Assembly (NCBI RefSeq): GCF_000715505.1
Contig: NZ_JHEH01000003.1
Span: 1 to 64,000 of the forward strand
Length of the DNA stretch: 64,000 nt
Origin: Thioclava dalianensis
Lineage (GTDB): Bacteria > Pseudomonadota > Alphaproteobacteria > Rhodobacterales > Rhodobacteraceae
Direction: 5' to 3'
Below the pieces are notes generated by a model. That model was not told where the DNA came from, did not search any database, and saw only the letters and a program-made list of their open reading frames with translations. The position numbers were made by a program, and so were the translations under genes. Position 1 is the first letter of the stretch. The number at the start of each line of letters is the position of its first letter. Below, in pieces: positions 1 to 64,000 of the stretch.

Positions 1-501
1 CACTTGGGGCGCTACCTGCCAACCTCAGCTCTAGATTGTCCCGCCATCCCAACCCCTCAAGGCCGCTCCGGCGCCCCGTCGCTGCGTTGCCGCCGCTTCG
101 GTAGGGCGGTTTCTACGGATAGTGGCCGGAGCTTGCAACTGCTTTTTTCACCCGAAATGCATTTTTTCTCTCCGCCCCCTACTTTACTGGCCATATCTTT
201 TCGTTTTGCCTGAATTTTACGCATCTGGGATTGGGGGAATAACGTGCATCCAGCCTCCTGACCCTCGGGCAGCGATTCACTTTTGGACAGACTCGCCCGG
301 TTTTTGCCGAAACAAAGCTCTGTTCTAGGACGCGACTCGGCCTTTTGGGGCAGCTCTCGCGACGCGACTCGGTCAATCTGGAATTTCGAAAGTCTGTCGC
401 GGCTCTTTGAGCTGACTCGAAAGACAGTTCAGGCGAGAGGCGCGATGCGTTATCTCGCAATGCAGCGCAGGCATGAAGTGGCCCGCATAGAGATAGAGAG
501 A
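1..501. other. Gene-free left edge with clustered GACTCG hexamers
   Basis: About 500 bases with no convincing gene; the short open frames here have no recognisable protein features and no ribosome binding site. The hexamer GACTCG occurs four times, at 290-295, 334-339, 366-371 and 414-419, and a 12-base direct repeat (GACGCGACTCGG) lies at 329-340 and 361-372. Nothing else was recognised. Confidence 0.5.
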
Positions 502-519
502 CGGCCCCGGCTGGGGCCG
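502..519 (-). terminator. Hairpin downstream of pssA
   Basis: A 7-bp perfect stem (CGGCCCC/GGGGCCG) with a 4-base loop lies just past the pssA stop on the minus strand. It is followed in that direction by a pyrimidine-rich TCTCTCTATCTCT run rather than a pure T tract, so it is a plausible but not classical intrinsic terminator. Confidence 0.6.
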
Positions 520-524
520 CGCGC

Positions 525-1256
525 TCAGCCGCGCAGGATCATGCCGCGGGCACGCCAGATCGCGGGCACCAGCAACAGCGCATAGATCACCACAAGGATC
601 ACCATCAGGAGCCAGATCTTGGTAAAGATCATACCCACCGCGATCACCGTCCCGATCAGCGCGTAGCTTACTGCGCCGCGCGGGATCTTGAGGGCCTTGG
701 GCGAGAAAGTCTTGATCCGCGAGATCATCAGCGCGCCCACAAGCCCCAGCCAGATCGCGACCAAGACCGGCACGGAGCGGGCATCGCCGATTCCGGACAG
801 CGTGATGAAGAGCGGCAGCAAAGCCAGCAGCGCCCCTGCAGGTGCGGGCACCCCGGTAAAGTGACGCATCGAGTCGGGCTCGGAGCGCATCACGTTGAAC
901 CGCGCAAGCCGCAGACAGGCCGCCCCTGTATAGATCAGCACGAAAATCCAGCCGAACGCATGGGTCTCGCCCAAGGCAAAGCGGTAGACCAGCAGGCTGG
1001 GCGCTACGCCAAAGCACAGGAAGTCCGAGAGGCTGTCCAGCTCGGCCCCGAAATCGGAGGTGGCATGGAGCCTGCGCGCCAGAAGACCATCGAGCCCGTC
1101 GATAAGTCCGGCCAACAGGATCAGAACCACCGCGAATTCGTAGCGGTCGCCCATCGCAAAGCGGATCGAGGTCAGCCCCAACCCCATCCCGGCAATCGTG
1201 ACGAGGTTCGGCACGAGCTGCAAAAACGGCATCCGGTCTTTTTCATGCGGCTCCAT
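525..1256 (-). CDS. pssA: CDP-diacylglycerol--serine O-phosphatidyltransferase
   Basis: Makes phosphatidylserine from CDP-diacylglycerol and L-serine at the inner membrane, the first committed step to phosphatidylethanolamine. The 243-residue protein is a multi-spanning membrane protein with the CDP-alcohol phosphotransferase signature DG-x2-AR-x8-G-x3-D-x3-D (begins DGLDGLLARR, ends LDSLSD). The open frame extends further upstream, but the ATG at 1256 fits family N-termini (MEPHEKDRMPF) and has GGGGAG-type ribosome binding bases before it. It lies 32 bases downstream of psd on the same strand, so the enzymes for two consecutive steps are probably co-transcribed. Confidence 0.94.
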   Translation of the reverse strand: MEPHEKDRMPFLQLVPNLVTIAGMGLGLTSIRFAMGDRYEFAVVLILLAGLIDGLDGLLARRLHATSDFGAELDSLSDFLCFGVAPSLLVYRFALGETHAFGWIFVLIYTGAACLRLARFNVMRSEPDSMRHFTGVPAPAGALLALLPLFITLSGIGDARSVPVLVAIWLGLVGALMISRIKTFSPKALKIPRGAVSYALIGTVIAVGMIFTKIWLLMVILVVIYALLLVPAIWRARGMILRG

Positions 1257-1288
1257 ATCGCGCTCCCCTGCCCGGTTTGTTGGGCTCT

Positions 1289-1987
1289 TTACCGAACGCC
1301 GCCTTGGCGTTGCTGTTCCGTGCCGTCGAGATCGGCGATCACCGTCTCGCCCGCGCACATCGTCTGGCCGATGCAAACCAAAGGCGCCACGCCCTCGGGC
1401 AGATAGATATCGAGCCGCGAGCCGAAGCGGATCAGCCCGAAGCGCTCCCCGCTCATCAGGCTCTGGCCTTCCTTGCTCCAGCACAGGATGCGGCGGGCGA
1501 CGAGCCCGGCAATCTGCACCACGCCATATTGGCGCCCATCGGGCAAGGTCACGGCCAGACCGTTGCGCTCATTGTCCGAGCTGGCCTTGTCGAGCGCTGC
1601 ATTAAAGAACTTGCCGGGGCGGTAGGCGACCTTCGAGATCCGCCCCCCGGCGGGAAGCCGGTTCACATGGCAGTTGAAGACCGACATGAAGACCGAGATC
1701 CGCATCATCGGCTGATCGCCCAGCCCCAGCTCGACCGGCGGGACGGCAGGCTCTAGCAGCGAGACGACCCCATCGGCGGGCGAGACCATCAGCCCTTCGC
1801 GCACCGGCGTGACCCGCTCGGGATCACGGAAGAAGTAATAGCACCAGACCGTGAGCCCCACCCCGATCCAGCCCAGCGGCTCCCAAAGCAGGAACAGGAC
1901 GAGCGTAATACCCGCAAAGATCGCCACGAATTTGCGCCCCTCGGGGTGCATCGGTTTGACGAAGGTCGAAAGCATGGAGACAGACAT
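1289..1987 (-). CDS. psd: Phosphatidylserine decarboxylase, short form
   Basis: Converts phosphatidylserine to phosphatidylethanolamine using a pyruvoyl group made by self-cleavage of the proenzyme. The 232-residue length is that of the short alphaproteobacterial/archaetidylserine-decarboxylase-like subfamily. The C-terminal part has the FGSR motif, in which the Ser after Gly is the expected cleavage site. An N-terminal hydrophobic hairpin ([16 protein letters not shown] and following) would anchor it in the membrane. The longer open frame upstream lacks family similarity, so the ATG at 1987 (MSVSMLSTF) was chosen. It is the first gene of psd-pssA. Confidence 0.93.
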
Positions 1988-2113
1988 GGGGCCTCTTGAG
2001 GTTGTTCTCTGCGTGCTTAGCGCAGATGCGGCGCAATGGGAACGGGGCTTGCGCAGACGCGCCTGCGCCCCCGAACCACGGCTTAAATTCCACCCAAAGA
2101 TACCGTCGCAGAA

Positions 2114-2178
2114 ATTCCCGCGCAGTATTCCCGATTGATTTTGTCGGATTGACATTCCCGACTGTTTCACTCACATAA
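2114..2178 (+). promoter_or_regulatory. Putative bfd-bfr promoter with three ATTCCCG repeats
   Basis: The region between divergent psd and bfd carries three exact ATTCCCG direct repeats at 2114-2120, 2127-2133 and 2154-2160, with start-to-start spacings of 13 and 27 bases. A TTGACA hexamer at 2149-2154 overlaps the last repeat and is followed about 18 bases later by ACATAA as a weak -10. The repeats could be an operator for an iron-responsive regulator, but they match no regulator box I can name. Confidence 0.35.
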
Positions 2179-2203
2179 GGCGCAAGAGCCAGCGAGAGTG
2201 CCC

Positions 2204-2473
2204 ATGATCATCTGTCATTGCCAGCGCATCAGTGACCGCGACATCAATGCCGCCATTGACTGGATGCGCGCCTCCGATCCCTCCACGATCATCACGCCCG
2301 GCAAGATCTACCGGGCGCTTGGGAAACGTGCGGATTGCGGCGGCTGCATGCCGCTCTTTCTCTCGACGATGAAAGCGAATACGAATCTCAAAGTCCCGGC
2401 AGAATTGACCGGACTTCGGACGACGGCACAGATGGAAGGACAGGCTGATGAAGGGCGACGAAAAGGTAATTGA
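2204..2473 (+). CDS. bfd: Bacterioferritin-associated ferredoxin-like [2Fe-2S] protein
   Basis: A small BFD-domain protein expected to bind a [2Fe-2S] cluster and pass electrons to bacterioferritin to release stored iron. The four Cys ligands are visible as CHC near the N-terminus ([11 protein letters not shown]) and CGGC around residue 46. The protein is 89 residues; the C-terminal 30 after the domain are unusual and poorly conserved-looking. A GTG two codons upstream is possible, but the ATG at 2204 sits correctly after a GAGAG ribosome binding sequence. The 3' end overlaps the start of bfr by 26 bases, implying translational coupling. Confidence 0.88.
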
Positions 2474-2933
2474 GTACCTCAACGCGGCATTGCGCAGCGA
2501 ACTGACCGCGATCTCTCAATATTGGGTCCATTTTCGGATGCAGGAAGACTGGGGCCTGGCCAAAATGGCCAAGAAATCGCGCGCCGAGTCGATCGAGGAG
2601 ATGAATCACGCCGACAAGCTGATCGAGCGGATCCTGTTTCTTGAGGGCCACCCGAATCTGCAACGGCTCGATCCGCTGCGCATCGGTGAAGGGCCGCGCG
2701 AGACACTCGAATGTGACCTTGCCGGTGAGCATGATGCGCTGACACTCTATCGCGAGGCGCGCGATCACTGCGAAAGCGTGCGCGATTACGTGTCCAAAAA
2801 CCTGTTCGAAGCGCTGATCGCGGATGAGGAAGGGCATGTGGATTTCCTCGAGACCCAGCTCGATCTTTACGACCGGATCGGTGCGGAACGCTTTGCCATG
2901 CTGAACGCCGCGGCGATGGACGAGGGCGACTAG
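2448..2933 (+). CDS. bfr: Bacterioferritin, haem-binding ferroxidase
   Basis: Stores iron as a ferric mineral inside a 24-subunit shell. The 161-residue four-helix protein begins [12 protein letters not shown] like E. coli Bfr. The ferroxidase ligands are present at the usual numbers (Glu18, Glu51, His54, Glu94, Glu127, His130), and Met52 in EEMNHAD is the haem ligand, so this is a true haem-containing Bfr subunit. It overlaps the upstream bfd by 26 bases in another frame and is followed by a strong terminator, giving a two-gene operon in which storage and release proteins are made together. Confidence 0.96.
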
Positions 2934-2962
2934 ACCCGCCCTGCCCCCATTGTCACGGAGTT

Positions 2963-2987
2963 AAGGCGCCCTTCGGGGCGCCTTTTT
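2963..2987 (+). terminator. Intrinsic terminator after bfr
   Basis: A 7-bp GC stem GGCGCCC/GGGCGCC closed by a TTCG tetraloop (2965-2982) is followed by a T5 run. This is a textbook rho-independent terminator for bfd-bfr. Confidence 0.92.
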
Positions 2988-3184
2988 CTTGGCGTGTTCG
3001 AGAGGGCGCAAAACCCCCTCTGTTGTCCGCGCGCAAAAGGTTCCGAAAATCTCTCTGAAACCTTACAAATTGGCAAGAATCCGCCAAGCCCCCGAGTTCG
3101 CGAGAAAACAAAGCTTCCCGGACCGCCGCCTTTTTGCGTAAGACAACGCAACGATGGGCAGCAACCAATAGCAAAAATCGCATG

Positions 3185-3754
3185 ATGAGCATCCAAAACA
3201 ACATCGCGGCACGGGCAGGTCGCATTTCTATTCTCGGTCTCTTCCTCGTCTCTCTCGCCGCCTGTTCCGGGACAACAGGGCTGTCGCAAGACAAAGAGAT
3301 GAACTTTGCGAATGCGGGCAAGATCGACCCCAAGCGCAAGGAAATGGCGATCTCGGTCGCCAAGGAAATGCGTGAGCGCCGCGAGCGCGTGTGGTGCGTG
3401 CCTTTCGCGCGCAACATCTCGGGCATCGACATTCGCGGCAACGCGCGAACCTGGTGGACCAAGGCCAATGGCGTCTATCAGCGCAGCCACACCCCCAAAG
3501 TCGGGGCCGTCATGGCCTTCAGTTCGAGCAGCAAGATCCCGTTGGGCCATGTCGCCGTGGTCTCAAGCGTGGAATCGCCGCGCCAGATCAGCATCGATCA
3601 CGCCAACTGGAAGCGCAATCAGGTCTCGCTCGACATGACGGTTGTGGATGTCTCCAAGAAGAACGACTGGAGCGCCGTGCGCGTGATGAGCCACCCCAAC
3701 ACGCTGGGCAGCGTCTACCCGGTCTCAGGCTTCATTCTGGCCTCGCGCGACTGA
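3185..3754 (+). CDS. CHAP-domain lipoprotein, putative peptidoglycan amidase/endopeptidase
   Basis: A 189-residue exported protein with a type II signal peptide whose lipobox (LAAC, in LFLVSLAACSG) predicts a lipid-modified Cys facing the periplasm. The rest fits a CHAP (NlpC/P60-like) cysteine hydrolase: nucleophile Cys in WCVPFAR, catalytic His in GHVAVV, and a polar residue in DHANW. Such proteins cut peptidoglycan peptides. Two ATG codons lie in tandem at 3182 and 3185 with no clear ribosome binding site, so the exact start is uncertain. It stands alone between two terminators. Confidence 0.8.
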   Translation: MSIQNNIAARAGRISILGLFLVSLAACSGTTGLSQDKEMNFANAGKIDPKRKEMAISVAKEMRERRERVWCVPFARNISGIDIRGNARTWWTKANGVYQRSHTPKVGAVMAFSSSSKIPLGHVAVVSSVESPRQISIDHANWKRNQVSLDMTVVDVSKKNDWSAVRVMSHPNTLGSVYPVSGFILASRD

Positions 3755-3790
3755 GCCGCGAGACGACAGCCACCAAACCCAACGCACCCA

Positions 3791-3822
3791 AAACGCGGCC
3801 CCCTCAGGCGCCGCGTTTTTTA
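3791..3822 (+). terminator. Intrinsic terminator after CHAP lipoprotein
   Basis: A 9-bp stem AAACGCGGC/GCCGCGTTT (3791-3799 with 3810-3818) is followed by further T residues. It ends the CHAP gene. Confidence 0.88.
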
Positions 3823-4022
3823 TGGGCTCGTCGCACCCTGCCTTGTCGAGTACTCCAGCATGAGACAGGCGCTCCGGTGCCCCCCTCCAAGAGATTGGCA
3901 TGACGTATCGGAAGAGCCATTGCCTCCGCGATGGGCAAACAGAAAGCCCTCATCCGCCGCGCAGACCGTGAATGACCGCTATGCGGACCAAGCTGATATT
4001 ACTCAATCCATCGTTTCGAATT

Positions 4023-4454
4023 TCAAGGCACCTTCAAGAATGCAGTCGCTGTCGCTGCAGGGCGTTCAAGATCATCGTCGATATGGAGCCAAGGGAGGCG
4101 TTCCGCCTCGTGTGCATGCACTTCGGGTGACAGGCTTCCAGCTTGGTCGATAACGCCCAGTGAAATGAAGATTTGATTTGGCAGATACTCGTACGCCCCT
4201 GCAAGCGACGAACCACATTTGTCACAAAAATATCTTTTAACACCGGGGTTTACGCTGACGCTTTTGCCTCTATTCGGCTTGAATGTAACCGCGTCCACAT
4301 CAAATGCTGCGAAGGCGGCAACGGGTGCACCCGTTGCACGGCGGCAATCGTCGCAATGACAGTAGGCAACAGCTTGCGGCTCTGATGAGCTACGGAAGGT
4401 TATCGTGCCACAGTAGCATCTACCAGTGATCGTATCCGGGTAATAGTTCACCAT
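4023..4454 (-). CDS. GFA-family (CENP-V/GFA domain) zinc-binding protein
   Basis: A 143-residue protein of the glutathione-dependent formaldehyde-activating (GFA) fold. The zinc-binding cysteines are visible as CYC (RCYCGTITF), CHCDDC (YCHCDDCRRATGA) and CDKC (FCDKCGSSL), in the order expected for the family. Most members have no proven substrate, so a role in formaldehyde or S-hydroxymethylglutathione chemistry is only a family-level guess. The ATG at 4454 (MVNYYPD) follows an AGGGA sequence; the longer upstream frame looks non-coding. It is monocistronic. Confidence 0.8.
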   Translation of the reverse strand: MVNYYPDTITGRCYCGTITFRSSSEPQAVAYCHCDDCRRATGAPVAAFAAFDVDAVTFKPNRGKSVSVNPGVKRYFCDKCGSSLAGAYEYLPNQIFISLGVIDQAGSLSPEVHAHEAERLPWLHIDDDLERPAATATAFLKVP

Positions 4455-4639
4455 AACAACATCATTCCCTGCGTTGCTTGGCGTGTCAACTTGGCCTCGA
4501 AGCCGACTTGCGGTGAAGCGGCAGGCCGCGCGCTTGGTCACTTGGTGCGCGCGTCGCTCTCGGGCCTTACCCGGCAAAAATGGCAGGCTCAGTTCGCAAT
4601 TTGGATACGCAAGCACAAAGCCGCCACCCAAGCCCTAGG

Positions 4640-4673
4640 CACAAACGCAAAACGCGGCCCACAAGGAGCCGCG
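4640..4673 (-). terminator. Intrinsic terminator after rpsI
   Basis: Read on the minus strand, a CGCGGC/GCCGCG stem with a 9-base loop (4653-4673) is followed by TTTTGCGTTTGTG. It lies about 25 bases past the rpsI stop and should end the rplM-rpsI transcript. Confidence 0.8.
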
Positions 4674-4699
4674 CATCGCAATCTTGGTATCGCTGAGGA

Positions 4700-5200
4700 T
4701 CAGCGCTTGGAGAACTGGAAGCTCCGGCGTGCCTTGCGGCGACCGTATTTCTTCCGCTCCACGACGCGCGAATCGCGGGTCAGGAAGCCAGCAGCTTTGA
4801 GCGCTGCGCGCAGGCTGGGATCGTAAAGCTGAAGCGCTTTCGAGATGCCGTGCTTGACCGCACCAGCTTGGCCCGAAAGACCACCGCCTGCGACGGTCGC
4901 GTAGACGTCAAACTGACCTTCCACATTTGCGATGCCGAAGGGCTGGTTCACGATGAGCTGCAGCACGGGACGCGCGAAGTATTGCGACATCTCTTTGCCG
5001 TTCACTTCGATCTTGCCGGAGCCGGGCTTGATCCAGACGCGGGCGACCGCGTCTTTCCGCTTGCCGGTGGCATAAGCGCGACCGAGCGCATCGCGCACGG
5101 GCTCACGGGGAGCTGCGGTTTCGGTTTCAGTCGCGACAGCGGCGTCAGAGCCGGACACGACCGATTTCAGGTCGTCGAGAGTCTTGATATCGTCAGACAT
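4700..5200 (-). CDS. rpsI: 30S ribosomal protein S9
   Basis: Component of the small ribosomal subunit whose C-terminal tail reaches the P-site tRNA. The core begins at about residue 40 ([17 protein letters not shown]) and ends with the invariant basic tail RSFQFSKR. At 166 residues it is longer than the roughly 130 of E. coli because of an acidic, Ala/Thr-rich N-terminal extension, which is usual in alphaproteobacteria. It follows rplM with a 2-base gap, the standard L13-S9 operon. Confidence 0.98.
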
Positions 5201-5202
5201 AA

Positions 5203-5664
5203 TCAGCTCCGGGTGTTCTTCTTGTTCATCGACTTGACGTCGAGAACTTCAGGCTGTTGCGCTTCATGCGGATGATCGGCACCGACGTAGACGCGCAGGT
5301 TCGACATTTGCGCACGGCCAAGACGGTTGCGCGTGATCATACGCTCTACGGCCTTGATCACCACGCGCTCGGGATGCGCGCCTTCGAGGACCTGACGCGC
5401 GGTGCGCGATTTGATCCCGCCGGGGTGACCGGTGTGCCAGTAGTAGGTTTTGTCTTCGCGCTTCTTGCCCGTCATCTGCACCTTGTCGGCGTTGATGACG
5501 ATCACGTTGTCGCCCATATCCATGTGCGGCGTGAAGGTGGCCTTGTGCTTGCCACGCAAGCGCATTGCGACGATCGATGCCAGACGGCCCAGCACGACGC
5601 CTTCAGCGTCGATGACGAACCACTTCTTTTCGATCTCCGCGGGTTTTGCGGTATAGGTTTTCAT
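5203..5664 (-). CDS. rplM: 50S ribosomal protein L13
   Basis: Early-assembly protein of the large ribosomal subunit. The 153-residue product starts [22 protein letters not shown] and carries the family core around [17 protein letters not shown] and KPVE-like [13 protein letters not shown]. The ATG at 5664 matches family N-termini; an in-frame start 66 bases upstream would add an unrelated basic stretch. It is the first gene of rplM-rpsI. Confidence 0.97.
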
Positions 5665-5749
5665 TGTTTCACGGCCCTTTTGGGGGGGTTGTCGAATTCT
5701 GATGGCGGCTTTTCGACGATTTTCATGCACAATTCAAGCCCCGGGACCT

Positions 5750-5830
5750 GAAATTTCCACATATAAAACAACACCTTAAAAAATAGGTATTAAAATACCC
5801 CAGATACTTCAGCGCTTGTAGCATGCCAAC
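5750..5830 (-). promoter_or_regulatory. AT-rich upstream region of rplM with an inverted repeat
   Basis: This is the only markedly A+T-rich stretch between the thioesterase gene and rplM, and it contains a perfect inverted repeat GGTATT-AA-AATACC at 5786-5799. It probably contains the rplM-rpsI promoter, but I could not fix -35 and -10 hexamers with confidence. Confidence 0.3.
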
Positions 5831-5909
5831 ACGGCTCAAAAATAGAGAGCCGAGGCGCGCGTCGGCCCTCTCGCGCCCGTATGTCCGCGATCGTGATGCC
5901 CCTGAGATC

Positions 5910-6347
5910 TCAGCCCTGCGGCTCGGTCGCCCCGGGCGGAATCGAATAGGTCATGCTGGCGCGCGCGACAGGCCGATCATCGCCTTCGGAGTAGATCAAC
6001 GCATCGCCCACCGCCAGCACACGGCCAAGCTTGAGGATGCGGATATGGGCCAGCAGATCGACCCCCGATTTCGGTTTGCGCATGAAATCGATCGAGGCAT
6101 TCGTCGTCACCGCCAGCGGCACCCGCCCGATCCGCGCCAGGATCGCGAAGTAGATCCCGACATCGGCCAGCGCAAAAATATTGGGGCCCGACACCGTGCC
6201 GCCCGGGCGCAGATGGCGCTCATCGACTTTGAGCCGCAGCACAAGAAGTTCCTCATCCATCGCCTCGATCGCGAAATCGCCCTTTACCTGCGCGAATGCC
6301 TGCTCGACGAATTCCGTCAGCTCCGCGCGGTCCAATACTAGCGCCAT
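5910..6347 (-). CDS. PaaI-family hotdog-fold thioesterase
   Basis: A 145-residue hotdog-domain protein likely to hydrolyse acyl-CoA thioesters. The central motif region RPGGTVSGPNIFALADVGIYFA resembles the substrate-binding helix of PaaI/YbgC-like enzymes, with an Asp (ALADVG) in the position often catalytic in this family. The ATG at 6347 was chosen because it begins a clean hotdog domain; the much longer upstream frame is the shadow of the crotonase gene. It diverges from that acyl-CoA gene with only 63 bases between starts, which fits a shared acyl-CoA context. Confidence 0.82.
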   Translation of the reverse strand: MALVLDRAELTEFVEQAFAQVKGDFAIEAMDEELLVLRLKVDERHLRPGGTVSGPNIFALADVGIYFAILARIGRVPLAVTTNASIDFMRKPKSGVDLLAHIRILKLGRVLAVGDALIYSEGDDRPVARASMTYSIPPGATEPQG

Positions 6348-6410
6348 GCTCGCCCCTTCCCTCTCATCTGTCTCCGTCCTAGAGTTTTCGAGAAAGAGGA
6401 GGGAGTTACA

Positions 6411-7202
6411 ATGACCGAACTGGTAATCCGAGAAGATCGCGGCGCAATTGCCCATCTGACCCTGAATGCGCCGGGCTCGCTCAACGCCCTTTCGGATGCG
6501 ATGCTCGCGGCGCTGAAGGACAGGCTGAATGCGCTTGCGCAGGACGAGACGATCAAGGTCGTGATCCTCAAGGGCGCGGGCAAGGCGTTTTGCGCAGGCC
6601 ATGACCTCAAGGAGATGCAGCGCGGACGCGACAGCGCCGATCAGGGCCGCGCCTATTTTGCCGATCTCTTCGCGCGCTGCGCCGAGGTGATGCAGATGAT
6701 CCCCGCCCTGCCCCAGCCCGTGATCGCACAGGCCCACGGGATCGCGACCGCCGCAGGCTGCCAGTTGGTCGCAAGCTGCGATCTGGCGGTGGCCGCCGAA
6801 GGCACCCGCTTTGGCGTGAACGGCGTCAATATCGGGCTGTTTTGCTCGACACCGATGGTGGCGCTCTCGCGCAATGTGCCGCGCAAGGTGGCCTTCGAGA
6901 TGCTGACCACGGGCGAATTCATCGATGCCACCCGCGCCCGCGAGGTTGGACTGATCAACCGCACAGCCCCCCATGAGGCGCTCGAGGCCGAGACCGAGGC
7001 GCTTGGGCAGACCATCGCGGGCAAGCTGGGTGCAGCCGTGCGCATCGGCAAACGGGCGTTTTACGACCAAGCCAATCTCGATCTGGCCGCGGCCTATGAC
7101 CACACGGCCGCCGTGATGGTCGAGAACATGCTGTGGCGCGACACGAACGAGGGCGTTCAGGCCTTTATCGAAAAGCGCAAACCCGACTGGGCCGAGGACT
7201 GA
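6411..7202 (+). CDS. Crotonase-superfamily protein, ECHDC3-like (catalytic Glu residues absent)
   Basis: A 263-residue enoyl-CoA hydratase/isomerase homologue. The oxyanion-hole segments are intact (GKAFCAGHDLKE and GIATAAGCQL), so it should bind acyl-CoA. The two glutamates that activate water in classical enoyl-CoA hydratase are missing: the first aligns with Gln in AAGCQLVAS, the second with Gly in FGVNGVNIG. The same pattern and the GLFCSTP motif are typical of the ECHDC3 subfamily, whose reaction is unsettled. A hydratase label would therefore overstate the case. A GGAGGGAG ribosome binding site precedes the ATG. Confidence 0.85.
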   Translation: MTELVIREDRGAIAHLTLNAPGSLNALSDAMLAALKDRLNALAQDETIKVVILKGAGKAFCAGHDLKEMQRGRDSADQGRAYFADLFARCAEVMQMIPALPQPVIAQAHGIATAAGCQLVASCDLAVAAEGTRFGVNGVNIGLFCSTPMVALSRNVPRKVAFEMLTTGEFIDATRAREVGLINRTAPHEALEAETEALGQTIAGKLGAAVRIGKRAFYDQANLDLAAAYDHTAAVMVENMLWRDTNEGVQAFIEKRKPDWAED

Positions 7203-7395
7203 TCCCCCAAAACGCCCGCAGCAGTTGAATTCCGCTCATCATCTTACCGCGGATTATTCCAGTGCCGCGATATGGCCCCGGGCCGCCGCGATTGGTAACA
7301 AGATGCCATCGCGTCGGTCCGATGCGACCAAATGTCGAAATTGCACCGCGCTCAAACAGATTTTTCGCGCACACTAGGCTCAGGAGAGAGACGTC

Positions 7396-7707
7396 ATGGC
7401 ACAGATCACCCTCGTTTATTGGCGCGACATCCCAGCCCAAATCATTGCGGGCAAGGGACGGCGCGGGGTCAAAAAGCCCCTGCCCGAGCGCTTTGAGCAG
7501 GCGATCGACCGGGCGGCGATGAAAATCGGTGCGCGCGACAGCGATGCCTATCTGGCAGAGTGGCGCAAGGTCCCTTCGGGCGAAGAGCCCGGCGAGGATG
7601 CCGAAGCCGCCGAGGCCGCGCTGGCACGTATTCTCTCAGACTATGACGACGCGCGGTTGCGCGCCTTGATTGCCAATGACGGGTGGAACGCTCCGCCCGC
7701 ATCCTGA
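7396..7707 (+). CDS. Small PF13769-like 'virulence factor' family protein of a one-carbon cluster
   Basis: A 103-residue soluble protein starting MAQITLVYWRDIPAQIIAG. I recognise it as resembling the family labelled 'virulence factor' (PF13769), a name with no demonstrated meaning here. It is rich in charged residues, has no signal peptide or membrane segment, and its acidic middle (residues about 58-75) is low in complexity. It sits 13 bases before a MetF-like gene, itself joined to a methyl-THF methyltransferase gene, so a role in folate/corrinoid methyl transfer is inferred from position only. A GGAGAGAG ribosome binding site is present. Confidence 0.65.
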   Translation: MAQITLVYWRDIPAQIIAGKGRRGVKKPLPERFEQAIDRAAMKIGARDSDAYLAEWRKVPSGEEPGEDAEAAEAALARILSDYDDARLRALIANDGWNAPPAS

Positions 7708-7720
7708 GGGAGACACGCGA

Positions 7721-8602
7721 ATGGCTTTGGTGAATTTCCGCCGTGACGTGGCGCGCGCGCCGGTTGACGCCCGGATGGCGGCCCTGCTTGAAGGCTGCTC
7801 GATGGAGGTGATGCCGCGCACCGCCGCCAAGATCGAGAGCTTCCGCGCGCTGATGCCCAAAGGGACCCGCGTCTATATCGCCCATATCGAGGGCACGCCC
7901 TTTGAAGACATGCTTGCAACCGCCAAACGCCTGCGCGCCGAGGGCATGGAGCCGATGCCGCATTTCCCCGCCCGGATCTTGCGCGACGCAGCCCAGCTCA
8001 ACGACTGGGTGACCCGCTACAAGGGCGAGGCTGGCGTCACGCAGGCGCTGTTGCTGGGCGGCGGCGTCTCCAAACCGCATGGCGATTTCCACTGCGCGAT
8101 GCAGATGATCGAAACCGGCGCCTTTGACGGCTTTGCGCGCCTTCACGTCGCAGGCCATCCCGAGGGCAACCGCGATATCGACCCGCAGGGCGGCGAGGCC
8201 GAGGTGATGGCAGCGCTCCGCCTCAAACAGGATTTCGCAAATCGCACCGATGCCGATATGGCGATTGCCACGCAATTTGCCTTCGAGGCCGGCCCGATCC
8301 GCGACTGGGCGGCGCGTCTGGAGGCCAATGGCATCGACATGCCGATCCATCTGGGCGTGGCGGGCCCCGCCAAACTACAAACGCTGATCAAATTCTCCAT
8401 TGCCTGCGGCGTCGGCCCCTCGCTCAAAGTGTTGCAAAAGCGCGCCCGCGATGTGACCAAGCTGCTGCTGCCCTTCGAGCCCACCGAGATCCTGAGCGAT
8501 CTGGCCGCCAATCGGCCCGCCAATATCGAAGCCGTGCATTTCTTCCCTCTGGGCGGTATCACCGCCTCAGCGACCTGGATCAACGAACAAAAAGGCCCGT
8601 AA
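7721..8602 (+). CDS. Methylenetetrahydrofolate reductase-like protein (MetF family)
   Basis: A 293-residue TIM-barrel protein resembling the MetF flavoenzymes that reduce 5,10-methylene-THF to 5-methyl-THF. Recognisable parts are the first strands (TRVYIAHIEGT), GMEPMPHFPARIL, QALLLGGGVSKPHGDF, the histidine-containing HVAGHPEGN segment and the late MPIHLGVAGPAKLQTLIKF. This pattern is the divergent subfamily found beside methyl-THF:corrinoid methyltransferases. The ATG at 7721 follows a GAGGGAG ribosome binding site. Its stop codon directly abuts the ATG of the next gene, so the two enzymes are surely co-translated: one makes methyl-THF, the other passes the methyl on. Confidence 0.82.
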   Translation: MALVNFRRDVARAPVDARMAALLEGCSMEVMPRTAAKIESFRALMPKGTRVYIAHIEGTPFEDMLATAKRLRAEGMEPMPHFPARILRDAAQLNDWVTRYKGEAGVTQALLLGGGVSKPHGDFHCAMQMIETGAFDGFARLHVAGHPEGNRDIDPQGGEAEVMAALRLKQDFANRTDADMAIATQFAFEAGPIRDWAARLEANGIDMPIHLGVAGPAKLQTLIKFSIACGVGPSLKVLQKRARDVTKLLLPFEPTEILSDLAANRPANIEAVHFFPLGGITASATWINEQKGP

Positions 8603-9586
8603 ATGACCCGCACCGTCCTTGAATCGAAATCCAAGACCGTCACCATCGGCTTTGACGAGCCCTTCTGCGTGATCGGTGAGCGGATCAATCCCACGGGCCG
8701 CAAGAAGCTCGCCGCTGAACTCGAACTGGACGATTACTCGACCATTGAGCGCGACGCGATCGAGCAGGTTGCGTGCGGGGCTACGGTTCTCGATATCAAT
8801 TCGGGGGCGGTCTTCACCAATCGCATGGCCTCCGATCCGCGCTATGCGGACAACAATTTCGTCGAACCGCCGCTGATGCGTGAGCTGTGCGCCCGCGTTC
8901 AGGCGCTGGTCGATGTGCCTTTGTGCATCGACAGCTCGGTGCCCGAGGCGCTTAAGGCCGGGCTTGAGGCCTGTCAGGGCCGCCCGCTGGTCAATTCGGT
9001 CACAGGCGAGGAAGAGCGTCTTGAGACAGTGCTGCCGCTGATCGCCAAATATAACGTCCCGGTTGTCGCGATCTCGAACGACGATACGGGCATTTCCGAC
9101 GATCCCGAGGTGCGCTTTGCCGTGGCCAAGAAGATCGTCGAGCGCGCAGCCGATTACGGCATCAAGCCGCATGACATCGTGGTCGATCCGCTGGTCATGC
9201 CGATCGGCGCCAAAGCCACTGCCGGGCGTCAGGTGTTCGAGCTGGTCGCCAAGCTGCGCGACGAGCTGGGCGTGAACACGACCTGCGGCGCCTCCAACAT
9301 CTCTTTCGGTTTGCCGGGGCGGCATGGCATCAACGCGGCCTTCCTGCCGATGGCCATCGGTGCGGGTATGACAAGTGCGATCATGAACCCGGTGCGTCCG
9401 GCTGAGATGGAGGCCGTGCGCGCCGCCAACCTGCTGATGAACCACGACGAAAACGGCTCTGACTGGATCCGCTTCGCGCGCATCCTTGAGGCGATGAAGG
9501 AAGGTGCGACGCTGGCCGAGGCCTCGCAGGCCGCAGGCGCAAGCACCCGCGGGGGCCGCTCGGGCCGTCGCCGCGCCCGCGTTTGA
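8603..9586 (+). CDS. Methyltetrahydrofolate:corrinoid methyltransferase (pterin-binding domain protein)
   Basis: A 327-residue DHPS-like TIM barrel related to AcsE/MtgA and to the pterin-binding domain of MetH. The pterin signature GERINPTGRKKL is at about residue 27, followed by DINSGAV, CIDSSVPEAL, LVNSVTGEE, VVAISNDDTG and DIVVDPLVMP, all expected for the fold. It should move methyl groups between folate and a cob(I)alamin protein, but no corrinoid protein is encoded nearby. Split methionine synthases have been reported in Rhodobacteraceae, and this could be their folate half. The C-terminal 20 residues form an unusual Gly/Arg-rich basic tail. Confidence 0.85.
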   Translation: MTRTVLESKSKTVTIGFDEPFCVIGERINPTGRKKLAAELELDDYSTIERDAIEQVACGATVLDINSGAVFTNRMASDPRYADNNFVEPPLMRELCARVQALVDVPLCIDSSVPEALKAGLEACQGRPLVNSVTGEEERLETVLPLIAKYNVPVVAISNDDTGISDDPEVRFAVAKKIVERAADYGIKPHDIVVDPLVMPIGAKATAGRQVFELVAKLRDELGVNTTCGASNISFGLPGRHGINAAFLPMAIGAGMTSAIMNPVRPAEMEAVRAANLLMNHDENGSDWIRFARILEAMKEGATLAEASQAAGASTRGGRSGRRRARV

Positions 9587-9594
9587 GCCCCTCT

Positions 9595-9618
9595 TGCGCG
9601 CCGTTGCGACGGCGCGCA
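9595..9618 (+). terminator. Strong hairpin between methyltransferase and amidohydrolase genes
   Basis: A perfect 10-bp stem TGCGCGCCGT/ACGGCGCGCA with a TGCG loop lies 8 bases past the methyltransferase stop and 10 bases before the amidohydrolase start. There is no T run, so it may be a partial terminator or an mRNA 3'-end stabiliser. Confidence 0.55.
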
Positions 9619-9628
9619 TCATACCCCC

Positions 9629-10774
9629 ATGCTGACCTCTTCCGATATTGCTGAACTCACCGCTTTGCGGCGCGATCTGCATCGCCGCCCGGATCTGTCG
9701 GGGCGCGAGGCTGCGACCGCCGAGGTGATCTTGGCCGCCCTGCGCGCGCTGTCGCCCAATCTCGTGCTCACGGGTCTGGGCGGTCACGGTCTGGCGGCGC
9801 TGTTTGACAGCGGCACGCCCGGTCCAACGGTGCTGTTTCGCGCCGAGTTGGACGGGCTGCCGATCCCCGAGCGCTCGGACAACGCGTGGCGCTCGCAGAT
9901 CGACGGGGCGGGGCATCTCTGCGGCCATGACGGGCATATGGCGATGCTGCTGGGCCTTGGGCGCGTGCTCTCGCGCAAGCCTCCGGCCACCGGGCGCGTG
10001 GCCCTCCTCTTCCAGCCCGCAGAAGAAATAGGCACCGGCGCGCGCGCCGTGGTCGATGATCCGGCCTTCACCCGTATCGCTCCGGATTTCGCCTTTGCGA
10101 TCCATAACTTGCCGGGCCTGCCGCGTGGCCATGTCGCGACCCGGACGGGGCTGATGAATTGCGCCTCGATGGGGCTTGCGATCCATCTTGAGGGCAAGAC
10201 CGCCCATGCCGCGATGCCACAAGACGGGGTCTCGCCCGGCCCTGCGGTCGCCGCCCTGATCAATGCTCTGCCCGCGCTGGGTCCGGGTGGGGTGCTTGAC
10301 GATAGGTTCCGGCTCGCGACCCTCACCCATGCCCAACTTGGCGCGCCCACGTTCGGCGTGGCCCCCGGTGCGGGGCTCGTGCATGTGACCCTGCGCGCGG
10401 CGCGCGATGCGGCATTGGCAGACCTAGAGGCGCAGGCCCGCGCCTTGGCCGCGCGGGAGGCAGAGCGCTTCGGGCTGCAGCTTCGGATCGAGACCTGCGA
10501 CCCGTTCGCCGCCTCAGTCAATGCAGCCGAAGCGGTGGAAATTGCCCGCAGCGCGCTTGATCACCTCAAGATCCCGCATTCGGAGACGGGTGTGCCGATG
10601 TATGCCTCGGAGGATTTCGGGCTGTTTGGCCGCGATGCGGTCTCGGCGATGCTCTGCCTTGGTGCCGGAGAAACCCAGCCCGCGCTGCACAATCCCGATT
10701 ACGATTTTCCCGACGCCCTGATTCCGGTGGGCGTTGCGATCTTCGCACAGATCGCGCGGGACATTCTGGGCTGA
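9629..10774 (+). CDS. M20 family metallo-amidohydrolase (hippurate/N-acyl amino acid hydrolase type)
   Basis: A 381-residue cytosolic enzyme of the M20D carboxypeptidase/amidohydrolase group, predicted to remove acyl groups from N-acylated amino acids. Metal-binding motifs are present in order: LRRDLHRRPDLSG near the N-terminus, HLCGHDGHMAMLL around residue 92, PAEEIGTGA around 131, and the C-terminal SEDFG. The segment KTAHAAMPQDGVSPG marks the dimerisation/lid domain. The exact substrate cannot be read from sequence. It may be expressed separately from the one-carbon cluster because a hairpin precedes it. Confidence 0.88.
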   Translation: MLTSSDIAELTALRRDLHRRPDLSGREAATAEVILAALRALSPNLVLTGLGGHGLAALFDSGTPGPTVLFRAELDGLPIPERSDNAWRSQIDGAGHLCGHDGHMAMLLGLGRVLSRKPPATGRVALLFQPAEEIGTGARAVVDDPAFTRIAPDFAFAIHNLPGLPRGHVATRTGLMNCASMGLAIHLEGKTAHAAMPQDGVSPGPAVAALINALPALGPGGVLDDRFRLATLTHAQLGAPTFGVAPGAGLVHVTLRAARDAALADLEAQARALAAREAERFGLQLRIETCDPFAASVNAAEAVEIARSALDHLKIPHSETGVPMYASEDFGLFGRDAVSAMLCLGAGETQPALHNPDYDFPDALIPVGVAIFAQIARDILG

Positions 10775-11080
10775 CGCGGGTGCGCGCCGCGCCTGCCCCT
10801 GCGTCGTTCGCCCCCGTGATTCTCACGCGATGCCAAGCAGCGTTGAGCGGGGCGCAGGCAGGGGCCGCACGCGCCCGCCCCACGCCCCAAAGCTGCGCGA
10901 TGCGCAAGCCTCAGAGGCAGAATTTTCCGGCCTGAGACGCACATTCCACAGCTCGGATTTTGACCGCTCTATAAAGCGTGTTTTTTCAAGGGCCGAGCTA
11001 CCATATCTTGGATCAAGTCGAAAATTTAGACTTTTAGGACAATCCTCTACTGGCCCTTCTTAACGTGGATGGCGTAAAGT
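10775..11080. other. Gene-free region upstream of the hairpin RNA
   Basis: No coding frame here has convincing protein character. The last 130 bases become A+T-rich (TTTTTTCAAG around 10981, AAAATTTAGACTTTTAGGAC around 11022), which would suit a promoter for the structured element that follows. TTGGAT near 11008 with CTTTTA about 17 bases later is the best -35/-10 guess. A small AGGA/TCCT hairpin sits near 11037. Confidence 0.4.
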
Positions 11081-11175
11081 CCGGGTCTGAACCTGGGAAA
11101 GCGCACTGCCATGCGCTTCAACTGTCTGCCGGACGAGGCGGGCTTTGTGACTGCCATCACGGAGCCTGCCCGTCC
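11081..11175 (+). ncRNA. Putative structured RNA: three tandem hairpins, two with the same loop
   Basis: Three hairpins follow one another in a 718-base gap. Hairpin 1 is CCGGGT/ACCTGG with a CTGA loop (11081-11096). Hairpin 2 is AAGCGCA/TGCGCTT with loop CTGCCA (11099-11118). Hairpin 3 is a stem of 19 pairs (11131-11150 with 11157-11175) with one bulged A at 11136 and three G-T pairs, again with loop CTGCCA. In both cases the loop is closed by A-U, giving the same ACTGCCAT tip. The compensating G-T pairs suggest RNA structure. I cannot match it to a known family; it could be an sRNA or a long 5' leader. The direction is assumed. Confidence 0.5.
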
Positions 11176-11492
11176 TTGACCTCTCCGGGAAGCCTACCCT
11201 CAGAAAATAATCTATAATTAGCGATATTTATCAGTACCTTGTTGTTCAAAGTTAATTCACCTCTCCGCCCCCAAACACGCTCCACCCCCAGTCAGTTTTC
11301 GCGCACCTCACGTGGCGCGACCTAAGCCCGCAGGGCCGCGTGCCCGGCTCGACATGCCGGGATGGGCACGTTATGAATTTGGCTCGGACGCGGCGGTCTT
11401 GCACTGCTCTTTGTAAAATGGCGGCTCAGCCTAAGGCGGGGCTGCGCCAAACAGACCGGGCGTGGGCCCGGCACGGGCCGGGAGGGGCGCGC
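11176..11492. other. Gene-free region downstream of the hairpin RNA
   Basis: No gene was recognised. An A+T-rich stretch (AAAATAATCTATAATTAGCG, near 11205-11224) contains TATAAT and may hold the promoter of the small membrane protein and VWA genes, but no good -35 lies at the right distance. The end has a GGAGGGG ribosome binding site for the next gene. Confidence 0.4.
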
Positions 11493-11660
11493 ATGTATGT
11501 TCTCGCAGGGATCGTGATCGGCGCCATCTGGGGCGACTGGCGCGCGCGCAAGCGGCAGGGCAACGGGCTTGATCGGGCGCAATATGCCGCCGTTCACGCC
11601 ATTGGCCTTGCGCTGATCGGGCTCTTGGTCACCATCTTGATCAACCGCGCCTACGCGTGA
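11493..11660 (+). CDS. Small membrane protein of unknown function
   Basis: A 55-residue protein with two predicted membrane segments, about residues 2-12 (YVLAGIVIGAIWG) and 34-51 (AIGLALIGLLVTILI), joined by a basic, polar loop (DWRARKRQGNGLDRAQ). It starts at an ATG preceded by GGAGG at the right spacing, which supports it as real. I do not recognise a function. Similar tiny proteins in Rhodobacteraceae are sometimes labelled apolipoprotein acyltransferase, but it is far too short to be that enzyme. It lies 10 bases before the VWA gene and is probably co-transcribed. Confidence 0.65.
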   Translation: MYVLAGIVIGAIWGDWRARKRQGNGLDRAQYAAVHAIGLALIGLLVTILINRAYA

Positions 11661-11670
11661 GGGCGGGGCA

Positions 11671-12852
11671 ATGTTCCTGCCCTTCTTCCACGCTCTGCGC
11701 CAAGCCGGTATCCCCGTCAGCCTGCGCGAATATCTAACCTTTCTCGAAGGGTTGGCCGCAGGGCTCTGTCGCTACGACATCGAATCCTTCTACATTTTCG
11801 CGCGCACCAGCATGGTCAAGGACGAGCGCTTTCTCGACCGGTTTGACCGCGCGTTTTCGCAAGCCTTCTCGGGGCTTGAGGCGATCAGCACCGAGGATAT
11901 GCTTGAGGCCGTCGACCTTCCCGACGATTGGCTGCGCGACGCGCTGGAAAAGCACCTCAGCCCCGAGGAAAAGGCCCAGATCGAGGCTTTGGGCGGGTTC
12001 GACGCGTTGATGGATACGCTTCGCAAACGGCTCGAAGAGCAGAAAGGTCGCCATCAGGGCGGCTCGAAATGGGTGGGAACGGGCGGCACCTCGCCCTTCG
12101 GCGCCTATGGCTACAACCCCGAGGGCGTGCGGATCGGCCAGCACGAAAGCCGCCACCAGCGCGCGGTGAAGGTCTGGGACAAGCGCGAATTTCGCGATTT
12201 CGACGAGAGCGTGGAGCTTGGCACGCGCAACATCAAGCTCGCGCTCAAGCGACTGCGGCAGTGGGCGCGCCACGGCGCGGCGGAGGAGCTGGACCTGCCC
12301 GGCACGATCCGTGCCAGCGCGGAGGCAGGCTATATCGACGTCAAGACCCGTCCCGAGCGGCGCAACGCGGTGAAGGTAGTGCTGTTTCTCGATGTCGGCG
12401 GCTCGATGGATGCCCATGTGAAACTGGTCGAAGAGCTGTTTTCCGCAGCCCGGGCCGAGTTCAAACATCTCGAGCACTGGTATTTCCACAACTGCCTCTA
12501 TGAGGGCGTATGGAAATCGAACCGCAGGCGTTGGGATGATGTGACGCCGACTTGGGACGTACTCCATCGTTACGGCGCTGATTACAAATGCATTTTTGTG
12601 GGCGACGCTTCCATGAGCCCCTATGAGATCACCCATCGCGGCGGCGCTAATGAGCATTGGAATGAGGAGCCGGGCCATCTCTGGCTGACCCGCGCCCGCG
12701 AGCATTGGCCCGATCACACATGGCTCAATCCGCTGCCCGAGCGGGTCTGGGATTACACCTCCTCCATCGGCCTGATCCGCGAGATTTTCGAGAACCGGAT
12801 GCATCCGCTCACGCTGGAAGGGATCACGGCTGCAATGAAGGAATTGGGATGA
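11671..12852 (+). CDS. VWA (CoxE-like) domain protein
   Basis: A 393-residue soluble protein of the CoxE/YgaD-like VWA family. The C-terminal half carries the VWA fold, starting AVKVVLFLDVGGSMDAHVK at about residue 236, where the metal-site motif DxSxS reads DVGGS, with the first Ser replaced by Gly. The N-terminal half (LREYLTFLEGL...) resembles the helical part of CoxE-type proteins that work with a MoxR AAA ATPase in cofactor insertion or chaperoning. No MoxR gene is adjacent in this window. The segment RRWDDVTPTWDVLHRYG is typical of the group. Role unknown. Confidence 0.8.
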   Translation: MFLPFFHALRQAGIPVSLREYLTFLEGLAAGLCRYDIESFYIFARTSMVKDERFLDRFDRAFSQAFSGLEAISTEDMLEAVDLPDDWLRDALEKHLSPEEKAQIEALGGFDALMDTLRKRLEEQKGRHQGGSKWVGTGGTSPFGAYGYNPEGVRIGQHESRHQRAVKVWDKREFRDFDESVELGTRNIKLALKRLRQWARHGAAEELDLPGTIRASAEAGYIDVKTRPERRNAVKVVLFLDVGGSMDAHVKLVEELFSAARAEFKHLEHWYFHNCLYEGVWKSNRRRWDDVTPTWDVLHRYGADYKCIFVGDASMSPYEITHRGGANEHWNEEPGHLWLTRAREHWPDHTWLNPLPERVWDYTSSIGLIREIFENRMHPLTLEGITAAMKELG

Positions 12853-13258
12853 GCCGCTGGCGCTTGGGCCGACCCTGTTCTTCACGACGCGGTTCACGCT
12901 CTGCGCGACGGGACGCCCGGTCTCGGCGCTGATCGCGGCTCTCAAGGCGGGCCTGCCCACGCGCGGATCCGCGCCCGCGCCCAAGCCCCTCCGCGCAATG
13001 ACCGAGAGCGAGATCACCGACGCCCTTCTCGCGCTCGTGCCGGTTTACGGCCCTTGGCTGTTGGGGTTCACCACCTTCCTGAGCTATCTTGCGATCCCGG
13101 TGCCCCGGTCGCGGATGATGATCGCCTCGGGCGCCGTCGTCGCCCCGGGCGATCTGTCGCTTGGGTCCGTGGCGGGGGCCCCGCGCTGGCGCTCGGCTGG
13201 TGTCTCTGGACGGTATCGCATCCCGCAGCCAAATCTTGATCACGCCCCCGAGAGAGCG
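12853..13258 (+). pseudogene. Decayed DedA-family membrane protein gene
   Basis: An open stretch in one frame, with an ATG at 12998, encodes about 60 residues (LVPVYGPWLLGFTTFLSYLAIPVPRSR...DLSLGSVAGA) that look like the N-terminus of a DedA-family protein, normally about 200 residues. After GSVAGA the similarity stops; the neighbouring frame then reads LALGWCLWTVSHPAAKS before a stop, consistent with a frameshift and deletion. Upstream codons in the same frame (PTLFFTTRFTLCATGRPVSALIAALKAGLP) look protein-like but were not identified and may be a fragment of another gene. No intact product is expected. Confidence 0.6.
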
Positions 13259-13270
13259 CATATCCTCTTC

Positions 13271-13963
13271 ATGATCCGATTTCTTCCCATCTTGCTTTTG
13301 GTGCTCTACGGCTTTGCGATGTGGCACTTTTCCAGCTGGCAGCTCCGGCGTCAGCTGAATGGCAATTCGCGCCGCCTCAATGACACAAGGCTTGCCCCCT
13401 ATCTCGACCGACTGGCGGCAGCGCTCGAAGTGGCGGAAGTGCCGGTGCATGTCTATCAGATCGCGCCGGTCAACGGGCTGGCCGCCCCCGATGGCCGGGT
13501 CTTCATCACCGAAGGCTTCATGGAGAAATACCGCTCGGGCGAGGTCAGCCCCGAAGAGCTGGTCTCGGTGATCGCCCATGAGCTGGGCCATGTGGCGCTT
13601 GGCCATGCGCGCCGCCGGATGATCGATTTCTCGGGGCAAAACGCGTTGCGCGCGGTTCTGGCCACGGTGCTCGGGCGCTTCATCCCCTTTATCGGCGTCT
13701 GGATCGCCAATCTGGTGACCACGGCACTGGCCGCGCGCCTGAGCCAGCGCGACGAGTTCGAGGCCGATGAGTTCGCCTCGGCGCTGCTGATCAAGGCCGG
13801 GATCGGCACGCGCCCGCAAATCACCCTGTTTGAAAAGCTCGACGCGCTCACCAATGCGCCGGGCGGTGCGGTTCCGGCTTGGCTGCTGACCCATCCCAAA
13901 GGCCCAAAGCGGATCGCGGCGATCAAGGCCAATACCGCGCGCTGGACCGCTGCTGAGCACTGA
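13271..13963 (+). CDS. M48 family membrane-anchored metalloprotease
   Basis: A 230-residue peptidase of the HtpX/Ste24-like M48 family. An N-terminal membrane segment (FLPILLLVLYGFAMWHF) is followed by the zinc site HELGH in VIAHELGHVALGH and the downstream Glu ligand in DEFEADEFAS. It is shorter than HtpX (about 290) and has one clear N-terminal anchor plus a hydrophobic stretch near FIPFIGVWIANLV. It probably degrades misfolded membrane or periplasmic proteins. The ATG at 13271 was chosen because the same frame further upstream is the DedA remnant. Confidence 0.85.
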   Translation: MIRFLPILLLVLYGFAMWHFSSWQLRRQLNGNSRRLNDTRLAPYLDRLAAALEVAEVPVHVYQIAPVNGLAAPDGRVFITEGFMEKYRSGEVSPEELVSVIAHELGHVALGHARRRMIDFSGQNALRAVLATVLGRFIPFIGVWIANLVTTALAARLSQRDEFEADEFASALLIKAGIGTRPQITLFEKLDALTNAPGGAVPAWLLTHPKGPKRIAAIKANTARWTAAEH

Positions 13964-14021
13964 TTTTCCTTACTTTCGCCCAGCTTGCGGTCTATCCTGC
14001 GCGAGAAGACCGAGGGTGCAG

Positions 14022-15257
14022 ATGCAAGATCAACAGGCCAATCGCGTGCGCAGACGACGGGTGTTCTACATCCCCGGCTATGACCCGATTCATCCGCGCC
14101 GCTACCGCGAGCTGTACCGCAAGGAAGGGGCAGAGCAGGCCCAAATCTCGGGCTATGAGATCGCCCTTGCGCCCAAGAAAAGCGGCAGCGGCCCATACGG
14201 CTGGCATGTGCGCTCCGTTCAGGACGGGACGGAAGCGGAGGCCGATATCGAGGTGCTCGTGTGGTCCGATATCGTGCGCGCTTCGATGGGCAAGTCGATT
14301 GCGGCCACCTACGGACAGCTCGTGCGCACTGCCGCCACCTATATTGTCTCGGGCGCGCTCTTTGGGCTGATGCGGCTTCGCAAGGGGCCGGTGATCGCGG
14401 CGCTCTATCCGATTGTCGCGCTGAGTGTGCAGGCGCTTTTGGGGCTGGGGCTTGGCTGGGGGCTGGCCGCCCTGCTGCTGGCCTTGCTGCCTGATTTTCC
14501 GTTGGATTGGGTGCTGGGGCTGGCGGTGGGTCTGGGCGTGATGACTGGCGCGCTGCGCTGGTTTCGCCGCCATGACAACCGCTTTTTCGCCTATTATCTG
14601 ATGCATGACTACGCCTTCACCGCGCGCTGGGGCGGGGCCAATCCGCCCGAGCTGGAGGCGCGGATGGCCAGCTTTGCCGCCCGGATCGAAGCGGCGATGG
14701 CCGAGGATTGGGACGAGGTGCTGATTGTCGGGCATTCCTCGGGCGCCCATCTCGCGGTCTCGATCCTCGCTGATCTGCTGCGCGAGGAACGGATCGGAAC
14801 AGGGCCGAGCCGACCCGCGCTGTCTTTCCTGTCGCTCGGTCAGGTCGTGCCGATGGTGAGCTACCTGCCCCGCGCCACGCGGCTGCGCGCCGATCTGGCC
14901 TATCTGAGCACGGCCCGCGCGCTGTTCTGGCTTGATGTCACAGCGCCGGGCGATGGCTGCGCCTTCGCGCTTTGCGACCCGGTGGCGGTGAGCGGTGTTG
15001 CCCCCGCGGACCAGATCCACCCGCTGGTGATCTCGGCGGCTTTCACCCAGACGCTGAGCCCGGAACGCTGGAAGGCGTTGCGCTGGCGCTTTTTCCGGCT
15101 GCATTTCCAATATCTCTGCGCCTTCGATAAGGTGGGCGATTACGACTATTTCCGCATCACCGCCGGGTCGCTTTCGCTGGCGTCGCGCTTTGCCGGGCGG
15201 GCACCCTCGAAAAGCCGGATCACGACGCAGGCCAACCGCCACACGGGCATAGCATGA
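14022..15257 (+). CDS. Membrane-associated alpha/beta-hydrolase-like protein
   Basis: A 411-residue protein with a serine-hydrolase nucleophile elbow GHSSGAH at about residue 238 (GxSxG), preceded by VLIVG. The N-terminus has RRVFYIPGYDP, the usual first strand and oxyanion region of such hydrolases. Between them lie two or three hydrophobic segments (about residues 105-175), so the enzyme is likely in the inner membrane, acting on lipid-like substrates. The function is unknown. The ATG at 14022 follows GAGGG. The end overlaps the P450 start by 4 bases (ATGA), so the two are translated together. Confidence 0.75.
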   Translation: MQDQQANRVRRRRVFYIPGYDPIHPRRYRELYRKEGAEQAQISGYEIALAPKKSGSGPYGWHVRSVQDGTEAEADIEVLVWSDIVRASMGKSIAATYGQLVRTAATYIVSGALFGLMRLRKGPVIAALYPIVALSVQALLGLGLGWGLAALLLALLPDFPLDWVLGLAVGLGVMTGALRWFRRHDNRFFAYYLMHDYAFTARWGGANPPELEARMASFAARIEAAMAEDWDEVLIVGHSSGAHLAVSILADLLREERIGTGPSRPALSFLSLGQVVPMVSYLPRATRLRADLAYLSTARALFWLDVTAPGDGCAFALCDPVAVSGVAPADQIHPLVISAAFTQTLSPERWKALRWRFFRLHFQYLCAFDKVGDYDYFRITAGSLSLASRFAGRAPSKSRITTQANRHTGIA

Positions 15258-16618
15258 CCCGGCCCCCGAAGCCCGAACCGCGGCCCGACCGCGTCTCGCT
15301 CTGGCGCTATGTGCGGCTGTTCAAAAGCGATATTCTCTCGGCCCAGCCCGCGCGGCTCTACCGCGCCTGGATGGCCGAGTTTCGCACGCCGTTTTTCCGC
15401 TCGTACCTGTGCAACGATCCCGAGCTGGTGGATCTCGTGCTCAAGCAGCGCCCGATGGATTTTCCGAAATCCGACCGGATCCGCGAAGGGCTCAGGCCGC
15501 TGTTGCGCGAGAGCGTGTTTCTGACCAATGGCGCGCAATGGAAGCGCCAGCGCCGGATCATCGATCCGGCCTTCGAGGGCGGCAAGCTGCGCGAGACCTT
15601 CCCCGCAATGTGGGCGGCGGGTCAGGCCTGCCTCACCCGCCTCAAGATGAAGACCGGCCCAGAAGCATTTGATATCGAACAAGAAACCTCACATGTCGCG
15701 GCGGATATCATCTTTCGCACGCTGTTCTCCATCCCGATTGAGAACGAGACCGCCGCCAGCACATTCGCCGCCTTCAAGACGCATCAGCGCACGGCCCCCG
15801 TCGTCAATCTCGGCGCCCTCTTGCCGCTGCCGCGCTGGGTGCCGCGCCTGCGCGCGCGTCAGACCCGGCAGACCGCCAAACGCATCCGCGCGATGATCGA
15901 GACACTGACGGCGGCACGGGCCGATCAGATCGCGGATGGCAGCGCACCCGATGATCTGGCGACCAAGATCATGACGACGCCCGACCCGCTCACCGGGGCG
16001 TGTTTCGGCACTGACGAGATGGTCGATCAGGTGGCGATCTTCTTTCTGGCGGGCCACGAGACCTCGGCCTCGGCGCTCGCGTGGTCGCTCTATCTGCTCG
16101 CAACCCATCCCGAATGGCAGGCCCGCGTGAGCGCGGAGGCGGCGCAGGTGCTCAGCGATGAGGAACCGGAGTTCTCCGCACTCGCACAGCTCAAGCTCAG
16201 CCGCGCGGTGTTTCGCGAGGCGCTGCGGCTCTATCCGCCCGTGCCGATGTTCGTGCGTGAGACCACCTGCCCCGAGCAGTTTCGTGACCGCGCGGTCGCA
16301 CCGGGCGCGCAGGTGGTGATCAGCCCATGGCATCTGCATCGCCATGAGCGGCTTTGGGACGATCCCGACGGGTTCGACCCCGGCCGCTGGGACACGCCCA
16401 ATGGCAAGCAATGCCAGCGCACAGCCTATATCCCGTTTTCGAGCGGACCGAGGGTCTGTCCGGGGGCCGGATTCGCGATGGCCGAAGGGCCGCTCTTGCT
16501 GTCGATGATTGCGCGCGCCTTCGAGATCACGCCGGTCGAGGGGCGCGTGCCAGTGCCGGTCGCGCATCTCACGGTGCGGGGGCGCGACGGGATCTGGCTG
16601 CGGCTGCGGGCGCGCTGA
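15254..16618 (+). CDS. Cytochrome P450 monooxygenase
   Basis: A 454-residue soluble bacterial P450. All class landmarks are visible: the I-helix oxygen-activation motif AGHETSA at about residue 269, the K-helix EALR (ExxR), the PERF-like segment, and the haem loop FSSGPRVCPGAG with the Cys thiolate ligand near residue 395. The architecture resembles self-standing lipid- or fatty-acid-type P450s, but the substrate cannot be read. No ferredoxin or reductase gene lies adjacent, so electrons must come from elsewhere. It is translationally coupled to the upstream membrane hydrolase, suggesting sequential action on one compound. Confidence 0.93.
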   Translation: MTRPPKPEPRPDRVSLWRYVRLFKSDILSAQPARLYRAWMAEFRTPFFRSYLCNDPELVDLVLKQRPMDFPKSDRIREGLRPLLRESVFLTNGAQWKRQRRIIDPAFEGGKLRETFPAMWAAGQACLTRLKMKTGPEAFDIEQETSHVAADIIFRTLFSIPIENETAASTFAAFKTHQRTAPVVNLGALLPLPRWVPRLRARQTRQTAKRIRAMIETLTAARADQIADGSAPDDLATKIMTTPDPLTGACFGTDEMVDQVAIFFLAGHETSASALAWSLYLLATHPEWQARVSAEAAQVLSDEEPEFSALAQLKLSRAVFREALRLYPPVPMFVRETTCPEQFRDRAVAPGAQVVISPWHLHRHERLWDDPDGFDPGRWDTPNGKQCQRTAYIPFSSGPRVCPGAGFAMAEGPLLLSMIARAFEITPVEGRVPVPVAHLTVRGRDGIWLRLRAR

Positions 16619-16633
16619 GCCGGGGCTTGCGGC

Positions 16634-17134
16634 TCAGGCGCGCTTGGCCAGCCGCGCCTCGAGCACGTCGAAAGGCACGCCCGGCTCATCCTTGGCGCAG
16701 CGGATCACGAGGCTGGTCTTCACACTTGCGACATTCTCCGCCGAGGTGAGATCGCCGGTCAGAAACGTCTGGAAACTCGACAGATCGGGCGCCACGCATT
16801 TGAGCACGAAATCAATCTCACCGTTGAGCATATGGCACTCACGCACCAGCGGCCATTCGCGGCAGCGCATCTCGAACGCCGACAGATCCGCCTCGGCCTG
16901 ACTTTGCAGCCGCACCATCGCAAAGACCTGCACTTCGAAGCCCAGCTCACGCGGGTTCACATCCGCATGATAGCCATCGATAAAGCCCGCCTCTTCCAGC
17001 GTGCGCACCCGGCGCAGACAGGGAGGGGCGGAAATTCCTACACGCCGGGCCAGCTCCACATTGGTCATGCGGCCATCGGCTTGTAGCTCTGCCAGAATCT
17101 TGCGGTCGATATCGTCCAGCCGAGTCGTGGCCAT
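16634..17134 (-). CDS. Lrp/AsnC family transcriptional regulator
   Basis: A 166-residue DNA-binding regulator. The N-terminal winged helix-turn-helix ([42 protein letters not shown] is its span, residues about 6-47) is followed by the RAM ligand-binding domain (about 65-150), including [10 protein letters not shown] and the [11 protein letters not shown] strand. Such proteins sense amino acids. The ATG at 17134 (MATTRLDD) has AAGGA before it. The gene starts 172 bases from the divergent trxB start, so trxB could be among its targets, although many family members act globally. Confidence 0.92.
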
Positions 17135-17305
17135 GTTAAAATAATCCTTCGTCACTTGTTTCGGAACTTACCTCTGAGGGCGGAGGTGCGCAATAAAATT
17201 TCGCTCAATCGCCCGCAAGCCCTAATCGTAACGAAGCGCCCGCAGGGGGTTTTCGCCGCCCTCTGTGCCGACTATATGCGAGCGGGACATCAGATGGAGG
17301 CCGCA

Positions 17306-18256
17306 ATGGGCGAGACCAAGACAACCAAGGTTCTGATCATCGGCTCGGGGCCTGCGGGCTACACCGCAGCCGTCTATGCCGCGCGCGCCATGCTCGAGCC
17401 GGTTCTGGTGCAAGGTATTCAGCCCGGCGGTCAGCTTACGATCACCACAGATGTCGAGAACTGGCCCGGCGAGACCGAGATCCAAGGCCCCGATTTGATG
17501 GTGAAGATGGAAGAGCATGCCCGTGCGATGGGCGCCGAGGTGATCACCGACATCATCACCGATCTCGATCTGACCAAGCGTCCTTTCATCGCCCAAAGCG
17601 ATTCGGGGACCACCTACGAGGCCTCCGCCGTGATCCTCGCGACCGGCGCGCAGGCGAAGTGGCTGGGGCTGCCTTCGGAAGAGAAGTTCAAGGGCTTTGG
17701 GGTCTCGGCCTGCGCGACCTGCGACGGGTTTTTCTATCGCGGCAAGGAAGTCGTGGTGATCGGTGGCGGCAATACGGCCGTTGAAGAGGCACTGTTCCTG
17801 ACCAATTTCGCCTCGAAGGTCACGCTGATCCACCGCCGTGACACGCTGCGCGCCGAGAAGATCCTGCAAGAGCGCCTGTTCAAGAACCCCAAGGTCGAGC
17901 TGCTTTGGAACCACTCCGTCGAAGAGGTGCTGGGCGATGAGACTCCGCTGGGCGTGACCGGGGTGCGGGTCAAATCCACCACCGATGGCGCTGAGCATGT
18001 CGTGCCCTGCGATGGGTTCTTCGTGGCGATCGGTCACTCCCCGGCCTCGGAGCTGGTGAAAGACAGCCTCAAGCTGCACGATGGCGGCTATGTCTGGGTC
18101 GATCCGGGCTCCACGCGCACCTCCGTTCCCGGCGTCTTTGCGGCGGGCGATCTGACCGATCACACCTACCGTCAGGCTGTGACCTCGGCGGGGATGGGCT
18201 GCATGGCCGCGCTCGATGCCGAGAAGTGGCTGGCCGAGCAGGGCGAAGCCGAGTGA
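17306..18256 (+). CDS. trxB: Thioredoxin-disulfide reductase
   Basis: An FAD enzyme that uses NADPH to reduce thioredoxin. The 316-residue protein has the FAD-binding [10 protein letters not shown] near the N-terminus, the redox-active CATC in [14 protein letters not shown] near residue 136, the NADPH-binding [10 protein letters not shown] and the C-terminal FAD motif [18 protein letters not shown]. The open frame extends 50 codons upstream, but the ATG at 17306 follows GGAGG with correct spacing and gives the normal length. The RES-domain gene overlaps its stop codon. Confidence 0.97.
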
Positions 18257-18732
18257 TCTCGTTTCACGGCCCGGTCTGGCGGATCTTGTCGACCGGGCCG
18301 GACCTTGACGCCCGCGCCGCTGTGCGCGCGCCCGAAGGCCGGTTTCACCATTCCGGCCAGACCGCGCTTTACGCCTCGCTCAGCGCCGAAGGGGCCGGAG
18401 TGGCCCTGCGGCGCTACGTTAAAGCCGGGGACGCGCCCCGTATCATCGTCAAATTGACGATCTGTGCCGAGCGGATCTTCGACCTGCGCGGTACCGACGC
18501 GGCCAAGGCCGCCTCCGTCGTCTGGCAAGACATCCGCGGCAGCGGTGCCCCTGCCCCCACTTGGACGTTCTCGGACCGGGCGCGGGCTGCGGGCGCGCAG
18601 GGCATGCTCTATGCCTCGCGCTCACGCCCCGATCTGAGCCATCTGGTGCTGTTCGACCTCTCCCCCGGCATCGTGCAAAATGTAGGCCCCGCAGAGCCGT
18701 GGCTCCCGCCCTACCCGGTTCCTAAAGGCTGA
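18253..18732 (+). CDS. RES-domain protein (NAD+-phosphorylase toxin-like), no adjacent antitoxin
   Basis: A 159-residue RES-domain protein. RES toxins of type II systems destroy NAD+ by phosphorolysis or modify enzymes. The conserved Arg regions ([10 protein letters not shown] and EGRFHH), the Tyr in ALYASLS and the Glu in [11 protein letters not shown] are in the expected order. The start is likely the GTG at 18253, whose GTGA overlaps the trxB stop; an earlier in-frame GTG would overlap trxB by about 30 bases. The usual partner, an Xre-type antitoxin gene immediately upstream, is absent, so it may be a housekeeping homologue or orphan. Confidence 0.7.
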
Positions 18733-18913
18733 GAGCGCTCAACAGGCGGGCCGCACGCTGGATCTAACCGTCCGGGCGGTGGGCTGGCGCGACCACCTGC
18801 GAGGTGCAAATCGGATAAATGACCAATTGCTATGCATCGGTGCGAACAGCTATTCGCTTTGTGGCAATATTCACGAACACATGTCTTTTTTGCCGAAATC
18901 CGCCCGCCTTTGC

Positions 18914-18942
18914 TTGAAGACCCCCTAAAAACCGCGCTATTG
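18914..18942 (+). promoter_or_regulatory. Putative promoter of sat-cysC
   Basis: TTGAAG (18914-18919) and CTATTG (18937-18942) are 17 bases apart, the spacing expected for the main sigma factor. The start codon of sat-cysC lies about 60 bases further on. The rest of the 271-base gap between the RES gene and sat-cysC holds nothing I recognise. Confidence 0.35.
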
Positions 18943-19003
18943 GCCCGATCAATAACGGGCCTCTGAGGCCTCACGATGATCGCCATTTAGGACAGTGCAG
19001 AAC

Positions 19004-20719
19004 ATGAGCCAGACGCCCAATCACGCCCCGATCTCCGAACTCTATGTGTCCTATGAATCGGCGCAGAAGCTAAAAGTCGAAGCGGCTGAACTGCCGAGCT
19101 GGGATCTGACCCCGCGCCAGATCTGCGATCTGGAGCTGCTGATGAATGGCGGGTTCAACCCGCTCAAAGGTTTCCTGTCCGAGGCCGATTACGACGGTGT
19201 CGTGGAAAACATGCGCCTGAGCGACGGTCAGCTCTGGCCGATGCCGATCACGCTCGATGTGTCCGAGAAATTCGCCGAGACCGTCGCGGACGGTCAGGAC
19301 ATCGCGCTGCGCGATCAGGAAGGTGTGATCCTCGCGATCCTGTCGATCACCGATAAATGGGTGCCCAACAAGGCGCGCGAGGCCGAGAAAGTGTTCGGCG
19401 CCGACGATCCGGCGCATCCGGCGGTGAACTACCTGCATAACCAAGCCGGCCCCGTCTATCTGGGTGGCCCGATCACCGGCATCCAGCAGCCCGTGCATTA
19501 CGATTTCAAAGGCCGCCGCGATACGCCCAATGAATTGCGCGCCTATTTCCGCAAGATGGGCTGGCGCAAGGTCGTGGCCTTCCAGACCCGCAACCCGCTG
19601 CACCGCGCGCATCAGGAACTGACCTTCCGCGCAGCCAAAGAGGCGCAGGCCAACCTGCTGATCCATCCGGTCGTGGGTCTCACCAAACCCGGCGATGTGG
19701 ATCACTTCACCCGCGTGCGCTGCTACGAGGCGGTGCTCGACAAATATCCGCAATCGACCACCACGATGAGCCTTTTGAACCTTGCAATGCGCATGGCAGG
19801 CCCGCGTGAGGCGGTCTGGCACGGCATCATCCGCCGCAACCACGGTTGCACCCATATGATCGTGGGTCGCGACCATGCAGGCCCCGGCAAGAACTCGGCG
19901 GGCGAAGATTTCTACGGCCCCTATGACGCGCAGGAGCTGTTCCGCGAGAACCAGGCCGATATCGGCTGCGAAATGGTCGATTTCAAACACATGGTCTATG
20001 TGCAGGAACGCGCCCAATACGAGCCCAATGACGAGATCGAAGATCGCGACAACGTCACCATCCTGAACATCTCGGGCACCGAGTTACGGCGCCGCCTGCG
20101 TGAGGGGCTTGAGATCCCCGAATGGTTCTCCTTCCCCGAGGTGGTGACCGAGCTGCGCCGCACCTCGCCGCCGCGCGCCAAGCAGGGCTTCACGGTGTTC
20201 TTCACCGGGCTGTCGGGCTCGGGCAAATCGACGATTGCCAACGCGCTCATGGTCAAGCTGATGGAGATGGGCGGTCGCCCGGTCACGCTGCTGGATGGCG
20301 ATGTTGTGCGCAAGCATCTGTCCTCCGAGCTGGGCTTCAGCAAAGAGCACCGCGATATCAACATCCAGCGGATCGGCTATGTCGCCTCCGAGATCACCAA
20401 GAACGGCGGTATCGCAATCTGCGCCCCGATCGCGCCCTATACCGCGACCCGGCGCTCGGTACGTGAGATGATCGAGGCCTATGGCGCCTTCGTCGAGGTC
20501 CATGTGGCCACCTCGCTCGAGGAATGCGAAGCGCGCGACCGCAAGGGTCTCTACAAGCTCGCACGTGAGGGCAAGATCAAGGAATTCACCGGCATTTCCG
20601 ATCCCTACGAGGCGCCGACGAATGCCGAGCTGATCGTTGATACCAAGGATGTGGATGTCGATCACTGCGCCCATCAGGTGATCCTCAAGCTCGAAAGCCT
20701 TGGCCTGATCAAAGGCTAA
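19004..20719 (+). CDS. sat-cysC: Bifunctional sulfate adenylyltransferase/adenylylsulfate kinase
   Basis: Activates sulfate to APS and then phosphorylates it to PAPS for assimilation. The 571-residue protein is a Sat-CysC fusion: a PUA-like N-terminal domain (about 1-165), the ATP sulfurylase domain with QTRNPLHRAHQEL (HxxH motif) and GRDHAGPG, then an APS kinase domain from about residue 395 with the P-loop GLSGSGKST. The kinase half retains a full Walker motif, so it is presumably active, unlike regulatory fusions of fungi. This single-chain type replaces the CysDN sulfurylase of enterics. It is monocistronic and ends at a strong terminator. Confidence 0.96.
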   Translation: MSQTPNHAPISELYVSYESAQKLKVEAAELPSWDLTPRQICDLELLMNGGFNPLKGFLSEADYDGVVENMRLSDGQLWPMPITLDVSEKFAETVADGQDIALRDQEGVILAILSITDKWVPNKAREAEKVFGADDPAHPAVNYLHNQAGPVYLGGPITGIQQPVHYDFKGRRDTPNELRAYFRKMGWRKVVAFQTRNPLHRAHQELTFRAAKEAQANLLIHPVVGLTKPGDVDHFTRVRCYEAVLDKYPQSTTTMSLLNLAMRMAGPREAVWHGIIRRNHGCTHMIVGRDHAGPGKNSAGEDFYGPYDAQELFRENQADIGCEMVDFKHMVYVQERAQYEPNDEIEDRDNVTILNISGTELRRRLREGLEIPEWFSFPEVVTELRRTSPPRAKQGFTVFFTGLSGSGKSTIANALMVKLMEMGGRPVTLLDGDVVRKHLSSELGFSKEHRDINIQRIGYVASEITKNGGIAICAPIAPYTATRRSVREMIEAYGAFVEVHVATSLEECEARDRKGLYKLAREGKIKEFTGISDPYEAPTNAELIVDTKDVDVDHCAHQVILKLESLGLIKG

Positions 20720-20740
20720 GCCCAAGTCTGACGCCTAGAT

Positions 20741-20774
20741 AAACGCGCCGCAGATCGCTCTGCGGCGCGTTTTC
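20741..20774. terminator. Bidirectional intrinsic terminator between sat-cysC and GNAT gene
   Basis: A perfect 13-bp stem AAACGCGCCGCAG/CTGCGGCGCGTTT (20741-20753 with 20760-20772) with a 6-base loop lies between two convergent genes. T residues follow on the plus strand and the A run gives T residues on the minus strand, so it can stop transcription from both sides. Confidence 0.92.
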
Positions 20775-20778
20775 ATGT

Positions 20779-21390
20779 CTATGCGGCGGATAATCGCGGC
20801 GGGGCATGCAGGCACCGGCCCAGTTCGGACAGTGTGACCTCGGTTATCCTGCAGCATGCTCTGTCAGTGAACCCCGACCCCTCAGATGCGCCGAAAGCCG
20901 ACGCTTGTGCGAGCCTTGCGCTGCCGATATTGGGTTCAGCATGGCCGGTTGTGACAAGGCGCGCGTCCAAGGCCTGAAAGGACAACACCACGATCGCGCC
21001 TGCAGCCTCCAGACCGTATCCCTTTCGCTGGGCCGTGGGTCGGATCCAATAGGTCAGCTTGAACTGGCCCCGGCGCCAGATCGGCAAAAGCCCAACCATG
21101 CCGATCAGCGTGTCGCCCTCTAGAACGTAATAGGAGAGCGACTTTCGCGCTTCGAAATCGCGGATCTGGCGGGCAAGGCGCGCCTCTTGCCTGCCCGCCT
21201 CCGCCTCTTGGGTTTTCGATCCCATTTCGGCATGAAACCAAGGATATAGCGACGAATACCCCTCCCCCCGTGCGTCCGCCAACGCCCGCGCCATTGAAGA
21301 CGCGGGTTTGCGCAAGCGGAGCCGCGCCGTTCTGACGTCGCTGGGCACCGCAGTGAGCCTAGGATCTCTCGCACGCGCTTTGGGCGACAT
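20779..21390 (-). CDS. GNAT family N-acetyltransferase (RimJ/RimL-like)
   Basis: A 203-residue acyltransferase of the Acetyltransf_3 (RimJ/RimL) type. Recognisable features are the N-terminal RTARLRLRKP, the central LIGMVGLLPI strand, KLTYWIRPTAQRKGYGLEAAGAIV (acetyl-CoA binding; the usual Q/RxxGxG/A appears as QRKGYG), and AEPNIGSARLAQASAF in the AxNxxS region. The substrate is unknown. The ATG at 21390 is 5 bases past the upstream ltaE stop; a TTG overlapping that stop is an alternative start. It is the last gene of a five-gene minus-strand run. Confidence 0.82.
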   Translation of the reverse strand: MSPKARARDPRLTAVPSDVRTARLRLRKPASSMARALADARGEGYSSLYPWFHAEMGSKTQEAEAGRQEARLARQIRDFEARKSLSYYVLEGDTLIGMVGLLPIWRRGQFKLTYWIRPTAQRKGYGLEAAGAIVVLSFQALDARLVTTGHAEPNIGSARLAQASAFGASEGSGFTDRACCRITEVTLSELGRCLHAPPRLSAA

Positions 21391-21395
21391 GAGGA

Positions 21396-22463
21396 TCAAC
21401 CGGGTGTCGACCCGCCGTTCAAATAGCCCAGAAAGACGTCGATCTCATCCGGCGTCGTGGCCCAGCTACAGACAAGCCGCGCGGCCAGAAGCTCTTCGGG
21501 CGCGCCTTCCAGCGATTGATCGAACGGCCAGAGGTAGTAATAGGCCCCGGCCCCTTGAGCACGCCGATGCGCCCCGCGCGGCAGGCTTGCGAAGACCGCA
21601 TTGGCCTGCGTCGGATGCACCAGTTTCGCCCCCGGCGCCTCGACAATCCCGCTGGAGAGTTTCGCTGCCATTTCATTGGCATGCGTGGCGAGGCTCAACC
21701 AAAGATCACCTTCAAGATAGGCCTGCATCTGGGCTGCGAGAAAGCGGTGCTTCGAGAAGAGATGCCCGCCGCGCTTGCGCCGCAGCTCAAATTCCCAGGC
21801 ACGTTTGGGATCAAAGATCACCACCGCCTCGACGCCCATACAGCCGTTTTTCGTCCCCCCGAACGAGAGCACATCGACCCCTGCTTTCCAGGTCATCTCG
21901 GCCGGCGTACAGCCCGCCGCGATCAGCGCATTGGCAAAGCGCGCGCCGTCCATATGCACGGGCAGTTCGAATTGCCGCGCAATCGCGCTGAGCGCGCTTA
22001 CCTCGGCAGGCGTGTAGACCGCCCCTGCCTCGGTCGCGTTGGTAATCGAGACCATGCCACGCTGCACATTATGAATGCCGCCGCGCCCGGTATGAGCGAT
22101 GGTGCGCTGCAGCGCGCCCGGATCCATCTTGGCATCCGCGCCATCGACCAGAACCAACTTGGAACCGCCGGTGTAGAATTCCGGCGCACCGCATTCGTCT
22201 TCCTCGATATGCGCGTTGCGATGGCAGAAGATCGCGCCCCAAGGGTCGGTCAGCACCGCGCAGGAGAGCGCATTGGCCGCCGACCCGGTCGCTACGAGAT
22301 AGACCCGCGCCTCGGGAGCCTCGAATATCTCGCGCAGGCGCGCCTCGACCGCCTGCGTGCGCGGGTCGGCGCCGTAAGAGGGCACATGGCCCTCATTGGC
22401 CGCAGCCAGCGCTTCCATGATCCGCGGATGGGCGCCAGAGGTGTTGTCGGAGGCAAAATTCAT
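21396..22463 (-). CDS. ltaE: Low-specificity threonine aldolase (PLP beta-eliminating lyase family)
   Basis: Cleaves L-threonine and allo-threonine to glycine and acetaldehyde. The 355-residue fold-type I PLP enzyme begins NFASDNTSGAHPRIMEAL, has the cofactor-stacking AHIEEDECGAPEF histidine, the cofactor-binding HMDGARFANAL, and the Schiff-base lysine in SFGGTKNG at about residue 205. The start overlaps the end of ycgN by 4 bases (ATGA), indicating translational coupling. Confidence 0.9.
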   Translation of the reverse strand: MNFASDNTSGAHPRIMEALAAANEGHVPSYGADPRTQAVEARLREIFEAPEARVYLVATGSAANALSCAVLTDPWGAIFCHRNAHIEEDECGAPEFYTGGSKLVLVDGADAKMDPGALQRTIAHTGRGGIHNVQRGMVSITNATEAGAVYTPAEVSALSAIARQFELPVHMDGARFANALIAAGCTPAEMTWKAGVDVLSFGGTKNGCMGVEAVVIFDPKRAWEFELRRKRGGHLFSKHRFLAAQMQAYLEGDLWLSLATHANEMAAKLSSGIVEAPGAKLVHPTQANAVFASLPRGAHRRAQGAGAYYYLWPFDQSLEGAPEELLAARLVCSWATTPDEIDVFLGYLNGGSTPG

Positions 22464-22909
22464 GAGAGATCCTCGATCGTGTAATCGTCCCAGTCTTCTT
22501 CTGGAATTTCAAATTCCGGCACTGTCCAGCCGCGCACGGATTGGCCCGCCTCATGCACGGTCTCATAGGAGCCGGACACAAGATAATGCCAATTTTCCAA
22601 AGGCTTGCCCTCGAAGCGCAACCGATAGGCGCAGGTCTTGGGCATCCAATAGGCGATGTCGGCAATGCTCGCGGGTTTGAGGGTTACGCATTCGGGCACG
22701 AACTGGTGGCGAATGTCATATTGCGTGCACCGGCAGGTCTCACCATCGAGCAGCCGACACGCCACACGGGTGAAGACCAGCTCGCCCGTATCCTCATATT
22801 CCAGCTTGTTGAGACAGCATTTTCCGCAGCCATCGCAGAGCGCTTCCCATTCCGCCTTGTTGAGCGTCTTGAGTGGTTTCTTCCAGAAGTCGGGACGCAG
22901 TTTTTCCAT
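22460..22909 (-). CDS. YcgN-family cysteine-cluster protein (UPF0260)
   Basis: A 149-residue protein with the characteristic cysteine cluster CDGCGKCCLNKLEYE near residue 28 and further Cys in RVACRLLDGETCRCTQY, all consistent with metal binding (YkgJ-type zinc or iron-chelating domain). The function is not established for the family. The ATG at 22909 (MEKLRPDFWKKPL) matches family N-termini. It lies 40 bases after ribF and overlaps ltaE. Confidence 0.86.
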   Translation of the reverse strand: MEKLRPDFWKKPLKTLNKAEWEALCDGCGKCCLNKLEYEDTGELVFTRVACRLLDGETCRCTQYDIRHQFVPECVTLKPASIADIAYWMPKTCAYRLRFEGKPLENWHYLVSGSYETVHEAGQSVRGWTVPEFEIPEEDWDDYTIEDLS

Positions 22910-22949
22910 GCGCGGGACCGTGCCGGAAAGGCGCGGAAATGAAAAGGGG

Positions 22950-23888
22950 TCAGAGCGCGCTGAGCACTTCACGCGCCTGTGCGCAATCGGCGGCCATCTG
23001 CGCCTTCAGCCCTTCGAGCCCGTCAAATTTCATCTCGGGCCGCAGATATTCGACCAGCGCAACCGACACGTGCTGATCATAGATATTGCCTTCGAAATCA
23101 AAGATATAGGTCTCAAGGTTGGGCATGTTCTCGCCAAACATTGGACGCACGCCAAGGCTTGCCGCCCCCAAGTAAGCGCCCGCATGCGGCCCGGTGAGCA
23201 CGTCGAACTTCACGGCATAGACGCCAAGCTTGGGCAGATGCAGACCCGCCACCGACATATTCGCCGTCGGATAGCCCAGATCGCGGCCGCGCTTGTCGCC
23301 ATGCAGCACAGCGCCCTCGATCCGGTGCCAATGCCCAAGCATCTCGGCGGCATCGCGTGCGCGCCCCTCGGCGAGCGCATTTCGAATCGCAGTCGAGGAC
23401 GCCTCGATCCCGCCCACATGCAACAGCGGCGCGATGGTCACGTCAAAGCCCAGCTCGCGCCCGAGCGCCTGCAGCGTGTCGGCATCCCCTGCCCGGCCTT
23501 TGCCGAAGCGGAAATCTCCGCCCACCGCGACATGGGAAATTCCAAGCCCGTCGCACAGCACCTCACGCGCGAAATTCTGCGCGCTCATATCGGCCAGCTC
23601 GGCATTGAAGGGCAGCTCATAGAGGCAATCCACCCCCAGCTTGGCGAGCCGATTGGCGCGCGCCTCGGGGTTCATCAGGCGAAAGGGCGGGATCTCCTTG
23701 CCCGCGCGGGCTGCGAAAAACTCGCGGGGATGCGGCTCGAAGGTGATCACGCCCAAAGGTGCCGAGCGCCCGCGCGCCTGATCGATCACCGATTGATGGC
23801 CGAGATGGATCCCGTCGAAATTCCCCATCGCGACAGAGGCACCCCGGGCCGGATCATCCAGCGACTTCCAATCTGAAAACTCTCGCAT
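22950..23888 (-). CDS. ribF: Bifunctional riboflavin kinase/FMN adenylyltransferase
   Basis: Makes FMN and then FAD from riboflavin. The 312-residue protein has the N-terminal FAD synthetase nucleotidyl-transferase domain with GNFDGIHLGH (GxFDGxHxGH) and the EASSTAIRNAL segment (S/T-S-T-x-I-R), followed by the riboflavin kinase domain from about residue 180 with GRDLGYPTANM. The ATG at 23888 follows a GGCGGGG sequence; a GTG one codon earlier is possible. Confidence 0.95.
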   Translation of the reverse strand: MREFSDWKSLDDPARGASVAMGNFDGIHLGHQSVIDQARGRSAPLGVITFEPHPREFFAARAGKEIPPFRLMNPEARANRLAKLGVDCLYELPFNAELADMSAQNFAREVLCDGLGISHVAVGGDFRFGKGRAGDADTLQALGRELGFDVTIAPLLHVGGIEASSTAIRNALAEGRARDAAEMLGHWHRIEGAVLHGDKRGRDLGYPTANMSVAGLHLPKLGVYAVKFDVLTGPHAGAYLGAASLGVRPMFGENMPNLETYIFDFEGNIYDQHVSVALVEYLRPEMKFDGLEGLKAQMAADCAQAREVLSAL

Positions 23889-23917
23889 CACCCCGCCTTC
23901 CGGCGCGGGAGGCCGGA

Positions 23918-24367
23918 TCAGTCGAACTTGCGCGAGGGCGCCAGAACCAGCGCCTCGCCCTTCACGACCACCGTATCGCCCACTGTGCAGCGGGTTTCAA
24001 GCGTCACCCGACGCCGCGCATGATCGATGGCGGTGACTGTCACCTCCGCGCGGACCACATCGCCGGGCCGCACGGGCGCCATGAACTTGAGCGATTGGCC
24101 CAGATAGACCGTGCCGTGACCGGGCAATTGCTCTCCGATCACCGCTGAAATCAATCCGGCGCTAAGCATGCCATGCGCGATCCGTCCCTCGAAAATCGTA
24201 TCCTGCGCATAGGCATCATCAAGGTGAACCGGATTCCGGTCGGTCGAGACTTCGGCAAACATCTCGATATCGCGAGATGTGACTTCCTTGCGCAGAAAGC
24301 GCTGCATCCCAATCTCGAGATCCTCGATGCAGATGGTGCCACGGGGCAGATTATCGAGCATATCCAT
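23918..24367 (-). CDS. MaoC-family dehydratase (R-specific enoyl-CoA hydratase type)
   Basis: A 149-residue hotdog protein. The hydratase-2 catalytic motif is visible as STDRNPVHLDDAYA (Asp and His), followed by GRIAHGMLSAGLISAVIG. Such enzymes hydrate trans-2-enoyl-CoA to (R)-3-hydroxyacyl-CoA and can feed polyhydroxyalkanoate synthesis, but no phb gene lies nearby. An AGGGA ribosome binding site precedes the ATG. It is the first gene of maoC-ribF-ycgN-ltaE-GNAT, with short gaps or overlaps throughout. Confidence 0.87.
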   Translation of the reverse strand: MDMLDNLPRGTICIEDLEIGMQRFLRKEVTSRDIEMFAEVSTDRNPVHLDDAYAQDTIFEGRIAHGMLSAGLISAVIGEQLPGHGTVYLGQSLKFMAPVRPGDVVRAEVTVTAIDHARRRVTLETRCTVGDTVVVKGEALVLAPSRKFD

Positions 24368-24489
24368 TCGTCCCTACCGGAAGGTCATGTTGCGGTGCAG
24401 CATAACAGATCACGCGCCACACGCAATATGGGCGCGTAATTTATTTCCGGGAAAAGGGCTGCGGTCGTAATAAAATTACGACGACAATC

Positions 24490-25368
24490 TCAGCGCAGCA
24501 TGCCAATCGTATAGAGCGGATCCTTCATACGAGTCTCAAGCCAAGCTGTGACAAGCTTGGCCTCCGGTGCCTGACGATCCGGGCCGAACTGGTCATGGGC
24601 CAAACCGCCGGTGACGAAGAGACAATCAATTCCCTCTCCGGCAGCGCCTGCCACATCGGTGTTGATCCCGTCGCCAACCGCAAGGATCCGGCCGTCGCTG
24701 GCTCCGCCAATCGCGGCCAGCTTGCGCCGCGCCATGTCATAGATCGGCGGGTGGGGCTTGCCAAAATACAGCGCCTCGCCCCCCATCTCCTCGTAGAAGG
24801 CCGCAAGCGCGCCCGCGCAATAGATCCGCCGGTCGCCCAGATCCACGACGATATCGGGATTGGCGCAGAGCATCGGCAGACCGCGCGTCTTGGCGAGCAG
24901 GAATTTCGCGCGATAATCATCGGGCGCCTCGGTCTGCTCATCGAACGGGCCGGTGCAGATGATCCCTTCCGCATCGTCGAAATCCACACGCTCGACCCCG
25001 GGCTGGCCCTGCCATTCGTCCGGGATTTCCGTGAAGAACCCGTCATCCTTCTCCGGCCCAAGATGCCAGACCTTGCGCCCGACAGCCCCTGCCAGCATCG
25101 CATCTTGTGCCGCATCGCCAGAGGAGACGATCAGGTCATAGGCATCGCGCGGGCAGCCCATCCGATCCAGCGAGGCCTGCACGAATTTTGCCGGACGCGG
25201 GGCATTGGTCAAAAGCACGACCTTGCCGCCGCGCGCGCGGAAATCCTGCAAGGCGACAACGGCTTCGGCAAAGGGCTCGACGCCATTGTGCAGACATCCC
25301 CAGAGATCGCAAAACAGCGCGTCATAGGGTTCGGAAATCTCAGAGAGCGACTGGATGATCGTGGTCAT
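24490..25368 (-). CDS. TIGR01459-type HAD-superfamily (class IIA) hydrolase
   Basis: A 292-residue phosphatase-like protein of HAD subclass IIA (NagD-like). Motif I is altered to DLWGCLHNG, typical of TIGR01459 proteins, where the canonical DxDG becomes DLWG. Motif II is in LLTNAPRPAKF, the lysine in GKPHPPIYD, and motif IV in AVGDGINTDVAGA. The substrate is unknown. The ATG at 25368 (MTTIIQSLSEISEPYD) matches the family start; the longer frame upstream runs through the hairpin array and is not protein-like. Confidence 0.86.
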   Translation of the reverse strand: MTTIIQSLSEISEPYDALFCDLWGCLHNGVEPFAEAVVALQDFRARGGKVVLLTNAPRPAKFVQASLDRMGCPRDAYDLIVSSGDAAQDAMLAGAVGRKVWHLGPEKDDGFFTEIPDEWQGQPGVERVDFDDAEGIICTGPFDEQTEAPDDYRAKFLLAKTRGLPMLCANPDIVVDLGDRRIYCAGALAAFYEEMGGEALYFGKPHPPIYDMARRKLAAIGGASDGRILAVGDGINTDVAGAAGEGIDCLFVTGGLAHDQFGPDRQAPEAKLVTAWLETRMKDPLYTIGMLR

Positions 25369-25458
25369 GTTCGGCCTTTCATGATTGCAGGACTGCCTTA
25401 GGCCGCGCCTGTGGCAGGCAGATGACGGGATCCAACGCGCAGGCAGGGTCCGAGGTTT

Positions 25459-25614
25459 CCGGGGGCTCCGCCCCCGCCTGCCCAAGGCAGGCTCCCCCGG
25501 GATATTTCCGACACGAGGAAGACAGGACCGGTGCCCCTTCCTCTTGATCCAAATATCCCGGCGGTGAGCGGCCAAATCCCGCAGGGTTTGGCCGTGAGGG
25601 GGCAGCGCCCCCTC
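25459..25614. repeat. Array of tandem hairpins (palindromic intergenic element)
   Basis: Five inverted repeats fill 156 bases: GGGGGC/GCCCCC (25461-25475); GCCTGCC/GGCAGGC (25476-25492); CCGGGATATTT/AAATATCCCGG (25497-25507 with 25551-25561) enclosing GAGGAAG/CTTCCTC (25515-25521 with 25537-25543); GCCAAATCCC/GGGTTTGGC with one bulge (25571-25592); GAGGGGGC/GCCCCCTC (25596-25614). CCGGGGG/CCCCCGG (25459-25465 with 25494-25500) could form an alternative outer stem around the first two. It lies 7 bases past the ppaC stop and about 90 bases before the HAD start, so it may act as terminator, mRNA 3'-end stabiliser or mobile palindromic repeat. Confidence 0.75.
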
Positions 25615-25620
25615 GCCCGA

Positions 25621-26541
25621 TTACAGTTTAAGGGCCGGGATGATCTGCTTCTTGCGGCTCATCACTCCGGGCAGCACGACCGTGTCGCCTTCGACGTTTG
25701 CGTCGAAGCTTTTCTCGGCCACGGTTTTGACGAGATCATTGGGGATCAGCATCGTCGCTTCTTCGTTGAGGATATCGACCACGAAGAGCAACACCTGATC
25801 CACGCCGTCCTCTTTGGCCACATCCGCCATCGAGGCCATCAGGCTGGCCTTGCGGTCGAGCACCATCTTGGGGGCCGTGGTCTCAAGGACGGAGACGCGG
25901 AACTTGGTGCCCTCGACCGCGTATTCCTTGGAATCCATGCGCAACAGCTCGGCATCGGAGAAGGCCGACACGTCGGATTTCGCCTCGAACATCTTCGCGG
26001 CCAGATCGCCGATATCGACGCCCAGATCGGCTGCGAGCGCGTCGCAGACCGCGCGGTCGTGATCGGTTGTGGTGGGCGAGCGGAATTCGAGCGTGTCCGA
26101 CAGGATGCAGCTCAGCATAGCCCCTTTCACGCCTTTCGGCGCCTTCGCGATATCCTCGCCCATCAGGTCATAAAGGATGGTGGCGGTGCAGGCGAGCGGG
26201 CGCATCGTGATATCGATCGGGCCTTTGGTCTCGAGCCCACCGGTCAGTTTGTGGTGGTCGATGATCTGCACGATATCGGCGCTGTTGATGCTCGCGGGCA
26301 GCTCGGCGGGGTTGTTGGTGTCGACGATCACCACCTTGTCGCCCTCGGCAACATCCGAGATGATCTCGGGCGTCTCAAGACCCCAATGGCTGATCACGAA
26401 CAAAGCCTCTGTATTGGGCTGGCCCAGCAGGCAGGGCTTGGCGTCGATGCCTTTCACCTCGCGCAGATACCATGCCCAGGCGATGGGCGAGCCGGTGGAA
26501 TCGGTATCGGGGGCCTTGTGGCCGAAAACCTTGGTGGTCAT
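25621..26541 (-). CDS. ppaC: Manganese-dependent inorganic pyrophosphatase (family II)
   Basis: Hydrolyses pyrophosphate, pulling biosynthetic reactions forward. The 306-residue DHH-family enzyme has the N-terminal metal site GHKAPDTDSTGSPIA, the VDTNNPAELP segment, the DHH motif in IIDHHKLTGG and the C-terminal substrate-binding SRKKQIIPAL. All signature residues of the Mn-dependent family II are present, so this is not the unrelated family I enzyme. The hairpin array follows its stop. Confidence 0.95.
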   Translation of the reverse strand: MTTKVFGHKAPDTDSTGSPIAWAWYLREVKGIDAKPCLLGQPNTEALFVISHWGLETPEIISDVAEGDKVVIVDTNNPAELPASINSADIVQIIDHHKLTGGLETKGPIDITMRPLACTATILYDLMGEDIAKAPKGVKGAMLSCILSDTLEFRSPTTTDHDRAVCDALAADLGVDIGDLAAKMFEAKSDVSAFSDAELLRMDSKEYAVEGTKFRVSVLETTAPKMVLDRKASLMASMADVAKEDGVDQVLLFVVDILNEEATMLIPNDLVKTVAEKSFDANVEGDTVVLPGVMSRKKQIIPALKL

Positions 26542-26617
26542 AGGGTATCCTTCGGACAGACTGATATTTCGCGCGCGTTATAGGCCGTGCCGCGGGGCTT
26601 GTCACCCATGCGCCGTC

Positions 26618-27619
26618 TCAACCGTCGAGGCGCGAAATCTTCCAGCCATCCGCGCGCAGCAGCGCCAGCAGCCCGGCCTTGCCTGACAGGTGCAGCGCGC
26701 CCACCGCGACCACCACGGGACCGGCCTTGGCCGCCGCCTCGATCTCGGGCAGCCAGTTGCGGTTTCGCCCCACCATCAGCAGATCCTCGGAGAGCTTCAT
26801 CTGGGCGTCCACCTCTTTGGCGCTCATGCCGCCATCGATTGCCTGTGCCCGCGCCAGCTCCCAGATCAGACGGGGCTCGCCGCGAAAATATAAATCCGCC
26901 ATGGTGACGCCCATATCATCGGCCAGCGGCGCGCCGATCACCGCCGCGCGCAGCATCTCGAGCGACTCGCGCTGGCTGATCGCGTTGAAAAGCGCAAAGA
27001 CCGTATCCCAAGGCTCCAGCGCGTGCACCGGCACGCCCTCCGTCTTGGCATCTTGCATCAAGACCTTATCGAGCCCCATCTCGCCCGAGCCCATCTCGCG
27101 CACCGCACAGGGCGGTAGCGAAAGCGTCATCGCAACGAAAGCCGGGCGCATCTTGGCGGCGAGAAAGGCGGGCATGCCATGGGCCGAAAGCGCGTCCTTG
27201 GTACGGGCCCAATCCTCGGGCGAGAGCAGCTCGGGCAAGGTCGGACCGCTCGAGAACATCAGCTTGGGATCGGAGGTCATCGCCTCTTGCAGCCGCGCCT
27301 CTTCCTTGGGGCCCGCCTCGACCAGCAACTGCTTGGCCCCCTTGAGCGCATCGGCCACCTTGCGCGAGAGCTTGGCATGGCGCGGATCGGGGAGATGATA
27401 GGTGCCCGCCAGCGTGATCATCATCCCGTCCTTGCGCGCCTCGAACAGCAGCCCTTGCGCGAACGGCGCGGAATGGGCGGCCAGCGTCAGCCGCGTGCGC
27501 TCGGAGGCAGGCATCGCATCAAAGAGGTTTGTGCCGGTGCATTGCGCGGAAGCCGGGAGCGCCAGCGCAACCAGCCAGACAGAGGCCGCGAGGCGGCGCA
27601 GGAAGGGGGTGATTTTCAT
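26618..27619 (-). CDS. TraB/GumN family exported protein
   Basis: A 333-residue protein with an N-terminal signal peptide (RRLAASVWLVALALPASAQ, cleavage after ASA). The TraB/GumN domain is recognised from GTYHLPDPRH near residue 55, LLVEAGPKEEARL, and the late VVVAVGALHLSGKAGLL. Related proteins are proposed metalloproteases of the Tiki type, but function in bacteria is unproven. The ATG at 27619 was chosen because it gives a normal signal peptide. It diverges from groESL. Confidence 0.82.
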   Translation of the reverse strand: MKITPFLRRLAASVWLVALALPASAQCTGTNLFDAMPASERTRLTLAAHSAPFAQGLLFEARKDGMMITLAGTYHLPDPRHAKLSRKVADALKGAKQLLVEAGPKEEARLQEAMTSDPKLMFSSGPTLPELLSPEDWARTKDALSAHGMPAFLAAKMRPAFVAMTLSLPPCAVREMGSGEMGLDKVLMQDAKTEGVPVHALEPWDTVFALFNAISQRESLEMLRAAVIGAPLADDMGVTMADLYFRGEPRLIWELARAQAIDGGMSAKEVDAQMKLSEDLLMVGRNRNWLPEIEAAAKAGPVVVAVGALHLSGKAGLLALLRADGWKISRLDG

Positions 27620-27701
27620 GGCCGCAATGTGCCATGCCGCCCCGCCCGCGCAAAGAGAGAAAGCGCCCAGAGGGAGGTGCAATTTTTTCCAATTTCGGGA
27701 G

Positions 27702-27731
27702 TTGACAGCATGGGGGGGCAGTGACTAACTC
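27702..27731 (+). promoter_or_regulatory. Promoter of groESL
   Basis: TTGACA (27702-27707) is followed 17-18 bases later by CTAACT/TAACTC (27725-27731). It is immediately upstream of the CIRCE operator, which would then overlap the transcript start, as is usual for HrcA-controlled groESL operons. Confidence 0.65.
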
Positions 27732-27739
27732 CTGCATCG

Positions 27740-27766
27740 TTAGCACTCACGATAGGCGAGTGCTAA
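27740..27766 (+). promoter_or_regulatory. CIRCE operator (HrcA binding site)
   Basis: A perfect match to the consensus: TTAGCACTC, nine bases, GAGTGCTAA. HrcA represses the downstream chaperonin operon from this site and releases it under heat stress. Confidence 0.97.
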
Positions 27767-27801
27767 AAGATTTGAACCTGGAACCTTAGGGAGTGAGCCA
27801 G

Positions 27802-28089
27802 ATGGCATTCAAACCGCTGCATGACCGCGTGCTGGTCAAACGCGTCGAGAGCGAAGAAAAAACCAAGGGTGGTCTGATCATCCCCGATAGCGCCAAAGAA
27901 AAGCCCGCCGAGGGCGAGATTGTGGCAGTCGGTGAAGGCGCACGCAAGGACTCGGGCGAGCTGATCGCACCTTCCGTGAAAGCCGGTGACAAAATCCTGT
28001 TCGGCAAATGGTCGGGCACCGAGGTCACGCTCGATGGTGAGGAACTGCTCATCATGAAAGAAGGCGACATCATGGGCATCATCTCGTAA
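27802..28089 (+). CDS. groES: Co-chaperonin GroES
   Basis: The 95-residue lid of the GroEL chamber. It begins [16 protein letters not shown], contains the mobile loop region [11 protein letters not shown] and ends [13 protein letters not shown]. The ATG at 27802 follows TAGGGA; a GTG three codons upstream is also in frame but gives a non-standard N-terminus. It is the first gene of the CIRCE-controlled groES-groEL operon. Confidence 0.98.
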
Positions 28090-28117
28090 AGCGCCCGCGC
28101 TTCGCTGATCCTACTGA

Positions 28118-29800
<1,683 letters not shown>

Positions 29801-29828
29801 TCATCCGCTCCCGTTCAGGGACTAGGGA

Positions 29829-29856
29829 AAGGGCGCCTCTCGGGGCGCCCTTTTTC
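29829..29856 (+). terminator. Intrinsic terminator of groESL
   Basis: AAGGGCGCC/GGCGCCCTT forms a perfect 9-bp stem with a short loop (TCTCGG region), followed by T residues, 29 bases past the groEL stop. Confidence 0.93.
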
Positions 29857-29911
29857 ATATCGTGAGAGCTGGGACAGGCGCGCTGGGATTAGGCCCGGCC
29901 CCCCGCATGGC

Positions 29912-30214
29912 TCAGCGCAGGCCGTCGGCCACCATGGTCGGGTTGAACTCGATCACCCGGTATTGCGCCACGCCCGAGGTGTAGAACGGGTCGAGCCGAA
30001 ACAGCGCCTCGATCTCCTCGATATCCGTACCGATCGCGATTATTACGCCGCCGTCGCGCGGGACCTTCGCGCCCGATGCCAGAAAATGCCCCGCCGCATA
30101 TTGATCCTTGAGAAAGGCGCGATGCGGGCCGATCAGCGCGTCGACCTCCTCCATCGGCGCGAGATAGCTCAGCTCTGCCACGAAAAGATGCTGCCCTTCG
30201 GAAAGTAGTGCCAT
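29912..30214 (-). CDS. YciI-family protein
   Basis: A 100-residue ferredoxin-like dimeric fold protein of the YCII-related family. Features are the central PHRAFLKDQYAAGHFLASGAK region with the family His, then the GGVIIAIGTD strand and RLDPFYTSGVAQYRVIEF near the C-terminus. Function is not known for most members; some relatives act on aromatic compounds. The ATG at 30214 follows AAGGAA; a TTG six codons upstream is less likely. Confidence 0.82.
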   Translation of the reverse strand: MALLSEGQHLFVAELSYLAPMEEVDALIGPHRAFLKDQYAAGHFLASGAKVPRDGGVIIAIGTDIEEIEALFRLDPFYTSGVAQYRVIEFNPTMVADGLR

Positions 30215-30319
30215 GTCATGTGTTCCTTGCAAATTGCCCCCTCAAGATAGCGTGGCCCTCTGCGCTGTCGACTTCCCCCGATCGCCGCGCTAGCGTCTGG
30301 CGAAAATGAGGAGGACCAG

Positions 30320-31075
30320 ATGATCGAACTTGCATTGGTAACGGGCGCGGCCCGCGGAATCGGACTGGCCACGACGCAGGTCTTTTTGGAGATGGGCTGG
30401 CAGGTCGTGATGCTGGATTGCGATGGCGAGGCGCTTGAGGCGGCGAGCGCCGAGCTCAACGGCGTGCACCCGATCCTGTGCGATGTCTCCGATCCGGAGT
30501 CGGTCGCTATGATGGCCGAAGAGGTCGGGCACATCGCGCAATATGGTCTCAAGGCGCTGGTCAACAATGCCGGTGTCGCGATGTTCGGGCCGATTGGTGA
30601 CACCGATTTTGCGGATTGGCGGCGCGTGATGTCGACCAATCTCGACGGGATGTTTCTGGTCACGCAGGCACTGACGCCGCATCTCGCGAAAGCGCGCGGC
30701 GCCATTGTGAACATCTCCTCGATCTCGGGTCTGCGCGCCTCGACGCTGCGGGTCGCCTATGGCACCTCGAAAGCGGCGGTGAATGCGCTCACGCAGCAAC
30801 AGGCGGTGGAGCTTGGCGAGCTGGGTATCCGCGCCAACGCGGTGGCGCCCGGCCCTGTGCGCACAAAGCTTGCGATGGCCGTCCACAGCCAAGATATCAT
30901 CGACGCCTATCACGACGCGATCCCGCTCAACCGCTACGGATCTGAGCGCGAAATCGCCGAGGTCATAGGCTTTCTCGCCTCGGATAAGGCCAGCTATGTG
31001 ACCGGGCAGGTTCTGGCGGTCGATGGTGGGTTTGGTGCAACTGGCATCGGGCTTCCGGCGCTCAGAAAGACCTAA
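30320..31075 (+). CDS. Short-chain dehydrogenase/reductase, probably polyol-related
   Basis: A 251-residue classical SDR oxidoreductase. The NAD(P)-binding TGAARGIGLA is at residues 8-17, NNAG near 88, the catalytic Ser in ISSISG, Tyr-x3-Lys in AYGTSKAAV, and the C-terminal GQVLAVDGGF. Asp (MLDCDG) at the end of the second strand suggests NAD rather than NADP. The substrate is unknown, but the gene runs into a HAD phosphatase and the polyol regulator, so a sugar alcohol or ketose is a reasonable guess. The ribosome binding site GAGGAGGA is strong. Confidence 0.85.
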   Translation: MIELALVTGAARGIGLATTQVFLEMGWQVVMLDCDGEALEAASAELNGVHPILCDVSDPESVAMMAEEVGHIAQYGLKALVNNAGVAMFGPIGDTDFADWRRVMSTNLDGMFLVTQALTPHLAKARGAIVNISSISGLRASTLRVAYGTSKAAVNALTQQQAVELGELGIRANAVAPGPVRTKLAMAVHSQDIIDAYHDAIPLNRYGSEREIAEVIGFLASDKASYVTGQVLAVDGGFGATGIGLPALRKT

Positions 31076-31076
31076 A

Positions 31077-31745
31077 ATGTTCGATTTGTGCATTTTTGAC
31101 TGCGACGGCGTGCTGATCGATTCTGAGATTATCTCGGCTCGGATGCTGATCGAGGAACTGGACGGGCTCGGCGTCCAGATCGATCTGGACTATGTGACGC
31201 GGAACTTTCTGGGCCGCTCCTACCCCACCGTCATGCAGCAGATCCGACGCGAATTCGGGCTCGATCTGCCAGGCGATTTCGAGGCCCGCTATCGCGAGCG
31301 GCTACTCACAGCCTTCGAGGATGACCTGACAATCATCCCCGGCGTGCAAGATGTGCTGGAACGGCTCGCGAAACCTTGGTGCGTGGCCACCTCCTCAAGC
31401 CCTGCCCGCGCGCGGCGCTCGCTGGAGATCGTGGGCTTGGGCGCGCTCACCCGCGACCGGATTTTCACCGCAAGCGAGGTGGCCAATGGCAAGCCCGCCC
31501 CGGATCTGTTCTTGCACGCAGCCCGGCAGATGGGTGCCGACCCCGCCCGCTGCCTCGTGATCGAGGACAGTCTGACGGGCGTTCGCGCAGGTCGCGCGGC
31601 GGGAATGACGGTCTGGCGCTTTACCGGCGGCTCGCATCTGCAGGGCCGCCGCCTGCTGCGCCCCGAGGATGCCACACCGACAAAGGAATTTGCCTCTTTC
31701 GCGGAATTCTTCCAGATTGGACCGGGAATGGAGAGCACGCAATGA
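31077..31745 (+). CDS. HAD-superfamily hydrolase, beta-phosphoglucomutase-like
   Basis: A 222-residue HAD subfamily IA phosphatase or mutase. Motif I is FDCDGVLIDSE, with the nucleophile and acid Asp, motif II is in VATSSSPARARR, the Lys in NGKPAPDLFL, and motif IV in VIEDSLTGVRAG. Similar genes in polyol operons are thought to dephosphorylate sugar or polyol phosphates. It starts 1 base after the SDR stop and overlaps the regulator gene by 4 bases, so it belongs to the same transcript. Confidence 0.86.
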   Translation: MFDLCIFDCDGVLIDSEIISARMLIEELDGLGVQIDLDYVTRNFLGRSYPTVMQQIRREFGLDLPGDFEARYRERLLTAFEDDLTIIPGVQDVLERLAKPWCVATSSSPARARRSLEIVGLGALTRDRIFTASEVANGKPAPDLFLHAARQMGADPARCLVIEDSLTGVRAGRAAGMTVWRFTGGSHLQGRRLLRPEDATPTKEFASFAEFFQIGPGMESTQ

Positions 31746-32704
31746 ACCGGACACTCGAGGTCGACACCACCCGCGAGGATGAAGCCGCCCGCGCCGGCTG
31801 GCTGTATTACGTGGGCGGCATGACGCAAGATCAGATCGCCGCCGAGATGGGGGTGTCGCGCCAGCGCGCGCAGCGCCTTGTGAGCCGGGCCGTGTCGGAC
31901 GGGTTGGTGCGGGTGCGTATTGAGCATAAGATCGGTGCCTGTCTGGAACTCGAAGCGCAACTTCTCCGCAACTTCGATCTGCAAACCGTGCGCGTAGCCC
32001 CCTCGCTGGGCGAGCGCGGCGACAGCGCGCGCGCCACCGCCCCTCTGGCCGCGACCCTGCTGGAGCGGATCCTCGCACGCCCCGATCCGCAGGTGATCGC
32101 CTTCGGCACCGGACGCGCGCTCTCGGCCATGGTGGGCGAGGTGATGCAGCGCCCGGCCACCCAGCACAAGATCGTCTCGCTGATCGGCAACATTGCACCC
32201 GATGGCTCGGCGACCTTCTTCGACGTCATCATGCGGATGGCCGACAAGCTGCGCATGCCGCATTACCCGATGCTGCTGCCGGTTGTGACCGAAACCGCCG
32301 AGGAGCGGGTGCTATTTGCCCGGCTCAAGCCCGTGCAGGCGGTGCGCAAGCTGGCCGAGGCGGCCGATGCCACCTTCGTCGGCATCGGCCAGATGGGCCC
32401 GGATGCGCCGCTCTACAAGGACGGGTTCATCACCGAAGACGAGTTGGACGAGCTGCAGCAAGCCGGTGCCGTGGGCGAGATCGTCGGCACGCCTTACGAT
32501 GCGTCGGGGCAATATATCCGCACCCCGGTCTGCGCCCGGATCGGCGGTTATCCGATCAGCCCGGGCCGCGCGGCGCCGGTGATCGGGCTCGCGGCCGGAC
32601 AGGCAAAAGTGGACGCGATTCGCGGTGCGATCACGGGACGGCTGATCAACGGGCTTGTCACCGACGAAATGACCGCCCGCGCGATTTTGTCGCCAACCAT
32701 CTGA
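31742..32704 (+). CDS. smoC: SorC-family sugar-binding transcriptional regulator of the polyol operon
   Basis: A 320-residue regulator with an N-terminal helix-turn-helix (YVGGMTQDQIAAEMGVSRQR, residues about 21-42) and a SorC/DeoR-type sugar-phosphate-binding domain (from about 55), including VIAFGTGRALSAMV, FVGIGQMGPDAPL and GYPISPGRAAPVIGLAAGQ. It lies directly upstream of smoEFGK and corresponds to the regulator of the Rhodobacter sphaeroides polyol operon. It probably senses a hexitol or its phosphate and controls the promoter in the following gap. ATG overlaps the HAD stop (ATGA). Confidence 0.82.
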   Translation: MNRTLEVDTTREDEAARAGWLYYVGGMTQDQIAAEMGVSRQRAQRLVSRAVSDGLVRVRIEHKIGACLELEAQLLRNFDLQTVRVAPSLGERGDSARATAPLAATLLERILARPDPQVIAFGTGRALSAMVGEVMQRPATQHKIVSLIGNIAPDGSATFFDVIMRMADKLRMPHYPMLLPVVTETAEERVLFARLKPVQAVRKLAEAADATFVGIGQMGPDAPLYKDGFITEDELDELQQAGAVGEIVGTPYDASGQYIRTPVCARIGGYPISPGRAAPVIGLAAGQAKVDAIRGAITGRLINGLVTDEMTARAILSPTI

Positions 32705-32748
32705 AACAAAAAGAGAAAAATCCCAGACCTGTAGAATTCGCGTTCTTG

Positions 32749-32817
32749 TGAGCAGATCAAGATTGACAGACACGCGCCAGTGATTGAGTATTTTCCCACT
32801 GACTGGGCATTTGCTCA
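32749..32817 (+). promoter_or_regulatory. Promoter and candidate operator of smoEFGK
   Basis: TTGACA at 32763-32768 is followed 17 bases later by GAGTAT (32786-32791) as a weak -10. A CAGTG/CACTG inverted repeat (32778-32782 and 32797-32801) brackets that -10. TGAGCA (32749-32754) and TGCTCA (32812-32817) form a second inverted repeat flanking the promoter, which could let a SorC-type tetramer loop the DNA. Confidence 0.4.
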
Positions 32818-32836
32818 GAATATCTGGGAGGATATC

Positions 32837-34156
32837 ATGACATTGACACTTCGGGCGCTCCTCGGCGCCTGCGCCCTCGGCGCGCTTGCAACTGCCGCCG
32901 CGGCCGAAACCACCATCACCGTCGCAACCGTGAACAACGGTGACATGGTCCGCATGCAGGGCCTGATGGATGACTTCTACAAGCAGCATCCCGACATCAA
33001 AGTTGAATGGGTGACGCTCGAAGAGAACGTTCTGCGCCAGAAGGTCACCACGGACATCGCCACCAAAGGCGGTCAGTTCGACGTGCTCACCATCGGCACC
33101 TATGAAGTACCGATCTGGGGCAAGCAGGGTTGGCTCGTGCCGCTCGACAATCTGCCCGCAAGCTACGATGTGGACGACATCCTGCCCAAGATCCGCTCGG
33201 GTCTGACGGTGGATGATCATCTTTACGCGCTGCCGTTCTACGGCGAGAGCTCGTTTACGATGTATCGCAAGGACCTGATGAAGAAAGCCGGGCTGGAAAT
33301 GCCCGAAAAGCCGACTTGGGCCTTCATCAAGAAAGCCGCCGCCGCGATGACCGACAAGGATGCGGGCATCTACGGCATCTGCCTGCGTGGCAAAGCCGGT
33401 TGGGGCGAGAACATGGCCTTCCTGAGCGCCATGGACAACTCCATGGGTGGCTCGTGGTTCAACATGGACTGGAAGCCGCAATTCGACACGGCACCGTGGA
33501 AAGAGACGCTCACCACCTATCTCGACCTGATGAACAATTACGGTCCTCCGGGCGCGTCCTCCAATGGTTTCAACGAGAACCTCGCGCTGTTCCAGCAGGG
33601 CAAATGCGGCATGTGGATGGATGCCACGGTGGCTGCGTCCTTCGTGACCAACCCCAAGGACTCGACGGTTGCCAAAGATGTCGGCTTCGCGATGGCGCCG
33701 CATAAGGAAGGCGTGGACAAGAACGCCAACTGGCTGTGGTCGTGGACGCTCGCCATCCCGGCTGGCACCAAGAAGGAAGAGGCCGCCAAGACCTTCATCG
33801 AATGGGCAACGTCCAAGGAGTACACCGATCTGGTCGCCTCCAAAGAGGGTTGGGCAAACGTTCCTCCGGGCACGCGCACCTCGCTCTACAATAACCCCAA
33901 ATACACCGAAGCAGCTCCGTTCGCAGATCTGACGCTCAAGTCGATCGACGCGGCTGACCCCAAGAACCCCTCGGTGAGCAAGGTTCCCTATACGGGCGTG
34001 CAATTCGTCGCCATCCCCGAGTTCCAGGCCATCGGTACCGCCGTGGGCCAGCAGTTCTCGGCGGCCCTCGCAGGCCAGATGTCGGCTGACCAAGCCCTTC
34101 AAAGCGCGCAAAGCCTGACTGAGCGCGAAATGAAGAAGGCCGGTTACATCAAGTAA
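32837..34156 (+). CDS. smoE: Polyol ABC transporter substrate-binding protein
   Basis: A 439-residue periplasmic binding protein for sorbitol/mannitol. It has a Sec signal peptide (LRALLGACALGALATAAAA, cleavage before ETTITVATV) and the solute-binding protein family 1 pattern: DMVRMQGLMDDFYKQHPDIKVEW, GGQFDVLTIGTYEVPIWGKQGWL and YALPFYGESSFTMYRKDLM. The long ORF frame begins earlier, but the ATG at 32837 follows GGGAGGA. It is the first gene of smoEFGK; a hairpin after its stop probably raises its level over the permeases. Confidence 0.94.
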   Translation: MTLTLRALLGACALGALATAAAAETTITVATVNNGDMVRMQGLMDDFYKQHPDIKVEWVTLEENVLRQKVTTDIATKGGQFDVLTIGTYEVPIWGKQGWLVPLDNLPASYDVDDILPKIRSGLTVDDHLYALPFYGESSFTMYRKDLMKKAGLEMPEKPTWAFIKKAAAAMTDKDAGIYGICLRGKAGWGENMAFLSAMDNSMGGSWFNMDWKPQFDTAPWKETLTTYLDLMNNYGPPGASSNGFNENLALFQQGKCGMWMDATVAASFVTNPKDSTVAKDVGFAMAPHKEGVDKNANWLWSWTLAIPAGTKKEEAAKTFIEWATSKEYTDLVASKEGWANVPPGTRTSLYNNPKYTEAAPFADLTLKSIDAADPKNPSVSKVPYTGVQFVAIPEFQAIGTAVGQQFSAALAGQMSADQALQSAQSLTEREMKKAGYIK

Positions 34157-34173
34157 TCAGCCTCCTCCCGTCG

Positions 34174-34201
34174 GGGCGACCATTTTTGGGTCTGGTCGCC
34201 C
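34174..34201 (+). repeat. Hairpin between smoE and smoF
   Basis: GGGCGACC (34174-34181) pairs perfectly with GGTCGCCC (34194-34201) around a 12-base T/G-rich loop. It lies 17 bases past the smoE stop. Such intercistronic hairpins commonly protect binding-protein mRNA or cause partial termination, so that the binding protein outnumbers the membrane components. Confidence 0.75.
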
Positions 34202-34239
34202 TGACACCCCTGCCCCCTTTCATTGCCGGAGCCGGACCG

Positions 34240-35112
34240 ATGTCCACACAAGCCTCGCGCTCAGCCGCGCGTCTTATGATTTCCCCATCCGTCATCCTTC
34301 TTTTCCTGTGGATGGCCGTGCCGCTGGGCATGACGATCTGGTTCTCGTTCCAGCGCTACAATCTTCTGATGCCGGGCCAAACCGGGTTCGTCGGCTTTCA
34401 GAACTACGAGTATTTCCTCACCGATCCGGCCTTTTTTACCGCCCTTTGGAACACGCTGGCGCTGGTCGGAGGGGTGCTGTTGATCACCGTCATCGGTGGC
34501 ATGTTGCTGGCGCTCTTGCTCGATCAGCCGGTCTTTGGACAAGGCATCGTTCGGATCCTCGTGATCGCGCCCTTCTTCGTGATGCCAACCGTCTCGGCAC
34601 TGGTGTGGAAGAACATGTTCTACAATCCGGTGAACGGGATATTTGGCTATATCTCCGAGTTCTTCGGCTTCCAGCCCTATGATTACCTCGCGCATGCGCC
34701 GCTTTTGTCGATCACGATCATCGTGGCCTGGCAATGGCTGCCCTTTGCCACACTGATCTTGCTCACCGCGCTGCAATCGCTCGATTCCGAGCAGCTTGAG
34801 GCCGCCGAGATGGACGGGGCCAGCATCTGGTCGCGCTTCATCTACATCATGGTGCCGCATCTGTCGCGCGCCGCCACCGTGGTGATCCTGATCCAGACGA
34901 TCTTTCTGCTCTCGACCTTCGCCGAGATCCTCGTGACCACCAATGGCGGTCCGGGCAATGCATCCACCACCCTGACCTATCTCGTCTATGTCCAGTCGCT
35001 GCTGCAATTCGACGTGGGCGGCGGTGCGGCCGGCGGCGTGGTTGCGGTGATCCTTGCCAATATCGTTGCGATCTTCCTGATGCGGATGATCGGCAAGAAC
35101 CTGGAGGCCTGA
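34240..35112 (+). CDS. smoF: Polyol ABC transporter permease
   Basis: A 290-residue MalF-like inner-membrane protein with about six membrane segments (first at LMISPSVILLFLWMAVPLGM). The cytoplasmic EAA loop that docks the ATPase is visible as EQLEAAEMDGASIWSRF with the expected E-A-A-x3-G pattern. The ATG at 34240 (MSTQASRSAARL) was preferred because the upstream extension lies in the hairpin region. It forms the heterodimeric pore with SmoG, 3 bases downstream. Confidence 0.93.
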   Translation: MSTQASRSAARLMISPSVILLFLWMAVPLGMTIWFSFQRYNLLMPGQTGFVGFQNYEYFLTDPAFFTALWNTLALVGGVLLITVIGGMLLALLLDQPVFGQGIVRILVIAPFFVMPTVSALVWKNMFYNPVNGIFGYISEFFGFQPYDYLAHAPLLSITIIVAWQWLPFATLILLTALQSLDSEQLEAAEMDGASIWSRFIYIMVPHLSRAATVVILIQTIFLLSTFAEILVTTNGGPGNASTTLTYLVYVQSLLQFDVGGGAAGGVVAVILANIVAIFLMRMIGKNLEA

Positions 35113-35115
35113 TCC

Positions 35116-35946
35116 ATGGCACGCAAAGTCTCAAACCGCCGTCGCGTGATCATGTCGATCATCGCATGGGTGATGGCCTTCCTGATCTTCTTCCCGATCC
35201 TCTGGACGATCATCTTGTCGTTCAAGACCGAGGGCGATGCGATCCGGGCCCCGCTTCAGGTCCTCACCTCAGGCTGGACGCTCGAGAGCTACCACACTGT
35301 CTTTGAGCGCTCGAACTACTTCCGTCACTTCATGAACTCGGTGGTGATCTCGTTTGGCTCGGTGTTCCTTGCCCTTGTCATCGCGATCCCCGCCGCCTGG
35401 GCCATGGCCTTCGTGCCGGGCAAGCGCACCAAGGACGTGCTGATGTGGATGCTGTCGACCAAGATGATGCCTGCCGTGGGCGTTCTGGTGCCGATCTACC
35501 TGATGTTCCGCGACTGGGGGCTTCTCGACACGCGGATCGGTTTGATCATCGTGCTGTGCCTGATGAACCTGCCGATCGTGATCTGGATGCTGTTCACCTA
35601 TTTCAAGGAAATCCCGAACGACATCCTCGAGGCCGCCCGCATGGACGGGGCCACGCTTGGCTCGGAAATCATCTATGTGCTCACGCCAATGGCCATTCCG
35701 GGCATCGCCTCGACCCTGCTTTTGAACGTCATCCTCGCATGGAACGAGGCCTTCTGGACGCTCAACCTGACCGCGGCCAAAGCCGCTCCGCTCACCGCTT
35801 TCATCGCGGCTTATTCAAGCCCCGAAGGGCTGTTCTACGCGAAACTGTCTGCCGCCTCGACGCTGGCCATCGCACCGATCTTGATCCTCGGCTGGTTCAG
35901 CCAGAAGCAACTGGTGCGCGGTCTGACCTTCGGCGCTGTGAAATAA
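35116..35946 (+). CDS. smoG: Polyol ABC transporter permease
   Basis: A 276-residue MalG-like permease. Membrane segments include [19 protein letters not shown] near the N-terminus, and the EAA loop reads [18 protein letters not shown]. It starts 3 bases after smoF and is followed 10 bases later by the ATPase gene with an AAGGAG ribosome binding site. It completes the pore for hexitol import. Confidence 0.94.
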
Positions 35947-35956
35947 GGAGATCCCC

Positions 35957-36952
35957 ATGGGACAGATTGAACTCAAGGGCGTCACGAAGCGATTTGGCGA
36001 CGTGGAAGTCATCCCGCCTCTGGACCTGATGATCGACGAGGGCGAGTTTGTCGTCTTCGTCGGCCCCTCGGGCTGCGGCAAATCCACCCTGCTGCGGCTG
36101 ATCGCCGGGCTTGAGGATGTGTCGGGCGGGCATATCGAGATCGACGGCGCGGATGCCACCGATCTGCCGCCCGCCAAGCGCAGCCTCGCGATGGTGTTCC
36201 AATCCTATGCGCTCTATCCGCATATGTCGGTGCGCAAGAACATCGCCTTTCCGCTCAAGATGGCCAAGATCGACCCGGCTGTCGCCAAGGAGAAGGTCGA
36301 GAATGCCGCGCGCGTCCTCAATCTCGGGGACTATCTGGAACGCCGTCCGGGCCAGCTTTCGGGCGGTCAGCGTCAGCGGGTCGCTATCGGGCGGGCCATC
36401 GTGCGCGAACCGGCAGCCTTCCTCTTCGATGAACCGCTCTCGAACCTCGATGCCGCGTTGCGGGTGAATATGCGGCTCGAAATCTCCGAGCTGCACCAGA
36501 AGCTCAAGACCACGATGGTTTATGTGACCCACGATCAGGTCGAGGCGATGACCATGGCCGACAAGATTGTCGTGCTGCGCGCGGGCCATATCGAACAGGT
36601 GGGCTCTCCGCTGGAGCTTTACCGCTCGCCGCGCAATCTCTTCGTCGCAGGCTTCATCGGTTCGCCCAAGATGAACTTCATCGAAGGCGCCGAGGCGGCC
36701 AAACACGATGCCCACACCATCGGCATCCGCCCCGAACACACGCTTGTCTCCGCGACCGAAGGGCGCTGGAAGGGCAAGGTGACGGTCTCCGAGCACCTCG
36801 GGTCGGACACCTTCTTGCATGTCGAGACCGAGCACGGGCTGATCAATGTGCGCGGCGATGGCGAGGTCTCACTGCATGCGGGCGACACCGCTTACCTTTC
36901 GCCCGACGAGTCCCAACTTCATCGCTTTGACGCACAAGGGATGGCAATCTGA
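35957..36952 (+). CDS. smoK: Polyol ABC transporter ATP-binding protein
   Basis: A 331-residue MalK/UgpC-type ATPase. It carries Walker [10 protein letters not shown], the Q-loop in [13 protein letters not shown], signature [15 protein letters not shown], Walker [13 protein letters not shown] and the H-loop in THDQVEAMT, then a C-terminal TOBE/OB regulatory domain (from about 235). All catalytic residues are intact. Its stop overlaps the smoS start (TGATG). Confidence 0.96.
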
Positions 36953-37713
36953 TGCGACTTAAAGGAAAACGCGCGCTCATCACCGGTGCCGCCCGCGGTA
37001 TCGGACGGGCCTTTGCGGAGAAATATAACTCCGAGGGCGCGGATGTGGTGATCGGAGATATCGACATCGCCCGTGCCGAACAGACTGCCGAAGAGATCGG
37101 CGCCGTTGCGGTCCGGCTGGACGTGACCGATCCCGAGAGCATCGAGGCTGCAATGGCCGCGCTGCGCGTCTCAGGCGGGATCGACATCCTGATCAACAAC
37201 GCCGCGATCTTCACCGCCGCCCCTCTCGTCGAGATCAGCCGCGAAGATTACGCGCGTGTCTTCAAGATCAATGTCGAGGGCACCTTGTTCATGATGCAAG
37301 CCTGCGCCCGCGAGATGATCGCGCAAGGTCGTGGCGGTCGCATCATCAACATGGCCAGCCAAGCCGGGCGGCGGGGCGAGGCTCTGGTTGCAGTCTATTG
37401 CGCCTCTAAGGCCGCCGTCATCAGCCTCACCCAATCGGCGGGGCTGAACCTGATCGAGCATGGCATCAACGTGAACGCCATCGCCCCCGGTGTCGTCGAT
37501 GGCGAGCATTGGGACGGCGTCGATGCGTTCTTTGCCAAATATGAAAACAAGCCATTGGGCCAGAAGAAGACAGAGGTCGGCGCCGCGGTGCCCTTCGGAC
37601 GTATGGGGACGGCGGAAGACCTCACCGGCATGGCCGTCTTCCTCGCCTCGCAGGAGGCCGATTACATCGTGGCCCAGACGTTCAACGTCGATGGCGGAAA
37701 CTGGATGAGCTGA
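36952..37713 (+). CDS. smoS: Sorbitol (D-glucitol) dehydrogenase, SDR family
   Basis: Oxidises sorbitol to fructose (and galactitol to tagatose in the Rhodobacter enzyme) with NAD. The 253-residue SDR has TGAARGIGRAF at the cofactor site, Asp after the second strand (IGDID) for NAD preference, NNAAIFT, the catalytic Ser in NMASQAG, Tyr-x3-Lys in VYCASKAAV, and the C-terminal FNVDGGNWMS typical of SmoS. It overlaps smoK by one base and lies 1 base before mtlK. Confidence 0.92.
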   Translation: MRLKGKRALITGAARGIGRAFAEKYNSEGADVVIGDIDIARAEQTAEEIGAVAVRLDVTDPESIEAAMAALRVSGGIDILINNAAIFTAAPLVEISREDYARVFKINVEGTLFMMQACAREMIAQGRGGRIINMASQAGRRGEALVAVYCASKAAVISLTQSAGLNLIEHGINVNAIAPGVVDGEHWDGVDAFFAKYENKPLGQKKTEVGAAVPFGRMGTAEDLTGMAVFLASQEADYIVAQTFNVDGGNWMS

Positions 37714-37714
37714 T

Positions 37715-39181
37715 ATGACACTTTCGAACGCAACGCTGAACGCGCTTCCCCCCGATGTCGCCCGCCCCGGCTATGACCGCGCGGGGCTTACGCCAGGGAT
37801 CGTCCATATTGGCTGCGGCAATTTCCACCGCGCCCATCAGGCGGTTTATCTCGATGATCTCTTCGCGCTTGGGGAGGGCCATGACTGGGCGCTTCTGGGC
37901 GCGGGGGTGCGCGCGGGTGACGCCAAGATGCGTGAAACCCTGCTCGCCCAAGACGGGCTTTCGAGCGTGATTGAGCTGGACCCGGCGGCCAAATCGGCCC
38001 GCGTGATCGGGGCGATGACCGGGTTTGTGGCCGTCGAGGCGGGCAATGCGGCGCTCATCGCTGCAATGAGCGATCCCGCGATCCGCATCGTCTCGCTCAC
38101 TGTGACCGAGGGCGGCTATTACATCGACCCCAAGACCGACACGTTCAGCCCGTCCCATCCCGACATTCAGGCCGATGCCGCCAATCCAGAGGCGCCCAAC
38201 ACCGCCTTTGGCGCGATCATCGCGGCGCTGAAAGCGCGACGCGCCGCTGGTCTGCACCCGTTCACCGTGATGTGTTGCGACAACGTCCCCCATAACGGCC
38301 ATGTCACGCGCGATGCGGTCTGCGGGCTGGCGCAGCTCTCGGACCCGGAGATGGCCGAGTGGATCAAGGCCAATGTCGCCTTCCCCAATTCGATGGTCGA
38401 CCGCATCACCCCCGCCACCGGCCCGCATGAGCGCGCGCTGGCGAAAGGCTTCGGCCTTGAGGACGCGGCCCCCGTCACCTGCGAGCCGTTCCGGCAATGG
38501 GTGATGGAGGACAACTTCCCCGCAGGCCGTCCCGCGCTTGAGAAAGTGGGCGTCACCTTCACCGATCAGGTGGACCGTTTCGAGACGATGAAGATCCGCA
38601 TTCTCAATGGCGGCCATGCGATTATCGCTTATGCGGCCGGGCTGCGCGATATTGAGTTCGCCCATGAGGCGATGGCCGATGAACAGATCCGCGCCTTCCT
38701 CGACAAGATCGAGACCGACGAGATCCTGCCCATCGTACCGCCCGTCCCCGACACCGATCTTGAGGCCTATAAACAGCTCATCATCGAGCGCTTCTCGAAC
38801 CCGGAAGTGGCCGACACGATCCGCAGGCTGTGTCTCGACGGCTCGAACCGTCAGCCCAAGTTTATCATCCGCTCGATCCGCGACCGGCTGGCGAAAGGGC
38901 TCGATTGTTCGGGTCTGATCCTCGAGAGCGCTTTGTGGTGCCGCTACTGTTTCGGGACGACCGAAAGCGGCGCCGAGATCGCGCCCAACGACCCAAGCTG
39001 GGACCGGCTTCAGGCGCAGGCCATCCTCGCTCAAGACCGCCCCGCCGCGTGGCTCGAAATGCCCGAGATCTATGGCGATCTTGCGCAGAATGAGGCGTTG
39101 GTCGCGCAGTTCAGCCAGACGCTGCAAGATGTCTGGAACCGGGGCTCGCAGGCGGTCATCGCCGATTATCTCGCGCGATGA
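37715..39181 (+). CDS. mtlK: Mannitol 2-dehydrogenase
   Basis: Oxidises D-mannitol to fructose with NAD. The 488-residue monomeric polyol-specific long-chain dehydrogenase has the N-terminal nucleotide-binding IVHIGCGNFHRAHQAVY and the catalytic motif K-x4-N-x2-H in MKIRILNGGHAIIAY near residue 295. Length and motifs match the Rhodobacter sphaeroides enzyme. It is the last gene of the operon and ends at a bidirectional terminator; no fructokinase or xylB gene follows. Confidence 0.95.
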   Translation: MTLSNATLNALPPDVARPGYDRAGLTPGIVHIGCGNFHRAHQAVYLDDLFALGEGHDWALLGAGVRAGDAKMRETLLAQDGLSSVIELDPAAKSARVIGAMTGFVAVEAGNAALIAAMSDPAIRIVSLTVTEGGYYIDPKTDTFSPSHPDIQADAANPEAPNTAFGAIIAALKARRAAGLHPFTVMCCDNVPHNGHVTRDAVCGLAQLSDPEMAEWIKANVAFPNSMVDRITPATGPHERALAKGFGLEDAAPVTCEPFRQWVMEDNFPAGRPALEKVGVTFTDQVDRFETMKIRILNGGHAIIAYAAGLRDIEFAHEAMADEQIRAFLDKIETDEILPIVPPVPDTDLEAYKQLIIERFSNPEVADTIRRLCLDGSNRQPKFIIRSIRDRLAKGLDCSGLILESALWCRYCFGTTESGAEIAPNDPSWDRLQAQAILAQDRPAAWLEMPEIYGDLAQNEALVAQFSQTLQDVWNRGSQAVIADYLAR

Positions 39182-39188
39182 TCTGACC

Positions 39189-39212
39189 GGCCCGGTCTGA
39201 CGCGACCGGGCC
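39189..39212. terminator. Bidirectional hairpin after mtlK and the VOC gene
   Basis: A perfect 9-bp stem GGCCCGGTC/GACCGGGCC (39189-39197 with 39204-39212) lies in the 57-base gap between convergent mtlK and the VOC gene. There is no long T run, so its termination strength is uncertain. Confidence 0.7.
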
Positions 39213-39238
39213 TGCCGAGCCGACTTGCGGCCCCTTGC

Positions 39239-40057
39239 TCAGGCGGGGGCCGTTTCTTTTTCGCGCAAGGCAAAGGGCAGCCCCCAAGGATCGACCGGAT
39301 TTGCGCCTGCGCGCGCCACAAGGGCCTCCAGCGCCTCGGGCGTGCCGCGCAGACCAACCTCGGCCAGCCCGGTGCGCGGGGAAGTTTTCGGTGCCGCCCC
39401 CTTGCTGTGCCAGATGTTGGTCGCGATATGGTGGTGATAGCCGTCCCAGCCGTGGAAATTCGCCCACCGATAGCGGGTCGTGACCGGCAGGCCCAGGATA
39501 TCACGGTAGAACAGCTCCGCCGGATCAAGCGCGCCCACCCGCAGATGAACATGTCCGATCACCGTGCCTGCGGGCGCGCCGCGCCACTCGGCCTGAGCGG
39601 CGCGAGCCACGTCTTGCAGATCAATCGGATCGGTCGTCATCGCGATCTCGCCGTTCTTGAGCGGCCATTCAGCGCGCGGGCGGTCGCGATAGATCTCCAC
39701 CCCGTTGCCTTCGGGATCGGACAGGTAGAGCGCCTCACTGACCTTGTGATCGGAGGCCCCCTCAAGGCTCTGCCCCATCTTCGACAGATGGGACAGAAAT
39801 GCACCCAGATCGGAGCGCTCGGGCAGAAGAAAAGCGGTATGAAACAGCCCCGCCTCGCGCGGGCTGGTGCGTGCAGCCTGCGCATCGCGGCGCAAGCGCA
39901 CCATCACCTGGCCCTCGACACCCAAGGCAATCTCGGACGCATCTGCAGAGATCCGCTCCAAACCGATGATTTTCTCATAGAATTGGGCCACTGCGGGAAG
40001 ATCATGCACGATCAGCGTGACATCCCCGATCTGTAGGCTTGCATCACTGGTTGCCAT
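39239..40057 (-). CDS. VOC-superfamily protein, two-domain catechol 2,3-dioxygenase-like
   Basis: A 272-residue protein with two vicinal-oxygen-chelate modules: residues about 8-125 (QIGDVTLIVHDLPAVAQFYEK to GVEIYRDRP) and about 165-265 (IGHVHLRVGALDPAELFYRDILGL onward). Possible metal ligands are His in GHVHLRV and in GYHHHIATN plus a late Glu. It resembles CatE-type ring-cleavage dioxygenases, but substrate is unknown. It diverges from a LysR gene, its likely regulator. Confidence 0.82.
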   Translation of the reverse strand: MATSDASLQIGDVTLIVHDLPAVAQFYEKIIGLERISADASEIALGVEGQVMVRLRRDAQAARTSPREAGLFHTAFLLPERSDLGAFLSHLSKMGQSLEGASDHKVSEALYLSDPEGNGVEIYRDRPRAEWPLKNGEIAMTTDPIDLQDVARAAQAEWRGAPAGTVIGHVHLRVGALDPAELFYRDILGLPVTTRYRWANFHGWDGYHHHIATNIWHSKGAAPKTSPRTGLAEVGLRGTPEALEALVARAGANPVDPWGLPFALREKETAPA

Positions 40058-40147
40058 CTCGCTCTCCTGATTGGTGTGGGGCCGTGGCCCGGTATCTTCT
40101 GGTCCTCTGATATATCGGCCTTTTCATTTGCCAATAAAATGGTGAAT

Positions 40148-40162
40148 ATAGCGAATAACTAT
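40148..40162. promoter_or_regulatory. Candidate LysR box between VOC and LysR genes
   Basis: ATAG-N7-CTAT (40148-40162) fits the T-N11-A dyad form of LysR-type binding sites and lies in the A+T-rich divergent promoter region (40058-40183). Confidence 0.45.
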
Positions 40163-40183
40163 CCACATAATGTGCGTAATTTC

Positions 40184-41077
40184 ATGGATCTCACCGATCA
40201 GCTTCGCGCCTTTGTCGCGACCGCCCAGACGGGCTCCTTCACGGCGGCCGCCGAGCGGATGGGCATCTCGAACCGCCTGAGTTCGAAATATGTGGCCGAG
40301 CTGGAGGCACGGCTGGGCACACGTCTGTTACAGCGCACGACGCGGCGGGTCGGGCTGACCCCGGCGGGGGAGCGGTTGCTGGCCCAAGCGCCGGATTGGC
40401 TCGACGGGCTCGATGCGATGCTGGGGGACGTGACCGAGCAGACGCGCGGCTACTCAGGGCTTTTGCGGATCTCGGCCCCCGTCACCTTCGGCGAAAGCCA
40501 TATCGCGGCGATGCTCGCACGGTTCGTGCAGGCGCATCCAGCACTTGAGATCGATCTGCGGCTCTCGGACAGCCATGTCGATCTGGCCAGCGAAGGGATC
40601 GACCTCGCGTTTCGGATCGGGCGGCTGCAAGACAGCGCGCTCAAATCCCGCAGGCTCGCGCGGTTTGGCATGAAGATCGCGGCCTCGCCTGCCTATCTGG
40701 CGCGCGCAGGCGTGCCCTCACGTCCCGAAGAGCTGACCGATCACGCCTGTATCCACGACACCAATCACGGGCAACGCGCGCTCTGGACCATCGGCACGGC
40801 AGAGGCGCCGCGCGAGATCCGGATCCGGCCTGCGCTGCGGGTGAACTCGGCGCGCGCGGCGCGCGAGCTGGCGCTGGCCGGTCACGGTATCACTTTTGGG
40901 CCGGATTTTGTGCTGGGGCCGGATATCGCGGCGGGGCGGCTTCAGGCGTTGATGCCGGGGCTCGCGCTGCCCGAGCGCACGCTGCATGCGGTCTATCTCG
41001 ACGGTCCCGCCCTGCCCCGAAAACTGCGCGCGCTGATCGAATTTGCAGCCCAAGATCTGCGCGGCCTCTCGGCGTAA
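40184..41077 (+). CDS. LysR family transcriptional regulator
   Basis: A 297-residue regulator. The N-terminal helix-turn-helix spans about residues 4-62 (LTDQLRAFVATAQTGSFTAA then SSKYVAELEARLGTRLLQRTTRRVGLT), followed by a LysR substrate-binding domain of the CrgA/PA2758-like group (GLLRISAPVTFGESHIAAML, LRLSDSHVDLASEGIDLAFRIG). The ATG at 40184 (MDLTDQLRAF) was chosen because upstream in-frame starts add a sequence outside the family. It probably controls the divergent VOC gene. Confidence 0.9.
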   Translation: MDLTDQLRAFVATAQTGSFTAAAERMGISNRLSSKYVAELEARLGTRLLQRTTRRVGLTPAGERLLAQAPDWLDGLDAMLGDVTEQTRGYSGLLRISAPVTFGESHIAAMLARFVQAHPALEIDLRLSDSHVDLASEGIDLAFRIGRLQDSALKSRRLARFGMKIAASPAYLARAGVPSRPEELTDHACIHDTNHGQRALWTIGTAEAPREIRIRPALRVNSARAARELALAGHGITFGPDFVLGPDIAAGRLQALMPGLALPERTLHAVYLDGPALPRKLRALIEFAAQDLRGLSA

Positions 41078-41099
41078 ACTCAAAAGATGCGCGCGCGGC

Positions 41100-41450
41100 T
41101 CACTGGATGTCCCAGTCGTCGTCGTGACCGACCGCGCCAATTGCCAGCCAATCGGCACGCACCCGCGCGACCCGGCTGTCGCCCCAGGTCCGAAACACAA
41201 CGACAAAGCCCTCGGACGTCACCATCTCGGCGGAAATATCCATCCGTCCATTATGCTTCTGGTCGATATCCCACATCGAGAGCGCGACATGCACCATCGG
41301 TGTTTCGCGAAATGCGGTGGGAAATTCGACCAGCTTGCGCAGCTCACGCGGGCCGTCTCCGGTCCACATTGCGCCGCCATCCTGATAATCGGAAAACAGA
41401 ACCATGGAGCCCTGCTGCAACCCGACCCGATGGCTTTCGATGGTAATCAT
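41100..41450 (-). CDS. H-type lectin domain protein
   Basis: A 116-residue protein matching the H-type lectin domain, known from snail agglutinins that bind N-acetylgalactosamine. Recognisable parts are VLFSDYQDGGAMWTGDGPRE, the first strand region with V/I-x-F pattern KLVEFPTAFRETPMVHVALSMWDIDQK and FVVVFRTWGDSRVARVRADWLAIG. There is no signal peptide, so a cytoplasmic or non-classical location is likely. It lies about 97 bases downstream of atpC with a terminator between. Role unknown. Confidence 0.75.
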   Translation of the reverse strand: MITIESHRVGLQQGSMVLFSDYQDGGAMWTGDGPRELRKLVEFPTAFRETPMVHVALSMWDIDQKHNGRMDISAEMVTSEGFVVVFRTWGDSRVARVRADWLAIGAVGHDDDWDIQ

Positions 41451-41502
41451 GGCTGAGACTCCCTGAACTGGCCCCAGACTAGCTGCCCGTGACGCAAGAA
41501 AA

Positions 41503-41525
41503 AAGCCCCGGAAAAACCGAGGCTT
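41503..41525 (-). terminator. Intrinsic terminator of the atp operon
   Basis: On the minus strand AAGCCTCGG/CCGGGGCTT (one G-T pair) encloses a T5 loop and is followed by TTTTTTCTTG. It lies 21 bases past the atpC stop. Confidence 0.88.
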
Positions 41526-41546
41526 CTTGGATGATGTTCATGTCGC

Positions 41547-41948
41547 TCAGAGCGTCATATGGGTGCCCATGGCCTCCATATCCGCCAAAAGCTTGGCGGT
41601 GAGATCGGCCACCGAAGGATGTGCCTCTTCGTGGACGCGCCGGGCTTCCTCGATGAGATGGTCGTGCACTTCCTTGGTGAATTCCTCAGCGGGCAGCGAG
41701 CGCTCGGCCAGCACGGTCACCCCCTCGGGGGTGATCTCTGCAAAGCCGCCGGTCACAGCGTAGCTATAGGTTTCCGTCCGGGTCACGAGCGTCAGCTTGC
41801 CGGGCCGCAGCGTGGTGAGCATCGGCGCGTGGCCGGGCATCACCGTCAGGTCGCCATCGGCGCCCGGAACCATGACCTCGATCGCTTCCTCGACAGAGGC
41901 GAGCTTGCGCTCGGGCGCGACGAGATCGAATTGCATGCTATCGGCCAT
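41547..41948 (-). CDS. atpC: ATP synthase epsilon subunit
   Basis: Part of the central stalk of F1, linking rotation of c-ring to gamma and modulating ATPase activity. The 133-residue protein has the beta-sandwich core (MQFDLVAPERKLASVEEAIEVMVPGADGDLTVMPGHAP begins it) with the typical GADGDLTVMPGHAPMLT motif, and a short C-terminal helical hairpin. It is the last gene of atpHAGDC, 9 bases after atpD. Confidence 0.96.
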   Translation of the reverse strand: MADSMQFDLVAPERKLASVEEAIEVMVPGADGDLTVMPGHAPMLTTLRPGKLTLVTRTETYSYAVTGGFAEITPEGVTVLAERSLPAEEFTKEVHDHLIEEARRVHEEAHPSVADLTAKLLADMEAMGTHMTL

Positions 41949-41957
41949 AACGCCTCC

Positions 41958-44275
<2,318 letters not shown>

Positions 44276-44296
44276 GTCCCTGTCCTTTCAGGCCAA

Positions 44297-45826
44297 TCAC
44301 GCGAAGGTCTTGGCGAATTCGTCGAGAGCGGCTTTGAGCTTGTCTGCAGCATCACCCTTGATCTTGGGATCGTCCTGGGTCAGCCAATCGAGGATGTCCT
44401 TGCGCGAGTTGCGCAGGTAATCAAGCAGCCCTTTTTCGAAATGGCGCACCTGATCCACCGGGATATCGTCAAGATAGCCCTGCGTACCCGCAAAGATCAC
44501 AGCCACGATTTCCGCGTTGGTGAGCGGCGAATACTGTGATTGTTTCATCAGCTCGGTCAGACGCGCACCGCGGTTCAGAAGCTTTTGCGTTGCCGCATCA
44601 AGATCCGAACCGAACTGTGCGAAGGCCGCCATCTCGCGATACTGGGCAAGCTCCAGTTTCACAGGACCAGCCACAGCTTTCATCGAGTTGGTCTGGGCCG
44701 AGGAGCCGACGCGCGACACCGACAGACCGGTGTTCACAGCCGGACGCACGCCCTGATAGAACAGTTCCGTCTCGAGGAAGATCTGACCGTCGGTGATCGA
44801 GATCACGTTGGTCGGGATATAGGCCGACACGTCGCCCGCTTGGGTTTCGATAACCGGAAGTGCGGTGAGCGAGCCCGAACCGAATTCCTCGTTCATCTTC
44901 GCCGAACGCTCGAGCAGGCGCGAATGGAGATAGAACACGTCGCCCGGATAGGCTTCACGACCCGGCGGACGGCGCAGCAGGAGCGACATCTGGCGATAGG
45001 CCACAGCCTGCTTGGACAGATCGTCATAGATGATCAGCGCATGCATGCCGTTGTCGCGGAAATATTCCGCCATCGCGGTCGCGGTATAGGGGGCGAGATA
45101 TTGCATCGGAGCGGGGTCCGAGGCGGTCGCGGCGATCACGGTCGTGTATTCGATCGCGCCGGTCTCTTCGAGCTTCTTCACAAGCTGTGCCACGGTCGAG
45201 CGTTTCTGCCCGATTGCCACGTAGAAGCAGTGCATCTTGTTGGCCGGATCGGCGTCGTTATACGATTTCTGGTTGAGGATCGTATCGAGCGCGATTGCGG
45301 TCTTGCCGGTCTGACGGTCACCGATGATCAGCTCGCGCTGGCCACGGCCGATCGGAATCATCGCGTCGACCGATTTCAGGCCGGTGGCCATCGGCTCATG
45401 CACCGATTTACGCGGGATGATGCCCGGCGCTTTGACGTCGGCCACACGGCGCTCTTTGCTCTCGATGGCGCCTTTGCCGTCGATTGCATAACCCAGACCG
45501 TCCACGACGCGCCCCAGCAGGGCCTCGCCCACCGGCACGTCCACGATGGAGTTCGTGCGCTTGACGGTGTCGCCTTCTTTGATGTCCTGGTCGGAGCCGA
45601 AGATCACGATACCGACGTTGTCGGATTCGAGGTTCAGCGCCATCCCGCGGATACCACCGGGGAATTCCACCATCTCACCGGCCTGGACGTTGTCGAGGCC
45701 ATAGACGCGCGCAATACCGTCACCAACCGACAGCACACGACCGACTTCAGCGACTTGGGCGTCCTGCCCGAAATTCTTGATCTGGTCCTTGAGGATCGCA
45801 GAAATCTCAGCTGCTTGGATGCCCAT
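44297..45826 (-). CDS. atpA: ATP synthase alpha subunit
   Basis: Regulatory nucleotide-binding subunit of F1. The 509-residue protein has the P-loop GDRQTGKTA, the family signature [17 protein letters not shown] containing the arginine finger, and the N-terminal [16 protein letters not shown]. Its ATG directly abuts the atpH stop codon. Confidence 0.99.
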
Positions 45827-46387
45827 TTATCCGACCTCTTTCATGGCGTTCTTGAGAGAAGCGAGTTTCGATTTGATCGACGTGTCGATCATACGCGAGC
45901 CAAGCTTCACGATCATGCCACCGATGAGGCTTTCATCGACAGCGGTGTTGAGTTTCACGGTCTTGCCCGTCTGTTTCTTCAGCGTCGCGGCCAAGGATTT
46001 CGCCTGAGCTGCCGACAGTTCAGAGGCCGAGACCACATCAGCGGTCACCTCGCCCTTCTCTTCGGCGATCAGCGCGTTCAGCCTCCGCAAGAGTTGCGGC
46101 AGCGTGAACAGGCGCCGTTTGGCCGCCATCAGTTGCAGCCCGTTGCCCATCGGCGCCGACAGCCCCATTTTCTGGGCAAGTGCTGCAATCGCACCCGACT
46201 GCTGGTCGCGCGTGTAGATCGGCGAGGCGATCACTTCACGCAGCTCATCCGAGCCCTCGAGTGCCGCGCTCAGCGCGTCGACATCAGCCTCGAGCGCTTT
46301 GACGTCATTGGCCTCACGCGACAAATCAAAAATTGCGAGCGCATAGCGCCCGGCGATGCTTGCGGAAATCGAAGCTGGTTCGGACAC
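45827..46387 (-). CDS. atpH: ATP synthase delta subunit
   Basis: Peripheral-stalk subunit holding F1 to F0. The 186-residue protein reads VSEPASISASIAGRYALAIFDL at the N-terminus, giving a GTG start at 46387 preceded by GGAAGGG; a second GTG two codons earlier is in frame. The C-terminal part has the family pattern IGGMIVKLGSRMIDTSIKSKL. As in other alphaproteobacteria, no F0 genes (atpIBEF) accompany this F1 operon. Confidence 0.95.
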   Translation of the reverse strand: MSEPASISASIAGRYALAIFDLSREANDVKALEADVDALSAALEGSDELREVIASPIYTRDQQSGAIAALAQKMGLSAPMGNGLQLMAAKRRLFTLPQLLRRLNALIAEEKGEVTADVVSASELSAAQAKSLAATLKKQTGKTVKLNTAVDESLIGGMIVKLGSRMIDTSIKSKLASLKNAMKEVG

Positions 46388-46494
46388 GTCCACCCTTCCG
46401 ATGCTTGTTGCCCCCGCCCGTAACCTTATTGGTCCCGGAGAGAGAGCGCTCCCCCGGCACTGGAATTTCGCTCCTGCGCCGCATATCGGAGAGG

Positions 46495-46523
46495 TGAGTA
46501 GCAGAGCAATTCCCCCCTCGCAA
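46495..46523 (-). promoter_or_regulatory. Putative atp operon promoter
   Basis: Read on the minus strand, TTGCGA and TACTCA are 17 bases apart, about 110 bases upstream of atpH. The match is moderate. The remainder of the 324-base gap between atpH and the methyltransferase gene holds a small hairpin and nothing else I recognise. Confidence 0.35.
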
Positions 46524-46650
46524 CCGTCTTAAGCACGAGAATGTGAGCAGAAGCTCCCCAATTCGACCTTCGTCGCGATAAGGTGACAGCCTTGATGCTG
46601 ATTTATTCAGGAACAGTCACGTTTTGCGCTGTTTGTGACCGCAGTTCGAA

Positions 46651-46669
46651 AATCACCTCTTGAGTGATT
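46651..46669 (-). terminator. Weak hairpin downstream of the methyltransferase gene
   Basis: AATCAC/GTGATT forms a 6-bp stem with a 7-base loop, followed on the minus strand by TTTTCG. It lies about 43 bases past the methyltransferase stop and may be its terminator. Confidence 0.4.
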
Positions 46670-46711
46670 CACGCCCCGCCTTGCCGCATGGGAAGCCATG
46701 GCAGAGCGCTT

Positions 46712-47470
46712 TTATGCCGGGTCGCTCACCGGTTTGACCGCCCCTTCGAGGATCGAAAGCGGCTTGCGCATCCGCGCGCCCACGCCGTTATTGGGGCGGG
46801 CATGGACCTGTTTTGAGACCTCAAGCAAGATCACCCCAGCCGCCAGCACCCCCGAGACGCGGGTGCCAAGCTGCTCCCACATCGCCGAGGAGCGCAGCCA
46901 GAAGCGGCGATGGCTGGGCGGAATATAGAGCGCGGCCATCTGGCGTTCCGGCACAAAGCCCGAGCGCCTTGCTAGCTGATCGAACTGGCCCGGCGTGAAG
47001 GGCTTGCCAAAGCCGAAGGGCGTCGTCTCACGCGGGGCCCAGAGGCCTGCGCGGTTGGGCACGATGAACAGCGCGCGCCCCCCCGGCCCCAGCACCCGCC
47101 AGCATTCCGCCATCAGCGCATCGGTATTGTCCGAGGTCTCGATCCCATGCATCACGATCAGCCGGTCGACGCGGCCCGTCTCAAGCGGCCAGCGGGTCTC
47201 CTCGCAGAGCACCGAGACATTGGGCTGGCCTGCGGGCCATGGCATCACCCCCTGCCCCGCCGGCATCAGCCCGATCACCCGGCGCGCGGGCTCCAGATAG
47301 GGGCGCAAAAGCGGCACCGCAAAGCCGAACCCCGCCACCGTCTGCCCCGCGAGCGAGGGCGCCGTTGCGGGCCACATCGTCTCCACCTTGTCGCGGATCG
47401 CGCGCTGCGCGGCGCGTCCAAGTTGCGTTCGGTAATAGAAATTCCGCAGGTCGAGCACATCGAGATGCAT
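46712..47470 (-). CDS. Class I methyltransferase-like protein with degenerate SAM motif
   Basis: A 252-residue protein of Methyltransf_11 type. The region around residues 45-75 ([15 protein letters not shown]) is where the SAM-binding GxGxG loop should be, but reads GFGFA, so cofactor binding is uncertain. Later features are kept: [16 protein letters not shown] (acidic/post II), [19 protein letters not shown] (motif III). A hydrophobic stretch near the C-terminus may touch the membrane. It diverges from gloB with 62 bases between starts, an arrangement common in Rhodobacteraceae. Function unknown. Confidence 0.78.
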
Positions 47471-47532
47471 TGCGCCGGGTGCCTCCTTGAGCGTAGCTTG
47501 CCCTTAAAATAGCCAAAGTTCTGGAAAACGCC

Positions 47533-48303
47533 ATGACAGTCGACCTTCTTATTGTGCCATGCCTCTCCGACAACTACGCCTATATTGTGCATGAGGCCGC
47601 GACCGACACCACCACGGTGATCGATGTTCCCGAGGCCGCCCCGATCCTGCAAGCGCTCAACGAACGTGGGCTCAAAGCCAATCTGATCTTGCTCACCCAT
47701 CATCATTCCGATCACATCGACGGGGCTGCGGCCTTGGCGGCGGCGACCGGGGCCAAGCTGATCGGGGGGGCGCGCGATGCGCATCGGTTGCCGCAGCTCG
47801 ATCAGGCCGTGAGCCCGGGCGAGACATTGCCCATTGGGATGGAGCATGTCGCGGTTCTCGACGCGCCGGGTCACACGGTCGGTCACATCGCCTTTTACTT
47901 CCCCGAGGCGGGGCTGCTATTTTCCGGTGACAGTCTGATGAGCTGGGGCTGCGGGCGACTGTTTGAGGGCTCGCCTGCGCAGATGCACGAGACCTTGCAG
48001 CAATTCTGCGACCTGCCCGATGAGACGCTGATCTGCTCGGGCCATGAATGTACCGAAGCCAATGGCCGTTTCGCGCTCAGCCTTGAGCCCGACAATCCCG
48101 AACTGCTGGCGCGGATGGAGGAGGTGCGCGAGGCGCGCGCCCGAATGCGCCCCACAGTGCCGATTGAGCTGGCCCGCGAAAAGCGCACCAACCCGTTCCT
48201 GCGCGGCGATGATCCGGCGCTGCGTGCCGCGCTTGATCTGCCCGAGGGGGCCAGCGCGCTTGAGGTCTTCACCGAGGCGCGGATGCGCAAGGACCGGTTC
48301 TAA
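47533..48303 (+). CDS. gloB: Hydroxyacylglutathione hydrolase (glyoxalase II)
   Basis: Hydrolyses S-lactoylglutathione to D-lactate and glutathione, the second step of methylglyoxal detoxification. The 256-residue metallo-beta-lactamase-fold enzyme has the dinuclear metal motif THHHSDHIDG, the downstream His in APGHTVGHIAF, Asp in FSGDSLMSWGCGRLFEG, and the glutathione-binding C-terminal part including CSGHECTEAN. All ligands are intact. Confidence 0.94.
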   Translation: MTVDLLIVPCLSDNYAYIVHEAATDTTTVIDVPEAAPILQALNERGLKANLILLTHHHSDHIDGAAALAAATGAKLIGGARDAHRLPQLDQAVSPGETLPIGMEHVAVLDAPGHTVGHIAFYFPEAGLLFSGDSLMSWGCGRLFEGSPAQMHETLQQFCDLPDETLICSGHECTEANGRFALSLEPDNPELLARMEEVREARARMRPTVPIELAREKRTNPFLRGDDPALRAALDLPEGASALEVFTEARMRKDRF

Positions 48304-48315
48304 GCGGTCCTTGCG
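48286..48315. terminator. Hairpin spanning the gloB stop codon
   Basis: A perfect 10-bp inverted repeat CGCAAGGACC/GGTCCTTGCG (48286-48295 with 48306-48315) has the gloB TAA in its loop and lies between convergent genes. There is no T run. Confidence 0.6.
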
Positions 48316-48324
48316 AAGGGGGGC

Positions 48325-49422
48325 TCAGGCGCTCAGCTCGCGCGCTTCGATCTTGTAGGTGAAGCTTTCGGGATCGAGCGAATCCTGCCGCACGCCGTCA
48401 ATCTCGGCCTGCGGATACATCAGATAGGGCAGCTTAGGACCATTCGAGCCGGGCAACGACACGTCATGGGCGAAGTTATAGGCCACCCAGTTGCCCTCCC
48501 ATGCCCCAAAGAGCGCGCGGCGCACATCGACCACTTTCGGATCGTCGAGCGAGAGATGGCCCTTGCCCTCTTGCAGCATGACCTTGCGTACATCCGCCGG
48601 ATCGACCGCGATCCAGCCGAAATCGGACAGGAACACCTCGGCGCGGCAGTGCTGCGCCTTTGAGACGTCGGGATCATTCGCGCCAAGGCTTTTGTAGCCA
48701 AATTTCGACGGGGCCACGCGGATGCCATATACATCGCGAGCCGGAAGACCGGCAGCGCGGGCAAGCCCGACATATAGCGCGTTGAGATCGGCGCATTTTC
48801 CCGTCAGATCGCCCATTGCCAACATCGAGCCCACATCGCCCAGACCACAGCCCCGCGTCTTGGGATTGCGCGCGGTGTTCTCGACGATCCACTCATAGAT
48901 CCGGCGCGCCTTGTCGAGATCGCCAGTCGCGCCCTTGGTGATCTGGTCGGAGGTCTGTTTGACCAGACCATCGGTTGGGATCAGATCGGTGGGCGCGGTG
49001 TAGCGGGCCTGCTCGGCTGCGCTCAGGGACGCGTGGGCGCGCGGCTTGCTCAGATCCACGGCGCGGCTCTGGGTCGAAGCGGTCGTCTTGAGCACCATTG
49101 TGCGCGGCGTCTTCGCGCCGTCCCAGCGGGCCTGCACGAATTTCACGCCCTTGACGGGATCGGTCTCAAGGCTGGCGCTGTCGGCGCTCGTGGTCCAGCT
49201 CGCATCGCCCGCTTTCATCCAATCGCCCGCCGTCACCGCAGGCACCGGCAGCCAAAGCTGCGCGCTCTCGGGGCTGGCAGGCAGGGTGACCGTGGTGGTC
49301 AGCTCAAAGCTCCGCCAGCCATCGGGTGCGGGAGAAAACGCCGCCTGCGCACCGCGCGGCAACAGGGTTCCAACCGAAGCCGCGGCACCGATCTGGATCA
49401 GGGTTCGTCTGGTCATCCGCAT
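48325..49422 (-). CDS. Tat-exported transglutaminase-like protein
   Basis: A 365-residue protein with a twin-arginine signal (TRRTLIQIGAAASVGTLLPRGAQA). The transglutaminase core is around residues 190-280, with the nucleophile Cys in GKCADLNALYVGLARAAGLPAR, His in QHCRAEVFL and Asp in AVDPADVRK; the order Cys-His-Asp is correct. Members may act as proteases or amidases on periplasmic substrates; none is known here. The ATG at 49422 follows GGGAGAG. It is convergent with gloB and divergent from the HPP gene. Confidence 0.82.
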   Translation of the reverse strand: MRMTRRTLIQIGAAASVGTLLPRGAQAAFSPAPDGWRSFELTTTVTLPASPESAQLWLPVPAVTAGDWMKAGDASWTTSADSASLETDPVKGVKFVQARWDGAKTPRTMVLKTTASTQSRAVDLSKPRAHASLSAAEQARYTAPTDLIPTDGLVKQTSDQITKGATGDLDKARRIYEWIVENTARNPKTRGCGLGDVGSMLAMGDLTGKCADLNALYVGLARAAGLPARDVYGIRVAPSKFGYKSLGANDPDVSKAQHCRAEVFLSDFGWIAVDPADVRKVMLQEGKGHLSLDDPKVVDVRRALFGAWEGNWVAYNFAHDVSLPGSNGPKLPYLMYPQAEIDGVRQDSLDPESFTYKIEARELSA

Positions 49423-49620
49423 CGGATCTCTCCCTTGGTCAGCTACGCAGATGTCTCTAACGTCGCGCCACACTCAAAACAAGTTCCAACATGGGCGGGC
49501 CAATCCTTGCGCGCCCTCGCTATGCGGGGCGCAACGACGCGATCACACTCACCGGGGACGCGCTTGCATCCACGTTGCGAAAGCGCGATACCTGACGCGC
49601 TCATTTATCGCCCGGACATC

Positions 49621-50868
49621 ATGCTTTTACCCCGTATCCCTTACGAGTTCCGTCGCCAGTTGCGCCGCTTTGGCCCCTCGATGGGCCGCCGCCCCGGCGT
49701 TGACATCCTGCGCGGCGCTTTCGGTGCGGGTGTGGCGATCTTGCTGATGACAATGGTCGTCGTGTCGATGCCGCATTCGCAACAGACCGGTTTCTATCTG
49801 GTCTCCTCCTTTGCCTCGACCGCAGTGCTGCTATTCGTGCTGCCCAATTCGCCGCTGGCGCAGCCTTGGGCCACGATGGTGGGGATGCTGATCTCGGCGC
49901 TGGTCCCGATTGCGGTGCTCAAGATGATCCCGCCACCCTACGCCGATGGTCTGGCCGTCGGGGCGGCGATTGCCGCGATGATGGCGGCGCGGGCTCTGCA
50001 TCCGCCGGGGGCTGCGATCGCACTTTTGGTGGTGCTCGAAGATGCCGCCGGACGCCATCTGGGCGTGGGCTTTGCGCTGTTTCCAATTGCCACGATCACG
50101 CTGCTGCTGATCGTCATCGCGATGCTGTACAATCGGCTGTTCGGCATCTCCTACCCGACCCGTCCGTTGGGCCGTCGCCACCGGCAGGGCATTCGCGCAA
50201 GCGGCCCGGCCCGCTCGCTCAGCCAGCGCGACCTGTCGGATCTGCTCGTCGAGTTCAACCAATCGGCCAACATGGCTCCCGCCGATCTGGCGCGGTTGAT
50301 TTCAGCGGCCGAGCACCGCGCAGCCGAGGCCTTGCTGGCGGGCACCTGCGTGCGCGATCTGATGACGCGCAACCCGGTGACCGTGGGCCCCGAGGCCCCG
50401 CTCACCGAGATTGTGCGCAAGATGACCGCGCTTGATGTGCACACCCTGCCGGTCGTTGACAGCGCAGGCCATTATCTGGGCGTGGTCGATCAGCATGACG
50501 CGCTCGAAGAGCTGTTCAAGGAATTCGACATCCTGCGCCGCCCGTTCCGCTTTCGCACCGCCCCGCCCGAGGCCGAGGCCCGCGCGATCTTTCACACCGA
50601 TGTCGAGACGGTGGATGGCGATACGCCCGTGGGCGCATTGCTGGAGCGGCTCGCCCGGCGCGAGGCACGCGTCGTGCCGGTGACCGAAGCGGGCCGGATC
50701 GTGGGCATCCTCACACGCACCGATATCATGGGGCTGCTCCTAGACCACTCTCCCGCAGCCCATGGCGAAGACGAGGGCGGTGACGCGCCCACAGATCCGC
50801 AGGGCTCTGCCGGGGCGGATCAGCCGCAGCCCGCAGAGAGAGACGCCCCACCTGCCCGTCCGCAGTGA
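49621..50868 (+). CDS. HPP-family integral membrane protein with CBS domains
   Basis: A 415-residue protein. The N-terminal half is an HPP domain of four membrane segments (about 28-165) with the eponymous motif in ALHPPGAAIALL; the C-terminal half has two CBS modules (about 240-300 and 320-375: RDLMTRNPVTVGPEAPLTEI, LPVVDSAGHYLGVVDQHD, RVVPVTEAGRIVGILTRTDI). CBS pairs bind adenine nucleotides and may gate transport. HPP proteins have been linked to nitrite transport in plants and cyanobacteria, but no nitrogen gene lies nearby. The acidic, Pro-rich tail is low complexity. Confidence 0.84.
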   Translation: MLLPRIPYEFRRQLRRFGPSMGRRPGVDILRGAFGAGVAILLMTMVVVSMPHSQQTGFYLVSSFASTAVLLFVLPNSPLAQPWATMVGMLISALVPIAVLKMIPPPYADGLAVGAAIAAMMAARALHPPGAAIALLVVLEDAAGRHLGVGFALFPIATITLLLIVIAMLYNRLFGISYPTRPLGRRHRQGIRASGPARSLSQRDLSDLLVEFNQSANMAPADLARLISAAEHRAAEALLAGTCVRDLMTRNPVTVGPEAPLTEIVRKMTALDVHTLPVVDSAGHYLGVVDQHDALEELFKEFDILRRPFRFRTAPPEAEARAIFHTDVETVDGDTPVGALLERLARREARVVPVTEAGRIVGILTRTDIMGLLLDHSPAAHGEDEGGDAPTDPQGSAGADQPQPAERDAPPARPQ

Positions 50869-51192
50869 CAGCACATAAAGCCATCACGTCCTCATGTCGC
50901 ACCGATCCGTTCATGAGTCGCGTAAGGATCAGGCAGAGCCCTTGAAACCCACCGGGCGCTCCCCCATCTGGAGGCAGACCCCGAGATATTCCCAAGATAT
51001 AGATGTCGTTTCGTGCGCTAGCGCACCATCGCGATGATTTGGCGGCTGTTTTTTTGGCACGAATCACCACTTGGAAGTTTTTTGGGCATAAAAGACTTGA
51101 AGCGCGGGCAATTCCACCGAACTTTAAGACTATGAGGCCAGGATCAGCGACGGGCGCGCCCACGCCGAATCCCAAAGGACAAGGAGCAGATC
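50869..51192. other. Long leader region upstream of clpA
   Basis: A 324-base gap with no gene. A perfect 14-base palindrome GTGCGCTAGCGCAC lies at 51015-51028. TTGAAG near 51094, with AACTTT 17 bases later, is a possible promoter whose CTTGAA core also resembles heat-shock sigma -35 elements. An AAGGAG ribosome binding site ends the region. No clpS gene is present upstream. Confidence 0.5.
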
Positions 51193-53517
<2,325 letters not shown>

Positions 53518-53525
53518 TTCCGGCC

Positions 53526-54491
53526 GTGTGGCGCGCCACACTCGTCTGCTTTCTCGTCCCGGCCCTGCCCTGCATGGCCGGGACGATTTCGTTGAACCTG
53601 CCGGTCGAGTGCACTCTGGGCAAAAGCTGCTACATCCAGAATTACGTCGACCGCGATCCCGGCCCCGGCACACGCGATGTGGGCTGTGGCACGCTCAGCT
53701 ATAACGGCCATAAGGGCACGGATTTCGCGCTGCCAACGGTCGCGGCGATGCGCGCGGGCGTGAAGGTGCGCGCCGCCGCCCCCGGCACGGTCCGGGCGGT
53801 GCGCGACGGAGAGCCCGACCGCGCCTTCGTAGACGGCGCCTCGGTCGCCGGGCGCGAATGCGGCAACGGCGTCGTGATCGAGGATGGCGATGGCTGGGAG
53901 ACCCAATATTGCCACATGCGCGACGGCTCGATTTCGGTCAAGCCGGGGCAGGTCGTCGCTGCGGGCGACGTGCTGGGGCTTGTTGGGCAATCGGGCAAGG
54001 CGGAGTTCCCGCATCTGCATCTCAGCCTGCGCCATGACGGCAAAACGGTGGACCCGTTCGATCCCGATATGCGGCAGGCCTGCGCCACTGACATCGCCGC
54101 GCAAGAGCTTTGGGCCGAACCGATTGCCTATATCCCAACGGGTGTGTTGCAGCTGGGGTTTGCCTCTCAACCGCCCAGCTATGATGCGGTCAAGCAAGGC
54201 CTTGCGCCCGAGGCTACCCTGCCCGCTGACGGCCCCGCGCTGGTCGTGTGGCTCTATGGGTTTGGCGCGCAGACCGGCGACCAGATCAAGACCCGGATCA
54301 CTGGCCCCGACGGGCTGAGCTTGGCGCATGATGCCGAGCTGAAGAAAACCCAAGCACTGTTTTTCCAATTCTTTGGGCGCAAAACCCCGGCCGACGGCTG
54401 GCCCGCGGGCCGCTACCGCGCGCAGGTCGAGATCTTGCGCGCAGGCGATGTAATCGCGCAGCGCACGCTTGAGGTCACGCTGACACGATAG
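53526..54491 (+). CDS. M23 family peptidoglycan endopeptidase-like protein
   Basis: A 321-residue exported protein. A short signal peptide (ATLVCFLVPALPCMAG) precedes an M23/LytM domain with the zinc ligands in GHKGTDFALP (H-x3-D) and the downstream HLHLSLR; the third His lies in TQYCHMRDG. The domain could cleave peptidoglycan cross-links. The C-terminal 100 residues form an unassigned beta-rich domain. It starts at a GTG 8 bases after the clpA stop, with GGAG before it, so it is co-transcribed with clpA. Confidence 0.83.
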   Translation: MWRATLVCFLVPALPCMAGTISLNLPVECTLGKSCYIQNYVDRDPGPGTRDVGCGTLSYNGHKGTDFALPTVAAMRAGVKVRAAAPGTVRAVRDGEPDRAFVDGASVAGRECGNGVVIEDGDGWETQYCHMRDGSISVKPGQVVAAGDVLGLVGQSGKAEFPHLHLSLRHDGKTVDPFDPDMRQACATDIAAQELWAEPIAYIPTGVLQLGFASQPPSYDAVKQGLAPEATLPADGPALVVWLYGFGAQTGDQIKTRITGPDGLSLAHDAELKKTQALFFQFFGRKTPADGWPAGRYRAQVEILRAGDVIAQRTLEVTLTR

Positions 54492-54508
54492 CGCCCAAGC
54501 GCGCCGAC

Positions 54509-56389
54509 TTACGGGATCGGCGCTGCCGGACCGGGCTGACCCGAAGGGCGCTCGGCGCGTTTGGATCGGGCTGCGGTTTCCTCCTCACTCACCTCGGGCG
54601 GCAAAAGCGAGACGATCCGCCCGCCCGGATCGACCTTCATCGCTTTGGCATCCACCACAAAGCGCAGCTCGCCCTTGGGCGAGAGGACCATTACCGGTAC
54701 CGCGCGCGGGCGCTTCTCGCGCCAATCGGAGAGCTTGTATTCCTCGGTGATGCGGGTGATGCGAAAGCGCCAGCCCTCGGCCAGAAGCGTCTCATACCCC
54801 TCAAGCGTGCGCCCCTCGCCAAAGCGGCGCCCGCCGATCTGGGTGGGCAGCGCGTGGCGCTCGCGGTCATCCTTGACGCGCGGCACCTGCCAAACCTTGT
54901 CGCGGCCCAGCTCGGGTCCAAGATCGGTGGCAATCAGGCTGTTATACGCGTCGTTATCGGTGGCCGCGAGCAGCGTGGAATAGGACATCAGCTCGACCTT
55001 GTCTTCGGCGGCCTCACCGATGATATCGCCGTAGAAGGTCTTGATACCACTGGCACGCGGGCGGATCAGATGGGCGTGGTTCGGATCGGTGATGAGTACC
55101 GGAACCTCGGCTTTCATCAGCGCCTCTGCAAGCTGCGTGGTAAAGCGCGAGCCCCCCGCAATCAGCAGCCCCGGACGGTCGGTATTGGCCAGCCCCAGCC
55201 GCCGCGCAAGCGGTGCGAGCGTAAAGCCATGCACAAGCACCGTGGCCACCACCAGCACGAAAGCCAGCGGCCCGATCCGCGCGCCGTCAGTGATCCCGGC
55301 TTCGGCAAGGCGCTGACCAAAGAGCCCCGCCACCGCCACCAGAACCACCCCGCGCGGGCCGGTCAGAGCGATCAACATCCGCTCATTGCGCGGCAGATCC
55401 GAGCCCGCCAGCGAGATCAGCACCGTGGCCGGACGCGCCACCAGAACCACAAGCGCCACGAACAAAGCCGCGTGCCAATCCAGCGCCATAAGCTGATCGA
55501 TCTGAATATTTGCAGCCAGCAAAATAAACACGCCCGAGACCAGCAGCACGGTCGCATGTTCCTTGAAACGGCGCAGCTCCTCGTAGGAGGGCAGATCGGC
55601 ATTGCCGATCACCAGCCCCATCACGGTGACCGCCAGCAGCCCGCTTTCATGCAGCACCGAATCGGTCACACCAAAGGTCACCAGAAGCGCCGCGAAAAGC
55701 ACGGGCACTTTCATGAATTCCGGCACCCAGCCGCGCGCAAAGGCGCGGGCTATGAAAAACCCCACCGCGCCGCCGATCAGCGCCGCGAAGACGATGCCAA
55801 GTGCGAGATGGGTAATCGCCTCGCCCATCGACAGGTTAGAGCGCGCGGTCACCACCACCTCGAAGGCCAGCACGGCGGCCAGCGCTCCGATCGGATCGTT
55901 GACGATGGCCTCCCATTGCAACAGCCGCGCCGGACGGCGGGCGAGCTTGGCGGTGCGCAAAAGCGGGGCAATCACGGTCGGGCCGGTGACAACCATGATA
56001 CCACCGAACACCGCAGCGCTCTCCCAGCTCAGCCCCGCGCCGTAGACAAGAGCCAGCGCCGAGAGCAGCCAGCCCAGCGGCGCGCCAATGAAAACAAGCC
56101 GCTTCACGCCGGATTTCGCATCGCCCAGCCGGTGCAGATCGAGCGTGAACCCGCCCTCAAACAGGATCACCGCCACGGCGAGCGCAACCAGCGGGCTCAG
56201 CAGATCTCCGAAGTCGCGGCTTGGATTTAGCAGCCCCGTCGCCGGACCCGCGATCAGACCGGCGGCCAGCATGATCACGATCGCAGGCAGCCGCAGGCGC
56301 CACGCAAGCCATTGCGCGCCCACACCGAACACACCGACAAGCCCGAAGGCCAAGACCGGGCCGAGCCCCGCCGTTTCCGCAACCGCCAT
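54509..56389 (-). CDS. CPA1-type sodium/proton antiporter with C-terminal TrkA-like domain
   Basis: A 626-residue membrane protein. The N-terminal 400 residues form about 12 membrane segments with the antiporter core GGIMVVTGPTVIAPLLR and the ND motif EAIVNDPIGALAAV, containing the ion-binding Asp. From about residue 410 follows a Rossmann-like TrkA-N/RCK domain (RPGLLIAGGSRFTTQLAEAL), then a TrkA-C-like part. It resembles K+ or Na+/H+ antiporters of the NhaP/KefB type, likely controlled by a nucleotide. It diverges from the helicase gene. Confidence 0.9.
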   Translation of the reverse strand: MAVAETAGLGPVLAFGLVGVFGVGAQWLAWRLRLPAIVIMLAAGLIAGPATGLLNPSRDFGDLLSPLVALAVAVILFEGGFTLDLHRLGDAKSGVKRLVFIGAPLGWLLSALALVYGAGLSWESAAVFGGIMVVTGPTVIAPLLRTAKLARRPARLLQWEAIVNDPIGALAAVLAFEVVVTARSNLSMGEAITHLALGIVFAALIGGAVGFFIARAFARGWVPEFMKVPVLFAALLVTFGVTDSVLHESGLLAVTVMGLVIGNADLPSYEELRRFKEHATVLLVSGVFILLAANIQIDQLMALDWHAALFVALVVLVARPATVLISLAGSDLPRNERMLIALTGPRGVVLVAVAGLFGQRLAEAGITDGARIGPLAFVLVVATVLVHGFTLAPLARRLGLANTDRPGLLIAGGSRFTTQLAEALMKAEVPVLITDPNHAHLIRPRASGIKTFYGDIIGEAAEDKVELMSYSTLLAATDNDAYNSLIATDLGPELGRDKVWQVPRVKDDRERHALPTQIGGRRFGEGRTLEGYETLLAEGWRFRITRITEEYKLSDWREKRPRAVPVMVLSPKGELRFVVDAKAMKVDPGGRIVSLLPPEVSEEETAARSKRAERPSGQPGPAAPIP

Positions 56390-56499
56390 GCGCGCCCCTC
56401 ACTACAGACCTGCGCCCCTTCACGGGCCAGTTCACTGCAGGAAGTCAGGTTCGCGCGCATGATGCAAGCCCCTGATCCTGCGCGATACTGGCGCAAAGA

Positions 56500-56531
56500 T
56501 TGACCTTCACGTTGCGATAAGATAGGCAACG
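56500..56531 (+). promoter_or_regulatory. Possible promoter/leader element upstream of the DEAD-box helicase
   Basis: TTGACC (56500-56505) is followed by A+T-rich GATAAGATAG; a CGTTGC/GCAACG inverted repeat (56510-56515 with 56526-56531) lies within. The assignment is weak; the rest of the 261-base divergent gap shows nothing recognisable. Confidence 0.25.
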
Positions 56532-56650
56532 ACCAGCCTCGCAATCCGGCGGGGCACGATCAGGGCGCCCAATTTCCGTTGCGCCCTCATGTGTACGCCG
56601 CAAGACGCGGCTGCCACCGGACGCCAATCAGGAAGCTTTTAAGGACGCCG

Positions 56651-58300
56651 ATGACGAAATTTTCCGATCTGAAACTGGACCCCAAGGTCCTGTCTGCGGT
56701 TGCGGAAGCGGGCTACGAGACGCCCACTCCGATCCAAGCGGATGCAATCCCCCCTGCGCTTGAAGGCAAGGATGTCCTTGGTATCGCGCAAACCGGCACG
56801 GGCAAGACGGCCTCGTTCACCCTGCCGATGCTGACGCTGCTGCGGCGGGGTCGCGCGCGCGCGCGGATGCCGCGCTCGCTCGTGCTCTGCCCGACGCGCG
56901 AATTGGCCGCTCAGGTTGCCGAGAACTTTGATCTCTACGCCAAGAACACCAAGCTGACCCGCGCACTGCTGATCGGCGGTGTGAGCTTTGGCGAGCAAGA
57001 CAAGCTGATCGACAAGGGTGTCGATGTGCTGATCGCGACACCGGGCCGACTGCTTGATCATTTCGAGCGCGGCAAGCTGATCCTGACCGATGTGAAAATC
57101 ATGGTTGTGGACGAGGCGGACCGGATGCTCGACATGGGCTTCATCCCCGATATCGAGCGGATCTTCCAGCTGACGCCCTTTACCCGCCAGACGCTGTTCT
57201 TCTCGGCCACGATGGCGCCCGAGATCGAGCGGATCACCAACACTTTCCTGCATGCTCCGGTGCGCGTCGAGGTGGCCCGTCAGGCCACGACCGGTGCGAA
57301 TATCACCCAAAAGCTGATCGAGGTGACCCCGGCGCGGCGCGACCAGACCGCCAAGACCAAGCGCGAAGTGCTGCGCGCGGTGATCGAGGGCGAAGGCGAG
57401 GCCTGCACCAACGCGATCATCTTCTGCAACCGCAAGGTCGATGTCGATATCGTCTCGAAAAGCCTGCAGAAATACGGCTTTGATGCGGCCCCGATCCATG
57501 GTGATCTTGATCAAAGCCAGCGCACGCGCACGCTGGAGAGCTTCCGCGAAGGCACGCTGAAATTCCTGATCGCCTCGGATGTGGCCGCCCGCGGGCTTGA
57601 TGTGCCCGCCGTGAGCCACGTCTTCAACTACGATCTTCCGATGCATGCGGAGGATTACGTCCACCGCATCGGGCGCACCGGGCGCGCGGGCCGCAAAGGC
57701 GCTGCGATCTCGATCTATGTGCCTGCGGATGAGAAGTTTCTCTCGGGCATCGAGAGCCTGATCGAGCAGCCGATCCCGCGCGGCGAGCTGCCCGAGGGGT
57801 TCGAGATCTCGGAAGGCGCCAAGACCGCGCCGGTCAAGCGCGACGACGCCAAGGGCGGTCGCGGTGGCCGGGGTGGACGCAGCCGGAGCGGCAGCAGCAG
57901 CAACGGGGAGCGTCCCAGCCGCTCGCGCAAACCGCGTGAGGACAAGCCGCAGCCCGAGGCCGTTGAGACCAAAGCGCCCGAGGCCGCGAAGGCCCCCTCG
58001 CAAAAGGTCGACACGCCCGAGGAGCAGCAGCCCGAGCGCAAATCCGAGCGCACGCCTGAGCGCCAAGCCCCGGAGCAGCGCCCCGCCGCCGCCGCCCCCG
58101 CGCGTCACGACGCCAATGAGAGCGACGAGAGCCGCAATCGGCGTGCACGCGGTGGCCGTGGCCGTCGCGACCGCGACAATGGCCCGAATGTCGTGGGCAT
58201 GGGCGATCACGTCCCCGATTTCCTGACCCGCTCGTTCCGTCCCGGCTTGATCGACAGTGACGAGGCCATGAGCGAGACCGAGGACAGCGCCGAAAGCTGA
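56651..58300 (+). CDS. DEAD-box RNA helicase, RhlE-like
   Basis: A 549-residue ATP-dependent RNA helicase acting in ribosome assembly or RNA decay. The core (1-375) carries the Q motif TPTPIQ, Walker A AQTGTGKTA, PTRELA, DEAD as VDEADRMLDMGF, SAT, and HRIGRTGR. The C-terminal 165 residues are disordered: an RGG-like stretch (GGRGGRGGRSRSG), then long Pro/Glu/Lys/Arg runs ending in an Asp/Glu-rich tail. Such tails bind RNA and drive condensates. The ATG at 56651 follows AAGGACG. Neighbouring rnj is convergent. Confidence 0.92.
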   Translation: MTKFSDLKLDPKVLSAVAEAGYETPTPIQADAIPPALEGKDVLGIAQTGTGKTASFTLPMLTLLRRGRARARMPRSLVLCPTRELAAQVAENFDLYAKNTKLTRALLIGGVSFGEQDKLIDKGVDVLIATPGRLLDHFERGKLILTDVKIMVVDEADRMLDMGFIPDIERIFQLTPFTRQTLFFSATMAPEIERITNTFLHAPVRVEVARQATTGANITQKLIEVTPARRDQTAKTKREVLRAVIEGEGEACTNAIIFCNRKVDVDIVSKSLQKYGFDAAPIHGDLDQSQRTRTLESFREGTLKFLIASDVAARGLDVPAVSHVFNYDLPMHAEDYVHRIGRTGRAGRKGAAISIYVPADEKFLSGIESLIEQPIPRGELPEGFEISEGAKTAPVKRDDAKGGRGGRGGRSRSGSSSNGERPSRSRKPREDKPQPEAVETKAPEAAKAPSQKVDTPEEQQPERKSERTPERQAPEQRPAAAAPARHDANESDESRNRRARGGRGRRDRDNGPNVVGMGDHVPDFLTRSFRPGLIDSDEAMSETEDSAES

Positions 58301-58327
58301 TCGCGCCCCTGCCGCGCAAATCAAAAA

Positions 58328-58356
58328 CCCGCCGGAGCTGCCTCCGGCGGGGTTTT
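58328..58356. terminator. Bidirectional terminator after the helicase gene
   Basis: CCCGCCGGAG/CTCCGGCGGG is a perfect 10-bp stem with a CTGC loop (58328-58351), flanked by A5 on the left and TTTT on the right. A second hairpin GCGCGGGG/CCCCGCGC follows at 58392-58414 on the rnj side. Confidence 0.9.
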
Positions 58357-58426
58357 CTATGTCTTGGACAAACGCGTTGGACGCCCGGATGGCGCGGGGG
58401 CCCTGTCCCCGCGCGCCCCCGTGGCT

Positions 58427-60103
58427 TTATTCGTCGGTCAGCCGCGAGGTGACGATGATCACTTCGGGCTTCTTGCCAATCTCTTCCATCGAGACCTGAC
58501 GCGCAATCCGGCGCAGAGCCTCTTCGATCTTGTCGTCATTGCTGATGATCTTGACCGGCGCGCGATCGAGGAACTCGGTCATCTCGTCTTCGATCTGCTC
58601 GGCCAGCGGCGCGCCGCCCCGCCCGGTTTTCGGCAGGCCCATCGTCTCGACCCAAGGCTCGCCCAGCGGCTGGTCTTGCTCATCGAGGATCAGCGTCACC
58701 AGCACGAGGCCATTGAGCGCCATGCGAATGCGGTTGCGCACCACACCATCCATCGCGCCGATCTTGACCGAGCCGTCGAGATAGGTGCGGCCCGCCTCGA
58801 TATGCTCGACCACTTTGGGCACATTGCCCGAAAGATCGACCATCTCGCCATTGATCACCACTTCCGAGGCAATCCCCTTGGCTTGCGCGAGCTTCGCATG
58901 CTCGCGCAGGTGACGGTGCTCGCCATGCATCGGGATCAGCATCTTGGGCTGCAAGATCGCGTGGACTGTCTCCAGATCGGCGCGGTTGGCATGGCCCGAG
59001 ACGTGATAGAGCCCGTTATTGTCGTCGATCACATCGACGCCCATTTCGGAAAACGCGTTCATGATGCGGATCACGCCACGCTCATTGCCCGGAATGGTCT
59101 TGGAGGAGAACAGGAAGCTGTCGCCCTCTTTCATCTCGAGCCCGAGATATTTCCCCCGGCTGAGCTGGGCTGATGCCGCACGGCGCTCGCCCTGCGAGCC
59201 GGTCACGATCAACATCAGGTTGCCGCGCGGAACATCGGCGGCCTCTTCGGGGCCAATCGTGCCGGGCATGCCCAAAAGCACGCCGGTTTCCTGCGCGCTC
59301 GAGACCATCCGCTTCATCGCGCGGCCCAGCAGGCAGACCGAACGGCCCGCAGCCACGCCCGCTTCGGCCAGCGTCTTGAGACGCGCGACGTTCGAGGCAA
59401 AGGTGGTCGCGACGATCATGCCCTTCTGGGCGGCGATCAGCTCGGTCAGCGGCGCGGCGAGCGTTGCCTCCGAGCGGCCCGGATGCGGCGAGAAGACATT
59501 GGTGGAATCGCTCACCAGCACCTTGATGCCATCGCCCTCTTCGGCGATCTGCTTGAACATCGCAGGATCAAAGGGCTCGCCCACGATGGGCGACTGATCG
59601 AGCTTGAAATCGCCAGTGTGGAAGATCCGGCCACCGGGGGTGTCGATGATCAGCGCCGAGCTTTCCGGGATCGAATGCGAGATCGGGACGAATTGAACCT
59701 TGAACGGGCCCGCCTCGACGACATGGGGGCGCGGCTCGACGATGCGGATCGTCTCGGCGGGGATGCCCGCCTCTTCGAGTTTGAGCTGCCCGATGCGCCC
59801 GGTGAAGGCGCGGGCATAGACGGGCTTGCGCAGCCCGTTCCAGACATGGGCCAGCGCGCCGATATGGTCTTCATGGGCATGGGTGATGAAGATCGCGTCG
59901 ATGCGATCTGCGTTCTCTTCAAGCCAAGCAAGATCGGCCATAATCAGATCAACCCCGGGGGTTGAATCCATATCCGGGAAGGTGACGCCGAGATCGACCA
60001 CGATCAGACGCTCTTTCCCTTCCGGACCATAGCCATAGACATAGGCGTTCATGCCGATTTCGCCGGCTCCGCCAAGGGGAAGGTAGATCAATCTTTCGGT
60101 CAC
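58427..60103 (-). CDS. rnj: Ribonuclease J
   Basis: An endo/5'-3' exoribonuclease of the metallo-beta-lactamase/beta-CASP group that matures rRNA and degrades mRNA. The 558-residue protein has the zinc motif HAHEDHIGAL, the GDFKLDQSP Asp region, the beta-CASP SQGERRA segment and MHGEHRHLREHAKLA near residue 395. The GTG start overlaps the coaX stop (GTGA). RNase J coexists with RNase E in this bacterial group. Confidence 0.95.
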   Translation of the reverse strand: MTERLIYLPLGGAGEIGMNAYVYGYGPEGKERLIVVDLGVTFPDMDSTPGVDLIMADLAWLEENADRIDAIFITHAHEDHIGALAHVWNGLRKPVYARAFTGRIGQLKLEEAGIPAETIRIVEPRPHVVEAGPFKVQFVPISHSIPESSALIIDTPGGRIFHTGDFKLDQSPIVGEPFDPAMFKQIAEEGDGIKVLVSDSTNVFSPHPGRSEATLAAPLTELIAAQKGMIVATTFASNVARLKTLAEAGVAAGRSVCLLGRAMKRMVSSAQETGVLLGMPGTIGPEEAADVPRGNLMLIVTGSQGERRAASAQLSRGKYLGLEMKEGDSFLFSSKTIPGNERGVIRIMNAFSEMGVDVIDDNNGLYHVSGHANRADLETVHAILQPKMLIPMHGEHRHLREHAKLAQAKGIASEVVINGEMVDLSGNVPKVVEHIEAGRTYLDGSVKIGAMDGVVRNRIRMALNGLVLVTLILDEQDQPLGEPWVETMGLPKTGRGGAPLAEQIEDEMTEFLDRAPVKIISNDDKIEEALRRIARQVSMEEIGKKPEVIIVTSRLTDE

Positions 60104-60876
60104 GCGGGGCGTCCTTTGTTAAAATCATTGAGCAGGCGCAGGCCGTGCATAGTCAGGTCGTATTCGATGCTGTCGAAGAGGTCAAAGCCTTGAGAGAACA
60201 GCTCCGCCAATCCGCCGGTCGCCACGACCCGCATCGGCCGGTCGCGTTCCAGCCGGATCTGGCGCACGATGCCCTCAACCAGACCGATATAGCCCCAAAA
60301 CACACCAGACTGAATACAGGCCACTGTATTTGTGCCAATCGCATGCTCAGGCTTGGTCACATCGACATTGGGCAGAGCGGCTGCCGCCTGATGCAGCGCC
60401 TCAAGCGAAAGGTTCACCCCCGGCGCAATCACGCCGCCGATATAGGCCCCGTCGGTATCGACCACGTCGAAAGTGGTGGCGGTGCCGAAATCGACCACGA
60501 TCAGATCGCCGCCATGGCGGTCAAACCCGGCCACCGCGTTGACCAGACGGTCGGGGCCCACCACGGTGCCCTCATCGACGCGCGGGGCGACGGGCAAGGC
60601 GCATTCGGGCTTGCCCACAACGACGGGACGGCAATCGAAGTAGCGGTTGCACAGCACCCGAAGGTTGAACACGACGCGTGGCACGGTCGAAGAGATAATC
60701 ACCTCGCGGATCGCCGCATCGATGCCTTGCAGCCGCATGAGGCCAGTCAGCCAGACATAATATTCATCGGCGGTGCGCTTGTGATTGGTCTCCATGCGCC
60801 ATGTCGACAGAAACGCCTCGCCATCCCAGATCGAGAAGACGGTGTTGGTATTGCCGCAATCAATGCATAACAGCAT
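60100..60876 (-). CDS. coaX: Type III pantothenate kinase
   Basis: Phosphorylates pantothenate in the first step of coenzyme A synthesis. The 258-residue ASKHA-fold enzyme has the phosphate-binding IDCGNTNTVFS at the N-terminus, GPDRLVNAVAG near residue 100, VVDFGTATTFDVV (second Asp) and GGVIAPGVNLS. The ATG at 60876 was chosen because it begins the family domain. It overlaps rnj by 4 bases and follows birA after 14. Confidence 0.94.
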   Translation of the reverse strand: MLLCIDCGNTNTVFSIWDGEAFLSTWRMETNHKRTADEYYVWLTGLMRLQGIDAAIREVIISSTVPRVVFNLRVLCNRYFDCRPVVVGKPECALPVAPRVDEGTVVGPDRLVNAVAGFDRHGGDLIVVDFGTATTFDVVDTDGAYIGGVIAPGVNLSLEALHQAAAALPNVDVTKPEHAIGTNTVACIQSGVFWGYIGLVEGIVRQIRLERDRPMRVVATGGLAELFSQGFDLFDSIEYDLTMHGLRLLNDFNKGRPA

Positions 60877-60890
60877 GCTGGCCCTCGTAC

Positions 60891-61634
60891 TCAGAAGAAG
60901 ATTTCGGCGGCAGAGATCGCCCGGCGCCCCTGCCCGTCGCGCAAAACCAGCGCCCCGGTTGCATCGATGGTCTCGAAGACACCCGTATGGGTCTCGCGTC
61001 CGGTGCGCGCGGTGATCGTCTCGCCCAGACGGGCGGCGCGGGCGAGCCACGCATTGCGGATCGCTTCAAAGCCGTAATCGCGGAACTGACTGTCGTAATG
61101 ATCGAAAGCCTGCGCCAGCATGGGCAGGAAGTCCTGCGGCGCAACCCGCATCCCGGTCTCGCCCAGAAGGCTCACGGGCGCCATGGCCGTGGCTTCCAAG
61201 GTGTCGCGCGCAGGGACCTCGGCCAGGTTCACGCCGATGCCAATGGCAAGCTGCGAACCGTCAGGCGTCAGGCTTTCGAGCAAAATCCCCGCGATCTTGC
61301 CGCCGCTGAGCAGCACATCATTGGGCCATTTGATCGCAAGACGGGCATGCGGACCTGCGGCATGCGAGAGGGCGGCCTCCAGCGCAAGCGCCGCCACGAA
61401 GGAATAGAGCGCCGCATGGGCCAGACCGCCCTTGGGCCGCATCACCAGCGTCGCTGCGAAATTGCCCTGAGGGGCGCGCCACGCGCGACCACGCCTGCCA
61501 CGCGCCGCCGTTTGCTCATGCGCGAAGATCCATGCAGAGCCGGAGAGGCCCGGCGCGAGCCGGGCCGCTTCGTTCATCGTGGAATCAACAGATGCTAGGA
61601 CATGGCGCGCCACGCCCTCGGGCCACGTAGCCAC
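60891..61634 (-). CDS. birA: Biotin--[acetyl-CoA-carboxylase] ligase
   Basis: Attaches biotin to the carboxyl-carrier protein. The 247-residue protein is a class I ligase, lacking the DNA-binding domain of the E. coli repressor. The biotinoyl-AMP loop appears as TAARGRRGRAW (GRGRRGR) and the KWPND motif as IKWPNDVLLSGGKIAGIL. The start is inferred to be the GTG at 61634 (VATWPEGVARHVL), one base past the nuoN stop; a longer in-frame start would overlap nuoN. Confidence 0.9.
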   Translation of the reverse strand: MATWPEGVARHVLASVDSTMNEAARLAPGLSGSAWIFAHEQTAARGRRGRAWRAPQGNFAATLVMRPKGGLAHAALYSFVAALALEAALSHAAGPHARLAIKWPNDVLLSGGKIAGILLESLTPDGSQLAIGIGVNLAEVPARDTLEATAMAPVSLLGETGMRVAPQDFLPMLAQAFDHYDSQFRDYGFEAIRNAWLARAARLGETITARTGRETHTGVFETIDATGALVLRDGQGRRAISAAEIFF

Positions 61635-61635
61635 G

Positions 61636-63075
61636 TTAGTTGACAAGGGCCGCCGCAGCCGCCTGTGCAGCGCCCTCGATGCCAAACAGGTTGAACACGC
61701 CAAAGACGGTGATCAGTGCGGATGCCATCAACAGCCCCCATTGCACCATCGGCATACGCTGATCGAGCGGCTCGACCTCTTTGCCGAAATACATGAAGTA
61801 AATAATGCGCAGGTAGTAGAAGGCCGCAACCGCCGAGGCCACAACCGCCAGAAGGCTCAACCAGATATAGCCCGCCTGGATCGCCGCCGCGAGCACCGCG
61901 TATTTGGCAAAGAAGCCCAGCAACGGCGGCACCCCCGCGAGGCTGAACATCAAGATCATCAGCGCGAGACCCTTGGTGGGGTGCTGGCTGGCATAGAGGT
62001 TGAGCGATTTGAGCGTGGTGACGGGCTGGCCGTCGCGTTCCATCGAGAGGATGAAGGCGAACACGCCCACATTCATCACGACATAGATCGCCATATAGAC
62101 CAGCATCGCCTGCACACCCTCGACCGTGCCCGCCGTCAGACCCAGCAGCGCAAAGCCCATATGGGTGATCGAGGAATACGCCATCAGACGCTTGATGTTC
62201 TTCTGACCCAGCGCCCCGACAGAGCCCCAGACCATCGACAAAGCCGCCAGCAAGCCGATGATCTGACCCCATTCCGTAGGCACTTGGCCGAAGCCATCAA
62301 ACAGCATCCGCGCGAACAGCGCCATCGCCGCAACTTTCGGCGCGGTCGAGAAAAAGGCAGTGACCGGTGTGGGCGAGCCCTCATAGACGTCGGGCGTCCA
62401 CATGTGGAACGGCACGGCGGAGACCTTGAAGGCCATGCCCGCGATCAGGAAGACCATGCCAAAGAGCAAGCCCATCGGCAGATGACCCGATTGCACCGTC
62501 TCGATGATGCCAGAGAACTGTGTGGTCCCGGCAAACCCGTAGGTCAGCGAGGCGCCATAGAGCAAGATGCCCGAGGACAGCGCCCCAAGCACAAAGTATT
62601 TCAGACCGGCCTCCGAGCTTTTCTCGCTCTCACGACGCAGCGCCGCGATGATGTAGAGCGCGAGCGACTGCAGCTCGAGCCCCATATAGAGCGACATCAG
62701 ATCGCCGGCCGAGACCATCACCATCATGCCCACGACCGCGAGGGCCACGAGGATCGGGAACTCAAAGCGCAGAAGTCCGCGACGCGCCATGTAATCGGCG
62801 CTCATCGCGAGCACCAGCGCGGCGGTGACCAGCACCGTGATCTTGGAGAACCGCGCGAAAGCATCGTCGATGAACAGACCGCCAAAGGCGGTATGCGCGC
62901 CGCCCGAGCCCAGCCCGATCAGGGCTGCGAGCACCAGCATCACCCCGCTGGTCGTCCATAGAAGCGTCGGGGCCAGCTTATCCTTGCCAAACCACACGCC
63001 CACCAGCAACGCCGCCATCGCATAAACGGCCAGCAGGAATTCCGGCAAAACGGTGGAGAAATCCGCAGAAGTCAT
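61636..63075 (-). CDS. nuoN: NADH-quinone oxidoreductase subunit N
   Basis: Antiporter-like membrane subunit of complex I. The 479-residue protein has about 14 membrane segments, with conserved charged residues in the proton-channel helices, for example the Lys in [23 protein letters not shown], and [16 protein letters not shown] in the middle. It lies 12 bases after nuoM. The start at 63075 ([20 protein letters not shown]) matches family N-termini. Confidence 0.96.
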
Positions 63076-63087
63076 CCGTCACTCTCC

Positions 63088-64000
63088 TCAGTGTTCGACC
63101 AGATCGGACAACAGGTTGTCCGGCAGGGCGTCGTGATAGTTCTGGACCAGGTTGGTCACTGAATCCTGAATGACATTCGTCACCAGATCGGGATAGACGC
63201 CCAAGATCAGGGTCATTGCGATCATCGGGGCAAAGATCCATTTCTCACGCGGGCTCAAATCGGTGATCGAGCGCAGGCTCTCCTTGATCAGATCGCCAAA
63301 GACGACCCTGCGATAGAGCCAGAGCGCATAGGCTGCCGACAAGATCACGCCCGTGGTCGCAAAGAGCGCGACCCAGGTGTTGACCTGGAACACACCGGCC
63401 AGCGTCAGGAATTCCCCCACGAAGTTGCCCGTCCCCGGAAGGCCGACATTGGCCATGGTGAAGAACATGAAGACAACCGCATAGCCCGGCATCCGCTTGG
63501 CCAAGCCGCCATAAGCCGAAATCTCGCGGGTGTGCATCCGGTCGTAGATGACGCCGACGCACAGGAACAGCGCACCCGAGACGAAGCCGTGCGAGACGAC
63601 GAGGAAGATGCCGCCCTCGATGCCCTGCTGGGTGCCCGAGAAGATCCCCAGAAGCACATAGGCCATGTGGGCCACCGAGCTATAGGCGATCACGCGTTTC
63701 ATATCGGTCTGCACCAGCGCCACCAGCGAGGTGTAGATGATCGCGATCACCGCAAGCCACATCGCCCACGGGCCGACGACCATGTTGCCCACCGGGAACA
63801 TCGGCAGCGAGAAGCGCAGGAAGCCGTAATCGGCCAGCTTGAGCAAGATCGCGGCCAGCACGATCGAGCCTGCCGTCGGAGCCTGCACGTGCGCGGCGGG
63901 CAGCCAGGTATGCACCGGCCAGAGCGGCATTTTCACCGCGAAGGAGATGAAGAAGCCCGTCCACAGCAGCGTCTGAATGCCCCCCGGTATCGTCACGCCG
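63088..64000 (-). CDS. nuoM: NADH-quinone oxidoreductase subunit M (3' part)
   Basis: Proton-pumping antiporter-like subunit of complex I, cut by the right edge of the window; about 304 C-terminal residues are present. Motifs of the family are clear: [32 protein letters not shown], and the Lys/His region [19 protein letters not shown]. The C-terminus ends on the stop at 63088. It precedes nuoN on the same strand, the usual end of the nuo operon. Confidence 0.96.

Follow-up and report, generated by a model that had tools for sequence, protein, structure and literature searches.

The window, a stretch of 64,000 nucleotides from contig NZ_JHEH01000003.1 of Thioclava dalianensis, contains a long gap downstream of an M20 open reading frame, in which we recognize the following features:

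10775-11492: intergenic gap of 718 bases, between the M20 open reading frame (ending at 10774) and the next open reading frame (ATG at 11493)
11081-11097, + strand: hairpin 1, region CCGGGTC-TGA-ACCTGGG, from the fold
11094-11101, + strand: putative ribosome-binding site region TGGGAAAG of a lost gene, with the presumed Shine-Dalgarno bases
11099-11118, + strand: hairpin 2, AAGCGCA-CTGCCA-TGCGCTT, with a 7-bp stem and the loop CTGCCA at 11106-11111
11111-11113, + strand: start codon ATG inside hairpin 2
11111-11179, + strand: 22-codon open reading frame, MRFNCLPDEAGFVTAITEPARP followed by a stop, N-terminal remnant of a DUF2927 protein
11123-11131, + strand: linker TGTCTGCCG between hairpins 2 and 3, containing a third CTGCC
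11131-11175, + strand: hairpin 3, GGACG-(A)-GGCGGGCTTTGTGA-CTGCCA-TCACGGAGCCTGCC-CGTCC, with the loop at 11151-11156
11176-11341, no strand assigned: filler of 166 bp, partly A+T-rich, standing in for about 1.29 kb of gene
11339-11398, + strand: 3' relict of the DUF2927 gene (RARLDMPGWARYEFGSDAAV)

An earlier note on this DNA had described the gap as gene-free and as holding three consecutive hairpins, the second and third with an identical loop. Both the sequence and the fold agree with it on the 718 bases, on the positions of the hairpins, on their 7-bp and 19-bp stems and on the two CTGCCA loops, each of which is closed by an A-U pair. The stem of hairpin 3 reaches 19 bp if G-U pairs are counted and has one bulge, and a 14-bp core of it is conserved with covariation. 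Folding of 11060-11205 yielded -62.8 kcal/mol on the + strand (z -3.54; 1 of 200 shuffles was equally good) as against a z of -1.37 on the - strand. All three hairpins are present in the window, but hairpin 1 does not have the same structure in relatives, whose alignment shows a different sequence there, often GUGCC...GGCAC. The arrangement as a whole is uncommon, as just two pairs of hairpins with a shared hexaloop within 60 nt (stems of at least 5 Watson-Crick pairs) were found in 1.2 Mb of the Thioclava relative G003, one of them being the present element. The element is single copy per genome and not a dispersed repeat; no consensus sigma-70 promoter was found around it, and no tRNA or tmRNA. 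Scans against Rfam returned nothing relevant, whether at the gathering threshold or at relaxed ones, so that the note's failure to match the arrangement to any named riboswitch, sRNA or leader is supported at the level of Rfam.

A DNA search of 61 genomes recovered homologues of 11090-11178 from five congeners only. In these the segment comprises the ribosome-binding site, the start codon and the first ~22 codons of a gene for a DUF2927 lipoprotein of ~490 aa (PF11150; domain match E 1.6e-46), which follows immediately on the same M20 gene that precedes the gap in the window. An orthologue of this gene is found in all other congeners except G012, and is missing from the T. dalianensis genome apart from a distant paralogue. 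The 22-codon frame of the window shows 59-64% identity to codons 1-22 of three orthologues (L007, L008 and L009), and the block AACCTGGGA is conserved immediately upstream of the ATG of relatives. DNA homology between the window and L007 ends at 11175 and restarts at 11342 (L007 1565 and 2860); the 3' relict beyond, corresponding to 20 C-terminal codons, is 80% identical to codons 453-472 of L007 (E 7e-7). Codons ~23-452, about 1.3 kb, are thereby absent and replaced by the 166 bp. As both ends of the gene remain while its middle has been replaced, the DUF2927 gene was deleted and its leader stayed behind; judged by its sequence, the copy in the window is a relict of the deleted gene, and in T. 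dalianensis the element is probably without function or is drifting. The filler starts precisely where hairpin 3 ends and carries the near-repeats TTGACCTCTCCG and TTCACCTCTCCG (at 11176 and 11256). The gap is thus more than the gene-free stretch of the note, as it encloses both ends of a deleted gene, with the start codon in hairpin 2; the note's structured RNA candidate is not a free-standing sRNA but, in relatives, the 5' leader and first codons of the DUF2927 lipoprotein gene.

Besides the Thioclava relatives, a scan of public genomes uncovered the same gene start in Rhodobacter viridis, R. aestuarii, R. sp. TJ_12, R. capsulatus and several MAGs. Across 17 distinct sequences 97.7% of the cells are paired and 13 of the 19 pairs have changed on both sides, with a covariation score of 0.453 versus 0.192 when shuffled and at most 0.126 for slid structures; this alignment was built with a covariance model and leans to the model. 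An alignment of ten sequences made by MAFFT without structure information gave 98.9% of cells pairing, 8 pairs with double changes, and a covariation of 0.512, as against 0.220 after shuffling and no more than 0.11 with the structure slid; the first MAFFT alignment, in which short stems were misaligned, was excluded from counting. Covariation in hairpin 2 is weak, with just one pair varying. In some lineages the 14-bp stem of hairpin 3 is reduced to 11 bp by matching in-frame losses of 3 nt on both arms, that is one codon per arm. G-U cells number 15 in the alignment versus 2 A-C cells, indicating that the paired RNA strand is the coding (+) strand, as inferred in the note. Comparative sequence evidence of this kind identifies the two-hairpin element as a real, evolutionarily conserved RNA structure.

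The note had proposed to check whether the stems covary with both loops constant, and this holds for the stems and largely for the loops. The CUGCCA loop of hairpin 2 is invariant in the 17 distinct sequences, and the linker TGTCTGCCG is near-constant among relatives in the covariance-model alignment, silent positions included. Hairpin 3 has CUGCCA in 13 of the 17 and another loop in the remaining four, namely CUGCCC in R. capsulatus and unrelated loops in L018, L050 and L084; L019 and L020, aligned by eye, likewise have a hairpin at this position with another loop. L018, L019, L020, L050 and L084 have a hairpin at the hairpin-3 position even when it is unrelated in both sequence and loop. The comparison suggests that the position of hairpin 3 matters more than its loop.

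A covariance-model search of 296 genomes, a sample of about one genome per genus that need not contain Rhodobacter, returned the complete element from Thioclava, UBA6197 and a single other DUF2927 gene only; the DUF2927 genes of other genera are mostly without such a leader. Within Thioclava, the gene persists in a T. sediminum-type clade (L012-L016), where hairpin 2 is degraded and a CUGCCA hairpin 3 is missing, and T. atlantica (L017) is devoid of the element. These losses, together with the other hairpin-3 loops of L018, L019/L020, L050 and L084, imply that the element is dispensable. The exact 14-mer of hairpin 2 has 8 matches among the order's other genomes, no excess over a reversed-pattern control. 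A wider regulon of CUGCCA hairpins was also considered and rejected, since 1.2 Mb of G003 contain 3 with a stem of at least 5 against 1.0 expected, and none with a stem of at least 7. We found no mention of DUF2927 in the literature searched, nor any paper covering both Thioclava and small RNA.

In relatives, hairpin 2 is predicted to fold the start codon into a stem with the CUGCCA loop, the A of the AUG lying in the loop and the UG in the stem. The predicted folds of all 21 sequences have the G of the AUG paired to at least 96%, and in L018-L020 the predicted stem reaches into the GGGGGAA Shine-Dalgarno sequence; occlusion of the latter applies only to some lineages, as the fold model leaves part of it free in several species. 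The pairing of this G throughout and the extended stem of L018-L020 point to translation initiation as the step that is controlled. Hairpin 3 would form within the first ~20 codons, mostly with the same CUGCCA loop, starting some 20-27 nt past the A of the AUG. As this is beyond the usual edge of an initiating ribosome, it would more likely serve as a second binding site than as a direct block. Consistent placement where translation of a homologous gene begins, compensatory covariation and, by prediction, occlusion of the start codon are all as found in cis-acting leaders. Hence the hairpin overlapping the AUG and adjoining or covering the Shine-Dalgarno sequence, and its covariation-conserved structure, are reminiscent of start-codon- or Shine-Dalgarno-sequestering translational operators; unlike these, the present element repeats its loop in a second hairpin within the coding region and comes without an Rfam family or a known ligand, protein or temperature response. 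The element is the 5' end of a DUF2927 (PF11150) gene, though its leader sets it apart from most such genes in other genera, and in the window the gene itself is gone. Further upstream in relatives, conserved blocks GGCAACAATAAGGCGTG, CACTATATCTGG and ATTTACTGGTCGAAGTTAA are seen ~60-180 nt before the DUF2927 ATG (L007-L053), and the upstream alignment shows GGCAACAATAAGGCGTG, CACTATATCTGG and ATTTACTGG as conserved; GGCAACAATAAGGCGTG, CACTATATCTGG and ATTTACTGGTCGAAGTTAA are probably promoter and regulator sites.

Based on these observations we consider it fairly likely that the locus preserves a conserved cis-acting RNA element of the DUF2927 lipoprotein translation start, left in T. dalianensis after deletion of the gene. 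The element would be an uncatalogued cis-regulatory RNA of a known general kind, whose most likely function in relatives is translational control by masking of the start codon. It would limit translation initiation, and its CUGCCA loops may be read by a trans-acting factor, either an RNA-binding protein or a base-pairing sRNA, that switches it. A target common to both loops, as the note had supposed, is possible.

One candidate for such a factor is UpsM, the sRNA of the dcw/mraZ leader. The covariance-model matches outside DUF2927 include, in several genera, the antisense of the UpsM terminator hairpin, whose loop GUGGCAGC is complementary to CUGCCA and does not vary among 16 Thioclava or any of the Rhodobacter tested. 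In this scheme 5'-GUGGCAGC-3' would form a kissing contact with 5'-(G)CUGCCA(C)-3' across the start codon, thereby blocking translation, with the loops, and the CUGCCG of the linker, as its target. UpsM is the major Hfq-bound sRNA of R. sphaeroides that takes most of the RNA-bound Hfq in exponential phase (PMC8307010), and its mRNA targets were unidentified as of a 2016 paper (PMC5089854). We nevertheless regard this pairing as unlikely: the complementarity was found after the fact, the UpsM loop is conserved equally in genera without the element, and the hairpin-3 loop of R. capsulatus has become CUGCCC with UpsM unchanged. Furthermore, when 954 start regions of G003 are ordered by raw duplex energy with the UpsM loop, that of the DUF2927 gene comes only 92nd, so that a partnership with UpsM is offered as a hypothesis. 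The two loci are not homologous: the dcw 5' leader of Rhodobacteraceae (PMC5089854) resembles the element in its strong G+C hairpin, which has a loop reverse-complementary to CUGCCA, but this hairpin is a terminator, belongs to a different locus (mraZ) and lies in the opposite sense. In the UpsM terminators upstream of mraZ (L085, L103-L118) the loop GUGGCAGC is invariant across genera, and the stem varies with pairing kept. A broader proposal, which we hold to be doubtful though less so, is that of a new two-hairpin translational operator, with repeated CUGCCA loops, one round the start codon and one in the coding region, read jointly by one trans-acting RNA or protein, possibly UpsM, that would link the lipoprotein to cell-division control.

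The ~25 aa N-terminal extension ahead of the lipoprotein signal peptide, with its conserved MRxxCLP start and coding indels in multiples of three, could be taken for a leader peptide or attenuator, in which translating MR..CLP across hairpin 3 would regulate expression downstream; this is improbable, as in relatives the frame runs on into the lipoprotein without a stop or a terminator U-run, and the codons under hairpin 3 are variable. That the element is still fully paired in the window, with the z-score given above, despite the loss of its gene would suit a free-standing trans-acting sRNA, possibly one that arose in T. dalianensis after that loss. However, the gene loss may simply be recent, all homologues of the element are gene starts, and no intrinsic terminator-like site, which an sRNA would be expected to have as its own, was found in 10700-11700, making this quite improbable. 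Finally, although hairpin 3 is coding and palindromes are able to self-correct, it is very improbable that the pairing reflects coding constraint, or template switching that maintains a DNA palindrome, with no RNA function, because the excess of G-U over A-C cells is a strand asymmetry expected of RNA and not of DNA, paired codons change together under a constant loop, and hairpin 2 is partly untranslated.

Our preferred reading, a cis-acting element at the DUF2927 translation start, means that the genetically tractable Rhodobacter capsulatus has, where a gene of unknown function begins, an RNA element that covaries strongly and is uncatalogued. There it offers a ready test case for translational control, as well as a candidate target mRNA for the group's most abundant Hfq-bound sRNA. 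The copy in T. dalianensis illustrates that a conserved RNA structure can survive its gene and resemble an orphan sRNA.
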